A stretch of 64,000 nucleotides of DNA from Massariosphaeria phaeospora (Eukaryota > Ascomycota > Dothideomycetes > Pleosporales), in NCBI GenBank assembly GCA_011032825.1, contig JAADJZ010000008.1, positions 248,001 through 312,000 of the forward strand, read 5' to 3'. This document shows, one piece after another, positions 1-64,000 of the stretch. Position 1 is the first letter of the stretch; every line of letters starts with the position of its first letter. A program made the position numbers and the translations under genes. The notes under the pieces are model-generated. The model was not told where the DNA came from. It searched no databases and saw only the letters and a list, made by a program, of their open reading frames with translations.

Positions 1-592
1 AGCGGGCAAGTCACACGAGCATCATTACCATGTTTTTTGGCCACGTACGTGGCTGGGTCCTGGGAATCTCTTTTTTGCTATCTGAGTGCGCCCAAGGTTG
101 ATATCTGAGGTTTTGGGTCCGAGCGCGGTTAAGCGAGCGCGGGACTACGCTGAGCCGGCCTTGACTATCTCTACCCACCCTCACACTTCTATCACAACAC
201 TACCTTGTGCTGGATACGATGGAAGACTGCAGCTTTTTTTACAGTTCCATACCGCCACCACTATGAGAACTCAGAAGCATTAGAGGCCGTCGACCTGGAG
301 AGTAGCCTGATTCGCAGGATGCCTCGGCTCGACACCTGCGGGCGGGCAATCCGGACGCATTCAGGCCTCCAAGAGCTGACATCTCCGCAACCCCACCCTC
401 ACTTCATGCGCGGCCATTTGCGACAAGCCATATTTGTGGTATCAGATCTCATGTTCATCACCTACCTACTACACTGCCACCCGCGGCCCTCATGAAGACC
501 GGCCTGCACTTGGTTCAGCGCGCGGCCTCGAGCTCCGCATAGAGCCTGCATAGTACCCGCATACCATCTTGTTCGCGGCTGGAGCGTTCAAG
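1..592. other. intergenic, upstream of GH76 gene
   Basis: Several short overlapping reading frames are present but none has a recognisable domain, a signal peptide or a credible splice pattern. I see no RNA gene here. The last 150 bases presumably hold the promoter and leader of the downstream gene. Confidence 0.5.
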
Positions 593-2404
593 ATGAGGCT
601 CGTTCGCATGGCTTTAGGAACGCGACTCGTGAGAGTCTTTGCGCTGGTACTGGCACTTTCTCCGTTCCTTGCATCGGCGCGGGAGAGCGACCAGCAGCCC
701 TTAGCGGGTAAGTGACACGACACCTCCACTCTTCACAGCAACGTGCTAACAGTCTCAATAGACCCAGCCTACACACCCGAAAAGCAGGATGACCTCCGCT
801 CTCTCAACCCCTCTCCTTACTCTCCGGATGCACCGCACGATGCGGCTCCTACCAGCGCATGCGCCCTCACCCACGTTGCCACCGCGAACAGCCCCGGCAA
901 ACTCCACGATGCGATCTCGACCATGCAGACCGAATACTTCGCGCTCTGGCTCGGAAAATGGACAACGGCCGTAGACTGGACAGCCGCCGTCATGAACACG
1001 TATCTAACAGGCGTGCTCTCCGCACTCTCCGGGACCTCCGACCGCTCACGGACCCTCGACAGCGAGGCGCAAAAGGTCGAGAACGAGATAAACAAATACT
1101 TCAGCCAGAGCACAACGTATTTCTTCGGTGAAGACATCTTCGCAATCCGCAATCAAGCGTTCGATGACATGCTGTGGGTAGTGCTGGGGTGGCTGGACAG
1201 TATAAAGTTTATCGAGGCGCATACGGGGCGACATTTCCCAAGAGCAACGGAGCAAGATGAAGGGGATTGGCATGGAACGCAGTTTATACCGGTGTTTTCG
1301 CACCGCGCGCGTGTGTTTTATGAGTTAGCAGAGGAAGGCTGGGGCGAGAAACTCTGTGGCGGCGGCATGGTCTGGAATCCACGGCTCCTGCCGTATAAGA
1401 ACGCGATCACGAACGAGCTATTCATATCCGCGAGTGTGGAGATGTATCTGCATTTCCCGGGCGACAACAACTCGTCGCCGTTCATGGTAGCGGCAAAGGG
1501 CAACGAGGGGTCCTCCACATACGACGCGAAATTCCTGACCAACGCGGTCGCCGGCTACGACTGGCTCAAGAACAGCAACATGACCAACGAGCAAGGTCTT
1601 TACGTCGACGGATTCCACATCAAAGACCACGCCCACAACCGCAGTAAAACCGAGTGCGACGAGCGCAACGAGATGGTGTACTCATACAATCAAGGCGTCG
1701 TTCTGACCGGTCTGCGCGGCCTCTGGGAAGCTACTGGAAACCTAACATACCTCCTCGACGGGCACGAGTTGATCCGCAACGTCATGCACGCTACAGGCTG
1801 GACCTCGTCGTCGACCTCCTCCCCTATCACTTCATCAACTTGGTCTGGCCTCGGCGCAGACGGCATTCTCACCGAACTCTGCGACCCTGCCGGTGCCTGC
1901 AGCCAAGACGGGCAAACTTTCAAAGGCATATTCTTCCACCACCTCGTCGCGTTCTGTGCGCCCTTACCAGCAACGCCTGTGCAGCGCGGTAAGACGTTTG
2001 CTGCGGGCCGTGAACTGAGGGTCTTGCATCGGCGCTCGTGTAATGGGTATTTGAAGTGGGTAGTGCATAACGCTGGAGCGGCGTGGAGCACAAGAGATGA
2101 GAAGGGCAGGTTTGGCGCGTGGTGGGGCGTGGGCGGAGAGGCCGGCCTGAGGGATGCTGCGCTCCTTCCACAGGGAGCCGTGGACTACCGGAATAAAGAC
2201 CCGAGGTTTGCTATGGCCGACGGCGACAGCCACCAGGAACCGGTGTTTAGACGCATGTCGAAGGGTCCTCCTGTGCACGGCAAAGGCGATCTGAACAATC
2301 GCGGTCGGGGCCGCACGGTTGAGACGCAGGGAGGTGGTGTCGCAGTTTTAAGAGCCGAGCGGGAGTTTTTGCGGCGGTGGGGGGAGGGCGAAGCCGACGA
2401 TTGA
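593..2404 (+). CDS. secreted GH76 family alpha-1,6-mannanase-like protein
   Basis: Two exons, 593-707 and 762-2404, give a protein of about 585 aa. Exon 1 encodes a signal peptide (hydrophobic VFALVLALSPFLASA). The intron has GTAAGT, a TGCTAAC branch site at 744-750 and an AG at 761, and the split Asp codon restores the frame exactly. The ATG at 593 is preferred over an internal one at 743 because only it supplies the signal peptide. The FDD motif around residues 172-174 matches the catalytic Asp pair of GH76, and the later segment ERNEMVYSYNQGVVLTG is typical of fungal GH76. These enzymes act on alpha-1,6-mannan, probably in wall assembly or as transglycosidases (Dfg5/Dcw1 are relatives). 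Unlike Dfg5, the C-terminus (about 80 residues, basic, ending EADD) shows no GPI signal, so a soluble secreted form is inferred. Confidence 0.88.
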
Positions 2405-3083
2405 CGACGACGATGATCTGTATATGACTGTGATTATCTATCAACTAACGTACATGATGTGTATACAATTTCTGACACTCTGGAACTATTCTTTCGGCAC
2501 CGAGGCTGCAATTCGCATCCACGAACTGAGAACTGACTGCAACGCAAGCCTTGAGGAAGAGCATAACCTGCCAGGCCGCGCCTCCTCTGCCACTCTACGT
2601 AGCTCTCCAACACTGCGCAGCACCACCTGGCAGGCGCCTCGCTCACGACTGCTTGTGCGAACAATCCCAATGTCCGCATCGCCTTGACCTCCTGCTGACT
2701 CTACAGGGCGCCTTCTCTCTTTCGTCTACGTCCATCGCCAGCGCCTCCTCTCCTCGTCCGCGGTCCACGCAGTGCGCACTTGCCATTCACACAATCTGAC
2801 ACTGGTTGGAGAGGGAGGAGGGGGGGCGTTGGGAAATTCCACGGATGCTCTAGACGCGCTTGCTGATGTGCTCTGACATCAGACTACCACCATATAGGGG
2901 CGTTGGCAAGTGATGAGAAGGAGGAACATGGACTACATTTCTCTTCGTTCCGCGTTCCTTTCGCTCCTCATACCTCTCGCTCTTCTGTCTTCTCACTCCT
3001 CACTCCCCTCGCTCCCCCTTTCCCTCGCTCGTCTTGTCTCTAGCCCACCGTGTCTTTCGTCTCTTTCATACATCTGGCTCGTC
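2405..3083. other. intergenic between GH76 and zinc-finger family copy A
   Basis: No supported gene. The last 150 bases are a pyrimidine-rich tract (about 2940-3080) of the kind common in fungal promoters and leaders just before the ATG at 3084. The upstream open frame from 2910 is in frame with that ATG but encodes only a Ser/Leu-rich stretch, so I treat it as leader. Confidence 0.4.
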
Positions 3084-4306
3084 ATGTTGCAGGCTTCTGG
3101 TGCTAAGCGGTCGCCGTCCCCCCCACAAGAGCTTCCACGCAAGAGGACGATGCAGCTAGGGACAAGATCGGTCCCAATCCAGCTGGACTCTGACCCGGGC
3201 GAAGACGAGCAGCCTGACACTGGAGAGGAGGTAGTCGACGGTTATGATGGCAAATTCAAGGATGACACCCATGTCAATCCATTGATGATGCTTGGGGACT
3301 TGGAACACGACCTCCTGGTCTCATCTGGACAGCTGGGCAACAGGCCTGTCCAACCAATACTGATGCTCGGGGACTCGGCACACGACGGACCAGTGAAACG
3401 CGCCATCCCACTGTCCACCAGGATGAGCCAGTCCACCAAGAAGGATCGTCGCGACGCTCCAGGACGGGTCCTTCGCCGCGCTCCATCTCCGCCGACAACT
3501 GTCACTCGTGAACACAGCGACATTCAATACACAGTTCCCCAACACGCGATTCGTCCGCAAGGCTCAACAACCCCTCTTGCCAACCAAATCAGATAGATTT
3601 GCCCGTTTACTTCGTGTGGTGACCGGTTTGACTCACAGGCGCTATTGAACACTCACGTTCATGTCCGACACGGTCGCGCCACAGTCAGTTCGATTGACGA
3701 GGACCTGTTAGAGGACGATACGTACAAGGTGCCTTGTAAATTCGCAGAGTACGCAAATTGCAAGAAGAAATTCCAGACATACCAACTCTCCAACTCGGTC
3801 TGCAGGCATCGAAACTTGCCACTTGAACCCGGCCCCTTTACGTGTCCGTGGCAGCAGTACAACAAGTGCGAATTTACTGCGATGGAGAAGAGTTCCATCA
3901 ACGATCACGCTCGAAAACACAAAGATGAAATCAGGAGTAAGTATTGTTGGCACTGTTGCTCACGTCAAGTGTCTAACTGTATACAGGTCCATTCCGTTGC
4001 CACCTGTGCGACGTCCACTTCGCCGAGATGTTTACGCTAGCCGCCCATGTCTCAAGATGCACAGGGGATGGATATGCCGAGCGATTCACTTCTTATCGAT
4101 ATGTCTTCGGTCAGGACCTGCCTAGTATTATCATCGTCGTGAGAAGCAGCTGTGACCCGCCCGACTCTTGGAAAGCTAGCACGTCCAGCAGAGAGGAGGG
4201 GTTGCACCTGTTTGGACGCAAAGTTCTCCAGCATTTTCACTCGATATACGGTTTCCGAAATCAAAGTGCGGTTATGCATATGGTGTACAACGCGCCAACA
4301 CGATAG
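3084..4306 (+). pseudogene. acidic zinc-finger family, copy A, interrupted by in-frame TAG
   Basis: Exons 3084-3936 and 3987-4306 (intron GTAAGT, branch TCTAACT, ACAG) would give about 390 aa if the TAG at 3594-3596 (codon 171) is passed. The N-terminus starts MLQA and has MQLGTRSVPIQLDSD, then LGDLEHDLLVSSGQLG. Directly after the TAG the same frame continues with a C2H2-like finger (ICPFTSC...LLNTH), a second Cys/His segment (CPWQQYNKC...HARKH) and, across the intron, a third finger CHLCDV...AAHVSRC (C-x2-C-x12-H-x3-C). Copy C (6464-7287) has Trp (IRWVCPF) where this copy has the stop, so TGG has become TAG. The family is not one I recognise; DNA or RNA binding is inferred only from the fingers. 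Either a recent pseudogene or a gene needing readthrough or recoding. Confidence 0.6.
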
Positions 4307-4814
4307 TTGCCTGGCGAATCCCACTTTAACGCCATCCTTTACTATGAACAGAACTATTCCATAAAAGCCCGACATAGTCACAGATTTACGATGTCTTGCT
4401 AAATTTGCAGGGCGCACTGTCCTGTCAATTGCTTCGCTCGCCAGCTCAGATACCAAGCCCACCCTTATAACTGATTGTAAGACATCCAGGCTGTCTCCAA
4501 TGTCCTGCTAACACTCGCAGGGCGCGCTTACCTGCCACTTGCATTGCTAGCTAGTACCTCCATCTCGAGACACATCGGGTGCCCGCTGCTCGTGTAGCTC
4601 AAACTACACCTTCCCCAGGCGTCACGGATGTCTGGAGGGAAGTCAGACCATGACATGAACATGGCGGCAGGCGGAATCCACATGTATTTGTTGATCCCAT
4701 CCATTCCGACAGAATCTTCTTGTCTTCTCCACTGCATTTGTCTTCTGCTCTCCACTCGTCAGCTCATCGGGCCTGCTGTCACTCCACGCTACGCTCATCA
4801 ATCTCGTCGATACA
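4307..4814. other. intergenic between family copies A and B
   Basis: No gene supported. Two similar blocks about 115 bases apart (near 4406-4450 and 4518-4560, each beginning GCAGGGCGC and followed by CCTG(T/C)CA) look like a degenerate tandem duplication. Confidence 0.35.
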
Positions 4815-5471
4815 ATGCTGCGGGCCGCCTCCAAGGACAAGAGACTACTACCTAGTCCGCAAAAGTCCAGCTCAGCGAAGAGATTGCAGCTCGGGACTCG
4901 CAACGCCCCAATCAACATCGACGACTCCGATGACGACCACGCCGACCATGTCGACCGCCTTGACCAGGTAGACCGCCTTGACCACGTCGACCACGTCGAC
5001 AGCGAGACATCTCTGCCGGGCAAACCTGCTTTGAAGGGCAAGTCTCCTGTGGACGACGATTCGTATGAAGACAGTAACGGACAAATATGCGATGGAGCGT
5101 TGAAAGAGATAGAAGAGGATGAAGATGGTGGAGAGTGCCATGGCGAGGTGCGTGATGGCGAAGAACAGGGAGAAAGTGAAGATGAAGAGCTAGAAGAGGA
5201 TGGCGATGAAGAGCGAGGTGAAGGGTCGACCAGCGTGTATAAGGGGATGTTACGCGGAGACTTGGAACATGACCTGCTCCTCGTCTCTGGTAGCCTGGGT
5301 ACACATTTTGGCAGACGCGCAACACGCCCGCTATCTGCGGAGAAGTACCCCAAGTCTAATGCCGGGTATTATATTGTTGGTCGGCCTCGATGGGTTTTCC
5401 TGTCAATCTACAAACTGGCTAGCTTGGATCGCGAGAGTACCCGCCTTCGAGTTATTTATTCGTATGCCTAA
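4815..5471 (+). CDS. acidic zinc-finger family, copy B, lacking the fingers
   Basis: Single open frame of 218 aa. It begins MLRAASKDKR, has LQLGTRNAPINIDDSDDD near residue 30 and RGDLEHDLLLVSGSLG near residue 152, matching copies A and C. Between these it carries a short internal repeat (variants of VDRLD and VDHVD, about residues 43-56) and a long Glu/Asp-rich stretch. After about residue 172 homology to the family ends; no Cys/His finger follows in this frame. It may be a truncated paralogue, or the remaining exons may have decayed; a weak open frame continues to about 5682. It lies 0.5 kb downstream of copy A in the same orientation, so the pair is a tandem duplication. Function unknown. 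Confidence 0.5.
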   Translation: MLRAASKDKRLLPSPQKSSSAKRLQLGTRNAPINIDDSDDDHADHVDRLDQVDRLDHVDHVDSETSLPGKPALKGKSPVDDDSYEDSNGQICDGALKEIEEDEDGGECHGEVRDGEEQGESEDEELEEDGDEERGEGSTSVYKGMLRGDLEHDLLLVSGSLGTHFGRRATRPLSAEKYPKSNAGYYIVGRPRWVFLSIYKLASLDRESTRLRVIYSYA

Positions 5472-6463
5472 GCTAATGCACACACTTAACAGTAGGCATA
5501 TGACAGTTGACAGGGGAATCTATTGGGCCCGATACTCATCCGCGGATATCAGGCAGGGCATCGAATCTCGCATTGCAAAGACACCACCAGCCTCTAAAGC
5601 TGTGAATAATCTGGTCATGTCGTGGGATATCGCACAGTCGAGCAAAGACAACTCTGTTGGAAATTTGGTCAGTCGTCACTGAGCAGGATGCGAATCTCGG
5701 GGGGCGCAATGAAGTGGATATGGCAGCCGTCTTCAACTAGTATGTATACAATCTGGCAAGGACACCTCAGCTGGCCATCCTGTCTTATGATCTCTAGCTA
5801 GCATATGGTTTACGTTACACAGTCATGCTATGAATATTTGACGATTTTCTGATTTCACGTCACAAACCCTTTATGTTGATACGGTCTTCAACTGCGGCAC
5901 TCGTAGGTTAAGTTCGTGCCGCAGCATAGGAATGGAACTTATGTGAATATAGGGAGAGCGCTTGCTGTGTCTGAGTGGAAACTAAAATTTATTTACAGTT
6001 GGCGCAAGACATGCCCAATCAAAATATCAATAATAGAGCAATAGAGCCTCTCACAAAGTCAAACTGGTTGAAGGTAAGGTCATCGCGACATGCTGCAGCT
6101 AGTTTGAATTAATACTTTCTACTTCTACTTCTTAACTCGTAATAGCAACTAACACGATAGTTAGGAGCCTGGGACTGATGCTAACTCGCTAAGAAGTGGA
6201 TCGTTTGTTCGACATAGCCGTCGCTATCGCACTGGGCAATATGCGCGGCAAGCGTATAGATATCAGCGAAGTACACACCACAGCCCAAGTGAAACCGCTA
6301 CAGACCTGCGAGTAGTTAGGAACTGATAGGAGCTAGACACGTAAAGAAAAGGAAAACCACCTACTCTTCTCGTCGGATTGAGGAGGCTTCGTGTGCGCCT
6401 CAATTTTGTCCTGAGGATAACAGAAGGGACCAGGCTGGAGAGGAAGGTTGCAATGTCTGTGGT
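5472..6463. other. gene-poor, fairly AT-rich spacer
   Basis: No supported gene. Short frames only, many TA dinucleotides. It separates tandem copies A and B from inverted copy C and may contain decayed C-terminal parts of copies B and C, which I could not align by eye. Confidence 0.35.
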
Positions 6464-7287
6464 TCAGCGCGGTATTGAACGTTTAGAATAGTTTAGTGCA
6501 AATAGCATATTTTGCTGGTTTACAGGGAATTTTAAAGCTTCTGTCTTTATTGGGTCGTCTTCAAACGTAGTAACAGTAGTCCTCCAATATTTCCGTCTAA
6601 CATGCTCATTTAATGCTGCCTGGACATCAAAACTCAAAGCACATGTCTTGAACGGACACACCCATCTAATGCGAGGCGCAAACGGAGCAATAGCCCCCCG
6701 AGGAAGGATCGAAGGGACAGTCGGCACAGGTACTTGAGAAGTATAGCTGAAGGGCTGAGCGGGGGCTGAAGCGTACAACCTATCCTTCTTTGCTTGTTCA
6801 TGTGCAAGTCGCTTGCGAGTAGACTTGGGTAGAGCCGACTTGGGGTCAGTATGCGGTATAATACGACTAGCAGATTGTGCTGGATCGACGGCAAGATGCT
6901 GCAGGGGTGACGGCGAGGGTGAGGTGAATAACTGCCCGGAAACTAAAAGCAGATCCTGGTTTAGGTCACCCAATATCAGTGGGCCAGCGCGGCTTCGCTC
7001 GACAGAGATGTTGGTGTCTTCTTTACCCGCAGCAAATTGGAAGCCGTCAGAGTCTTCATCTTCTAAATCTGGTACGAAATCTCGCACAGCGCGACCAGTC
7101 CGAGCTCGCTTGGTGTTGTGACGCGTCCCGGCGAGGAAGTCGCTGTCATCGTCCCCAGTGGCTGGAGATTGCCAGTAATACCTTCTTCTTCCGAGTCGTC
7201 AAGACAAATCGGCGCATTTAGCGTGCCCAACTGGATTGTCTGGGCGCGCGGTGTAGAGCGGCTCCGCTTGCCACCAGCCCGCAGCAT
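6464..7287 (-). CDS. acidic zinc-finger family, copy C (frame change in N-terminal third)
   Basis: Reads leftwards from ATG at 7287: MLRAGGKRSRS, then IQLGTLNAPICLDDSEEE, then after a frame change LEDEDSDGF, LGDLNQDLLLVSGQLF, and a finger VCPFKTCALSF...LNEHVRR. The frame change is explained if 7181-7069 is a 113-nt intron (GTATTA donor, TACCAG acceptor, phase 1, split Asp codon), giving 236 aa. Alternatively a one-base indel joins the frames, because the middle segment is also open (TGDDDSDFLAG, then a basic KRART stretch). After the first finger the match to copy A continues (WRTTVTTFEDD against GRATVSSIDED) and then fades before the stop, so the second and third fingers are lost. Opposite strand to copies A and B. 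Confidence 0.5.
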
Positions 7288-7857
7288 TGTAGGTTGTAAA
7301 CTGAAGAAAGCAGAAATGGAGAAGGAGAGGGAAGACGATGTGAGGATTCCCGCCGAACATCGGGGGATCGTCTGCTTCTTAAGGGAAGCTGCTGCCCCTT
7401 ATGACGTGCTATTATGTGTTCCGGAAGGCGCGTCCTAGAGGAAGGCGCAACATCGGGAAGGCGCGCTCTATACCGCGGGCGCTGAAGTTATCATCGTGAG
7501 GGAGCTGCTGGGTCTGACAGTTAGCATTACTCCGTGTTCCTCCATGCTGGTGCGAGCGCAGACCTCAGCTTCCAAGCTAGCTGTTGTGGAGAGGCAGGGC
7601 CTGGTAAATTTAGCAGCGCTTCTTGTCCTACTGAGGATGACATGGTGCTGGCGAGGGCGATGGCAAGAGCGTTGGCAAGAGCTCGCCGCTGAGTAAACTC
7701 AAACCTCCCTCCACGACATGTAGCTAAAATAGCTTGGAGTTGGAAAGGGATTGGAGAATTCGCCTTTCTTATTGCAATTTCGCGCCCTTCGGGCTCACGT
7801 CTAGCAATTCCAGCCGCCCGCACTTGGTCTGGCGATAGGCCTAATTTCTTGTCGGAT
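7288..7857. other. region with an unassigned minus-strand open frame
   Basis: Contains promoter sequence for copy C and a 120-aa minus-strand frame (7889 to 7527: QVRAAGIARREPEGREIAIRK) of unknown nature that directly follows the acidic ORF remnant at 7858-8256. The motif GAAGGCGCG or GGAAGGCGC recurs three times at about 7423-7465. Confidence 0.3.
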
Positions 7858-8256
7858 TTATCTGAGCTTTGGCGGTAAGTCACACACATAGACTAGCTGG
7901 GGGATATCGAGGAGTCGCGAAAAGTAGGGTTCAGGACCCTGGAGGCGAAGCGTTGTGGGCTTCCTAGACTTCGGGAGATCTTCGTCATGTTCAGATTGAG
8001 CTTCATCCTCATCCTCTTCGTCCTGCAGAGGCAATAACTCCTCGTCATCTTCTTCACCCGGCGGCTCCTGCTGTCACAACCTCTTAGCTGCTCCTTTGGT
8101 AGTCTGGTTTGTTGCAATCCGTATGCTAGGTGGGCGTTGGCCCCTCTTCTTGACAGGAATCGTGGCGGGATCCAGGTACCACAAGTCTCCTCCCGAGATG
8201 TACCTAAAGTAACTACCAGCTTCACATTCATGCGGAAAACTTCCACATGGACCCAC
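7858..8256 (-). pseudogene. acidic ORF remnant with in-frame TGA
   Basis: On the minus strand one frame runs from 8256 to the TAA at 7858-7860, broken only by a TGA at 8074-8076. Before the stop it encodes a basic segment (IPVKKRGQRPPSIRIATNQ); after it, an acidic stretch (EEDDEELLPLQDEEDEDE) and then KPTTLRLQGPEPYFSRLLD. I do not recognise the family, and there is no obvious intron that would remove the TGA. The composition is clearly protein-like, so I regard it as a broken or exon-incomplete gene rather than chance. The zinc-finger family copies lie nearby, but the family signature motif is absent. Confidence 0.35.
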
Positions 8257-8683
8257 CTGCTCTCAAGACGAAAATGGCAAGGAGCTCCACTCGATGGATC
8301 AATTTGTTCGATTCGAGGTTGAACGAGGTAGCTGCCACGGAATAACTTCGCCACCCGGGCCCACCGAACCATCGAACCCATCGTTGACCTCTCGAACCCA
8401 CCACATACTGTAGTGTAAACACAATATTAGTATCAAATCGGGAGCCTGACATACCCATGGCAATGAGCCGCAGAAAATACAATGCTGGCTATTAATTTGT
8501 GCTATATTAGAAGTGCAGACAGGTACCTGTGAGAAGAGTCTGGCAGTCCAGAGGTAGAACTACAAGACTCTAATGCAACACACCAGATGCAAGCCCCTAA
8601 AAGCGTGTAGCTGCTTCATCACATCAAGCTTTCCTGCGTCGACGAGTGCAGACATCTCGGCCTCATAGTGCAAGGCGAAGCTG
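8257..8683. other. no supported gene
   Basis: Short frames only. A minus-strand frame covering 8724-8556 (segment FALHYEAEMSALVDAGKLDVMKQLHAF) is open and protein-like; it continues in another frame the exon starting at 8724 described in the next entry. Confidence 0.3.
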
Positions 8684-8959
8684 CTACCAAATCGCGTAGT
8701 CACCAAGAACGTATACAACAATGTCTAGGCAAAGTTAGTACAACATGATGTAAGCGCATGACCCTACTCACAGGATGAGGCGCCAGAGCCGGCCCATCTC
8801 GATGCTGAGATGAACCGGGAGCTTGATTTCGACGTTTTAACGCGCTAGCTGGGCGAATCCAGTACCTGTCGAACCCTCCTGTGCCCGCTGAACATTGCGC
8901 ATGGTATCAATCGTTCCGCAGATACGGCCGAAAAATGCATTTCCGGCCACGCCCATCAT
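8684..8959 (-). other. intron-containing unit just downstream of Y14 (3'UTR intron or small gene)
   Basis: A well-formed intron lies on the minus strand at 8771-8725: GTGAGT donor, TACTAAC at 8740-8734, CTAG acceptor, 47 nt. It begins 212 nt after the Y14 stop codon on the same strand. Two readings are possible. (1) It is an intron in the Y14 3'UTR. (2) It belongs to a separate small gene: the ATG at 8959 opens a 40-codon frame (MMGVAGNAFFGRICGTID) ending at 8837, and if a second intron 8865-8805 (weaker GTACTG donor, CTCAG acceptor) is also used, the frame closes over three exons (8959-8866, 8804-8772, 8724-8684) to a 55-aa protein ending YIVVYVLGDYAIW. I do not recognise either peptide. Confidence 0.4.
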
Positions 8960-8983
8960 TCAGCAGTCAACGCCGCAAATATC

Positions 8984-9545
8984 TCAATCTTCCAAGTCGT
9001 CTCCCTCCCGGCCCGGGCTCTTGCTCCTCGCGCGGTCGCCTCCGCGAGCACCCCCACCTCCAGCCCGCCGATCGTTGTCGCGGGCGCGGCCCTTGCCAGG
9101 CGGCGGCGGGCGGACAAACGCAAAGTCGACGGTGATTTGCTGCTCGAGTAGTTCCTGGCCGTCGGCGCCAGCGATGGCAGCGTTCGCCTCGTCGAGGGTC
9201 GGGTATTCAATGAGGACGTAGCCCTGCGCGCGCAGCTGCAGTTAGCACAAGTTGCACATCTAACGATGTCAACTCAGCACCGACCTTCACGTAACCCGTC
9301 CGCCGGTCCAGGTTCATGTGCAGGTTCTTGATGGAGCCGAACTCGCCGAACATGTCGTGCAGATCCTCCTCGGTCGCCTCTTCGTGCACGTTGCCGATGA
9401 TGATGATCCAGCCTTCGATGGAGCGGACACCTGTGGCGCCGGCTTGGGTGCGCGCGTCGCTGGCTTTGGGGTCGGCCGGGGCATTTTCGGTGCCCTCGGT
9501 GGCGTGCTCCGGCTGGTCAATGTCCATTGTTTCGGTGTCGGCCAT
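8984..9545 (-). CDS. Y14/RBM8A, RNA-binding core protein of the exon junction complex
   Basis: Exons 9545-9285 and 9223-8984 give 166 aa. The protein has an acidic N-terminus ([10 protein letters not shown]), then [42 protein letters not shown], which is the RRM of Y14 with its RNP2, and across the intron [18 protein letters not shown] (RNP1 region), ending in a Gly/Arg/Ser tail ([13 protein letters not shown]). The acceptor at 9224 is chosen because it restores the KGY-x-LIEYP of the family; an AG 12 nt earlier would add four residues (LRAQ). Y14 pairs with Mago, locks eIF4A3 on spliced mRNA, and supports nonsense-mediated decay. The open frame extends 20 codons upstream of the chosen ATG, but the family starts near MADT or similar. 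The unit at 8684-8959 follows at once on the same strand. Confidence 0.93.
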
Positions 9546-9889
9546 ATTGAACGGTGTGGGGCGGGGGTGTTGATATGGTTGTCGAGAGCGCGCCCGATAA
9601 CTCACGCACGGAGTTTAGAAAGCGTCGGCAAAAACTGCCCGCCAAGCCCGTGAGAGGCTAGACTAGAGTGAGGCTAGCGGGGTTTGGCTTCAGATCATTC
9701 CAACATGGATGAAATGGATACACAGCGTACAACTCTTCACGTGGAACAGGAACTGCTAGCAAAGCTGCATGGTTTCGTCACGTTCAAGGTGCTCATGCAT
9801 TAACGACATTGTAGTGCCATGTAAGTAGGCATTCTGCATGACAAACAATCACTACTCATTTTGCCTGCCCCCAATATCATGTAGTTCCA
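9546..9889. other. intergenic between Y14 promoter and HET gene 3' end
   Basis: No gene seen. It holds the Y14 upstream region and the 3' end of the HET gene; both genes are transcribed leftwards. Confidence 0.4.
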
Positions 9890-12703
9890 TCATACCAACC
9901 CAAAATTCTCGCGCTCTCGGCCCTCCCTCAGAACCTCCCCATTCATATACCCATGCACATACGCCTCCCCAACCAGCGAATACCGCTTCGGCGCCCTTCC
10001 CCCATCGAACGGCCTCAGCACAAACGGCACCTTTGCCCCCGGGATAACCCACACCTCATCCCCAGCCGCCGTAGACTTCGGGCCCATACCCAGCAGACCT
10101 GTCTCGGTCCGAAACAGCCTCCGCCCAGCCTTGACCTCCTGCATGCGCGCCTCGAACAGTTCCTTACGTATTCGCTCGGCCGGCTGGAACGCGGGACACT
10201 CCTTGCCGCCAATCATCCCAGCTGACTTGGTGTCGTTGTGCGACTTGCCGTAACTGCAGTCTTGCAGGGCCGCGAGGCGCTTTTCGTCTGGCAGGTACCG
10301 CCACGCGTGCATACGAGGAGTATACCCTTGCTTTTCATAGTCTTGCCAGGGGCCTGCATAGCGAGCGAGGGAAGAGTAGAATGTAAAGCAGTCGCTGCAC
10401 TGATACTCGCCCTGCTCCCCAGCAGCAAGAACTTTCCACACTACGCGCTTGCGCCGTTGGTTGAAGATGCGCGCTCGTAGCTCGGTATGGGATGGGTTTG
10501 TAGCCGCGGCGATCGTATAGTGCTCCTCGAGATGGAGCGAGTGGTGGATGTGCGCCGTGACCCAGTCAGCGAATGCGTAGCCGACCTCACCGCGTGCCGG
10601 GAATTCGAATACCGAGAAATCGGCAACCAGAGTGCGCCAGAGTGCCTCTACTCGAGGGACTTGGCTAGGATCTTGGATAATGGTTTCATCGTCCGCACTT
10701 AGTTCCGTCTCAGGTGATCTTACTCTGTAGAATAACTTCGCCTTGAGCATATAATCGCCATCCATTCTCTTCGGGTATATCTTTGGTGTTCTTGAAGCCA
10801 ACTGTCCGACACGGGAGAAATAGCAACCACGCTCTTCTATAACATCGGCGACGACATCGAGCTTGTACCCACTGAGACCGAGGATCTCGGTTCTCACCAG
10901 AGACTTGGGGTCTTCCGCTGTGAGGTAGATTATGACCTGGAATGTACTCCCACTGGCATTGTACGGGCACTCCTTCTGGTTGACTACAAACGGCGTTCTT
11001 CGAAGCGAGACACTGAAGTCTGGAACCCAGCTCGGGAGTCCAGCTACTTTCGTTTCGCTAGGATCTTGCACATGAGATAAGAGGCTCAGGTCATCTGATT
11101 TGAGTATTAGCTGGGCAGTTCTCATGAAAACGAATTGCGCAGTTGCTCGGTAATTGGCTTTGAGATCAGGTTCTTCAGTCGCGAGATGGAGAAACGCAAA
11201 CACCTTATCTCGAGGATCTGATGCACCGACACCGCGAAATCTTGTAATGAGAGAGAAGAGTGAAACGGGAACCGGCGGTTTTGGTTCTTCGGCGATGAAA
11301 TCGTGATTGATGAATGCGGGGTTGATGCGGGCTCCAGTTGCTTCGGTACGATCGAGGAAAGGTTCAGGGCCATCATGGAAGGGCTCAGAAAGGTGAGTGA
11401 TCTCAGAACGCAACGCTTGCAGGTATGAATCGGACACTGAGGCCGAACGGGGGGCTGTTTGCTCTTCGGGTAGATCAGTCTGAACCACATCCTTGTCAGA
11501 CCAATACGGTCTGAAGGTTTGAAATCCCAGACGCTTCTTGACATCCACCACGCCTTCGACGAAAGAAACCGCACCTTTGACGTAATCTCGAATTTCTCCA
11601 TCTTCCACAGCGGGCTCAAGAATCTCGCCACTATATTTCGCCGTGATCTGCCTGAGCTTTTTGCCTTGACTCGAGAACGGCTCCCTCCGAATGAGACTGG
11701 TCGTCACATTCACCGCCCAGTCCAGGGTACGTTCCGTCTCGAGCAACCAGATCGCAGGTAGAAGGTGCCACCAGTCCAAAAAGCAAAAGCCAGCCCATAT
11801 GTACAGTCGGCGCGCGTAGACAGCTTCCTGCACTACCCATGCTCTTCGGAACCAAAGCCGAGACAGAAGACAAACAAGTGCATAAACCTCATCTCGATCA
11901 AGAACAGCATCCAGGGATTTCCAGATTTCAGTTATCGTGAAAGTCTTTGCTTCATCGCGATATTTCCGCGCCATTTCCTGGACAGCTACAAACCCAGCCT
12001 CTGCGAGGGTGTCGTACTCTCCAATCCACGCGAACACGTATTGAGCTGAGGCATATATCTGGTTCATCAACGGTACTTGCGCGTTTCGTTCGTCAATATC
12101 ATCTTGATTGATGCAAACCGCATCGATCCAGATATACTTCGAACGCGGGACTGGCAATGTCTCCAAATAAACCATTCCCGATTTCTCTGCATCTTTCTTG
12201 CTCATGATGATCCTTCGCAGTTGTATTAACGCCTCGAGCAGCGTGTTTGTAACGGGCATTGTCATTCCGTCACAATAAATTGTGCGAGACCGGCCACGCC
12301 CATGTTCCCGATCCATATATGGTAGAGCATTATGTTTCAGCACAAAGGCTAGGTTTCTAGGATCAATACTTATTGTCCCTGAGCCGTGGCCAGTGGGTGG
12401 AAATGATACGTATGAGAGGCGTTGCATTTCCTTCAAGCCTGCCTCGCCTTTGGGGATAGGCGCTTCGCGGATGGTGATGGGGTTTGCCCAGGAATAGGAC
12501 AGAGCATCGAAACGAGGCGCATCGTCCAGACTCACGGTCTTCAACGTACTATAGATGTCATCTTCGGGCGAGGGAAGGAGTTCCAGCAGCCGGATGCTAT
12601 TGCTGGGGAGGCGTGTATATTTATAAGGTTGAGGGGCGGCTCGTGGGGCATCTTGGTCGTCTTCGAGATCCTGGTCAGACTCCAGGTCGTCTTTGGAGGA
12701 CAT
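9890..12703 (-). CDS. HET-domain (heterokaryon incompatibility) protein
   Basis: Uninterrupted 937-aa frame. The HET domain spans roughly residues 59-340 with its usual blocks: PRFDALSYSWANP (63-75), YCDGMTMPVTNTLLEAL (143-159) and KYIWIDAVCINQDDIDERNAQVPLMNQIY (189-217). The N-terminal 30 residues are acidic. The rest has no repeat domain (no WD40, ankyrin or NB-ARC) that I can see. HET proteins act in vegetative incompatibility or related cell-death and self-recognition responses; which partner this one uses cannot be told from sequence. The intact large frame contrasts with the decayed genes 2-6 kb away. Confidence 0.92.
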   Translation of the reverse strand: MSSKDDLESDQDLEDDQDAPRAAPQPYKYTRLPSNSIRLLELLPSPEDDIYSTLKTVSLDDAPRFDALSYSWANPITIREAPIPKGEAGLKEMQRLSYVSFPPTGHGSGTISIDPRNLAFVLKHNALPYMDREHGRGRSRTIYCDGMTMPVTNTLLEALIQLRRIIMSKKDAEKSGMVYLETLPVPRSKYIWIDAVCINQDDIDERNAQVPLMNQIYASAQYVFAWIGEYDTLAEAGFVAVQEMARKYRDEAKTFTITEIWKSLDAVLDRDEVYALVCLLSRLWFRRAWVVQEAVYARRLYIWAGFCFLDWWHLLPAIWLLETERTLDWAVNVTTSLIRREPFSSQGKKLRQITAKYSGEILEPAVEDGEIRDYVKGAVSFVEGVVDVKKRLGFQTFRPYWSDKDVVQTDLPEEQTAPRSASVSDSYLQALRSEITHLSEPFHDGPEPFLDRTEATGARINPAFINHDFIAEEPKPPVPVSLFSLITRFRGVGASDPRDKVFAFLHLATEEPDLKANYRATAQFVFMRTAQLILKSDDLSLLSHVQDPSETKVAGLPSWVPDFSVSLRRTPFVVNQKECPYNASGSTFQVIIYLTAEDPKSLVRTEILGLSGYKLDVVADVIEERGCYFSRVGQLASRTPKIYPKRMDGDYMLKAKLFYRVRSPETELSADDETIIQDPSQVPRVEALWRTLVADFSVFEFPARGEVGYAFADWVTAHIHHSLHLEEHYTIAAATNPSHTELRARIFNQRRKRVVWKVLAAGEQGEYQCSDCFTFYSSLARYAGPWQDYEKQGYTPRMHAWRYLPDEKRLAALQDCSYGKSHNDTKSAGMIGGKECPAFQPAERIRKELFEARMQEVKAGRRLFRTETGLLGMGPKSTAAGDEVWVIPGAKVPFVLRPFDGGRAPKRYSLVGEAYVHGYMNGEVLREGRERENFGLV

Positions 12704-13314
12704 GTCGTCGGTGTAAATGGCAGCATTCGCGAAATCGGGGAAGAGGTGGATGTTGGTGATGTCTACCGCTCGCCGCGAGGCTGAGGATTATATATCCATC
12801 GGTGCCTATTTCTTCCTGCCTCAGCCCGCATGCTAGACGCCTGTGGCTTGCGTTATGCACACTTTATTACTCGTTTACAAGGCGAACCGTATCGACAATG
12901 AAGAGAGCGGATATAACGATGTTAGCACGAAAGTGTTGAGAGTGCAAGATACGCGGGACGGGGAAAAGTGATACTCGCTTAAGCTGGTAACTGACGTCAG
13001 CGGTCAACACCAAGGCTTGAGGGGCAGCATAAATCAGTTTCCGACACGCTTACCTAGGGGACCCTACCCTCACGTACAAGCGCCGTTTACATTGCCGAGT
13101 GCGATAGATATGATAGGGCTTTACAAAGATAAATGTGCACTATTTACTAAGTGCTCAAGAGGATTGCCATAAGTCTATCTCCATCAATGGAATCTGCCAG
13201 GGGGTGAACATTGAACATTATGGGTGATGAGAGGGAAGCTGGAGAGCCTTGGGCAAGTGAACTTCATCCAATTTACCTAGGTATCTAGGTAAAGTGTTCA
13301 ACACGTGAAGACGT
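12704..13314. other. intergenic, HET upstream region
   Basis: No supported gene. A short inverted motif (ATTTACCTAGGTATCTAGGTAAAGT, in part palindromic) occurs at about 13269-13293. Confidence 0.4.
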
Positions 13315-13686
13315 GTGTTAGCGTGTTTCTGGTCCGCCTGGTCCTCCTTGAATCTGGTTCCATCACAGCTTGCTTCGCTCCACCTCTTCTTTCCTCCTCC
13401 TTGTTCTTCCAGCTCCCATTGCTCGATCATCCACGGCTCGCCGGACCATGCCAGCCAGATCGAGGAGTTGGCGAAAAAGATTAAGATGTTGTTCAGTAAT
13501 ATGGAGAAAGGGAACAAGCACTTCTGGCCTGCGCTGCTCAAACCTGGAAACCATCTTACTGCCCCTCCGCAAATATACACTTTTGGCAGCGTGGCGGAGA
13601 TGCGAGTGACGCTGCAGTACTCTTACGATGCTTGGTTTGAGACGCCGGGGGCTATAGATGTAATCAAGGAGCTCTCGAAGGCCTGA
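13315..13686 (+). CDS. hypothetical 123-aa ORF
   Basis: Open frame of 123 codons. The first 45 residues are low-complexity Ser/Cys/Pro-rich and may be leader; the protein-like part starts around residue 46 (QIEELAKKIKMLFSNMEKGNKHFWPALLK), so a downstream start at 13492 is equally possible. No recognised domain, no intron, no homologue I can name. Weak candidate. Confidence 0.22.
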   Translation: MLACFWSAWSSLNLVPSQLASLHLFFPPPCSSSSHCSIIHGSPDHASQIEELAKKIKMLFSNMEKGNKHFWPALLKPGNHLTAPPQIYTFGSVAEMRVTLQYSYDAWFETPGAIDVIKELSKA

Positions 13687-14032
13687 GGTCTAGTTCGCTC
13701 GCCACTTGTAATGAGCCATGGAAGTTGACCCCAAACGGATGTCTGCGGCGGTCTCAGTAGCATCGTGAATTGAGCGAAAGATTGAATAGCCGACAATTGA
13801 GTCTACTGGTACCCTCGCTGCAAGGTTGTAGTTCCGTGATGTGTTAATGAAGCGGTGGCGAAATCGCGTCAAACAGCTGTGCACACGCGTACGAGGAAGG
13901 CGCGAGGGGTGGCAGTTGCCTCGTTCAAACCTCGAATCGAAGAGCTTGGTAGATAAGCGGGCCTAAGTAAAATTTCTGCGTGAAAATGAAGTTGGTAGCT
14001 ACATCACAAGTCTCGGGAGGAGACTTGTGATT

Positions 14033-14124
14033 ATGTCGATCAAAAAGAGAGGCAAACGCCCTGCAAAACGCAACCGCACAACGAGAAACGCGCAACGAGC
14101 AGTAGCAGCAGCAGCAACATTTTT

Positions 14125-14164
<40 letters not shown>

Positions 14165-14441
14165 TCGCCGCCGCCACCACCACCACCAGTCGAAGAAGAA
14201 GACGAGGAGGACGAGGAAGTCCCTCCGAAAAACGAGGAGGAAGATGACGACGACGAAGCACCTCCGAGTGAGGATGACGCGAAAATGTTTCTCGGTACGT
14301 ACTCTACCTGCTCTTTACGTCTATAGATTTGAGAGCTTTCATTCCTTAAAGTATCCCCCGAGTCTTGCTACAATTTAGCTAATATTGTCTATAGATGTCG
14401 ATGCAGAAGAGGGGCAGGCCGCCGAAGGTTCAAAATCGTAG
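14033..14441 (+). CDS. small polyQ/polyP acidic protein
   Basis: Exons 14033-14294 and 14395-14441 (GTACGT donor, CTATAG acceptor, 100-nt intron, split Asp codon) give 102 aa. Order of segments: a basic N-terminus (MSIKKRGKRPAKRNR), a polyGln run of about 13, a run of 7 Pro, then an acidic tail (EEEDEEDEEV, EEEDDDDEAPP) ending EEGQAAEGSKS. The basic start and acidic tail suggest a nuclear protein, but no family is recognised. The spliced frame closing at a stop supports a real gene; low complexity limits confidence. Confidence 0.5.
14126..14164 (+). repeat. CAACAG hexanucleotide microsatellite in coding sequence
   Basis: About six tandem CAACAG units coding for polyGln in the small protein at 14033-14441. 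The alternating CAA/CAG keeps the frame; unit gain or loss would alter Gln number without a frameshift. Confidence 0.85.
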
Positions 14442-15239
14442 CCCACCGCCCAAAAATCGAGTAGTGAATAGGGTGGGGAGATGAGGCTGTTGCGGTATCG
14501 TAGAATATGGGGAAATCCGGTGTCAATATTTGACCTAGTCAAGTGAATATATTCATGTTCTCCACTCCGCGCAGTATGGTTACGAAGGCGGTGTAACTGT
14601 GGGACTTTGAAGCGTAACCACCCAGATATCCACCTTCACGAATGATGCGTTGCGGCCCGCACGTAACTTACATGAGCGCGGGACACGGATGGTGGTGAAG
14701 AATTCCGAGATTTGATGACCAGTGAAGGTTGCCATGCACTGGATACTTGAACGACAAGATTCGGGTACTCTGATTCTGCACGCCCGAGTTGTTGGGCTAG
14801 TTCGCTTCCAAGGCTGAAACTTCCCTGGGGCGATGGTTGATGTGTGGAGTGACGATTTGATACATTGGAGGGTTGATTATGGCGGCTATTCAGTGGTTTG
14901 GGCATATGATAGAGCTCCATTTAGACATAGGTGTGGAGTATCTGCTTTTGCATTGCGAAGGGTTCCTGGTGACGTACGGACTGTGATCGTGGCCCCCACG
15001 AGGCCAGCACGCCAGGTGTTGAAAGGTCACACTGCGCCCCTCGCTTGGCAGAGATCGTCAGGCGCCCGCACCCCTTGTGGCGTCTCTAGGTTGACCTCAA
15101 ACGTCGACGTCGCCTTCAGCAACCATCAACCATAACATTCCTTCTACACACCTGTCTTTGTCGTTCATTTATCTCCTCTTACTCTTCTGCTTCCTACCTT
15201 CTATTCTTCGAGAGCGACGCCGCCCTCTTCTCAACCGCG
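14442..15239. other. intergenic, upstream of alkaline phosphatase
   Basis: No supported gene. The final 100 bases are pyrimidine-rich (15130-15230), the expected fungal promoter/leader type. Confidence 0.45.
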
Positions 15240-17059
15240 ATGTCTGGCGCCCGCCCCCTCCTCTCCAACCGCGCCTCATCCGAGGTCTCCACCGACCGCG
15301 ACCTCGCCGAAGAGGATGCACTCCTCACCGGCAACCCCACACAGCGTGACGGACCGCGGACATGGAAGTTTTGGCGGGAAGTAGGCCTCTTCGTGTGGGC
15401 CCTCATCGCCACCGTACTGGTCATCGTCCTCGCCGTCGTCTACCAGAAGTCGCAGGACACGAAACACGGCAGTCCGGCGCCGCGCGGAAAGCGGAACCTC
15501 ATATTCATGGTGTCGGATGGCATGGGCCCCACGAGTCTGAGTCTGACGCGGAGCGTCATGCAGTTCCAGAATGGCGCGCCGTGGAGTGAGCAGCTGGTCA
15601 TTGACCAGCATCTGATTGGGCAGTCGCGGACGAGGTCGACGTCTTCACTGATCACCGACTCGGCGGCTGGTGCGACCGCCTTCTCGTGCGCGTCCAAGAG
15701 TTACAACGGTGCTATCTCGGTACTACCCAACCACGAGCCGTGCGGGACCGTCCTCGAGGCGGCGAAGAAGGCCGGTTACATGACCGGCTTGGTGGTAACG
15801 ACACGCATCACGGATGCGACGCCTGCCTGCTTTGCTGCACACGTGAACGTGCGGCAAGAGGAAGACCGTATCGCAGAGCAGATGATTGGGAACCACCCGC
15901 TGGGACGAGTCGTGGATCTGATGTTTGGCGGTGGACGATGCCATTTCCTCCCGAATTCGAGCGCCACGTCATGTCGCGCTGACGGTACGGACGTGGTCGA
16001 GATGGCGAAGAACAACGGTTTCAATTACATCTCCGATCGCAAGGCGTTCGATGACCTGAAGGGCGGGGCTGGGGTCGAATTCCCGATGCTTGGACTCTTT
16101 GCCGACACGGATATCCCATATGAGATTGACCGCCGCAGCGAGAACGACATCTACCCTTCGCTCCACGAAATGGCCGAGACTGCTCTAAAAGCCCTGCAGG
16201 AAGCGACGAGGGACAGCAAGCAGGGCTTCTTTCTGATGATTGAAGGCTCGCGCATCGACCACGCCGGGCACCACAACGACCCCGCGGCCCAAGTGCACGA
16301 AGTACTCGCGTACGACAAGGCGATTGCCAGCGTACTTGATTTCCTGAAGAACGATCCCACCCAAGGTGTCATGGTCTCCACGTCAGATCACGAAACTGGC
16401 GGCCTTGCAACCGCGCGCCGTACGTTTCCCCCCTTTCCATCTAGAACACCATGACTAATCATTTTCTAGAACTCCATACCGGCTACCCCGACTATCTCTG
16501 GTACCCCAGCCCCCTTGCCAACGCCTCCCACTCCGCCGAACGCCTCGATTACGAATACAAGAAATACCTCTCCAACAACCCCTCCGCCTCAGACAAAACA
16601 ACCTTCATCAAAGACACAATCTCGACCGGCCTCGGCATCAAAGACTTCTCCGACGAAGAAGTGCAGAAGCTGATCGACGACCCGGACACGGCCCTCTACC
16701 AATACGCCGAAATGCTCTCGCGCCGCTCGCAAACGGGCTGGAGCACCCACGGCCACAGCGGCGCCGACGTCAACATCTACGCGTCGGACCCGGACGCCGC
16801 ATGGCCGCTCGCCGGCAACCACGAGAACACCGAGGTGGGCGATTTCCTGCGCGACTACCTGGATGTGGATGTCGAGGCCGTGACGCACGAGTTGAAGCAG
16901 TACAGCCAGTCGATGCGGATTTTGAATGCTGATAATTGGATGGGGCCCGAGCCGGAAGAGGGCGAGAGGCTGGACGGCCAGAATCACGTGGCGAGCTATG
17001 GGGGCGACTTTAAGAAGCGCCATTTCCTGCATGGTCGGGGGTGCGATTGTGGACAGTGA
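15240..17059 (+). CDS. vacuolar-type (Pho8-like) alkaline phosphatase
   Basis: Exons 15240-16419 and 16470-17059 (intron of 50 nt, ACTAAT branch site, TCTAG) give 589 aa. A single membrane anchor lies at about residues 47-68 (LFVWALIATVLVIVLAVVYQ) after a short cytosolic tail, as in Pho8. The alkaline phosphatase core is complete: metal-binding Asp in MVSDGMGP (about 93), nucleophile Ser in TDSAAGATAF (about 141), EGSRIDHAGHHND, TSDHETGG just before the intron, and the C-terminal metal-binding His in WSTHGHSG. The intron falls directly after the DHETGG block and the split codon gives ARQLHTGYPDYLWYP, as expected for the family. It hydrolyses phosphomonoesters in the vacuole and is commonly phosphate-regulated, though I did not identify a Pho4-type site with confidence. 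Confidence 0.95.
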
Positions 17060-17812
17060 GGGGGTTGTGTGGATGTATAAGTACCTCGCTCTCTCTCTAC
17101 ATGTGTTGTGTGTGTGTGCGCGTGTGTGAAGATGTGAGTATACCCCTTTTCGCGTTTCTAGTATGCCAGTATTTTCTCCCTCGTGGGTGGCTCAGCGGCG
17201 TTGTTCTCTGCTTGTCGGCTTGGTGTGCGCGCGTGCATGCGTGCATGGCGACGGTACAAGTATTTTTTCTTGACTGCGATGGATGGCTTATAGACGGATC
17301 GGACTTGCCTTTGCTATAGACCAACGATTTTTATCCAACTTACTCTACCTGCTTTTCTCTTGAACATCGCCGTTGTAGTAGGATTCTGCTACTTTCTCGC
17401 AGTGCTAGTGTTGCGTTGTGTTGGCTGGAAAGTTGAGTTGACATGCTGCCTGCTTCAATGAAACATGTTTACTTTGGGGACTTTGGACGTGGTGGTGGGT
17501 ATGACCTAGAGTTCTACTTGGACGAACTGGTTTGAGTTGATATGGTACGTTGTCCATGCTTGGTTAGCGGGCAACACCAGTTGCAAGGGTTGGGAGACGG
17601 ATACGAGGAGCTCGTATTTAGGATCCGATTCCGGAGTAGAGGTTGCTGTTATGGGCTGCGGCTTTGCCTTGCTCTTTGCCTTTCCAAAGGGCCTCGCTTA
17701 TATAGAGTCTAGGCGACGGGCTCTTTCGTCCTTTTCATCAGATACCTACTGTTCTTCCACAGTAGGGTTAATCCATTACAGTTGGCTACAGCTACGCCGC
17801 TCCCTCCCTACA
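17060..17812. other. intergenic
   Basis: No gene. A short GT-rich tract (TGTGTGTGTGTGCGCGTGTG) lies at about 17105-17126, just after the phosphatase stop. The open frame extending upstream from 17813 to 17537 is in frame with the next gene but lacks features of coding sequence. Confidence 0.45.
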
Positions 17813-18928
17813 ATGAGCATACCACGTCTTCCATGCCTTCTCTTCCTAGCAGCCCTAGTCTCTCTCGCCTCGGCCAAACCAAACACTCGCTTCCACAATT
17901 TCTTCCCCATCTACTCGGACGCCTTCACCGAGATCCGCGATGGCCCCTGCGCGGCCCTCTTCGCGCTCAAAAACGGCGGCGCGCCCAACTGCCTCGAAAT
18001 GCTCGACTGCATGCTGGACCGCACGCGCGAGTCCATCAAGGGCGACGTGGCCAGCGGCATCGTCGCCCTGGGCCTGCTGCCCACCATCCTCACCTTCATC
18101 GGCTGCAGCACGCCCGAGACGGCGCTGCTGGGGCGGCGCCGGCCGCTGCTCGCCTTCCTGATTGCCGCAGGCGCGCCGGCAGTCAATCCGCTGCGCACGT
18201 TCGAGTACGTGGATCCGCTCAGGCTGCTGCGGACGCACGAGAGCGTGGTGCGGGTGCCCATGGCGGCGTGGTGGCAGGCTGCGCTCGTGAGCGGCGCCGA
18301 GTATGCGCTCGTGGGCGCGGCGGCGGTCAATGTGTCTTTGGCGTGCTGGCAGACGGGCGCGTGGACGGTCAACACGATTAGCTGCGACGACGTGTACTAT
18401 CCGCTGCTGTGGGCCGCGCTGGCCGTGGTGATTCATCTGCACGGCATTGTGGCGCTGGCGTTGAGGGTGGTGGCGGATCCTGAGCGGCGGGGCTGCGTAA
18501 ACAAGATGGCACGGTGGCTACGGCACGAGTTTATGCCGTGCAGTACGCAGGACAAGGTGGTGCTGCAACGGGTGCCCGAGACGTATTTTTTTCTCGTTCT
18601 GTCGGGGTGGGTGAGTGTCGGGACGGTGGCGCATATTCTGTACGGGACCGTTGCCTTCAGTTCGCTGCAATTCATCGGTACGTCGGGCGGACGCTGAGAT
18701 TCCATGAGGGGCGGAGGCTCCGGAGAGGCATGTGGCTAACAAGAGTACTGTATAGGATATGTGGACAGTGTGAGGATCATCGGCAGGCTGCTCGCTTCCA
18801 CGGTCGTGTGCCGGGCGGTGTTGAGGTTCGAGCTGGCGGGCATGCGGAACGCAATGGAGGCGGCGCCACATTGCGGAGCATCATCTGTTGGAAGACATGC
18901 CTCTGATGGAGGCGCGCACAAGGACTGA
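17813..18928 (+). CDS. fungal multi-pass membrane protein with signal peptide
   Basis: Exons 17813-18677 and 18756-18928 (GTACGT, GGCTAAC branch, TATAG; phase 1 junction closes to Gly) give 345 aa. It starts with a cleavable-looking signal (LPCLLFLAALVSLASA), then an extracytoplasmic segment with several Cys (GPCAALF, NCLEMLDCMLD), then about five hydrophobic helices (GIVALGLLPTILTFIGC; LLAFLIAAGAPAV; ALVSGAEYALVGAAAVNVSL; LLWAALAVVIHLHGIVALAL; FLVLSGWVSVGTVAHILYGTV). Family unknown to me; it resembles the many uncharacterised integral membrane proteins of filamentous ascomycetes. Role cannot be assigned. Confidence 0.75.
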
Positions 18929-19694
18929 ACGGCTATCTATCCACTGCGTACACGCAGCAGAATGCGGGGCGTGTGGTTGTGCGATGCTGATGAGGTACAG
19001 TTTCCAAGCCTTCGGGTTGTGCAAGGGGGGAATCCCCCCTTATCCTAAGACATGTGTGTATGTAGTACGGGCAGCGCCAATGGAAGAGGATGTACCTAAC
19101 AGTGTACCACCCACTCACCTTGGGAGTAAGGAAAATAACGGCTGCCAGTGCGAAGGTGGAGTTAGGGGACGGGTGTCCAGCAGAGAGTGGTGCGAAATTG
19201 CGAAGCAAAGAACAGGAAGAGGTTATTGGTGCCTTCCGTCGAGAAACAGGCGTGTGACGTAGGTGCTACTTCTATCTTTGAGAGCCAGCACAACGTCACG
19301 CCACCTCCGCACTGTAGGTACCTTTTCACTATTGCACGACAATCCAACGTCGCAATATAGGGGGCCTCTACATTCTGCTCTTTGCAATTGGTACTTTCTT
19401 CCGAGGTCGGCTTTACAGATGTTCAATTGAGTATAGGACTATGCTCCCTACTTCTTCACTCAAGATTCGCCATGTCTAAGGAGACTAACTTCCCTCGGAG
19501 CCCCTCAGCGATTCTACATCAGATTTCCTCAATTGTCTCAACAACAAGTAGTAGCTCCTAGTACTTATAAAGTACTGGCGATGTCTGAACGCACGGTCGT
19601 CGTCCATTGCTGAGATTGTTATGCGGGAAGTACAGGATCCGCACCCCACAACCTAAACGTCTCTCCAACGCCCCCGACCTCACCATCTACCCTC
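18929..19694. other. intergenic
   Basis: No supported gene on either strand; 3' regions of two convergent genes. Confidence 0.45.
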
Positions 19695-20216
19695 TTATCC
19701 CTGTAACGAAAGCCCCAGCATAGTGACGCACTGCCCCAACAGATACAGCACATGATGGTGCGCGCACACGCCCCTCACCCCCTCCTTCACATCGCGGCAC
19801 CTGATCGCCTCCGTCTTCCACGTCTCACAGCTGCGTTCGTACATGGAGCCCGGCGTAGCAACAAACGGGCACGGGTCCGCGGCGATGACGGCCGCGAGCA
19901 AGCTCAGGGTGTAGGACTCGCTGCAATCGTTGTCTTCGCTGACGCAGTCCGCGTCGATTTGCAGGAGCGTGTAGCAGAGGTTGCTGGGGGTGGAGGCGGC
20001 GGTGCAGAAGTCGGGGAAGTTGGGCGAGAAGACGATGACTTGCGGGCTTATGGCGTTGGGGTCGTAGACGTCGGTGGAGGTGGCGGCAGGTGAGGGGTCG
20101 ATTGTGGGGGTGGAGCTGCTGTCGACGGTGGTGGTGGTGGTGGTGTTTTGGGTTTCTTGGGCGGAGATGGTGGTGGCGAGGGCCAGAAATGATCCCACGA
20201 GCGAAATGGCCTTCAT
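19695..20216 (-). CDS. small secreted Cys-containing protein
   Basis: 173-aa frame from the ATG at 20216, chosen because it begins a clear signal peptide (MKAISLVGSFLALATTISAQ); the frame is open further upstream but those residues are not signal-like. After the signal comes a Thr/Ser-rich linker (NTTTTTTVDSSSTPT), then a compact domain with eight Cys (FCTAAS, LCYTLL, DCVSEDNDC, DPCPF, SCETW, RCRD, VCAHH, QCVT). No known domain. Secretion is inferred from the signal; effector or wall function would be guesswork. Confidence 0.65.
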   Translation of the reverse strand: MKAISLVGSFLALATTISAQETQNTTTTTTVDSSSTPTIDPSPAATSTDVYDPNAISPQVIVFSPNFPDFCTAASTPSNLCYTLLQIDADCVSEDNDCSESYTLSLLAAVIAADPCPFVATPGSMYERSCETWKTEAIRCRDVKEGVRGVCAHHHVLYLLGQCVTMLGLSLQG

Positions 20217-20512
20217 GATGGCGTAATTTAAGTGGTAAATGAGCACTGTTGTTGAGAGGTGAGGAGTGTCGTGTTGCGAAGTCAAAATAGGACACGCCTT
20301 CAGGAGAGTGATGCCATGCCTGATTTGGGGTTGGTGCATTTCAACAATTTACTCCAGCCATGGTTATGTGTGGAGTTCCCCTCTTCAAGATGTATAAGCC
20401 AGCACATCGATTGGTTGTTGTTCGACTTTACATGTCATTCCGACATCACGAACACACGAAAAGAAAAACCTTACCCTATCACCTTCCTCTAGCCCCTATT
20501 CGAAGGATCTCC

Positions 20513-22383
20513 TCAATAATGGGCATCCCTGACCTCCACCATCGGCCCATCCCTCGCAAACCCAAACGCATCCCACAACTGGAACTCATCCACCCTCTCC
20601 CTCCCTACCCCCAACCCCTTCCCACCAGCGCCCCTCCCCATCTCACCCGGCGCCACCCGCAACTCAAACCGCCACAGCACGTGCGCCAGCGTCAGCTTCA
20701 ACTGCAGATACGCCAGATGCTTGCCACTGCACTGGCGGCTGCCGAGCTGGAAGGGCGCAAACGCCTTGCGCGCGTGCGCAATCCTCTCAGGCGGGTTTGC
20801 GGCCGACTCGATCCAGCGCTCGGGCTTGAAGACCCACGGGTCTTCGAAGTAGCGGGCTTCGTGGTGCAACGCGTACGTGGAGACGCCGACTTCAGTGCGG
20901 GCGGGCACGTCGTGCCCGTCGATAGAGAGGCCGCCGGCGAGGACGGCGCGCGGGAGGTGGCTGGGCACGGGGGCGGTGCGCCGCAGTGTTTCTTCGATGC
21001 AGGCGTAGAGGTAGGTGCAGGAGTTCAGGGCGGGGCCGTTGTGGATGTCGGAGGTGGAGCTGAAAGTTGCACTTTGGTCTCTCAGTTAGAAAGTAGCTGT
21101 TGGTTACTAAGGAGTTGGAGTGAACATACCGGACCTCTGCTGTCGCCTTCTGAAGCACATCTGCGTTGTGCACGAGGTAGAATATCGCGCCGGCGATGAC
21201 GCCGCTGTACGGATCAGCTCCTGCGTTCATCATGTTGAGGCACTCGGTGTTCAGGTCCGCAGGCGTTGGACGCCATCCCGTGCGCTTATCCTCCAGCTGG
21301 ACGAGTCGAGACAGAAAGTCAAGACGGCCCGCGGTTGCTTCCTTCTCGCTGCTGTCTGTGTTGGCTATACGAGCCTCCACTTCTCTGCTTGCGTAGTCAA
21401 TGAGGCGGTTGTTGTCTGCCACTGGCTTTCCACCAGCCATCTCGAAGAGCCTCGTGCGCATGAACGGGCGGATTAGGACTGCCATGGGGAGGTGTGAGAC
21501 CTGCGCAACATGAATCAGTATACAGCAGTGGGAATAGATGTGGTCGTTTCCGACTCACCCAGTTCAGGAATCTGAACGTTGGCAATATCGAGTCTGCAAG
21601 ATCCCGATGCTCACTGCGCTGCACGCTTTGGAAGTCGTGACCAAAGATGAGACTCCCCATAATGTCGAACCCAAGATACGTGGTCAACTCCGAAGCATTC
21701 CATTTGGGGCCCCACTGCCCAGTTCCAGTTTCAGTTCCACCAGGTCTCAACGTCTCGCAGAACTGTTCGACAACGTCAACGATAGCAGCTTCATTTTGCT
21801 TAACAGAGTCAGCCGAAAACACAGGGCCCATCCACCGCCGTTTCGCAGCATGTTTCTCCCTATCCGTCTCCGTGAAGCTGCTGTACGCGCCCGCTGCAAC
21901 GTCTACAGTCTTGTAGAACCCGGCTTTCTTCACGTTTGCGTTTCGCGCGCCGTAGATGGTGTGCAAGGCCGACGCAGTGTTGAACGACAGCGTGTTCGGT
22001 GCGATGCGCACGACTGGACCTGCAGCGTTGTTACGTAAATACGATGTCCCCTTGCAATCCGGCTATACGTGGTGCTGACTGATAAGGAAGAGGGGCTTTG
22101 GATGTACCGTATTTCTCGTGGTCTTTTAGATGCCAGATATGGCGGTCTCCTGTGTATGCTTGGTATACCAGAGGCCAGCTGCTGAGTTTGTACTGGAGTC
22201 GTCCCGGGTATTTTGCGAGAGGATGGAAGAATAGACGGTATATGGCAAGAGCGACTGCCTGATGTGTTATGGTCAGTAGACTTCCTATACCCCTCCTGAA
22301 AGGCATACATAGATACCCAAGACAACGATACTAGCCACAACGACCTGGGAAACACGAGGAACGGTCACACTCAAAAGTGCCAT
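20513..22383 (-). CDS. microsomal cytochrome P450 (benzoate 4-monooxygenase-like)
   Basis: Five exons: 22383-22309, 22258-22108, 22019-21559, 21500-21130, 21059-20513, total 534 aa; all four junctions keep frame. The N-terminal helix (VVVASIVVLGIYAVALAIYRLFF) is followed by the HPLAKYPGR hinge, so it is ER-anchored. The I-helix region is ADPYSGVIAGAIF, the K-helix ExxR is EETLRR, and the heme loop is FQLGSRQCSG with Cys about 463. Spacing and motifs are those of Pezizomycotina P450s often annotated as benzoate 4-monooxygenase or related. The substrate cannot be deduced. It shares a 379-bp upstream region with the divergent small gene at 22763. No other biosynthetic genes lie next to it. Confidence 0.92.
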
Positions 22384-22762
22384 ATCTAACGCAATTCAAG
22401 CACTTGAAGAACCACTCTCGGTAAGAAAAAGGGGAGAAGAAAAGATCAAATGGCGACGATAAGTAAGACAACTACTGCACCTTCGTATCTGCACCCCGAA
22501 CTCACCTCCCACCAGCTGTCCCCGCCCTGTGCCCACACGCACACCTGCAGATACGCGTACCGATCACAACACCCTGCATCTCGCCCATCACACGAACCAG
22601 TGTCGTGCAGCAGGAAGACGCAAGATATCGTTTTCTTTTTCCCGGCGCATCCCTATCCGGACAGCGAGGAGCATACAGTGCGCCTATCGAACGAAGCGTC
22701 CACAACCCCGCTTCCCGTATAAACCCTGCAATAATAATAATATACGAGACCACCTCATCGAA
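22384..22762. promoter_or_regulatory. shared upstream region of P450 and 68-aa gene
   Basis: 379 bp between two divergent ATGs. No TATA or operator motif that I would defend; a run of ATAATAATAATAT is at about 22730-22743, 20 nt before the rightward ATG. Confidence 0.4.
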
Positions 22763-23067
22763 ATGCCACAAGACGCCAGCACAAACATTCAAGATAAGAC
22801 TACGTCGGCGGCAAAACATCCTCTCCAGCGCCCCTCCACGCCGATGACGTCAACTTCGCACGCGGATGGGCCCGCCTCCCGCGGTGATCTCTCCTTCGCT
22901 GTGGGGCAGACGACCCGGAAAGGTGAGTCCTACAGAACCCAGAACTGTGGGGTGCACGGTGTTCTAACTGGCTTCAAGTTACTCAGTTCAACCCGCTGCT
23001 CACCCCGTCTCCACTGCTAGACCCCAAACTGCTGGAGCGGAAACGGAAAGCTGCCGAGACAAGATAA
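22763..23067 (+). CDS. small 68-aa hypothetical protein
   Basis: Exons 22763-22922 and 23021-23067 (GTGAGT donor, GCTAG acceptor, phase 1 closing to Asp). The protein is Ser/Thr-rich at first (MPQDASTNIQDKTTSAAK) and then has SRGDLSFAVGQTTRKDPKLLERKRKAAETR to the stop. This C-terminal segment looks like a conserved helix with basic charge, but I do not recognise the family. The strong donor and clean closure argue for a real gene that an ORF-length cut-off would miss. Confidence 0.55.
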
Positions 23068-23339
23068 TCGGCACATTTTTCTGACAGGATCTGGAGCAAT
23101 CACTCTTCATAGCGAGGAAGCACGTTCGAGGGAGCACCCGTGGTGTATGAACTGGACTTTTCGATAATGTACACTCATCCGTATCTCACTCTCCAGGGCG
23201 TCGTTCCCTGATGTCCCCAATGACACGTGCCATCCATAATCAGAGCAACCGCATCGTGTTAACGCCGCATCCCACCATCGCGAATGAAGTACAATACAAC
23301 CTGAATAAAACCACCACCCTTAATATCACACCAAGCCAC
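23068..23339. other. intergenic between convergent genes
   Basis: No feature seen apart from 3' regions of the 68-aa gene and PRP8. Confidence 0.4.
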
Positions 23340-26300
23340 CTACTCAAATTGGTTCTCCCTATCAACCCAAACATCCTCGAGCTCAGCAAAGTTGTGGAAA
23401 TGAAGCGGCCGATGGATCGAATCATAGAACCTAACCGGAGTGTCCAGCTTGACGAAAACAGGCTTCTTCTCCACGTTGCCGAAGGAACTGCCCATGAAAC
23501 TGTAGTTCCAGATTCCGTTTTCGGGAATGAGGAAGTAGCCGCGGATCTTGTCAGAGAGAAGCAATTGGCATTTCTCGCCGAAAGAAGTAGAGAAACCAGC
23601 CGGGTTGTCTGACATGGTGTCGCGGTTCTCAGCGCCCCACTTGTAGCCGCTGGGGTTGAGGCCCCAAGCTGCCAGAGAGACCGAACCGGGTGTGAAGGAG
23701 ACGGTCATCGAAACAGTCTTCTTGTCCCAGCTGGGATGATTGTGCATCAGCCGGGCATGCTGCGTGACATCGCTGGCCTGCATATAAGGTGGCTCGTTCC
23801 CGCTGACCGTGTGAAGTATTCCCAGAGGCTCCAGATTCTCAAGATACTCGTGTTCGGGCAGGTACCTTGGTAACTGGACATCTCGAGTGCTCCCTACCTG
23901 GGGGACCATGACGACGGTGCAGATCTCCTTGACTTGATCATTATCTGGAGGTGATCTGCCATAAAGGTAGCCAGCAACTTGGACACGCAAGTCGGCTATC
24001 GTGATAAATCGCTTAAGAATGTTCTTCGGCATGACGTAGGTACAGTGGCCATCCTCTTTGACATCCTCCGAGTTGATGTAGATGTTGTTGGCCCGAGTGC
24101 GGAGGTTTGAGGTTGCCACTGCCCTAGTTCGCCACTCTGTCTTCGAAGCAAAAGCAGCTTGCTCATACTGCGAGGTGGTAGTTACCACCATTTCCTCCCC
24201 ATGCACATTCTGCGTCTTGGTCGTCACGGCCGTCAACTGCTGTTGGTCTTGCTGCTGCTTGTCGATCTCGGCGGCCTGCTGACGCTGCATGGACGGAGCT
24301 GAGATTTCCATACCCAAGATGATGTCGCGGACTTCGCTGCTCGTAAGGGAAGTGACATTAACGTTATTCTTCTTGCCATAATCGTTCAAGACGAGGTCAC
24401 AGAGCGCCTTCTCGACCTTGCTCCACTCTTCGTCTCCTAAGGTGGGCCAGATGTGATGCTCCTGGGTGATGATCGTCTTATCCGGACGAAGGAGCAACTT
24501 TGTCTTGTCCTGATTGACGTGAAGGGCACGTAGAATCAATATTAATCGGGAGAAAGCCGTGTAAGAAGATATGGTTTTCAGCCACTCATCATAAAGGTTG
24601 AACAGAACCATCTGAGGCCCGGTCGCTCGAAGGATCATGTCTCCGAGCTTTTCAACCTTCATGGCAGCTTGGAAGGGTAATTGGAGTTCAGATGCGCGAA
24701 TGGTGATGTTCGGGAAATTCAACAAATTCACTTCCAGAGGATCCAGCAGGCCCTTGCGAGTGACAATGATCTGCTTCGGTTGCTCTTCCGCAGGGAGGGA
24801 GCGGATTAGAGCTACAACTTCTTCTGCAGTCTTCCATTTCGCCAATTGACCTAGACGCTTCTGACCTGCCCAAACACTCGTGTGGATGATCTTTAGGAAC
24901 AGCTGACCGGTGCGCGGGTTGAAGATGAAGATGGCACCGTTAATCGGCTTCGTGGTCAAGTTGCCCTCGAAGGTCTTGTGGATCGTCACACGATAGACGT
25001 TCGTGTCGTCGACGAAAAGCTGAACTTCGTTGCTGAATAGCTCCGAGTAGTTTTGAGAGTTGAGAAACTCCTGGTTGCTCTCCGAAGCATAGAGCTGGAG
25101 ACCTTTCCGAATACGCTCGCGAAGTACGTACAAGGCGGGGTTAGCTTGCATGACCTTCGCCATAGCCTGTTGCACGAGCTGCTTGAGACCGGGGAAATAC
25201 TGTCCATAGGCCGAATACAGGTTGTAGGCTAGATCAATGCCGATCATCAACCCTGTCGCCGAGGGATAGATACTCATACTATCCTGCGTGTAGTCGAGAT
25301 ACTTGGCGCGGATATAGCGCTCAATATCGTGTGAATCGTAGTCGCCGTATCGCAGCTGCACGTCGACCCAAAACTTGTTTGTAGTGGTCGCAGTCATAGA
25401 ATCCTTCGTGTCACCCAACATGGACGGTGGTGAAACGCTCCATTTGTGGCTGGCGAACAGGAGAATGTCTGCGCATGAACTGTTCATCTTGTACGATTTT
25501 CGAGGATGAATCGTCTCCTTCTGCACTGTCTCAATGCCCAGCGCTTCGAGCTCCTGGTCGAAGACTTGGCACAGATCCATGACTACCGCCTCGTGGATCT
25601 TCTGCCACAAATGGGCTCGGAAAATCTGGATTAGGGAGATCTTCAAAGTAGGAATCTTGCCGTGCAAGAAGATACCCGTCAAATCGAGCTGGACCTGGAA
25701 ACCGACATACACATTTGCGCGATTGATGGTAGGAGACCACCATAGGGTGAATCGTCGGTTAGGAATCTGGTTAAGACCGGATCGCTGGGCGTTAGTGAGC
25801 TTCTTGAACTTCATCGACTCCTCAAACCCGGACGCCTTTTCCCAGAAGAGGCCCTCCCACGAAGGGAACGCAGTTGCTTTGAACAGGGTGTGTTCAAGAA
25901 TCGTCTCCACACCACCAAGGGCCTGGATAACATCGGTTCGATACGCATTCAGGTTCCAGAGCTTGCCGTCATGACGTTGACTCGTCCACCAGAAAGGATT
26001 GCTTTTCATTTGCTGGTAGATCTTGAACTCGGTTCTGGTCCGGAAACCCTTGTCGAAGCTTAGGGTACTCCGGTCCTTTTGGAAAAGGGTGTTTATACGA
26101 GGCAAGCCACGGTCCCAGCTATCCTCAAGATCCTCGAGAGTCAATCGGCGGTTTTGCTGTTGAGCCTCGCGACGCTTTTGCGAATATTCCATCCAAACAC
26201 GCTGAGAGTCAATAAACTCTGACTCCCAGGGTATGATGTACCGGAAGATGTTTGGAATGAGCGTCTCCGCATCGTGGGACATACCGGCACGGTAGTGCGT

Positions 26301-29300
26301 TACGCCAGTGTCGGTTTGCGTTGACCAACGTTTGTCGCTGGTTGGGATAAGGATGTGCGATCCAGAAATCATTCCTAAGCCACCAAGTTCCTTTGGTGTA
26401 TAAAACACCGCAGGTGGGAAACGAGACGGCATCTTCGAGTTCAAGCCAATCTTAACACGCGTCTGGATCTTGGTTTCACACTTGACGATGGTATCCAACA
26501 AGTTTACAGTCGAGACCGCTGCCTCACGATAGTATGTGAAAAGCGCAATTAGCGTGGTATTCCACTTGTTGGCAATCTTCGTGAAGGTCGTCGAGCCAGA
26601 AGACATCAAAATCTGTCGAATGCGATTGTTGAACTTCTGGATATCCTCCTCCGTAACCTGTAGAAAGGCATGCGCAGTTCGTTCCTTCGAGACGTTGTCG
26701 ACCAAGGACCACACACTATCCTTGGTAGGGAACTCCTCGCTGAGGTTACGGATCTTGGGTAAGATCCGGACCTCGAAACCATTCATAGAGAAGAGCAAAT
26801 TCGGGTTGTCACGACTATAAACGCTCGCAAATGTATCATCCCATTCGATCGTGGTGATCGAGCGGGGCAGCCGATTCTTTAGATCCCAGAAGACGGCACG
26901 GCCAAGATTGACGTCGTGACGCATCAAACGCATCCTCGAATCACGAGGCCAGCACTTCTTGTTGCGGTACCCGATAACATTTTCGAAATTCGGGTCTGGC
27001 TGCTCAGTCAAGAAGCGTTGGATCAAGTCTCGCGACTCATCAGCCGTAAATCGGAAGAGGATCCAGATCCGATCGATGTACCGCGTGTAAAGCCGAACAG
27101 GGTGACGGGTCTCAGTCTCCTTGTCCTTGAACTGAAGAAAATCGTTTGGACTCTCCGGAGAACCCGCGATCTCGTTCGCACGCTGCAAGCCTAGAAGAAG
27201 TATATCTAGCACAAGACCGTAGAACTGGAACACGAATGCGGAGAATTGTAGACCGCGGATCAGGCCATATGAGTTCGTATGATTCATGTCCTTGTAGTTG
27301 AGTTGGACATTGTTCTTCGACGTGATGTAGTCTGCCAGATTATGATCCATGATCAGGCGTAGCAGACGATTCAGTAGTGTCAGGTCGATCTTCTCGTAGA
27401 CCTTGGATAACTGGGTTTCGATCATAACGTTACATTCGCCATCCTGGTACTCCCAAACTTTGTCGAGATTGTTGATACCTTGGGCCCACTTGTAGGTGAG
27501 GAGAGGTGGTACCTCGGAATCGGATGGTTTGATCCAGCCTGGAAACAGGTGTCGCTGATCAGCTTGGTACCAGAGATACTGGTCCAAGTACGCATCCGTA
27601 ATCTTTTCCATCGGCTCGATGTCGTACACAGGATTGATTGAACTGTAATTATCGTTCATATCGATACCAACTTCCTTGAATGCCCGCTGAGTGAGGAGGA
27701 ATCGTTTGATCCGAGCAAGCGTGGTCCCCGGAGAATCGTAGGCTTGCTCGATGAGCGCAAGTTCCTCGCGTTGGCTCTGGTTGAGGCGGCCCTTTACTGA
27801 ATAGGCCTCGCGGAGACGCTCGAGCGCCAGAATGAGAATCTTTGTATCATGCTTGTAAGACACGCTGGGGAAGGGTATCGGCTGGAACTTCCTCGCCTCC
27901 AGCCAATGGACCATCGTTGTGTAGATGGCAACCGCTTCCTCGGACGAGACGTATGGGCCATCCTTCATGTAATTGTGCTGTCGCTCCTGTTCAGCCTTCA
28001 ACCACAGTCTAGTCAATCGTCCAAGGTTCTTCTTCGCAACAGTCTTATCCACAGTGGCGCCTCGCCGGATGCGCTCGCGGTTATAATGTGCAACCGAAAT
28101 CCACCAATCAGCCTTGCTCTTCACATAACGGAGGATAATGTTTTCGATGGGTGCTGGAAGTCCAGGCACTTTCCATGGGATATTACTCTTCCAGCAACGC
28201 CAGGCCTCTGATAGATGCTGAAGAACGGTCTCGACTTTCCTCTGTTTGATACCTTCAGGCATCATGTCGGTGAGGTCACTCATGACCGCGGCACGAAGCT
28301 CAAGGTCGAAGTGTGACTCTACACGCTGTTTGGTCACAGTCTTCGCCACACCCTTGCTGTGCCTGCCTTCGAATTGACGTGATAGGAGGTTTCCGAGCCA
28401 GCGTTCTAGTAGTGGGATTATACCACGCATAAAGAAAAGCCAAACCCTCCATGCGGGAGCCCAGAAGCCACAACCAGGTCCTTTGCCCACGGGGCCTGAG
28501 TTGAAACGGTAATAAATGAGATGTTTCAAGTCTTTGCATGACCGGATCTGGTGCATAAGCTTGTACTTGTAGCGGTACATTCCGGTCAATTGGCCGACGT
28601 GGTTGAAAGCGTACAGGATACCGTCTGCAAGTTGAAAAGCGTCGATGTTGCCAAGGCGGTATTGGACCTGAGCATCCACGATCAGCTTCGTTAGGCGCAG
28701 AATCTCGCGCATGAGATGGAATGCGTTCCCGAAGCGCGACTTCTTGCGTTCCTTGGTGGTGAGGGTCTTCACAGGCTTCAAGTTGAAGTTGTAGTCGAGA
28801 TGCAGGTAGGTGAGGTTCTTCCTGTGGATCAGGAGATTGAGCATATTAAAGCCTTGTCGACAGACTTGTAAGCCGGCTTCTACCCAATCGAGCTTGGTCT
28901 GCTGAAAGAACTTCGTAGTCTTCAATGTCCGCATCAGGTTCTGTTTGTTTTGCGCTTTTGGCGCCCTCGTGTGAAGCTCGTTGAGGACGTACGTCTTGAG
29001 CAACTTCTGATATGAGACCCGGACCTTAACAGGCTGACCACCGGGCACATGCTCAAGATACCACTGCTTAACAAGCGGAACATCCTGTGCTCTCACCATC
29101 CGGCCCGATCGCTTGTCGAAAGGATGAGGTGCCCACCACAAAGCAATAGCAGAGGAAGTGTCATCGGTCCAAAGCTCTTCGTCCTCCATGAAAGGTTCCA
29201 CATCGCCCATCATCTCAAAGTCACCTTCGTCGTCCTCGCCGTTGCCGTAACCGAAGACCTCGTCTTCATGGGATACGGTAATATTCATCGGCGCGACTGC

Positions 29301-30452
29301 GCGTGACGAGATGGGGTTGATGATGGGGGCGAAGTAGAACGGATCGAGACTTGGATCCTCCGCACGAACATAGCAGACCTGAGGATAAGAGTATCGAGCC
29401 ACCTTGACGCTGCGCGGCAGGGAGTTGTATACGAAAGGGTACGAAACGCGATATTCTGTCCTGATCGGCGCGCGGAAAATGATGCGGTCGATGGCATTGA
29501 ATTCGCCAAAGTCCTCGTCGTTCGGATCGATGTCTTTGTACAAGGGCTCAAAGCGAGGGCCACCGGGTATTGCTACATTCAACGCCTTTGCTGTCTGGAA
29601 GCTGTCGAGGTCGAACATGTGGAAGTAGTTCTTGTCGACTAGATCGCTCAGGAGCTGGCGACTCAGTCGGTAGAGCGTAGCCATCTGGGGAAGAGTGAGA
29701 TTCCACGTCGTGTAGCTCGGTCCATTCACATGGGAAGTGTCGAGCAGCGCGCGGTGCTCATAGAACCACGAAGCTACCGGACCATCTTCCTCCGGATCTA
29801 ATTCCAACTGGATCGGCTCTAGAGGCTCAACCTCTTCGATGTTCTCGGTGTATGATAGAGGCGGCTCCTCATCGTCAAATGGAGGAAATCGCATACGCTT
29901 GAAGTGCCGACGGTCACTCTTTTCTTTCCGCATGGCTAGCCACATGGCTGCCCACTGCGCATGAAACACGGGCTCAATCACACGGGGAACTTCGTTGACT
30001 AGGGTTAGACAGCCGTTGGTATGGTACAAAACTTTGACGTCGCGTCGGCTCTCCCACGGCATGGGCATGTTCTCCAGGAGCTTCATCACCGCGTGAGGCA
30101 TAAATTTAAGCGATCCCAGGTAGCTGCGCTTGTCGCTAGAGAACTTCTTCTGTGACACATCTCCAATATCCTTGAACGTTTTCCGTAAATGCTCTGGGGG
30201 CAAGTCGTTTTTCTGCGTCTCGACGAAGCCGGCTTTTCGCTTTTCGCCGAACCTCTGTCGATTGCGTCGCAGCCATTCTTTTTTCTTCTCAGCAAATTTC
30301 GCAATTTGCGGGTTCGTGCGTGGTATCCGGACAGGCCGCTCAACGGGAACAACAGGCGCTAGAAGCTCCGTTGATCCAGGCGGGGGCGGTGGTGGTGGCT
30401 CCACAGGGGGAGGGGGAGGCGGCGAAGGAGGGGGGGGCGGGTAAGACGACAT
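23340..30452 (-). CDS. PRP8: Prp8, central U5 snRNP splicing factor
   Basis: One exon encodes 2370 aa from the ATG at 30452 (MSSYPPPPP); eight further in-frame codons upstream are unlikely to be used. Prp8 sits in the catalytic core of the spliceosome and contacts U5, U6, both splice sites and Brr2. Visible features in order: Pro-rich N-terminus; the conserved block [18 protein letters not shown]; the large reverse-transcriptase-like core (for example [27 protein letters not shown]); the endonuclease-like and RNase H-like regions ([25 protein letters not shown]); and the C-terminal Jab1/MPN-like domain ending RENQFE. Length equals the family norm, so there is no intein even though fungal PRP8 is a frequent intein site. 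It is head-to-head with ribosomal protein L34. Confidence 0.98.
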
Positions 30453-31225
30453 CGTGCTGTCCAGGCGAGCGAGCAACCTTACAAGGATTAGTCGTAAGCA
30501 ATACCACTTGTTCGATGATCAGAGGTGTTGCTGAGATACGCTCGGATGAAGAAAGAAGAGTCGAGGTGGCGTCGCGCAACCTGTAGAACGACTGGAGGCA
30601 AGCAAATTCGAAAGTGAGATGGTAAGAACGGGCGACAGACCGCCCTCTTGATAACAGATCGCAGAACAGACGTACCTTTGCCGTTCAGGATCGAGGGTGC
30701 TCAGCCGAAACTAGAACTTTGCGGAGCGCACCCGCGGCGCGATGAGTGGTGGGAGATGCACAGCGGTGGCGGTGCTTGAACTGAGGTCGCTCGCGATTGA
30801 AGCAAGTCGAGAGAGTAGTTTGAACGTTGGCTCACACTCCGCGCGATGGAGGGAGTTGCTGCGACGGAGGGGGAGAGAGTCGCGGCAGCGTTGAAGCTGA
30901 TGAATCGCGTTGGAAGTTTTGGACTTGGCGCGGCTACTAGCGTCGTCGCAGCCTAGCACGTGACCGACCAGGGGCGATCGACCGCCTTGCGCTAAGCGAC
31001 ACCACAACGTCGAAAATTCAACACCTCGACAACACCAACGCCCATCCGGTAAGTCGCGCCCACCACGTCGCTTGCACATTGAAGAGTGATCAGGTCTGAC
31101 GCCTCCGTCTACAGAATCAGGTATTTACTCCCCCGAGGTCGTATGTGTGTCGTTGTATACAACCCCAACTAACGAAATTCCGGCTTCAGAAAAGGCACAC
31201 CTGACTCCCCGGGACCAACATCGAA
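30453..31225. promoter_or_regulatory. divergent PRP8 / L34 promoter region with probable PRP8 5'UTR intron
   Basis: 773 bp between the two ATGs. On the minus strand CAAAG followed by GTACGT at 30675-30670 and a CTACAG at about 30588-30583 outline a plausible 5'UTR intron of PRP8 (about 93 nt). The middle, 30700-30950, is a CpG-rich stretch. No coding frame here is convincing. Confidence 0.45.
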
Positions 31226-31789
31226 ATGCCGTCCAACCGCCTCACCTACGTATGTTGCTCGCGCGCCTTGGACAATCCGGGAGGGATACAACTGGAGACT
31301 GACAATTGGGCAGAGGCGACGTGCGCCATACAACACCACCAGCCAGAATGTCCGCGTGGTAAGTAGCACCTGGTGAAATTCAAGCCGTGCAGTTGCTAAC
31401 TTCTATGTAGATCAAGGTTAGAGTTTTCGAATCCGCCGACCACAGGCTCGATATTAACACATGTAGACCCCGGGAGGCGAACTTCGATACCTGCACATTA
31501 AGAAGAAGGGCACTGCACCAAAGTGCGGTGACTGCGGCACTAAGCTCGCCGGTATCCCCGCTCTCCGTCCCCGCGAGTACGCAACCATCTCCCGCCCCAA
31601 GAAGACTGTTCAGCGCGCATACGGGTATGTTACAACAGGTTGGCTTGATGGTGGACCAAATGCTAAGTTTCGCACAGTGGTTCGCGCTGCGCCAGCTGTG
31701 TCCAGGACCGTATCGTTCGCGCTTTCCTGATCGAAGAGCAGAAGGTTGTGAAGAAGGTGCTCAAGGAGTCGCAGCAGAAGAAGCGTTAA
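31226..31789 (+). CDS. RPL34: 60S ribosomal protein L34 (eL34), five exons with 6-nt micro-exon
   Basis: Exons 31226-31249, 31314-31358, 31411-31416, 31467-31624, 31678-31789 give 114 aa: [52 protein letters not shown] and so on to [13 protein letters not shown]. The two C-x2-C pairs (CGDC, CASC) are the L34e zinc site. Exon 3 is only ATCAAG. It is needed because the family has VRV-x-K-TPGG at this point; skipping it would delete the invariant Lys. It is flanked by ATGTAG and GTTAGA, with GCTAAC upstream. Introns are 64, 52, 50 and 53 nt. Ribosomal protein genes are intron-rich in fungi, but so small an exon is notable. Confidence 0.96.
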
Positions 31790-33025
31790 GCGAGAGAATG
31801 GTCAATGAAACGGGGATCGAAAAGGGCTATTGGTGTTCATGTGCATTACGGGCAGTCTCTGGTACAGCCGGCTTCTCACGGGTTCGAAATTAAGACGATT
31901 TCTGCATCATACTCGGGCGTCCACCGAGACGTTTACTAGCTGAGAAGGAATCAACCTAACTGACAACTACTGGGCATCCCATGGACATGAGTTCCGTGAA
32001 CCTGGCCTGAACACGTTCGTTTCACAAGCTGGTTTGCTCCCCAGCATCTTCCCTCTTGTTGGGTACTGGCTAGAATCGATGATGAATGAATGTTTCCAGT
32101 GTTTCTGGAGAATTACAGGGCAGATTGGTATAATAGGGTACGATCTGCGTTAGGAGGTCATATCACGTTGGTCACTGCTGCAAGATCGCTGTCGCTGCGG
32201 AGCATCAGATCAACATCTTGATTTGCATATGAATGAATTATGTCATGGTCCCCTTCACGGTGTTTATCTGTGAAGCTAGTTCTACTACGAATCGCCGAGT
32301 TTATCCTGGCCATGTCAGTCAGTTATCTTGCAGAAGGTGCGACGACTAGGTACCGCATCCGGCTGCAGTCCACTTGCTCGTCGCTCTAAACGCTCTGAAC
32401 AGCGGTGAGTCGAAGCGCGTGACGGGGATTCACGGAGACACGACGAGACCGATTGTGCAACGCGCGTGGGTGCGTGATTCGGCCAATCGCCCCCAGGGCT
32501 CCGTCTCCATACTCTTGATGGGCGGCAGGCAGGCCCTTGTGCACTCGTATCGGTGAGAGGGCCGTCGCGGGCTGCTGCCGGGTCGCTGTCGAGGCATAAA
32601 TACGCTCTGGTGCGGCGTCGAGATCACGACCACCTTCGCTGCTACCGCGCATACAAACACGCCAACAAACGTCTTCCCCGATCGGACTCGTGCATGAGGT
32701 GCCCACCCGTGCCGAGTCGTTGAACGCCGAGGCCGAGGCCGACACCGACACCTGCAGCAGGCGTGGAGTCACATGAGTAGCCGGCGCCCGCCCTTCCAGG
32801 ACAGTGCAAATGCAGCTTCCGTGAGCTGGTGCTGGCGTCTTGCCTGCGCGGCCGAAGACGGCTGTTTGTTGAGTAAGACCATCCAGTCCAGCCCAGACCA
32901 CGCCCCTCTTCAGGCTTGGTGTGAGCGCGGTCGGCCCTGCGCAGCCAGCCCCACCAAACTCCGCCCGCCCACGCCTGCGATATCGGTCGCGAAAACAAGC
33001 TCGAAACCACGACCGAGTCGCCAGC
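31790..33025. other. intergenic, upstream of Zn2Cys6 regulator
   Basis: 1.2 kb without a supported gene. The last 700 bases are GC-rich with long chance frames on both strands (32386-33106 minus), which have no domain and strongly overlap each other; I treat them as promoter and leader of the regulator. Confidence 0.45.
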
Positions 33026-35485
33026 ATGCTCTCCATATCCCCCAGGACGCCGGGCACCCACGGCTTCAAGCGACCCGCCTCGAGCGACGACGAGGCCGAC
33101 AATCATGGCGAGAGCGGTGGCAGACTCGGGGCTCGCTCACGCCTCGCTGCCGTGAAGCGGGCGTGCAACGAGTGCCGCCAGCAGAAGGTACGTAGGCGCA
33201 TTTCGCATTGCAGTACAGCCTACGGAGACACCTCCAGGTGGCTGTCTGCCTCTCTTTCCGCCGCGGGCGCACTAACCACGGGCGCACACGATGGGGCGAG
33301 GCATTTGATCGGCCGCGCCGTGCCCCTCGCCGGGAACATGTCGTGTCTGCGCCCGTGGTCTGGTGCCTTGCCTTACCTCCTACCGCTCAATTGTGCACCT
33401 GCTGACATATCCCCTATAGCTCAAGTGCAACGTCCAGCAGGACCCCTTCCAGAGCTGCGGCCGATGCCAGAAGCAAGGCCTCAAGTGCGTCATCGAGCCC
33501 AACTTCAAGCGCGTAGGGAAGCGGAACCGCAATGCTGAGATGGAAAAGGAGATGGACGCGCTCCGAGCCCGCTTGGCCGTGTACGAAGGAAAGCCGATGG
33601 TGTCCACCCGATCCTCTCTGAACACACCCGCGCCCGACCACGCCTTCGCGACCGGTCCCGTCCATACCGAGGAGGAAGACGCATTTCTACATTCACAGCA
33701 CCAGCAGGTGGCAGCGACGTCTCTGCTGGACTTGCGGAGTGGGTCGCCCATGTTCCATGCTCTGGGCGAAGTGCGGCTTGCGCCTATACAAGTCATGGAG
33801 CTGTTCAATGAGTTCTTCGGTTGCTATCATCCGTTCCTCCCGTTCCTCGACCCTACACGTTCGCCCGACGACGTGTGCAACAAAGACTCCAAGTTGCTGT
33901 TCTGGGCCATCATCAGTGTCGCAGCCCGCCACTACGAGACCGACTCCGCACTACTGAAGCGCCTCAAGGAGCCAGTGACCAGTCTGATATGGCAGACTAT
34001 CAAGGCCCAGCCCAACCACCATGTGGTCAAGGCATTGTGTCTACTCTGCACATGGCCCCTCCCTGCGAGAACCACCATCGCAGATCCTACATTCATGCTC
34101 TGCGGAGTGATGATGCAGATTGCAATGCAGATTGGCCTGCATCAACCCACACACGCGCAGGACTTTTCCAGGACCAAAGTAAAACTGGGGGATCAAGACA
34201 TTCACGACAGACTGCGGACATGGGCTGTCTGTAATATTGTCGCACAAACGTAAGCGTCTTTATTCATTGTATATCCGTCACTAACACGATACAGAGTCTC
34301 TACCGGTTATGGCCAACCGTCGATCACACTCTATGACTCGACTCTCGACTTCAAGATGGACGACGAAGACCATATGCGGATCATTCCACCGAATCTATTC
34401 GTTCGACTGCGACAGGAGATGGCGGCTAGTCGTATCAACAAACTTCTCTACTCAGCTAATAGTCATAGGTTTGCGGACGGCGCTGCAGCTACCTACATGC
34501 GTTTGGAGGCAGACCGTTTGAGAGAAGAGCGTGGGATGCTTGATGGGGTTGACAAAGGTAAGTCGCATAATCACGATAGGTCAATGGATTGCTAATAGAG
34601 TACGCAGAGTTGGAGGAGCTTCATCATTGTGCAGTATCCTTGCATCTTCACCTCTACTCCTTTTTCAATAAAGAACCCAAACTCGAGCGGCGGGACGATC
34701 TAGTCGCGCTATATTTTGCCGCTACAACCTTCTTGAATCGCGTCTTCATGCTCCAGAGGGAGAATCGACTGAAGCATGTTCCATATCACATCATGCAGAT
34801 GGCACTGGCGGCTGGTTTCACCTTGCTCAAGCTTCTCAATTCTGATCTCGCCACTAGGCTACAATCCGAACCAGGCCGTCATTACGTCACCCAGACAGTT
34901 GAAGCGCTGCGGAAGTCGAAAGTCTGGCCGAACGACCTTCTCGATCGATTTGCCGAAGTACTGGCGCAGTTGTGGAAAGAGAGCTCGCGGGGTCGAAGTC
35001 TGCACAGCATGTCGGCGTCGCCCGTCGTCAACACACCCGGATTAATGATGTTCAATAACCCCCACCAACCACAGCCACAATCAAACCATCGCAGGCATAG
35101 CTCTACCATGTATGAAAATCCGCTCGGACTCGTCATGAAGAGTCGCATGAGCATGAGTGTGGTGTTTGACTGTGTATGGCGCTGGCGAGAATCGCAAGTC
35201 AGCGGAACAGTAGAGCAACTCGACAGTGTCGTCATGAACAACCCTACCAACCCAGACAGTTCCACGAACTCGACGCCTCCTCCTGGCGCTGTTGTTGAGA
35301 ACCCCGCGCACAGTCTACCGAACTTCAACCCCCACCTCAATACCTTGAGTATGCCATTGAGCCTCCCCAATGGTCTTGCTAGTGCAAATAGCTTTGAGAT
35401 ATTCGACCCGGTCTCCTGGATGCTTGAGTCGCAACACGACTGGGGCTACGGATCTGGAGGTTTCTCCCATGACTTTGGTGCTTAG
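33026..35485 (+). CDS. Zn2Cys6 (Leu3-like) transcription factor
   Basis: Exons 33026-33187, 33420-34249, 34295-34557, 34608-35485 give 710 aa. The zinc cluster has Cys at about 47, 50, 57, 67, 70 and 77 (CNECRQQK, then LKCNVQQDPFQSCGRCQKQGLKC). The 232-nt first intron splits it after the second Cys. It is followed by FKRVGKRNRNAEMEKEMDALRARLA, a linker/coiled coil reminiscent of the Leu3 group. The fungal-specific regulatory domain follows (MELFNEFFGCYHPFLPFLDP near residue 175; AIQIGLHQPTH-type segment MQIAMQIGLHQPTHAQDF). The C-terminus is Asn/Pro/Ser-rich. Start chosen at 33026 (MLSISPRTPG); upstream frame lacks an ATG. Nuclear regulator of unknown target genes. The same frame stays open for 88 codons past the TAG. 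Confidence 0.88.
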
Positions 35486-35752
35486 CAAACGCCAGTTCAT
35501 CAAGATTCTTCCACTATCCCCCAGTCTCCTACGTCCATATTGGGCCGCTCTTACTCGACAAACCCGATTAGCGCTTCTAACTCTATTCCTCTCCAGGACC
35601 CATGTAGCACGTGGACTCCAGTTCAAACACCGGAGCTTCAACCTTCTAGTTCGAATCGGTTTCCCGGCGTCGGCTCGCGCGTCTGGCAATATGACACCTT
35701 GGATGACGCCGGACCTGATGTCCCACTCGATTCCCCTTTCCCGGACAAATGA
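35486..35752 (+). other. in-frame extension after the regulator's TAG
   Basis: The 88 codons after the TAG at 35483-35485 contain no stop until TGA at 35750-35752 and read like the preceding low-complexity tail (QTPVHQDSSTIPQSPTS, then WTPVQTPELQPSSS). It may be 3'UTR that is open by chance, a tail lost by a nonsense change, or a readthrough product. Confidence 0.3.
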
Positions 35753-36724
35753 TCCATATCTCTTTCTGCATTGTTTCCGCTCATACTTCTGGGTCAAAGA
35801 CATGCTCTGCCCCATATCCTCAACTCGATTCTTTTCTTCTCGTTACAAGTGGGCCCGGAGTTGGCATTCTATACCCCAGTTCACGTCTTTGGTCTAACTC
35901 CTACCCTATCTGCTCTTCTTGAGCAGTTTGTTACCTGCAAGGGAGTTCCAATCCTCAGGCTAATAGTTAACCTTCATAGCATGGCGTCACGGCGCGGTCT
36001 CGAGTCTCTGTTTCTTTTGTTGCTTGCAAAGTACTTGCTGTAATCGAAAGCTGGAAATTTGATGTATCGGCGTCCGGTCTGGATGAGGACCTTATGAGCC
36101 CCTGTATTAAGTTGAATCGGGCGTGTGTTGCATTTGCTTGGGTACCCGCGGTCGAATTGCGATGTAATGATTTTCTGATACAGCACCCTCTAAGATGGGA
36201 CTTGATACATGAAAGTGGCGTGTACCACTTGAGGATACAACTGTTGTAAGCAGATGAATCCCGAATCAACACTTCATTGATTCTCGTATTGTCCCTTTGC
36301 TGACACGTGTGGGCTATGACTAATTCAACTTGATCGCATCCTTCTGCTTCCCACCAGCGTTATCAAGATATTGCCAGTTTTGCTAAGATTACAGGCCTTC
36401 TTAACAAACAAGTGCATCACCTTCATCCTAGTATAATGTACTGTGTTGCTAACCCTCGAAGCAGATTGAGTGTATAGAAGTGTATAGAGGGCCGTGGAAG
36501 TAGTCGCCAAGGGTGGTTCGGGAAGGAGGTATATGCCCGTACATGTTCGTCGCTACTGCGGCTGTCTGGAAGTCTGGAATTTCTCTACCCGTCTTTCCTT
36601 TCTGGCTTTCAAAATGGTACCGCCACACTAATCCCAAACACGATTGCGTACAGATCCAATACCCACACTCGACCTCCAAGCCGATAACCCCTTTCAACTC
36701 AGCTCAACTCGCACCACCGCAGCC
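35753..36724. other. intergenic
   Basis: No supported gene. Overlapping short frames only. Confidence 0.45.
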
Positions 36725-37865
36725 ATGCATCTCACCCCCGCCCAGCGCCTGGAAACCCACATCCTCACCCATACACTTACGCTCATCGCGTCGGTGCTCG
36801 CACTGCCCTTCCTCTGCTGGCATATCTCGTCGGCGCATCTCATCGATAATTATGGGATGCCCGTGGAGTGGGAGGAGAAGTTTCTGCGGGCGCAGTTCCA
36901 GAGGTGGAGGGTGGCGATTTGGGTGGGCATGTTTGGCGTGGTGAGTTTACGTTGGTGTTTATGGCAGAGCGGATCGACAGCTGATAAGCGTATAGATCCC
37001 GTTGAATTGTGTTCACAGTTTGCTGGCGATAGATTACTATCATGCCTGTCTACACGCCAGGGGAAGGCCAGTGGGGAAGTACGAGGGCGGTGCCGATATC
37101 GAAATGACAATCGTCGGCCCCCCAGGGAGTGAGAAAGACTTGTCAACCTCCACCGAGCAAACCATTTCGCCCCGCCGTACCATGTCCACCCAACGATCAC
37201 GCCAACCCTCCACCTCGAGCACCGCAGACAACACCCGAACGCTCACAATCCCCTCAACCCCGCACCCCATCTTCCACGCACGCCTTTCGCCTCCCGTCCA
37301 CCTCGTCGTGCTCACTGTCTTCGACATCCTGACCCTCACCATCCTACTCTTCCACATCACCACGTTCTTCACGTCTATACCGTCAAATCGCCTTCATTGC
37401 CGGTACATACCTTCTTCGCCGCTAGTTCCGACCGATCGCTTGAAAAGCGGACTGAGCGTGCGGGAGCGGTGCATTCGGGTCAACATCGACGTGCACATAG
37501 CAGGCGGCACGGGCGTCGCGGTGTGTGCCGTGCTAGCGGCGTTCACGCTGTGGGCGCTGTTGTTCAGACTTTGGGAGGGGTTGGCGGTGAAGCGTGATGG
37601 TGGTGGGTGCGGGACGCCTGCTTCGGTGGAAAGAGTCGGAGGTGAGGGTCTGGGTTTGGGGATGGTGGATGGCACGATGGAGCGTGAAGCTTCTGTCCTC
37701 GTCTCTTCCAACACTACAATGTCTCACGATACAGTCTACGCCAGTGATTCAGAGCGTAGATTACCTTCACTGCGCCATGGACACGCCGGGGAACGGCGGC
37801 TGCCGGCGACCGAGCGCATCGGCGAGAGCTGGAATGAGATGTTGTTGGAGTGCCTTGTGCCGTGA
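36725..37865 (+). CDS. hypothetical multi-pass membrane protein
   Basis: Exons 36725-36940 and 36996-37865 (GTGAGT, TATAG, 55 nt, phase 0) give 361 aa. Hydrophobic segments: THTLTLIASVLALPFLCWHI (about residues 15-34), WRVAIWVGMFGV-IPLNCVHSLLAI across the intron, VHLVVLTVFDILTLTILLFHITTFF in the middle, and GTGVAVCAVLAAFTLWALLF later. Between them are hydrophilic, Ser/Thr-rich loops, and the last 80 residues are cytosol-like. The splice joins two halves of one membrane helix, which supports the model. No family recognised; no functional call. Confidence 0.65.
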
Positions 37866-38344
37866 TAGTTGTTGGGGCTGGAGAACAGGGACGGGCAAAG
37901 GGGAACGGGGTGGAATAGCTTTAGGAGAGAGTATGGGTTTGGTGAACTCTAGGTGACATACTTGGCCCCGGGATTGGATCAGTAGAAGAGTAATCGGGTG
38001 TAAAATACATGTTGTATAATTCGTGTGAGAGTAGATAAGCTGGCATTCACGCTAGACGACAAGTTTTCGGCTGCATGTCTATATTACCTATGTAGGAGGT
38101 CTAGTGGTTGCACGTGCCCAGGTGAAACGGCCGGGGGCCCCGGGGTGTTCGCGTGCCGCACGGGCCGCGCTAGCTCGTCAATAAATTTGTTCCCCGCGGT
38201 GAGGAGTCAAGCCACCCTACCCACCACCCACCACAGCTTAGGCCTGAGGCTACGCTTAGCACTACCGTTCGAACTACTAACTCCCACTGAGCGAGTGTAT
38301 CTTCTGTCTTGTTCGACTGGAACTCACCAGCAGCAGCTTGCACC
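37866..38344. other. intergenic, upstream of RPC6
   Basis: No gene seen; promoter region of the RNA polymerase III subunit gene. Confidence 0.45.
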
Positions 38345-39481
38345 ATGGCTTCGGCTCCAGCAGCGGGCGCGTCGCTCCTCAAGCCAGAGGACCCGTCCGC
38401 CCTAGACACGCAGAGGTCCATGGATCTGCTGTACGAGAAATGCGCCCAACGTGCGGCCGGCACCATCTTCTTCCAGCGCGACCTCCAAAACATGCAGGTG
38501 GCCGAGACGCTGGGCGAGCTCACTATGCTGGTGGGACAGCTATGCGCCCAGCACCTGTTGAAGCTGATGACGTTCGATAGCGAGATGTGCTGGAAACTGA
38601 GGACCCGGTCGGAAGCGGACAAGTAAGCTGCACCGACTGCACCGCATTTCGTAGCGACTAACATCTCTAGGCTGCGCCGGCTGAACCCAGACGAACGCCT
38701 CCTCTACCACCACATCGATCAAGCCCAGAACGAGGGTATCTGGTCCAAAGCCCTACGCGCCAGAACGAACGTCACCCAGCAACTATTGACAAAATGCCTG
38801 AAGAGCCTGGAATCGAAGGACCTAGTACAGTCGGTCATGAGCGTCAAGTTCCCGAACCGGAAGATGTACTTGCTCAAGGACTTGCGTCCATCGGAAGACA
38901 TTGCTGGTGGCCCTTGGCAGTCCGAAGGTGACTTTGACGCTGCTCTAATCGACACCATATCCGGCGTCGTCGCCCGTTACATCGAATCCGAGACATGCAT
39001 CAAGGTGCCAGGGAATTGGAATGACTATACACCCATGGACAGAGCTCAGGCTATTGCACAGAAGAAAGCACAGGTACAGGGCGTTCGCGACATCGAAGAC
39101 AGCTTGGCAGTTCAGCCCTACAAACCGCCAGTAGACCCAACTGCAGTACGTGTTGTCCATCGAAATAACCCGCAATATCCCACTGCTGGCACTGTAGCAA
39201 GTTGGCTCAACGCGAAAGAGATCTTGAAAGACAAGCATGTCCGGGACGACGATATGGAACAACTCCTTGAAATGATGGTGCTTGATGGCCGACTGGAAAA
39301 AATCTCCGGGGCGACTTACCGCACCGTCCTCATGGCTAGCGACACAAAAACCTTCAACGGATTCGTGGATGCGCCCTGTGGCAACTGTCCTGTCTTCGAT
39401 CTGTGCGGTGAGGGTGCGATATCTGCGAGGACATGCGTATACTTTGGGGAATGGTTAGCCACGGAATCGGAGGTTATCTGA
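38345..39481 (+). CDS. RPC34: RNA polymerase III subunit RPC6 (Rpc34)
   Basis: Exons 38345-38622 and 38671-39481 (48-nt intron, GACTAAC, TCTAG) give 362 aa. The subunit belongs to the Pol III initiation subcomplex (Rpc82-Rpc34-Rpc31) that contacts TFIIIB/Brf1 and opens promoter DNA. The tandem winged-helix part is visible: LLYHHIDQAQNEGIWSKALRARTNVTQQLLTKCLKSLESKDLV, then KFPNRKMYLLKDLRPSEDIAGGPWQSEGDFD, the family hallmark. The C-terminus has Cys at about 329, 332, 338 and 348 (CGNCPVFDLCGEGAISARTCVYF), the iron-sulfur cluster site known in the human orthologue. Fully intact, normal length. Confidence 0.96.
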
Positions 39482-40106
39482 TGGACTTTGAAAGCATAGC
39501 GATGGCGTTCGTGTCGGTGTTGGTAGGCTTTTTGTGCAATTGCGGGCGGAAAAATGGATACCTATTGCAAGACATTGGATGTGGTGATACATCTGTCAGG
39601 ACAATAGCCGGACTTGCGCGTAGGAAATGCTAGACTTGTGTTTGACCAATGTGAGTCGTTCCCTCCTTTGGCGTCGTAGTCAGCAATGGCAGAAATAGGC
39701 ACATTGTCAAATTGAACTGGATTGTGTCGGCGACTTTATTAGCTGGCGTTGGCTGGCAGCAAATGTCTCCGTGTTTTGTATCATTGTCCGATTGTAGTTG
39801 GGCGCGGAGACATTCCGCGTACTCGTACGTGATAGCTGAACATGCTACCTACTCTAGGGCTAGACGCGGACCGTATTGGTAGAGATAGGCAAATGGGAAC
39901 TCGCTAGGAGGGGCGTAATTTACACCCGGAAGAACCGGAAAGACCGGAAGGATCAGAAGGCGCGGACTGTCGAGATATAAAAGATAGCACAAGTACCACT
40001 AGTACCTACATCAACTTTGCACACGACACCACCACCGCACTTGGTACCACTAAGTAAACCTCACCTTTTTTACACGACGAGATACTCATCTTTCAACACC
40101 GTCGCC
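39482..40106. other. intergenic
   Basis: No supported gene. A run of short repeats GGAAGAACCGGAAAGACCGG sits at about 39928-39947. Confidence 0.4.
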
Positions 40107-41132
40107 ATGTCGTCCGCTACCAGCAACCCCGCACCAGCCCCCGAATGGCATGATGCCGGCGTCGCCGAGAAGTACAAGCAAGCCGAGAACGCGACGCGGC
40201 CGTTCGCCAAGGTGCTGGTCGAAAAGGCCAAGCTCGAGGACCACGAGGGCGAGATTAGTGTTTTTGATCTCGCTTGCGGCACGGGCGCCGTCGAGGTGGA
40301 GTTGTATGAGCATTTGAAGACGAGCAAGCGCGGCTGGGAGGGGGTCAAGGTGTTGGGTGGGGATATCTCGGAGCCTATGTTGGAGTATTTGAAGGAGAGG
40401 GGTACTAAGGAGGGGTGGGAGGGGTTGGAGACGGAGGTTGTGGATGGTGGGGTGGGTGGTTGCTCTTTTCCTAGCTCTCTCTCTCTCTCTTTCATGTCGA
40501 AATTTCATCAAGTTTCTTACTTCTTCCCGTCAATTACAAGTTCTCCTGTTCCCGGGCACATTTAGGGTTCCCCGATGTGAAATAGCACTGACGTGCCGAT
40601 GCAGGACATCAAACTCGCACCAGCAAGCTACACGCACCTCTTCGTCAACTTCGGCATCTTCGCCATGCCCACTGCAACTCTCTCCGCCTGCGCCGCCCTC
40701 GTCCGCCCCAACGGCTTCATCGGCCTCTCCTCCTGGGCACGCATAGGCGTCTACCCGCTCATCGCTCGCGCCGTCTCGCGTCTCGCCTCCCCACCCAAGT
40801 TCCCCACCGAAGCCGAAATGATGAAGGTGCTTACCCAGGACCGCGCCTGGGACTCCCCAGCCTACATCACCCAGGTCCTCGAGGAGGCGGGCTTCACTGG
40901 CGTCGAGGCTGAGGAGAAGACGGCACGTGTCAATAACCTGACGCCGGCTGTGTTCTGTGAAACGATGGACCTGATGCTGGGGTTTGTGGAGAAGGCTTGG
41001 GCTTGGGAGGAGGGGGTCAGGGCGGAGGTCGCGGCCAGTCTGCGCAAGGTCGCGGTGGAGGAGGCGGGTGGGGAGGAGGAAATCGTGTGGGTCGACTTCA
41101 AGGGCATTGTGGCGACGGGGCGGAAGGCGTAG
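40107..41132 (+). CDS. SAM-dependent class I methyltransferase
   Basis: Exons 40107-40451 and 40605-41132 give 290 aa. The intron (GTGGGT, GATGCAG, 153 nt) is longer than its neighbours and contains a CT microsatellite at about 40476-40490. Motif I is VFDLACGTGAVEVEL near residue 54, motif II VLGGDISEPMLEYL, and after the intron ASYTHLFVNFGIFAMP (motif IV region) and VRPNGFIGLSSWA (post-motif). This pattern is that of small fungal methyltransferases acting on low-molecular-weight substrates; the substrate is unknown. The acceptor is set by the DIKLAPASYTHLF block. Confidence 0.88.
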
Positions 41133-41241
41133 GTAGGGATTTCGAGGTACTGGCGAGAGGGTAGTAGCGTTGGTGTCTATTACATGAGCCGATAATATCC
41201 ACTTCCCTATAGCTGTGCTAGCTAAATAAATGTTAGAAAAA

Positions 41242-41383
41242 ATGTTAAGCTTAGAGTTTTGAAAGTGAGGATCTTACTAAGACAGATTAGTTATAAGGGG
41301 GAACTACACCTTATCTTGTAGCCTCTATATCTGCCGTCTTAGCCATCTCGATTATAATCAACAGCCAGACGTTATAGCCAGCT
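41242..41383. repeat. degenerate repeat, copy 1
   Basis: About 140 bp beginning ATGTTAAGCTTAGAG, with central AAGACAGATTAGTTATAAGG and ACACCTTATCTTGTAGCC. It matches copy 2 at 41392-41535 over its whole length and copy 3 at 43953-43998 in its central part. It is richer in A/T than copy 2, mostly through C-to-T and G-to-A differences. Confidence 0.75.
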
Positions 41384-41391
41384 GAACGGAC

Positions 41392-41535
41392 ATGTTGAGC
41401 GTGGAGTTCGGAAGTACGAATCCTGTCAAGACGGATTAGTCATAAGGGGGGAATCACACCTTATCTTGCAGCCTCCGTGTCGTGTCTGCCGTCTCAACTC
41501 GCCTTTATAGTCAAAGGCTGGGCGTTATAGCTAGC
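41392..41535. repeat. degenerate repeat, copy 2
   Basis: Direct repeat of copy 1 (ATGTTGAGCGTGGAG, AAGACGGATTAGTCATAAGG, ACACCTTATCTTGCAGCC, GCGTTATAGCTAGC). No long frame and no clear terminal inverted repeat, so the parent element type is unknown. Confidence 0.75.
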
Positions 41536-42933
41536 GACTAGATTACAGGTCGTCGTAGTAGCGGTATGAACTCAATTAGTCAATTTGAGTCCCTCAGTCA
41601 TGCGGGGTGAGAATTCCTGTGCTTTGGGGGCTCGAGAATATATTCCATCAACATGACGGGGCTCCAAAGTCTTTGGTATTGCCAGCTGTCTGCAGTACGA
41701 GGATACGGTTTGTTCTCCTCGTAGGTAGACCGCAGTCACGGGTGATGATGGTGCGGGCGATGACGTCGAACGTCAGCAGTCCTAATATGGGTTACAGATC
41801 ACCTGTGGCCGATTTCCAACCCTCAGAAGTCCTGCAGCCTTAGAGATTCCAATACAAGCAAACTTTGAGACTGATGTTGCCTCCAACATGATACACAAAG
41901 TCCCCGGACGCGATGCGAATGCGCCCCGGGCCTCTAAAGCCAGGATAATCATCTATCAACCAACTGGCCTGGCTTGAGTCTTTTCGGACGTGTCGAACCT
42001 TCGCAGACTGCAATAGTAACTGCTGTTAGCATTGAGCACATACTCCTCTACCTCGCTTTAGAGACTAGGCTGCGCGGAGCATGAATCCGCGATAGTGTAC
42101 TAGAACGGGGTGAAAAATGCCTTCGGTCGTAAACTCGCGCGAGTAGATATCTAAAAAGCAATGGATGCCGAACAAGCCAGCTGCAAAGATCCACTCTGAT
42201 CTGCATCATGTAACCTCGGTCGGACCTCAGGAGGCTGCATTTCCGGCTAGTTCTAAAGCGGTCTAGGTCAGTTATCCGTACGGGACGAGGCAGTACCTTC
42301 CACTACACTCCCGCTGGACATCTCTCACCTTCAATGCTCTACATATCATGAACAAATTGCGCTTGATGCATTCCCCTCGGAAAGAGCGCAATCAGTACGA
42401 GACTGACACAGGCTGATGTCGACGAGCGTCCTGCGTCAAGTAACATCGACTTGGTTACACCAACACAAGTGTCTTTTTCGAAATGCAAGTAGTGCGCTGC
42501 GCCTCAACAACCTTCAGCAAACGAAGGTGCCAATATTGAACGCAACCCGGTAGCCGGACTGAACCACCGCACGACCAACTAACTGACGAGACACCGAGAC
42601 ACCGAGACGCCGAAAACCGAAGAAGCACTCGGGCTCGCCGGGTGTATCTACCAGCTAGCTACTCCGTAGAGGTCGCGGGATGAACACCAACTGCATGTTT
42701 CAGTTTCCCCATACTAGCTCCGCTTGTTCTGTACCAACGAATCCTCCGCACTGATGGTAACCTTAGTACCACACTGTCCATTTTGTTTCGTGCGTGAAGT
42801 TTCGCATCCATCTGTATATAATGCTATGTACAATCCGCAGCTATTATTCGCTACTTCACTACCATCAACAACCTACTTCGCCTGTCTCCCAGCCTAGAAA
42901 AATAGTATACACTCGTTCAACTTCCTGTTCACT
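41536..42933. other. gene-free stretch
   Basis: 1.4 kb with only short, unsupported frames. Small tandem motif GAGACACCGAGACACCGAGAC at about 42589-42609. It ends in the promoter of the small secreted protein. Confidence 0.45.
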
Positions 42934-43582
42934 ATGCAGCTCAAAGACCTCCTCATCGTCGCGCTTGCGACCCTCACCACCGGTCTCCCCACTGACCCCG
43001 GAACCGATATCCTCCCTACCCCCGTCCGCCGCGATGGCAACGAGGGCGCGAACGAACCGCCCCGGCCTACGGGAACAGACACGGTCCTCTCCCTCGCCCG
43101 TCGGCAAGGGGACGTCGTCGTAGCCCTAATGACGACCAAGACCGCAAACAACCAGGACGCCATCCACGAAGTAGTTTTAGGCAACAGTCTCTGCACCAAG
43201 CTGGATGAAGCGCGCACCTCCCTCCTCTGGGAATACACGGTGGCCGGCATCTGCAGCTTTTACAGGTACGTGCTATGCCTCTGCACCACCGTTTCCCCGG
43301 CTTCCACCCTGACACGTACGCGCGATGCTGACGATGCACGATTGATATAGCGACGAGAAATGCACCGAGGACAAAGCCGTGAACACGGGCACGTACGGAA
43401 ATGGCCTGTCCGCATACATCGACGGAAAACGATCTTCCGGTGAATGGAACCTCAAGCCTTTCCGCAGTCTCAGGTGTGGGCTATTGGCATCACCCCCCGT
43501 GACTTCGGGAGTCACTACAATGACTCCTGGAGCCGATATTGTTAATTCGTATGTTCTTCCTACAGCTACAGCGGGTCCCTAG
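42934..43582 (+). CDS. small secreted protein, effector-like
   Basis: Exons 42934-43265 and 43351-43582 (GTACGT, GATATAG, split Ser codon) give 187 aa. The start encodes a signal peptide (MQLKDLLIVALATLTTGLPT) followed by a pro-like stretch with dibasic sites (VRRDG, LARRQG) that could be Kex2-processed. The rest has four or five Cys (NSLCTKL, GICSFYS, EKCTEDK, RCGLL) and no recognisable domain. It lies in a gene-poor, repeat-bearing interval between 41.1 and 44.8 kb. Secretion is inferred; function unknown. Confidence 0.6.
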
Positions 43583-44766
43583 GGTAGACTGCGTGCCGTG
43601 CGGCGCATGGGCAACCTCCACCTCGTCGGTCCTGGACTCCGCGTGGGCTGTCTGATCTGTATCGTGTACGAAGGTGCTTGAGAGTCAGTTTGTTTGGAAC
43701 TTGTATAAAGTACCTACGGCAGTCGAGCGAGCGGACGGGACATGATCCCTTTTTGGCGAACAATATAGAAGCCAGGCTGAGCTATAGAACGTGCCTTTTG
43801 AATAGACTATTCCGCATCAATATATATAGTCTCACACATTGTTATACCGTAAGACGAGCAATAGCACCCGGTAACCACTTACAGTCTACTACCGTGTTAT
43901 CTAGTCCTTGAACAGCAGCTCTCTCTAACCTGCTTGCTTGTTTGCATATTAGCCAAGACGGATTAGTCATAAGCTGGGAATGCTACTTTATCTCGTAGCT
44001 ACGTTGGCATTTATGCATGGATGCGTATAAGTTTGCTTTTATCAGCGGTTCCGATAAAGCAGAGTAAGGTTATGTACGTTGACAGTTTACATGCGTTTCT
44101 TCTTCTCTCTATTGCGTGCGATGTCAATTCATTCAAAGTGTTTGTTTAGACGACATGCATGTTTATTCAGCCTAGGTTAGTAGAAAGCTCAAGATAATTG
44201 ATGCTCGTGAAGGCGAGTGAGTTGTAAGTAAATGGAAACTCGGGAAAAAGATTGTGCGTAGGTTGTTGTCTGGGTCGAGAATCGTAGTGAGTAAATATGG
44301 TAGAGTGGATCCAGCGTGACAGTACGTAGCGAGCATGGTCAACATCGCACTCTTAAAGCCCAGTTGTATCTCGATGTGTCAGAGCTATATTACGGACCCT
44401 GTGGTGAGTATACGGTAGCCAAAAGCTGCTCTATTGCCAGAGCATCGCAGCATCAATCAGTGTCTCCTACTACTCACAGCGCTCTGCACATCCACCTCTC
44501 CAAATCACACCCCTCGTCTCTTTCCAGCAGCTCGACTCATCTAGCATGTTCCTCGCTCGCTCGCTTCCGGCTGTTCCATCCGTCCAGTAACTTCCACTGC
44601 CTGCCTATGACGTCGCCGCCCCCCGCGCCGCCGCGCCTTCCACGCGCTTCCACGCGCACCCATCGCACCTGCCTGCTGCCTGCTGCCTGCTGCCTACCGC
44701 CCCTCCCTCATGTGACGCCCTCCTAGCGCGCTGCTGACTCACTAGCGCCAGGCCGCTCCCAGCGCC
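43583..44766. other. gene-free stretch upstream of U4
   Basis: No supported gene. It contains repeat copy 3 (43953-43998). The last 150 bases are C-rich with tandem CCTGCTGCCTG units (44669-44695). Confidence 0.45.
43953..43998. repeat. degenerate repeat, copy 3 (partial)
   Basis: CCAAGACGGATTAGTCATAAG followed by TGCTACTTTATCTCGTAGC matches the centre of the repeat copies at 41.2-41.5 kb, 2.4 kb away, on the same strand. Only about 45 bp are alignable by eye. Confidence 0.6.
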
Positions 44767-44773
44767 TATATAA
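44767..44773 (+). promoter_or_regulatory. TATA box of the U4 snRNA gene
   Basis: TATATAA 42 bases upstream of the inferred U4 5' end, in a spacing suited to a Pol II snRNA or mRNA-type promoter. Inferred from position only. Confidence 0.55.
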
Positions 44774-44808
44774 GCCCATCCCCTCGCTCACCCAAACACT
44801 CTCCTCCT

Positions 44809-45012
44809 ATCCAAGTGGTAAGTTGCTCCCCCTCCCCCTACATTCTCTCTCCGAGGCCACCTCAGCCAGACACTAACTCACAGCCAATAACAGCAAGGGC
44901 TTTAAGCTTACCAGTGAAGATTCGTCTGAGGTGGCTTTTTTGCTAGTTGAAAACTACAACTTGACTGCTCCTGTTGGCCTTCGGGTCGGCAGGGAATTTT
45001 TGAAACCCTTTT
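44809..45012 (+). ncRNA. U4 spliceosomal snRNA, interrupted by an intron (44818-44893)
   Basis: Exon 1 is 44809-44817 (ATCCAAGTG), exon 2 44894 to about 45012. Joined, the 27 bases before the 5' stem-loop match the yeast U4 5' end in length and pattern (ATCC..TGCA.GGG). The 5' stem-loop CCAGTGAAGATTCGTCTGAGG (44911-44931, K-turn that binds Snu13) is almost the yeast one. Then come the U6-pairing stem I segment TTGCTAGTTGAAAACT, a perfect 10-bp hairpin with TTCG loop (44970-44993), and the Sm site AATTTTTGA (44995-45003) between GGG and CCC. The intron has GTAAGT, CACTAACTC about 17 nt before AACAG, and is 76 nt. It cuts through U4/U6 stem II, so U4 must be spliced to work. The 3' end is approximate. 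Confidence 0.9.
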
Positions 45013-46177
45013 TCGTTGAGTGTGCTGGCTTTGTGCTGGTGCCTTGAAGAAGAGTGTGGGTGTTCTTGTCGTGTCGTGGCTTGTCTTGTTTGGTGTTTGC
45101 GTAGTGAGGCTCGTGGAAGGTGGCCGGGTGAGTGAGATGGGAGAGTTTGGGGCTGCGCTCTGCAGGCTTGCTGCTGATGGTAATGTATCGCGATGGAGGT
45201 CGCTTTTTCGGGTCGCTGTCTGATGTGATGGTGTGTTGTGAGTTGAGTTTTGGCTGCGCGCGCCTGCCCGCGAGGCCTTTTGCCAGGACCTACCGCGACC
45301 GAAGTCGCATACTAGACCAGCATAGCGATCAAACTATCCGCAGCGATCAAGCCAGCGATGAGACGCCTTGCTCTAGGCACGAAATCTCCCTCCAGCAGCT
45401 TCTCTGAAGGCGAGGCAGCAGGCCAGGCGAGGCTGCCCACCAGCTCAGCTCTTCCTGTCTCATCGCGATTTGGCGTCGCCTGCCAGCACCACGAGCTCCG
45501 AATGAGCGGTATACCCGACGCCTCAAAAGTGATGACAGCTAGGTTCCGCCGAAGCGCACCCATTCCGTGCTGCTGCTGCTGTCGCGCTCGGCGATGCTAT
45601 CAGTGGCAGGCGCCTCCAGCCGACAAACCCCCGTACGAGGTGCTCCTCCCCATCTACGAATGCTTGCTTCATATCATCGCGCGCCTGGAAAAGCTGAGAG
45701 GATCGGGCGCGTGGCTCGGCGAGCGGATGGCTTATCGGCCTCTTCTTTGCTCTATATGGTACGCCCCCGACTGAGCGAGTAGATTCGCTTCGAAATTCGA
45801 AACCCCCAGGCAAAGACCTCCGAACCGATGCGCTCGTCGCAGTTTCCTCGAAGCCTGCGGACGGCACCTCTTAGACGGCCTGCGATTCTTCAAGGGCAAC
45901 GGGCGCGCGCGCCGGGAAGGTCACTTTCAGCGGCCTGGGAGCGTGGCTGGCGGCGTTTCTACACGGCCAGAGGGCCATTCGGGGAAAACAATGGATTGGA
46001 AGGTGGAGCACGTTAACGGCGTGATGCCCGCGAGTATACGCAGAGTCCAGTCATCAGAGGGGGGGCTTGGACTGGCGGTAATGGGATCTCGCGACAGGAT
46101 GGACCCAATGCCGCTGTTCGATCGAGGGGAGACCGTATACGTGGGCAGCTTAGCAACAACAGCTTGTCCTAATCGAT
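45013..46177. other. intergenic
   Basis: No supported gene. A plus frame at 45358-45774 and a minus frame at 45867-45523 overlap each other and neither has a domain, signal or splice support; I would annotate neither. Confidence 0.4.
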
Positions 46178-47865
46178 CTACACCGACGGCTCTTCCTTCT
46201 GCGCGCCGCGCTGGTCAACAACGTCCAGCTCTTCCCCAGGATGCTCTAAAACACCATGCGAGAAGTAGTGCCATCCACCGAGCACCGCGCCGGTAAGCAC
46301 GACAGCAACAACCCAATACAGCCAGAGCCACGTCGAAGCTCTCCGCCGGTCTTCCTTGAAGTCGAAGAACGAGGTGCTGAAGAAGGTAGCGACAAAGGTG
46401 GTGGCGGGCAGAAAAGAGAGCGTGGTGATGGTGATGGAGCGCATGTCCCTGCTGTGCCGGAACGTTGCCGTCGCGATTTTCTTCATGTGCTCGTTATCTT
46501 TGCGGGAGAGGTTTGTGAGCTCGAGCGACTGGGATGCAGTGCGTTGGTTGAGGTGGTTGTCCTTTTCTACCATGAGGGAGAAGCACTGGAAAACAGGTGA
46601 GTACAAACGACTCACGAGATCGGTCAAGGACGTAGAGAAAGGCTAACCCACAGTCTGCATGGTCGTTTCTACGCGATCGGACAGATACACCGCGCGCTCC
46701 TCATACCCCACGATCGTACTCTTCATAAACCTTACCTTGATCCAATACTCAGCCAGACCCTCCTTCCTCCCAGCCAACTCGTCCAGGAAGGCGAGGTGGT
46801 CAAGAAACCGCGTGCATTTATACTTCTGGTACGACAAATCATTCTTCACGCTCGCCAGCTCACTGCGCAGCAGATGAAAGTCCTTGGACTCCCACGGCCT
46901 CCCGCCTCGTCTGACATCGGGATCGACCTGGAACGCCTTATATACGCCCGCGCTCTTCTCCATGCGCTCGATATTCGACTTGTTGAGTGCGGAGCCGCTT
47001 CGTGATCTATTTGAGCCGCCGCTCGATCTGCAGCGACGCGAGAATGCATGGATGCCATATGAAGGGTCGAAGCTCGTCGATGCGCTGCAGCACGGCGTCC
47101 ATGGACTGGGTTTCGAGAACGCGCAGGACGGCGCAGGTGCGCGTCAGGTTGTGGTTGGATGCGATCATAGACGCGGTGTTGACGACGCGCTCGTTGTTGC
47201 CCTCAATGCGTACGACGAGGCCAGCGAATTTGTCAGGGGGCGGCGCTTCACAGGGCAAGCGGAGGACTACCAATGCCATTGAGCTCAACGGGGACCTCGA
47301 AATATTCCGATGGGCCTACAGAATGCAGTCGGAAAGCCTCGCTGGGCATTTTGACGAGATTGACGACTCTTCTCAGCGCCTCGTTCGAGAACGGCGTCAC
47401 GTACTCTGGTCGGCCGTGAACAGGAAGAAGACTGACTCCATATTTCAGCCAGTCAGTCAAGATCGGCGTATCTTTCTGGGTTAGTAATCTAGTTCCACGT
47501 GCAGCATGTGCAGTCTGCGAGTAACATCGCTTTTTGGAGAAAGCGCGGAGTCCGACTGCGATAGTTTAGTTCAGGGCAGTGCAACGCGTATCCGCATCAA
47601 CAAGGCGCTTTTACATATGGATCCAACCAGGCTTCTAACTCGTCGTCTGGAACGTCGACGGTATTCATCTCGGCAGCCCCTGATGTCTGGTATGTACTGT
47701 CAGAACCATGTTTCAAAGCCAGTGAGCGATATCGTCAAAACGTACACCTCCCACGATGACGACTTCTATGCACCGTTTGTAGGCGCGATCGGTGTAGGAT
47801 TTCGGATCACGATGCGAGTGTCCATCTTCCTCTACGATGTACTGGAGACCCGCGCTTAGATGCAT
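46178..47865 (-). pseudogene. CorA-like Mg2+ transporter family protein with two frame breaks
   Basis: Traceable exons: 47865-47748 (MHLSAGLQYIVEEDG), 47679-47615, 47475 leftwards (DTPILTDWLKYG, PVELNGIG), a block 47262-47010 (PDKFAGLVVRIEGNNERVV, IWHPCILASLQIERRL), a block ending 46652 (NIERMEKSAG, ESKDFHLLRSELASVKNDLSYQKYK, GYEERAVYLSDRVETTMQT) and 46585-46178. The last exon has the CorA membrane part, MRSITITTLSFLPATTFVATFFSTSFFDF and WLYWVVAVVLTGAVLGGW, the two-helix end of the fungal CorA-like family. Introns at 47747-47680, 47614-47476 and 46651-46586 keep frame. But the frame must shift near 47250-47275 and again near 46985-47035, and no GT donor is placed to remove the problem. Either a decayed gene or one with sequence errors. 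Confidence 0.65.
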
Positions 47866-48851
47866 GTTTGCTGTGATACGAAGTTGAGAAAGAAGATGGT
47901 AAGAAATGAGGCTCCGCTATGAGCTGCTCGCGCAATGGTTCTCAGTTAAGAGGGGATTCGCTGCTTATGCAGTTAGCCGCAAAGCTTTCCTCTTTTTTTC
48001 AGGCGCAGGCTGACTACAAGTAGCTGACTACTGGAGGTTTTGACAGCTACGGAAGGCGCCTATCTCTATCTCAATTTGCACTTACCGATTATATGCAGAT
48101 AGATAATTTAGAAACTGGAGCTATGTGGGATATTGCATTGTTCGATAAGACTGGATGATGAGGAACACCTTGGGAGAGCGCAGAGCTGAAGTCACTGGCA
48201 GAGTGGGGTTCATCTCGTATGCTCGTATCCGGCTATTCCTTCCAAAGCATCTCAGATGACTATCCACTAACATGTAACAAAAGCTCCATATCACGCTCAC
48301 ACTGTATTCTATAAGAGAGAGAACCAACAACGGACCTCGCCTTAGCTAGTAAGAATCTCGATATCTAGTACACCTCCCGCTCGAGAAACAGTTCAGTTTC
48401 GAGGCGCCGCATCCCGAGTATCCCACGCTTCGCACCAAAGACACAACAAGCTGGACTTTTATATTATTTACCATTGGAAACTGAAGCACCGATGCAAGCG
48501 GATCAGCCAGATTTTTGTATTATACGCGCGTGTCTAAAGAAACCGTGTCCAAGCCCTGCCCTACAACAAAGGATATCAGGAAGAACGCCCAGAGGACACT
48601 GCCGTAAATATGCGCAAAAGACATGAAGAAAAAGAGCCCACGCGGCGCCGTGCTGCGTCGAATCGTACACATAAAGCCATGTTCCTCTCCCCAAATCCCT
48701 ATGACTCCTATCCTATCCTGATAAATCGTACTCGCGAGTCGAAAGCCACTATCCCACACCTTCTCTTCTTCATTCAACAGGACTGGCAACTCATGCCCCT
48801 CGGCGTACTATCGACGTATCCTCATCAGACCTGCGACTATGAATCAGTCAG
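47866..48851. other. intergenic with one unassigned minus-strand ORF
   Basis: A 90-codon minus frame at 48789-48520 (VWDSGFRLASTIYQDRIGVIGIWGEEHGF, then a hydrophobic stretch GSVLWAFFLISFVVG) looks somewhat protein-like, but has no start context or exon partner that I can defend. It lies just after the TENA gene stop and may be its 3'UTR. Confidence 0.3.
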
Positions 48852-50361
48852 TTACGCATCCACACCTTCAAGCCCAGTACCGCTGAGACTGAAGCTATTG
48901 CGCCCGTCATTCACAGGTGTTCCGTCGCCGCCGTTCATGCCAGTGCCGCCCATGCCAGTGCCGCCCATGCCGTTGCCACCCATGCCTTGGCTGTTCATAC
49001 CTTGACCTCCCATCCCTGAGCCGTTCATGCCCGGACCGTTCATGTCAGAGCCGTTCATACCAGAACCGTTCATGCTATTATCCAAGCCTGCGCCCATTGG
49101 TCCGAGGCTCGGGCCCCCGATACGAGCGCTCTCGTCCTCTTCGCCCATGCCGTCGACATCGGGCCAGAAGCGCTCCAGTATCCAGCAGATCTGTCGGAAG
49201 ATCTCCTCACATCGGACCATCTCTTCCTTGCCGTCGCGGGCGGTGGCAGTGTTGGCGAGCTCATCGACGAGGGCTCTTGTAGCATCAACGAACTTGCTGA
49301 ACGCAGGCGACGTCCAGTTCGGTATGAGGGCCTGGTGCAGGGCGACGATGTGGGAGTCGGTGCTCGGCGTGGAGAGCGAGGTGCTGAAGGAGGAAGCGTA
49401 TTGCCATGCCGAGCGGTAGCACTAGAATCGGATTAGCAGGGCTCGCGGACTACATGTTGTACACTGACATGCTCAGTCCCCCACATGACTACCATGCCCT
49501 CGAGAAGCGACGCGCTGGAGCTGCTCGCGCTCACGAAAAGATCGAGCAAGGCGCGTGTGATGGGTGTGACTGGCTCCATACCGAGTGCTAGGCCATATTT
49601 AGTGGCTGTGATCTCGAAGAATTGCATTTCACGGCGCATGTTGTTCAGGGCAGAGATGAGAAGGTCCATGGTCCTGTACATTGGGTGGAACTGAGAGTTC
49701 TGCGTCTGAGGTAGCCGTATCTTCGCCAGAAGTTGTCCCACAAAGCGAATGTAGCCGCGCGAGTAGTGCCCGTCCTGGACCAGCCATTGCGAGAGTGGAC
49801 TCGCGGCCAGCGAGCCGCATCCGGCGTGCGAGAGGAAAGGCTGCTCGGTCGCTTGGGTGAACTGCAGTGAGCAGCTGGTGAGCAGGTGGGCTGTCAGCGA
49901 GGGCGCGAGGTTCTGCTGCATGTGCATGTGCGGGGCAATGGGCTGGCCATCGCGGCCGCGCTTTGTGTTTGGGCCCCGGCGGTGGACCTGGAGATTCGGG
50001 TTGGGGTGTTGGCCGTTCAGGATGGACGACGGGCCGGCCGTGGGCATGGCGGGCTCAATGACAGCGCCATCGGGGACGAAATGCGTGTGGGCGTCGGGCG
50101 AGGCCAGGTACGGCTGGCACTCTTGCAGATGCTCGATCTGGCGCGTCGTATTCTTCGCGCGCACGAAGCCGCAATGCAGACATCGCACTTTATTGCACTG
50201 CGGTTGCCGTTAGCATGGGCGGTCTGGAGGGGCGACCGAGACGCGCTGGGTCGGACGTGTCGCGATGGAGAGGGCGCAGACTCACTCACCTTGGACGGCG
50301 TGTCCTGGTCCTGGAATTCCTGAAAGGCGCGGCGGATGTCGGGATTGGCATGGCGTCCCAT
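48852..50361 (-). CDS. zinc-finger (BED-like) plus TENA/THI-4 domain fusion protein
   Basis: Exons 50361-50290, 50197-49469, 49421-48852 give 456 aa; both introns (92 and 47 nt) keep phase 0. N-terminus MGRHANPDIRRAFQEF, then a finger CNKVRCLHCGFVRAKNTTRQIEHLQEC, BED-like in spacing and split by intron 1. A linker follows, then a TENA/THI-4 type helical domain from about residue 135: FTQATEQPFLSHAGCGSL, SQWLVQDGHYSRGYIRFVG, then SASLLEGMVVMWGTEHCYRSAWQYASSF at the intron 2 junction. The catalytic-type Glu and Tyr positions of thiaminase II appear present but I cannot assign activity. The C-terminus is a Gly-Met-Asn repeat. TENA enzymes salvage thiamin pyrimidines; the finger suggests a nuclear or regulatory variant instead. 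Seen in other ascomycetes as far as I recall. Confidence 0.82.
48930..49080 (-). repeat. 15-bp coding repeat (Gly-Met-Asn/Gly-Gly-x)
   Basis: About ten imperfect 15-bp units encode GMNGS, DMNGP, GMGGQ, GMGGT and similar in the tail of the TENA-domain protein. Likely length-variable between strains. Confidence 0.8.
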
Positions 50362-52735
50362 ACTGGGGCGAGGTTGCTGGAGGATAGTTTACGGTTCTCT
50401 ATCCGCAGTGAGCGTTACTGTCACGTAACCTTGGAACATGCATCCGGAGTGCGTTACTGTCAGGCCGGCTGACTAAGGCGCGTCTGGGAAAACGCTGTGT
50501 CGCGCCGGCCGCACCGGCCTGGTCTGCAGTCTGATGTTTTGCTCCAGAGTCCAGCTGTAGAAGCGGTCTTTGTGCAATCGCATTCGTTGCCTGGACACAA
50601 CTCCCCTACATCGTCCATGACCGCCGCTTCGTGGGTGCGTCTACGAGCGCGCCCTTCGTTAACGGCCTCGTCTTGCGGGGAGGATTCGAAACACAACCGC
50701 GTCTCTGACAGTCATCTTGCTGCTCATCAGCACACGCAGCCACTTCCAGATGCGCTAGCAACACTGTCTGCAAAACATCTTACACGGTATCAATTACGAC
50801 CACTTACGGCCCCGCATAATGCGTCTTTGCTTCAGTTTCTCGATCGCTGTGCCGGCCCCGCTGCCTCGACTACAACACACTACGCCCGCCTACACCCTCC
50901 CTAGCCCCGGTCGACGTCGAACACAACCGGCGTTTAAAAAGAACACGCTGTTACAATTACCACATGCCACTCAACCGATGTCGTTCAATCCCTGCCAACG
51001 CGGTAGGATGCATCGTGGTGCTCGACATGGGCCACGGAATCCTCGTCCATGTGAACACAACCACAACATGAGCCAACACAACCACAGCATGAGCCACCCA
51101 CGAAACGAGTCCTAGTCATCAACCCACCACCGCGCCGCCGCTGATCAAGCTAACATCTGCCCAACCTTCTCCCTGGCCTTTTGGGGCAGCCATCCGACTA
51201 CCCCGGGCTTTGGAAGTGAAGACCACCGCCTCTACCCGCTTGTCCGAGGCAGCCTCCAGCGGATCAACCACGGCATTCCGGGCCTGCAGCTTTCGTTCGA
51301 ACAACGATCACACGAACAAGTATACACCTACCCGCATGTGTACGCTAGTCACCACAGCTACCTTCCCAAGACAGTAAGTCCGAGATGGCACAGAGAGAGA
51401 TCGTCTGTGCACCTGACTGGCAAGCCCTACTCGTACCAATGAGCTTATTCCGACGCGCAGAGCGGATGAACTCGTCGGTCACAGTCCAACTGCACAGAGT
51501 CACCGGTGACGCACGAGCCGCACCCGCGCATTCTAGAAGACATGCCGGTGGGCCACAAGACCTGGGGCTTGGGTCCAAAGCACATCGTGAGAGCTTGGCA
51601 GATGCGGGGAACTTCGCGGTCGCCTTCCGCCTCCGCAACATGAGCTGTGAAGCCATGCCACGCTGGAGTCTTTCCCGGACGTGCACACCGCTCTGCTGCC
51701 TACCTGCCTGGAGGGGTAATGCCGCGGCCGTTGGATCTCATGACAGCTAGAGTCAAGATGAGGGGAAAATTGGTCATGGTCACAATGCCGTCGAAGTTGA
51801 ACCACACGGCAGCTGGATTTCGAGAGGAGAGAGGAAAGTGGAGGGGTCGTCACACCTACGCAAAAGTCTTGGAGGTTGGGTCACCGTCCTGCTCTGCTTA
51901 TGGCCTCTACCTAGATTCTAAACTCATTTATTGCGGTCGACCAAATTGCATCATCCCTCATGGCCGGCGCCGGCGAAACACATTGCCAGGACATGCGGCG
52001 ATCAGAGCCTCACCTAAAGCACCCCGCAATATGGCAGCCTTACAGGAAACTTGGAAGATGCAACTGGGCGGCTGAAGTCGACGTGCACCAAGGCCGCCAG
52101 CACAGCCAGCCAGCACAGCCAGAGAGACGCTTCTCCCGAGCAACATGGGTTGTGGCGCCAGCCAACCGGCTTGGGGCTGCGTGGGCGATCCCGCCATCGT
52201 AGCCACCTCGTGCGGCCAATCAGACCCGTGTACCTTGCCTAGTGTTGACCACGTCGGGATTCCCTGCACACCCTGGGCGCTTCTAACCCCTAGACCTACC
52301 AACTTCAGCGTCAATCCCCTTGCGCCGCTGCGTCACTGCCGCAGGTGCTGTCAACACGTGCGAGTTCGAATTCCGAGGCGCAAGTCAGGATGCCGGAAAG
52401 TAGTCCCAGAAGGGGATGTGATAGGCTCTCTTGGAGCTTCAACATGGGCACCGCCTACAGCAGGGCCAAGGGTTTGCTGGCCGGCGACGTGCCATGACCC
52501 GAATCGCTGTTTACCTACGATCATCAGCCGGGGTGCATTCTCATGACGGAGGGGTTTGGAGGGGGAAAGCATCTCTTAAAGCCTTGGTTCTCCCACCCAT
52601 GGTGAAACCACTTCAGTGTACCAGTTACCTCTTCCAACAGATCAGTCTTACAAAATCTTAACTCGCACATTCTTACTGGTCTTGGATGGCCTTGTCTCTA
52701 TCTACCATATACTAGTAACCCCCTCAAACAACATC
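50362..52735. other. long gene-free interval
   Basis: 2.4 kb with overlapping chance frames on both strands and no domain. A small frame at 50978-51115 ends in a His/Asn/Met-rich repeat (EHNHNMSQHNHSMSHP) and could be a peptide gene, but nothing else supports it. CAGCCAGC-type repeats occur at about 52097-52120. The last 150 bases carry the GH5 promoter. Confidence 0.4.
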
Positions 52736-54139
52736 ATGTTCGGTAGCTGGAACAGTGCTGTGGCCATTGGCCTGCTTGCGTTGAGCTCACATGCGTCGCC
52801 CATGTAAGTACTAGGTCCGTTTATGTCCCTTCTTCATACTAACACATCGAAGAACACCATACAAGCGAGCTCCATCAAAGTTCAACTACGACAACGACAA
52901 AGTCCGCGGTGTAAACACCGGTGGCTGGTTCGTGCTTGAGCCCTGGATCACTCCGTCCGTCTTCGAAGGCAATGACGCGGTAGACGAGTACACCCTGACC
53001 CAAATTCTGGGCAAGGACGCAGCGTACGAGAGACTATCGCGACACTGGAACTCCTGGTTTACCCAGGACGACTTCAAGCAGATGGCTGGCGCAGGTCTCA
53101 ACCACGTGAGAATCCCCATCGGGTACTGGAGCGTCATTGGACGTGACGGAGACCCCTACGTACAGGGCGCGTATGACGTGCTGGGCAAGGCGCTAGACTG
53201 GGCGAAAGACGCCGGCTTGAAGGTTATGATCGACCTGCACGGTGGTAAGTTGAAGTTGCCTGCGACCTTTATACAAACACTGATGAGAGCAGCTCCTGGC
53301 TCTCAGAATGGCTTTGACAACTCGGGCCGCCTCGGCAATGTTGGGTGGACTCAAGGTGATACCATTGACCACACGCTCAAAGTGTTGAACAAGATCCGCG
53401 ACGACCATGCTTCACATCCCGCCGTCGCTGCAATTGAGCTGCTCAATGAGCCAATGGGATCAGCCGTCGACATGAACAAGGTCCGCCAGTTCTACATGGA
53501 TGGCTGGGGCAATTTAAAAGACTCTGATGTTGCCGTGACTTTCCACGATGCGTTCCAAGGCGTCACCAGCTGGGGCAACTGGGGCGGGGGCATGTGGAAC
53601 TTGCTGCTCGACACGCACCACTACGAGATCTTCTCTCCCGACCAAGTCTCCCAATCCCTCGACAACCACATCAAGACGGCATGCGACTTCGGCAATCAAA
53701 TGGCCTCCACCGGCAAGCCCACCATCGCCGGCGAATGGACGGGCGGTATCACCGACTGCGCAAAGTGGCTGAACGGCAAGAACAAGGGCGCACGCTACGA
53801 CGGAACGTTCCCTGATTCCTTCAAGGTCGGCGACTGCGCTGGCAAGTACACGGGCAGCGTCGCCGGGCTGTCCAACGAAGACAAGAACAACATCGGCCGC
53901 TTCATCGAGGCGCAGCTCGACGCCTACGACAAGGCTAGCGGCTGGATCTTCTGGACATGGAAGACCGAAGGCGCGCCCGAGTGGGACATGCAGGATCTGC
54001 TTGCCAACGGCTTGTTCCCGCAGCCGTTGAACTCGCGCAAATGTAAGTGCACACACCTCTTTCTTCGCTCCAACGTCTATCGCATGTCGTCGTTCTTGAG
54101 GCTGACAGTCGGTTCGCAGATCCCGGCCAGTGCGGTTAA
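52736..54139 (+). CDS. secreted GH5 exo-beta-1,3-glucanase
   Basis: Exons 52736-52803, 52853-53244, 53293-54042, 54120-54139 give 409 aa. Signal peptide MFGSWNSAVAIGLLALSSHA, then a pro-like KRAPSKFNYDNDKVRGVNTGGWFVLEPWITPS, the classic Exg1/ExgA start with a Kex2-like KR. Family blocks: NHVRIPIGYWSV, DLHGAPGSQNGFDNSGR (spliced), AAIELLNEP with the acid/base Glu, and PTIAGEWTGG with the nucleophile Glu. C-terminus RKYPGQCG over the last intron. It releases glucose from beta-1,3-glucan ends, in wall remodelling or glucan use. Intron 2 (53245-53292) is exactly 48 nt and contains no stop in frame; family alignment shows it is removed. Confidence 0.95.
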
Positions 54140-54984
54140 GCACCTCGTATCTACGCCGCGCCGCCTATCGACGTTGACGCATGAGCGCCTCGTATAAATT
54201 CCGGCGCCGCTGTGCGTGGCGTGGCGTCATGCACGGCACCTTCTTGTCCTTACTCTTATCGATTCTGGACCCTGTCGCTCGCATTGTCTATACCTCTCAC
54301 GCACGCATTTCCTCTTGTCCCTCTTCCTGCGGTCACGACGCATGTTTAACGACTTTTACGAATTTTTCTTGCAACGATACCCCGTTGAGCACTCGCTTTG
54401 ACCGCGCTGGCCCCCGCATGGCCGTGTGGGATTTATATGTTATGCAAACTGGTTTTTCGCGGATTGGATGATTGTGTATGTACAATATTGGAGGCAGAGG
54501 TTGCCATGAGATGGATGAGAGGGAAAAACAGAAACATAGGTTAGCAAATATGTTGTTGCTGTGTGGAAAGTGTGACTAGGATGCGATGTGTAATGTGTGA
54601 GGTGGCGTGGGATTGCGCTGGTGAGTTTTCAAACGTTGCTGTTAAGTAAGTACTTTGATACTACTACCTACAGTCTAGGTGCTATTGCGACTACCTACCC
54701 AATCGCGTGGCATGATTTTTCTACCTAGCTCTTCTCTTCTCTACACGTTCTTCCTATAAAGCAGCATTAATTTTTTGACGCTCTTCCGCCAGCAGTCATG
54801 CTATTTTCGTCTTGACGTCTCCATGGCTGGCAACCTGTGCAAGGAAGCTGAGCTGCAAGGCCTTGATGGAGATTTGGTTGTTAAACGGTTATGTATGTCC
54901 TTTTTAGTATTTGTGTCTTTTGTGATAAATTAGCCGTAGGAACTACTTGTATAGTATAACCTAACCTAGTAGGTTGTTTCCTAG
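54140..54984. other. intergenic, 3' of GH5
   Basis: No supported gene; becomes A/T-rich after 54650. Confidence 0.4.
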
Positions 54985-55329
54985 GCTGTTCACGTGCTCT
55001 GTACATATCCATGTACCAAGGTGTTCCTAAGATTATCCTTATTTACAACAGAGGCGCGACTACAGAGTATTAGGCCTTGGTCTTCTGCCTTTAAAGCTAC
55101 ATTGATTAAAGCCACGCGCATAGCCAAAAAGCGTTATTCTTAGATTGATCAAATTGGAGAGAAAACATTACGTTTTGAAGCTCCACCTTCTACGTCTGAA
55201 CTTTTTCTGCTTCACAAAGTTATATTCGGTGTAGCTAGATCCTTATTAGGGTGCGCGATATTGCGTTATTGGCGCCTTAACAGCTCCCTACAGAGTAGCG
55301 GATTGCGCAGTTACCTTGATCGTGGTTAG
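54985..55329 (+). pseudogene. open frame remnant with one in-frame TAG
   Basis: One frame runs 114 codons with a single stop, TAG at 55141-55143. It reads VFLRLSLFTTEARLQSIRPW before and TLRFEAPPSTSELFLLHKVIFGVARSLLGC after. No start, no recognised domain. The locally A/T-rich base use differs from nearby genes, which fits a mutated transposon or gene fragment, but chance is possible. Confidence 0.25.
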
Positions 55330-56548
55330 TGGTGGTAGGGAGATGCATGGAACGATTCCGTACGTACGGAGTAATGATGAAGCGGGCGTGGGCGAATGTT
55401 CACAAAGTTTAGCGAGGCTAACAGTCCGCATGACTCATACACTCTCTCGTGCGCCATGCCTCGCCTTGCATCGTCGCGTCGAGCAAAAGGGGTCCGCGCC
55501 GTTGCTAGTGTTACGGCGCAGGTGCGTCCGTCCCTGCGTCGCGCGAGGCTACACAGCATCAAATCACCCACACGCTGTTCCCTTACACCGGTGTTATTGT
55601 TGTTGTTGTTGTTGTTGTTGTTGTCGTCGTTCTGTAATCGGTTTCCCCATAAAACTGGCCCGTCTCAAGATGCGCAATCGATTGCGATAGATAGTAGCGA
55701 TCCGACGGCCGAGCCATGCATCTCGAATCTCGATAGACTAAATCTCGGGTTCCCACCTGCAAGTGTCAGCCTGAGGTCGGTGCGCGAATCCGGAGATGAC
55801 CCACAAGTTCCAACAACACGCTCCGCAGCGCCCATGATTCGGGGTAATTACACTGTGGTAGGAGCTGAGGATGCACTTGGGGGCGGGGTGGTCGGTCGCG
55901 TAGGAGCGGGTTTCTTGCGTCTTGTTCAGCTGCTGCGATGCGCCTGAGTTGCTGCGATGCTGGATAGGAAGCATACGGGAGGGAATCCTCGCGCGCCGCA
56001 ACGCCGCAACGTCTTCCGGTCAGTTCAGCTGGGGGCAGCCTTGGTCCCCATCCCTATTCCTGGAAATTGCATTGCGGTCAGTTCGGCGTGAAGGCGCCCC
56101 TGGGCCGCATTCACGCAGTTGAGGCACGCCTGGCCGCGAACACGAGATGCGCTCATTAGCGGGCTGCCGTGCGATTGGCGGACGGGGCCGTGACCAGCAC
56201 GGTTGCGGCGTAGCCCGTTCACAAGTGCCAGTTGCGCGCATTGCGATTCGCTGGCGAGTGCCGGCTAATGCAGGAACAGGAACAGGAACAGGAAGCAGCT
56301 GGTGGTAGCGCGGGCATCCTCCCAGGCGCCAGGCGAATCAATATAACCCCATGGTGAGCGCGCTGCCTCGCCGGCTTCTCTTCGCTCACCCTCCCTCTTC
56401 AACCCACGGTCGACCTTTCCTCTCCGAAGACTTGTCTTCAGCCGCTCATTGCACCCCCAGTCACTCTTTACACGCCCGCACACACTCTCTGTCTATCCTC
56501 TAATATTCTAATCTCACCAGTAATCACCCACACCACACCGTCAACAAC
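55330..56548. other. intergenic, upstream of Kre9-like gene
   Basis: No supported gene. Short tandem repeats include the GTT tract at 55594-55624 and AGGAACAGGAACAGGAACAGG at about 56272-56292. Confidence 0.4.
55594..55624. repeat. (GTT)n microsatellite
   Basis: About nine to ten GTT units in non-coding sequence. Confidence 0.9.
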
Positions 56549-57430
56549 ATGTTCTCCAAGACCTCCACCTTTGCGCTGTTCGCTGCCGTGGCTTCGGCCC
56601 AGCTCCACGCCCCCACCGGCGAACCGAAGGGCAACGCTATCCTGAGCCCGTTGAACGAGGTACGTACATGCTGCGACCGCGACGGCGCTTTGCGACGCCC
56701 ACGCGACTAATATCCGTCCCAGATTGTCCCCGCGTGCAAGCCGTTCACCATCACCTGGGAGCCAACCACGTACAACACCGTCTCCGTGCTCCTGCTCAAG
56801 GGCCCCTCTACCAACGTCGTCAAGTTCGGGCCGGCGCTCGCCGAGGGCATCGTCAACAGCGGCAGCCTCACCTTCACCCCCAGCAAGGATCTCGAAACCA
56901 CCAACGGCAGTCCGACCGGCTACGGCATCCAGCTGATTGACGACGTCACCGGCGAGTTCCAGTACTCGACGCAGTTCGGCATCTCCAACGAGGACTGTGA
57001 TGTCGAGTCGTCCTCGTCGGCCGCTGGCTCCAGCTCTGCAGGCGGCTATCCCACTGCCTCGGAGACCGTTGCTGTCACTACCGGCAAGTCCCACGAGAAC
57101 GCATACACCAGCGGACATCCCATGCCCACTGAGGTCGCGTCGTCTGCCAACGGCACCTCTGTCCACGCCTCTTCTGCCGGCACCGCCTCGCACATCGTCA
57201 TCAGCTCCGTCCACGCCGGAAACTCGACCATTATCCAGCCCACCAAGACCCCCACCGTCCCCGCCTCGCTCCAGACCTACGCCAGCCAGACGGGCTCGTC
57301 GCCCAGCACGCCCACCGGCCCCTCCAACGGCACCACAACCGCACCTCCCGAGTCCACCGGCGCTGCCTCCAGCCTGCGCGCTGGCCTCAGCCTCGTCGGC
57401 GCCGCCGCCGGTCTCGCCTTCATGCTGTAA
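56549..57430 (+). CDS. Kre9/Knh1-like N-domain, Ser/Thr-rich GPI-anchored wall protein
   Basis: Exons 56549-56659 and 56723-57430 (GTACGT, GACTAAT, CCCAG, phase 0) give 272 aa. Signal peptide MFSKTSTFALFAAVASA, then an Ig-like Kre9/Knh1-type domain (PLNEIVPACKPFTITWEPTTYNTVSVLLLKGPS, GSLTFTPSKDLETTNGSPTGYGIQLID, EFQYSTQFGISNEDC). From about residue 150 it is Ser/Thr/Gly-rich, presumably O-mannosylated, ending in a hydrophobic GPI signal (SLRAGLSLVGAAAGLAFML). Located at the plasma membrane or wall. Such proteins are abundant in filamentous fungi and linked to beta-1,6-glucan or adhesion, but the specific role is unknown. Confidence 0.85.
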
Positions 57431-58157
57431 GCGTCGCGCGAGCTCTGGCAGTCCAGCTCAGCTCGGAGTTGCTCTTTACGGTAATGACTTGGTTCGTTTC
57501 TGACCGGTGTTTAATTGGGAGGGAGGTCCTACTATATCCCTGATCGACCGATCGATCGACCGACTTTATTCCTTATGCCTGTTTTCCCGTTACACCTATG
57601 CACACGCACTTCTTTGTATCTATGCATTGGTGGGAGATTGGCGGCTCGGTGTCTATCTTGCATGTCTGGCCATCTTGCGCATGTACAGGCTAAAAATACG
57701 GTGGATGCGGGTAATGAGGTAGTTAGTGGTCGGCTTGGGTTCTTCTCTGCACGTACTCGAATCGAAATTATACCCCCGATGCGTGTTTCTCTCCATGTAC
57801 TCCGTGCCTTTCATTTCCTAGATGCGTATTTGTCTCCATGCATCTACATGTGGTGAATCCGTCTTGCTGCCGTACATTGCAACTCATGTGTCTCCACGGA
57901 GTAATCTACTCACGTATCTCAGAGCCTCGCCTCTTCATCCTTGCCTCGTGCCTTGAATATTTACTTGCTGCCGCTGCTCTCCTAGCTCAAATCTCAACGA
58001 GGGCCCTTGATGTAGATTTGCTTTCCTGATGTCTAGTCGTCTCTACTTACTCGCACGGCTTACTCTGCTCAGTCGACACGTTCTCCAGTCCAGTCCGCCC
58101 TAGTCTGACACCGAACCTATAAATTCCTTCTGCGTAATTTAGTTCGGATTAGTTTGT

Positions 58158-58210
58158 TTCAGTTCAGTTCAGTTCAGTTCAGTTCAGTTCAGTTCAGTTC
58201 AGTTCAGTCC
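58158..58210. repeat. (AGTTC)n pentamer array
   Basis: Ten or so tandem TTCAG/AGTTC units, nearly perfect. Confidence 0.9.
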
Positions 58211-59017
58211 AGTCCAGTTGATCCACTATCCATCCATCCATCCATCCATGCTGTCCAATCCTATCACATCACGTTCCTAGGAGCCCTCTCCGTATATCGT
58301 CTTACTTACTATTACTTTACGTTCACTGCAAAGAAAAGAAAAGGAAAGAAAAGGTTGGACTGTAGACGCAACTGTCGCGATTGATATAGTAAGATAGGGA
58401 CGTATATAAACCTCTCCTAAATAAAATCAAGTAAAGTAAAGTAATTAAATGGACCTAAAGTGAACTGAACTATCAAGTCTTCCCAGCTCAGTTCAGCTCA
58501 GTTCAGCTCCCTACCTCTCTAGCTACGTTTCTCTTTTCCATCCTCTCTCTATCTCTTTCTCTTTTCTCTATATCTCCATCTCTCTATCTCCCCTTCTTCT
58601 ATCCATCTTCTCTTCATCCTCTCTCTTATTTCCTCTCCTCTTCTCTCTCTCTTTTTTTCCTTCTCATCCTCTAGGTCCGCTCTTTCTCCTACATAAACCT
58701 CGTCTTACTTTCCATCCCGCGCTCACCCTGCGTTCCGTTCCGTTCCAGTCCCTATATATCCTACACACCCTCCCCTTCTAACTCTACTACGCAAAGCAAT
58801 ACACCTAGTCTGCTCTTCTAGAACCCGCTTTGACTATACAAGCGAGTGAGCGAGTACCTGACCTTGCGCGCTAGGAAATTTGCTTACTTAGTTAGTTGCA
58901 TATATACTCTACTAAGCTCAACTCAGCTTAACTCGACTTAAGTCGCGTTAACTCAACATGTCAACATAAATAGATAGACAGCATTTAATATGCTTTCCAG
59001 TTCCGACAAACTCAAAC

Positions 59018-59090
59018 CCAACTGAACTCAACTCAACACAACTTGACTTAACTTAACTTAACTTAACTTAACTCAACTCAACTCAACTCT
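59018..59090. repeat. ACTCA/ACTTA pentamer array
   Basis: Tandem five-base units alternating ACTCA and ACTTA, imperfect; about 14 units. Confidence 0.85.
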
Positions 59091-60027
59091 TCATCTATCT
59101 AACCAACTAACTCCCTAACTAACTACTCAACGCAACAAAAACTATACACTTACTCCCTCTCGTTAGGCTCAGCCCTAGCCAACCCAACCCAACCCGATAC
59201 ACTACACTACACCGATATATACACTCCACTCCACTCCACTTACCAGCTGTCAAAACTCAAAACAGCACATCAGGATAGCACATCACCACACATCACTCAC
59301 ATCTCCTCACAATCACACCATACCAGCGCGTAAAAATAAGAATAAAAAAGATTCTCCATCTACCCACACACAAGCTCTCATATCTACATAAAAAAATAAA
59401 CCCACCAGCCGCCATCCTCATGTAATTCGTCCGTCCGTCCGTCCGTTTGTCCATTCCTTCCATTCCCATCCCATCACAAAACTCCCCTTCCCCCCATCAT
59501 CCACACTGACCCATTTCCCACCAAAACGCCAATGGGTATATAATGCACGCCGAAAAAGAAAAAGGAAAAAAAATTCCCCTAGATTCCGATATCCGATATC
59601 CAATATCCGCTTCCGAACCCCATTGAGCGAGATTTCAGATCCAGATCCAGACCTGGGATTTGATGACGTGAGCTTTGTGGTAGGTAGTGGAGTACGCAGT
59701 ATAAAAAGAGGTGAGATGGCGCCGCGGCATGCGTGCCCGCCCGTGCGGGAAATCTATACTGTTGCATATTCCTAGATGACCAAGATCGGGTTCGTGCTCG
59801 AAGCAAGGATGATGCCGGCTCTGGAAGACAACATTCATTTTCTCCTGCGTAGCTCGCGAGTCTGTCTCCTCGCCGCGACAACTCTGCGCTGTCGCTGCTC
59901 ACGTCGAGCTTCGATATGCGAGAAAAAGATAGTTAATCGAAGGGGCGAGCCGCGTCGCTGCAGCGCGCTTCCCAGCCGCCAGGGTGACAAGGGTAGTTCC
60001 TTCGCCGTCGCGAAATACCGGCACCGC

Positions 60028-62802
60028 TTACATGACAGCACAACTAATCTTCTTCTTCTTCCCCGGCTCTTTGCTCGTCTCTCGCACCCCCGATCTCGGC
60101 TGCCCTCGCGCATGACTAGTGTTCGTCCGGGGCGGTGCAGACAGAGGCCCATGCTGCGAAGTCAATTCCGGCGTGGAGAGTCGGGGAAGCACAGGGCGCC
60201 GAGTATTCGATCTGCTAGAGGGTCCATGCGGCATGATGGCTCGGTTCGAAGTGGCGTTGGCAGTCGCAGGTCGGCGGTGCATCCCAGGATCAGGCGCAGA
60301 GCCCCGGCGGCCCGCGCTAGGATCGATCATCGGAGGGGGCCTTAAGTCAACCGTGCTCTCGACGACTCGCCGCGAGTGACCTGTTGGGCGCCGAGTGGCA
60401 GAGTAATGGGAGGATGTCGCGTTGTAAGCGGATAGATTTTGTGGCTGAGGTGCGGGTTGTTGTTGTGGAGGTGCTTGGGTGGTGGAGCTACGCCTGCGAC
60501 CGGATACTGCGGACTGCGGATTCGGAAATGTCTGAGGATGTAACAGCGACGGACGACGATGCTGCGGTTGTACTACCGCTACATTTGTTGAGGAGTGACT
60601 GCGACTATTCCCGTGCGATTGATATGGATGCGTATGCATAAGTTGGGATGAACTTATATTAGCTGGAAGAGGAGGAACTGGAGGGATTGAAGCGTCTGCT
60701 GCTGTGAATGTCTGTGTTGGGAGTGGCGGTGCATTAGGATGGCTTAAGCTGACGCTCTCAGAAGCTGCCGCGTTCTCTGTGTATGCTGGCGGCGGGGGAA
60801 CCCAGTTGTCAGCATCGCTTTCGTGAGGGAACTCCCGAAGTCCGTCGGCGCGACGGTACTCGAGAGGCCTGAACGGTAACGCTCTCAAGTGACGGCGGTT
60901 GGCAGGAGAGACAGCAGCTACAGTCGCAGCTCTCGCGAGGGACATTTGGGAGCGTGGCTGTTGGTGGTCATACGGCACTTCGAACGCGGCTTGGGCTTCT
61001 TCCATAGTCAGCTCTTCCTCTTCGTTTCTTGTGATAGTAGGAACACTCGGTATGGTTGACGTTTGACGTTCTCGGTTTGCTGTAGTTTGTGACCGCCCGG
61101 GTGTTACGCTGCTCCGCGACTGCCTTCTAGACTCGCTTTCTCTAGTTTGCGCTCGTCTTTGGGCCATTGTCCTCGTCCGCACCAATTCGACCTCTCTTTC
61201 GAAATCGATTGAGCCCTCCGGCAGCAGCTCTCCAGGACACAAAGGGTCGAGATCGTACTCGGTCTTTATAGGTACCGGTCTTGGGCTTCCGACTGGGTTG
61301 GAGCCATCGAAGTCCATGACAATGATAACGCCTTTCGAGCCTAATGGAACAGATGGTACTGCAGAGTCAGTTGGCGCGTTGCTCATGTTTCCGACTGCTA
61401 CCAGCCGCTGTATCGTAGAACTGATCTTTACCCAGCGGAGCGCGCAAATATCTTGATGATTATCCAGACCTTCGTGAAGAATGGGAATGCAGAAGCACGG
61501 CTGAATGGGCGACTGTTCTGTGGCCTTTGGGCTTGGCTTATAATCCCACCCTGGAACCTCATAGATCCAGATACTAGTGATCCCGCGCATTCGAAGAGCA
61601 ACGGCAGCGAGGTCAGTGTTGGGGGATACGGCGGGCATGGCATCGTCAATAAATTCGGAGCGTGTCCACCGCTGCTGATCTGGAAGAAACATCTTCCTCT
61701 GTGTGAACCGTTGGCAGCCAATGTCGTATATACCCCAACTATCCTCTTGGGCATTGAAGGCAAACAGCTCGTTGACATGGCTCGAGTCGGGATCTCGAAG
61801 AAGTGTGGCCTGTCGTGCAATCCGAGCAGTTTCAGGGAATAGAACGGAGCCAGTCCAGACAGTTTCGGGCGCAACTGCGAGTGGTTCGCCTTCATCATTG
61901 ACCGGCCCGTCGTACAGGCCTGGGAGCACATACAGAGATGAGCCGCCGGACTTGCGTGCGTAGCTGGTGATCAAGAGCGTGCGGCCATCGTCGGAGAACT
62001 CTAGCGCATCACCAGTTGGTCCAGACAGCGAGCGTCGTAATGTCTCTGGTGCATCGGGACCAATCGCAATAACTTCAATTCCAAAGTTATTGGTGGTGAT
62101 CAGGATAAGCCCGTCCGGTGAAATAGCCAACGAGCTTGTCTCGTGCACGAGGGAGATAGTCCGTCTCTTTCGGATTGCACGGTCCTGCTCACTGTGGATC
62201 TCGTACAAGTCGACTTGCGATGGCCGCGCCAGCACAGCGAAGAGGAAGCCATCCTCGGTGATATCAACGGCAACCGGCTTGCGCTTCACCTGCAGCGTCC
62301 GCGCGAACAGCCGCGGCAGCTCCGCGGCCTTGATGAGCCAGATATTGGAGGCTGTATAAACGGCGACAAACGTCCCTTTGCGCGACACATTGAAGGCGAA
62401 GGTATCGGGCAGGGCAGACGACGATGCCGTGTTCGATACCAGCTCGAGTATGGTCAGCGTAGGGTGGGCGTGCGACGAGGAGCTCGGAAAACACGAGGCC
62501 AAGGGCCTGTCGTCGTCAGACATTTCGGACGTGCGGGCGGTCGAGTGGCTTGAGAAGTCGGACGAGGACAGCGTGTCGGTGATGCCGGCGGAGGAGGCCG
62601 ACAGATGGGTGTGTATCTGCTCTTCGGCGGACGTCGCGAGAGAGTTCATCGACCCGGTGCGCGAGACGCTCTCGATGGCCTCCCGCCCCGCGCCTACGGC
62701 TGTGCCATGGTTGCTGCCCAGTGCCTTCTCCTTGCCCCCCAGATCGGTCCTTATCGCCAGCGCAGTCCCATCCTCCTGCGACGTCCCCCTCCTTCCGACC
62801 AT
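60028..62802 (-). CDS. large beta-propeller-like fungal protein with C-terminal CaaX box
   Basis: Single exon, 924 aa. Residues 1-130 are Ser-rich and disordered. From about 135 to 520 a WD40-like pattern is seen (NVSRKGTFVAVYTASNIWLIK, SLAISPDGLILITTNNFGIEVIAIG, LEFSDDGRTLLITSY, WIYEVPGWDY), resembling a conserved uncharacterised domain of filamentous ascomycetes. A long low-complexity part follows, with EEEELTMEEAQAAFEVPYD, Pro-rich PPPPAYTE and PPVPPLP segments that could bind SH3 or WW domains, and polyGln/Pro. It ends KKKKISCAVM, a polybasic CaaX motif predicting farnesylation and membrane attachment. Function unknown; a scaffold at the plasma membrane is inferred only from these features. 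Confidence 0.82.
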   Translation of the reverse strand: MVGRRGTSQEDGTALAIRTDLGGKEKALGSNHGTAVGAGREAIESVSRTGSMNSLATSAEEQIHTHLSASSAGITDTLSSSDFSSHSTARTSEMSDDDRPLASCFPSSSSHAHPTLTILELVSNTASSSALPDTFAFNVSRKGTFVAVYTASNIWLIKAAELPRLFARTLQVKRKPVAVDITEDGFLFAVLARPSQVDLYEIHSEQDRAIRKRRTISLVHETSSLAISPDGLILITTNNFGIEVIAIGPDAPETLRRSLSGPTGDALEFSDDGRTLLITSYARKSGGSSLYVLPGLYDGPVNDEGEPLAVAPETVWTGSVLFPETARIARQATLLRDPDSSHVNELFAFNAQEDSWGIYDIGCQRFTQRKMFLPDQQRWTRSEFIDDAMPAVSPNTDLAAVALRMRGITSIWIYEVPGWDYKPSPKATEQSPIQPCFCIPILHEGLDNHQDICALRWVKISSTIQRLVAVGNMSNAPTDSAVPSVPLGSKGVIIVMDFDGSNPVGSPRPVPIKTEYDLDPLCPGELLPEGSIDFEREVELVRTRTMAQRRAQTRESESRRQSRSSVTPGRSQTTANRERQTSTIPSVPTITRNEEEELTMEEAQAAFEVPYDHQQPRSQMSLARAATVAAVSPANRRHLRALPFRPLEYRRADGLREFPHESDADNWVPPPPAYTENAAASESVSLSHPNAPPLPTQTFTAADASIPPVPPLPANISSSQLMHTHPYQSHGNSRSHSSTNVAVVQPQHRRPSLLHPQTFPNPQSAVSGRRRSSTTQAPPQQQPAPQPQNLSAYNATSSHYSATRRPTGHSRRVVESTVDLRPPPMIDPSAGRRGSAPDPGMHRRPATANATSNRAIMPHGPSSRSNTRRPVLPRLSTPELTSQHGPLSAPPRTNTSHARGQPRSGVRETSKEPGKKKKISCAVM

Positions 62803-64000
62803 TGTCCGTCAATCCCCGCGGCTGCTGGGTGCGAAGGGGCGGCGTCTGCGGTGGAGCGGTTCAGGAGCGTGGTCGTCGAGGCTGCGTGGAGCATGCCGGT
62901 CGGTACGGGGTCCTAGCTACACGAGAGGCGGTGGAGGCACATCATAGGAGCGAGCAAGGTGGTGCAACTGGCAGGCGGCGGCGGCGGTGGTGGAGTAGTA
63001 GAGGTTGCTAGACGGCGGCGTAAGCTCTTGGCCCGGAGTCTGCTTGGCTGGCGCCCCCGTACGATGCGCCGTGCCGCGTTTGTTGATCCATCGCCTCTTC
63101 AGTTGCCCCGTTTAGCCTGGGATGGGATAAAAATAGACCGTCATCACGTGGGGGACGCCCGCCGGCCGTTTTCAAGGCTACCTAGGTATCATTCACCTAC
63201 CCGCAAGTTGCAACTGTTGCCGCAGCTACAAGCAAAAGGGGACGCAAACACCGCTCGATGCCCCCCAACCCCATCTACTTCGAACACAGCCTGCACGCCC
63301 GAGACAACACTCTCCAGGAGCGCCCCATGTAGCCCTAGAACCACCCTGGAACCTGCAGCTGTATATTGTGTCGAAACGCGGGCGGGCAGGGCTGACGGCT
63401 GTGGACTGGTGCGGCCGTCCATAACGAGGGGCACCGGCACGATCTCGACACCCGCAGGCAAACAGCACTTCACGACCGCTTGATAGGGCAGCACCGTCGA
63501 GCGCTACAGGCGTGCATTGCTACTCGACCCCCAAGGTTGCACCTGCGATGCACCATCCTGCCCTCGATCTCCCTTCAATCTCCCTTCCCAAGACCGCCAG
63601 ACAGACACCTCCCCCTACAGACAGACTCCGGGCAACCAGATGACCGGTAAATACGTAACGTCGCTGCGTCGCTGGCACCGCCATTTGGCCACCTTGGACT
63701 TTCCGGCCAATAAGAACCCCCTCCGGCGCTGAGTTGCCTCTCCCGACCTACTGCGCGCATGTCCTGCTGCACTCAGCAGGAGGGAAAAAAAATGCAGCTC
63801 GCCGAAATTGTACGATAGCAGCACATTTGCCACTATGTGTCCCAGACGTGGAGATCGTCTTCGCATTTCCTTTGGGCGTAATAATAGCACTATCTAGCCT
63901 GCAGGCCATTTGCACGCTCTGTCAGCTGCTCGATGCTTTCTTCGTCCGCTACGACAGGTGAACATTTTGCTTGCTTTGCCTAATGACACGATAATGACTA
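62803..64000. other. intergenic to the right edge
   Basis: Promoter region of the 924-aa protein, then 1 kb without a supported gene. The plus frames at 62605-63011 and 62959-63483 are GC-rich chance frames or shadows. No RNA gene recognised. Confidence 0.45.

Follow-up and report, generated by a model that had tools for sequence, protein, structure and literature searches.

A predicted spliceosomal intron inside the U4/U6 stem II strand of a U4 snRNA gene of the ascomycete Massariosphaeria phaeospora

Can the gene of a spliceosomal RNA be interrupted by a spliceosomal intron in the very strand with which that RNA pairs with its partner, and does the spliceosome then depend on itself for its own supply? 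This question is raised by a U4 snRNA gene in a stretch of 64,000 nucleotides of DNA, hereafter the window. The host was indeed an ascomycete, as originally supposed: Massariosphaeria phaeospora (Pleosporales, Dothideomycetes), one of whose proteins is 100% identical to the RPC34 protein encoded in the window. The sequence shows a promoter, a split exon 1, splice signals, an exon 2 that has the U4 fold and an Sm site, and colinearity with paralogs that lack an intron; on this evidence we consider it very probable that the locus is an intact pol II-type U4 copy whose U4/U6 stem II strand is interrupted by an ordinary U2-type spliceosomal intron.

The gene lies at positions 44809-45012 of the window, on the + strand like all of its parts given below, and was recognised by the Rfam U4 model RF00015 (match at 44889-45021, 89.3 bits, E 7.9e-20), exceeding the gathering score of 46. 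The first positions of the model fitted poorly, and the match had its start within the proposed intron, since a 76-nt insert separates the first nine U4 bases from the rest. Those bases form exon 1, ATCCAAGTG (44809-44817), which is the 5' part of the stem II strand and is colinear with the intron-free paralog L001. The mRNA-type intron GTAAGT...AACAG (44818-44893) follows, found at the same place with a 1-nt shift in the paralog L002; it contains CACTAACTC, and its predicted branch site is CTAAC (44873-44877), with the branch A at 44876, 17 nt before the intron 3' end. According to RF00015 and to folds, exon 2 (44894-45012, the latter being the approximate mature 3' end of U4) contains the remainder of stem II, the 5' stem-loop (44905-44936, from the RF00015 alignment) with a CAGTGA/CTGAGG internal loop that we take to be of the k-turn type, the stem I segment GCTAGTT (44942-44948), whose partner is GATTAGC of U6, a folded 3' hairpin of 10-11 bp capped by UUCG (44969-44994) and the Sm site AATTTTTG (44995-45002). 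Both the order of the parts from the 5' stem-loop to the Sm site and the split of the U4 5' end had been proposed in the original prediction, and the Rfam alignment, the folds and the positions found here agreed with them. Likewise, 27 nt were counted ahead of CAGTGAAG in the joined U4, as predicted, the same number as in the intron-free L001 and, according to the original prediction, in yeast U4.

The flanks of the gene were also those of an snRNA gene. The TATA box TATATAAG (44767-44774) starts 42 bp upstream of ATCC, a spacing that had been correctly anticipated. An upstream promoter element, TGCTGACTCACTAGCGCC (44732-44749), was recognised by eye among upstream sequences and was also present in L001 and, as variants, in four U2 genes, that is, in 6 of 12 U1/U2/U4 genes compared by eye. 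Downstream, the element TTGAAGAAGAG (45044-45054) may have a role in 3' processing or termination, and a GARGAAGA motif was found 3' of all 12 U1/U2/U4 genes compared. As a separate observation, the element TTGAAGAAGA or a near variant occurred 3' of U1, U2, U3 and U4 genes (at 45044-45054 in the window, for example), frequently preceded by TTTTTCATTGA and by a small hairpin, the U3 gene L047 being included by eye; this shared element is a candidate snRNA 3' processing signal. In L047 (G000 C7:673845-674062) itself, inspection by eye showed a GT...GCTAAC...CAG intron close to the 5' end, in keeping with what is known for fungal U3 snoRNA.

The donor, branch site and acceptor of the insert are together those of a U2-type intron, and by eye the RPC34 mRNA intron of the window carried the same signals. 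Among 27 GT-AG removals tested, that of 44818-44893 alone improved the alignment to the intron-free L001, raising the score from 49 to 60. When the insert was shuffled by mononucleotides, no shuffle (0 of 20,000) combined AG at one terminus with GTRNG or GTAAG at the opposite one, and YTAAC alone, 8-35 nt from the end, arose in 1,746 of 20,000. The loose signature was not rare, YTAAC and YAG being found at intron-like distances after 4 of the 25 GTAAGT on both strands of the 64-kb window, and what argues for an intron is therefore the precise junction together with the paralogs. The genome yielded no other copy of the intron sequence (its single match being the intron itself), and thus no sign of a recently multiplied intron.

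If the gene is expressed as its parts suggest, the primary transcript would start at ATCC, the spliceosome would remove 44818-44893, and the joined RNA alone would make the full stem II with U6 and enter U4/U6. A search for U6 genes, proposed along with the original prediction, revealed six loci; the partner foreseen there, GCCCUUGCACUUGGAU, was absent from them, and all six shared GCCCCUGCACUAAGGAU, which forms 15 pairs with the joined window U4. The stem II duplex reached -22.7 kcal/mol for the joined RNA, a value equalled by 0 of 2,000 shuffles, compared to -9.2 kcal/mol for the unjoined RNA, indicating that the intron does split the stem II strand, as had been claimed, and that its removal would restore stem II with the U6 of this genome. 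The intron-free paralogs L001 and L004 gave -25.3 and -28.0, respectively, and stem I of the joined RNA gave -8.4. When a nearer AG (CACAG, in the 44880-44883 region) was taken as the acceptor, stem II dropped to -13.8. In cofolds with U6, stems I and II formed for the joined RNA and for L001, and the unjoined RNA kept stem I and lacked stem II. The total cofold gain was -16.7 kcal/mol (joined), -19.9 (L001) and -12.6 (unjoined), the last arising from stem I plus non-canonical pairs.

Five U4 matches were found in the genome, four of them full-length, and the intron was present in two of these four (the window copy and L002). L001, located 41 kb away on the same contig and on the opposite strand, is intron-free, 98% identical to the joined window U4 and scored 102.6 bits against the Rfam U4 model; A5 and A12 are the joined-RNA bases specific to the window copy. 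In L002 the intron sits one base off the window position (ATTCAAGT, GTAAGT...CGCTAAC...GCAG, GCACGGGC); exon 2 is 93% identical and GT..CTAAC..AG is kept in an intron whose body has diverged. L004 is a full-length, intron-free and diverged U4 (77%), and L005 is a U4 locus without the 3' half. Judged from these sequences, intron loss in L001 would be the simplest reading, because its body is the closest to that of the window copy and yet the intron is common to the window copy and L002; gene conversion of the U4 body could mislead this reading, since the flanks of L001 and of the window copy are less alike than their bodies. Pattern scans for U4 relatives returned 1 match in viral contigs and 16 in genome contigs, none of the 17 with CAGTGA within 60 upstream bases, and they were therefore read as chance matches.

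Introns were not confined to U4. Nine of 19 full-length snRNA loci contained them, with 14 introns altogether: 2 of 4 for U1, 4 of 4 for U2, 2 of 4 for U4, 0 of 1 for U5 and 1 of 6 for U6. This count leaves out U4 L005 (no 3' half), U1 L023 (AT-rich, degraded), U2 L017 and the loci with a U2 3' half (L027, L031, L034, L035 and C26:345441). Together with two in the U2-like L034, 16 introns were listed, their ends placed by hand from exon sequences, and all were GT-AG with YTAAC 8-17 nt from the end. Among the U1 loci, L012 and L020 have introns and L021 and L022 are intron-free; L012, L021 and L022 scored 38-48 bits in Rfam, below the U1 gathering score of 69.5, and Rfam at E 0.5 returned no match for L020, nor for L042. 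In U1 the intron interrupts AUACUU|ACCUU, through which this RNA pairs with the 5' splice site (-12.0 when joined, -5.1 when unjoined). The U2 genes carry one (L013), two (L014) or three (L015 and L016) introns, the first of which, in both L015 and L016, interrupts the strand that forms U2/U6 helix II (-14.6, compared to -7.5 and -7.1), the remaining ones being placed in the stem IIa and stem IV loops. An insert retained in either of these loops might be tolerated, and the sole intron of L013 is in the stem IIa loop, so the case for self-dependence is weaker for this gene. In U6 (L011) the intron immediately precedes the strand that pairs with U2 in helix II. The U2-intron pattern had 0 matches in viral contigs.

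Several further loci resembled snRNA genes. L017, L027, L031, L034 and L035 (G000 C34, C23) combine a U2 3' half with an unrelated 5' part and look like snRNA genes, with a TATA box, an Sm-like site and a GAAGAAGA-type 3' element; C26:345441 was listed alongside them, and L034 has two introns of its own. Going by their sequences, these loci possibly represent a family of U2-derived Sm-class RNAs. About 200 bases 3' of U2 L014 and L016, pieces of the U2 3' stem-loop arranged in tandem were seen by eye, with a further GAAGAAGA element behind them. The sole U5 locus found, L018 (G000 C9:113647-113754), showed by eye a U6-like TATA region, no GAAGAAGA element and, downstream, a GGTTCGACCC similar to the box B that lies 3' of several U6 loci, and is possibly transcribed by RNA polymerase III. 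L023 (G000 C49:1343358-1343444) is a degraded, AT-rich U1 copy, 77% identical, situated in a stretch that looks like the outcome of repeat-induced point mutation.

The original prediction went beyond gene structure and held that stem II can form only after the spliceosome has spliced the U4 on which it depends itself. This was not supported: L001 and L004 are full-length, intron-free and able to form stem II, so that not every functional-looking U4 copy bears the intron, and an obligatory U4 loop was rejected. With two intron-free loci beside two intron-bearing ones, the overall U4 supply need not depend on splicing. The milder proposal, a regulatory intron by which low splicing capacity would yield less U4 from the two intron-bearing loci in a positive feedback loop, draws on the strong stem II difference between joined and unjoined RNAs and on the recurrence of introns, which are present in nine of the 19 full-length snRNA loci, all four of U2 among them. 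However, the intron-free U4 loci would buffer any such loop, and neutral gain and loss likewise predicts paralogs that differ in intron presence; we regard a regulatory role of the U4 intron as unlikely.

Any feedback on splicing capacity would be better placed on U2 than on U4, because all 4 full-length U2 loci are intron-bearing. No intron-free U2 was found in the 42-Mb, 51-contig assembly by a joined-sequence search and a branch-site pattern, an unassembled copy being possible, and for this reason self-dependence is plausible for U2 in M. phaeospora. The joined-U2 search found the 5' half in the four intron-bearing U2 genes alone; a C7 fragment of the U2 3' stem-loop was also recovered. The branch-site pattern, with up to 2 mismatches, hit the four U2 genes and one further place, C3:1183840, a fifth exact match that was discarded because inspection by eye showed no U2 context around it and Rfam returned nothing at E 0.5. 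Putting these loci together, functional U2 would be made solely by a U2-containing spliceosome and, with splits in the U1 end that pairs with the 5' splice site, in helix II (U2/U6) of two U2 genes and in U4 stem II, the RNA supply would be splicing-dependent, its introns being placed in RNA-RNA contact segments, perhaps through gain by reverse splicing; we hold this broader picture as a serious but tentative possibility and lean slightly against it.

Two other explanations of the window copy were weighed. It might be a decaying U4 pseudogene with an insertion, all U4 being supplied by L001 and perhaps L004. L001 is intact, a TATA box, an Sm site and the 3' downstream element all being present in it, and its pairing with U6 is slightly better (-25.3 versus -22.7). 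Nevertheless, exon 2 of the window copy is 98% identical to that of L001, with stems and Sm site undamaged, its promoter is 84% identical to that of L001 over 74 bp, and the splice signals are intact in it as well as in L002, diverged as the latter is. Exon 2, promoter and splice signals would hardly be expected to survive in a degraded copy, and with all these parts intact the pseudogene reading was rejected as highly improbable. Finally, a mature U4 start near 44885, inside the so-called intron, with no splicing and a shorter stem II, would fit the beginning of the Rfam alignment at 44889 and still yield -13.8 with U6 (the value for an exon-2 start), but it would leave the TATA box about 120 bp upstream, as against 37-46 bp for the TATA-like element of 12 U1/U2/U4 genes, intron-bearing or intron-free, would leave unexplained an upstream exon matching the U4 5' ends of L001 and L004, would require the identical arrangement in L002, and was rejected on the TATA spacing as barely credible. 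That 12-gene comparison took in U1, U2 and U4 genes and left out all U5 and U6 loci; TATAWW was present in 8 of the 12, and the weaker element of the other 4 was found with a looser pattern devised after inspection.

An intact U4 gene with a spliceosomal intron thus remains our preferred reading of the window locus. A spliceosome whose own RNAs need splicing is a self-dependent production loop, and M. phaeospora offers a natural test of it, with U4 and U1 copies with and without introns side by side and no intron-free U2 found. This genome bears on whether splicing capacity is fed back via snRNA supply, and on whether reverse splicing at sites of RNA-RNA contact is a route by which snRNA genes acquire introns. 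There is a caution for annotation as well: standard models misplace the 5' ends of intron-split snRNA genes, as Rfam did in beginning the window U4 within its intron.

Introns in snRNA genes are already known, and it is the U4 intron that is without precedent in the open-licence PMC literature searched, where the available portions of the papers (including PMC5832005, PMC2586383, PMC6461891, PMC10484740 and PMC2441463) yielded no report of one. In its accessible text, PMC5832005 (2017) names U3 and U6 as the sole small structured RNAs in which interruption is known to be frequent, describes GT-AG introns near the 5' end of fungal U3 snoRNA, with intron-bearing and intron-free paralogs in one genome, and reads their presence or absence as neutral gain and loss. 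The window U4 resembles fungal U3 in having a GT-AG intron near the 5' end of a small structured RNA and paralogs with and without it; U3 acts outside the spliceosome and so involves no self-dependence, unlike the snRNAs of M. phaeospora. Among basidiomycetes, introns were reportedly described in 1996 in U1 and U5 of the yeast Rhodotorula hasegawae, and we know of none in its U4. A U2 intron of the same yeast appears as a title (Takahashi 1993) cited in the available part of PMC2586383. Like R. hasegawae, M. phaeospora has several snRNAs whose conserved parts contain mRNA-type introns, but it is an ascomycete; its introns affect U1, U2, U4 and U6, and none was seen in the one U5 locus. For U6, an mRNA-type intron in fission yeast is said to have been reported by Tani and Ohshima (1989, 1991), and U6 introns in many fungi by Canzler (2016). 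Passages of PMC10484740 and PMC5832005 likewise mention U6 genes with mRNA-type introns in fission yeast and other fungi, and the former cites a proposed origin of the fission yeast intron by reverse splicing, an origin that the snRNA introns of M. phaeospora may share. As in fission yeast U6, the window locus has a spliceosomal intron in a functionally important stretch of an snRNA that acts in the spliceosome; unlike the U6 introns, it falls within the strand that U4 contributes to U4/U6 stem II, in a genome where the U6 gene L011 likewise carries an intron, beside its U2/U6 helix II segment.
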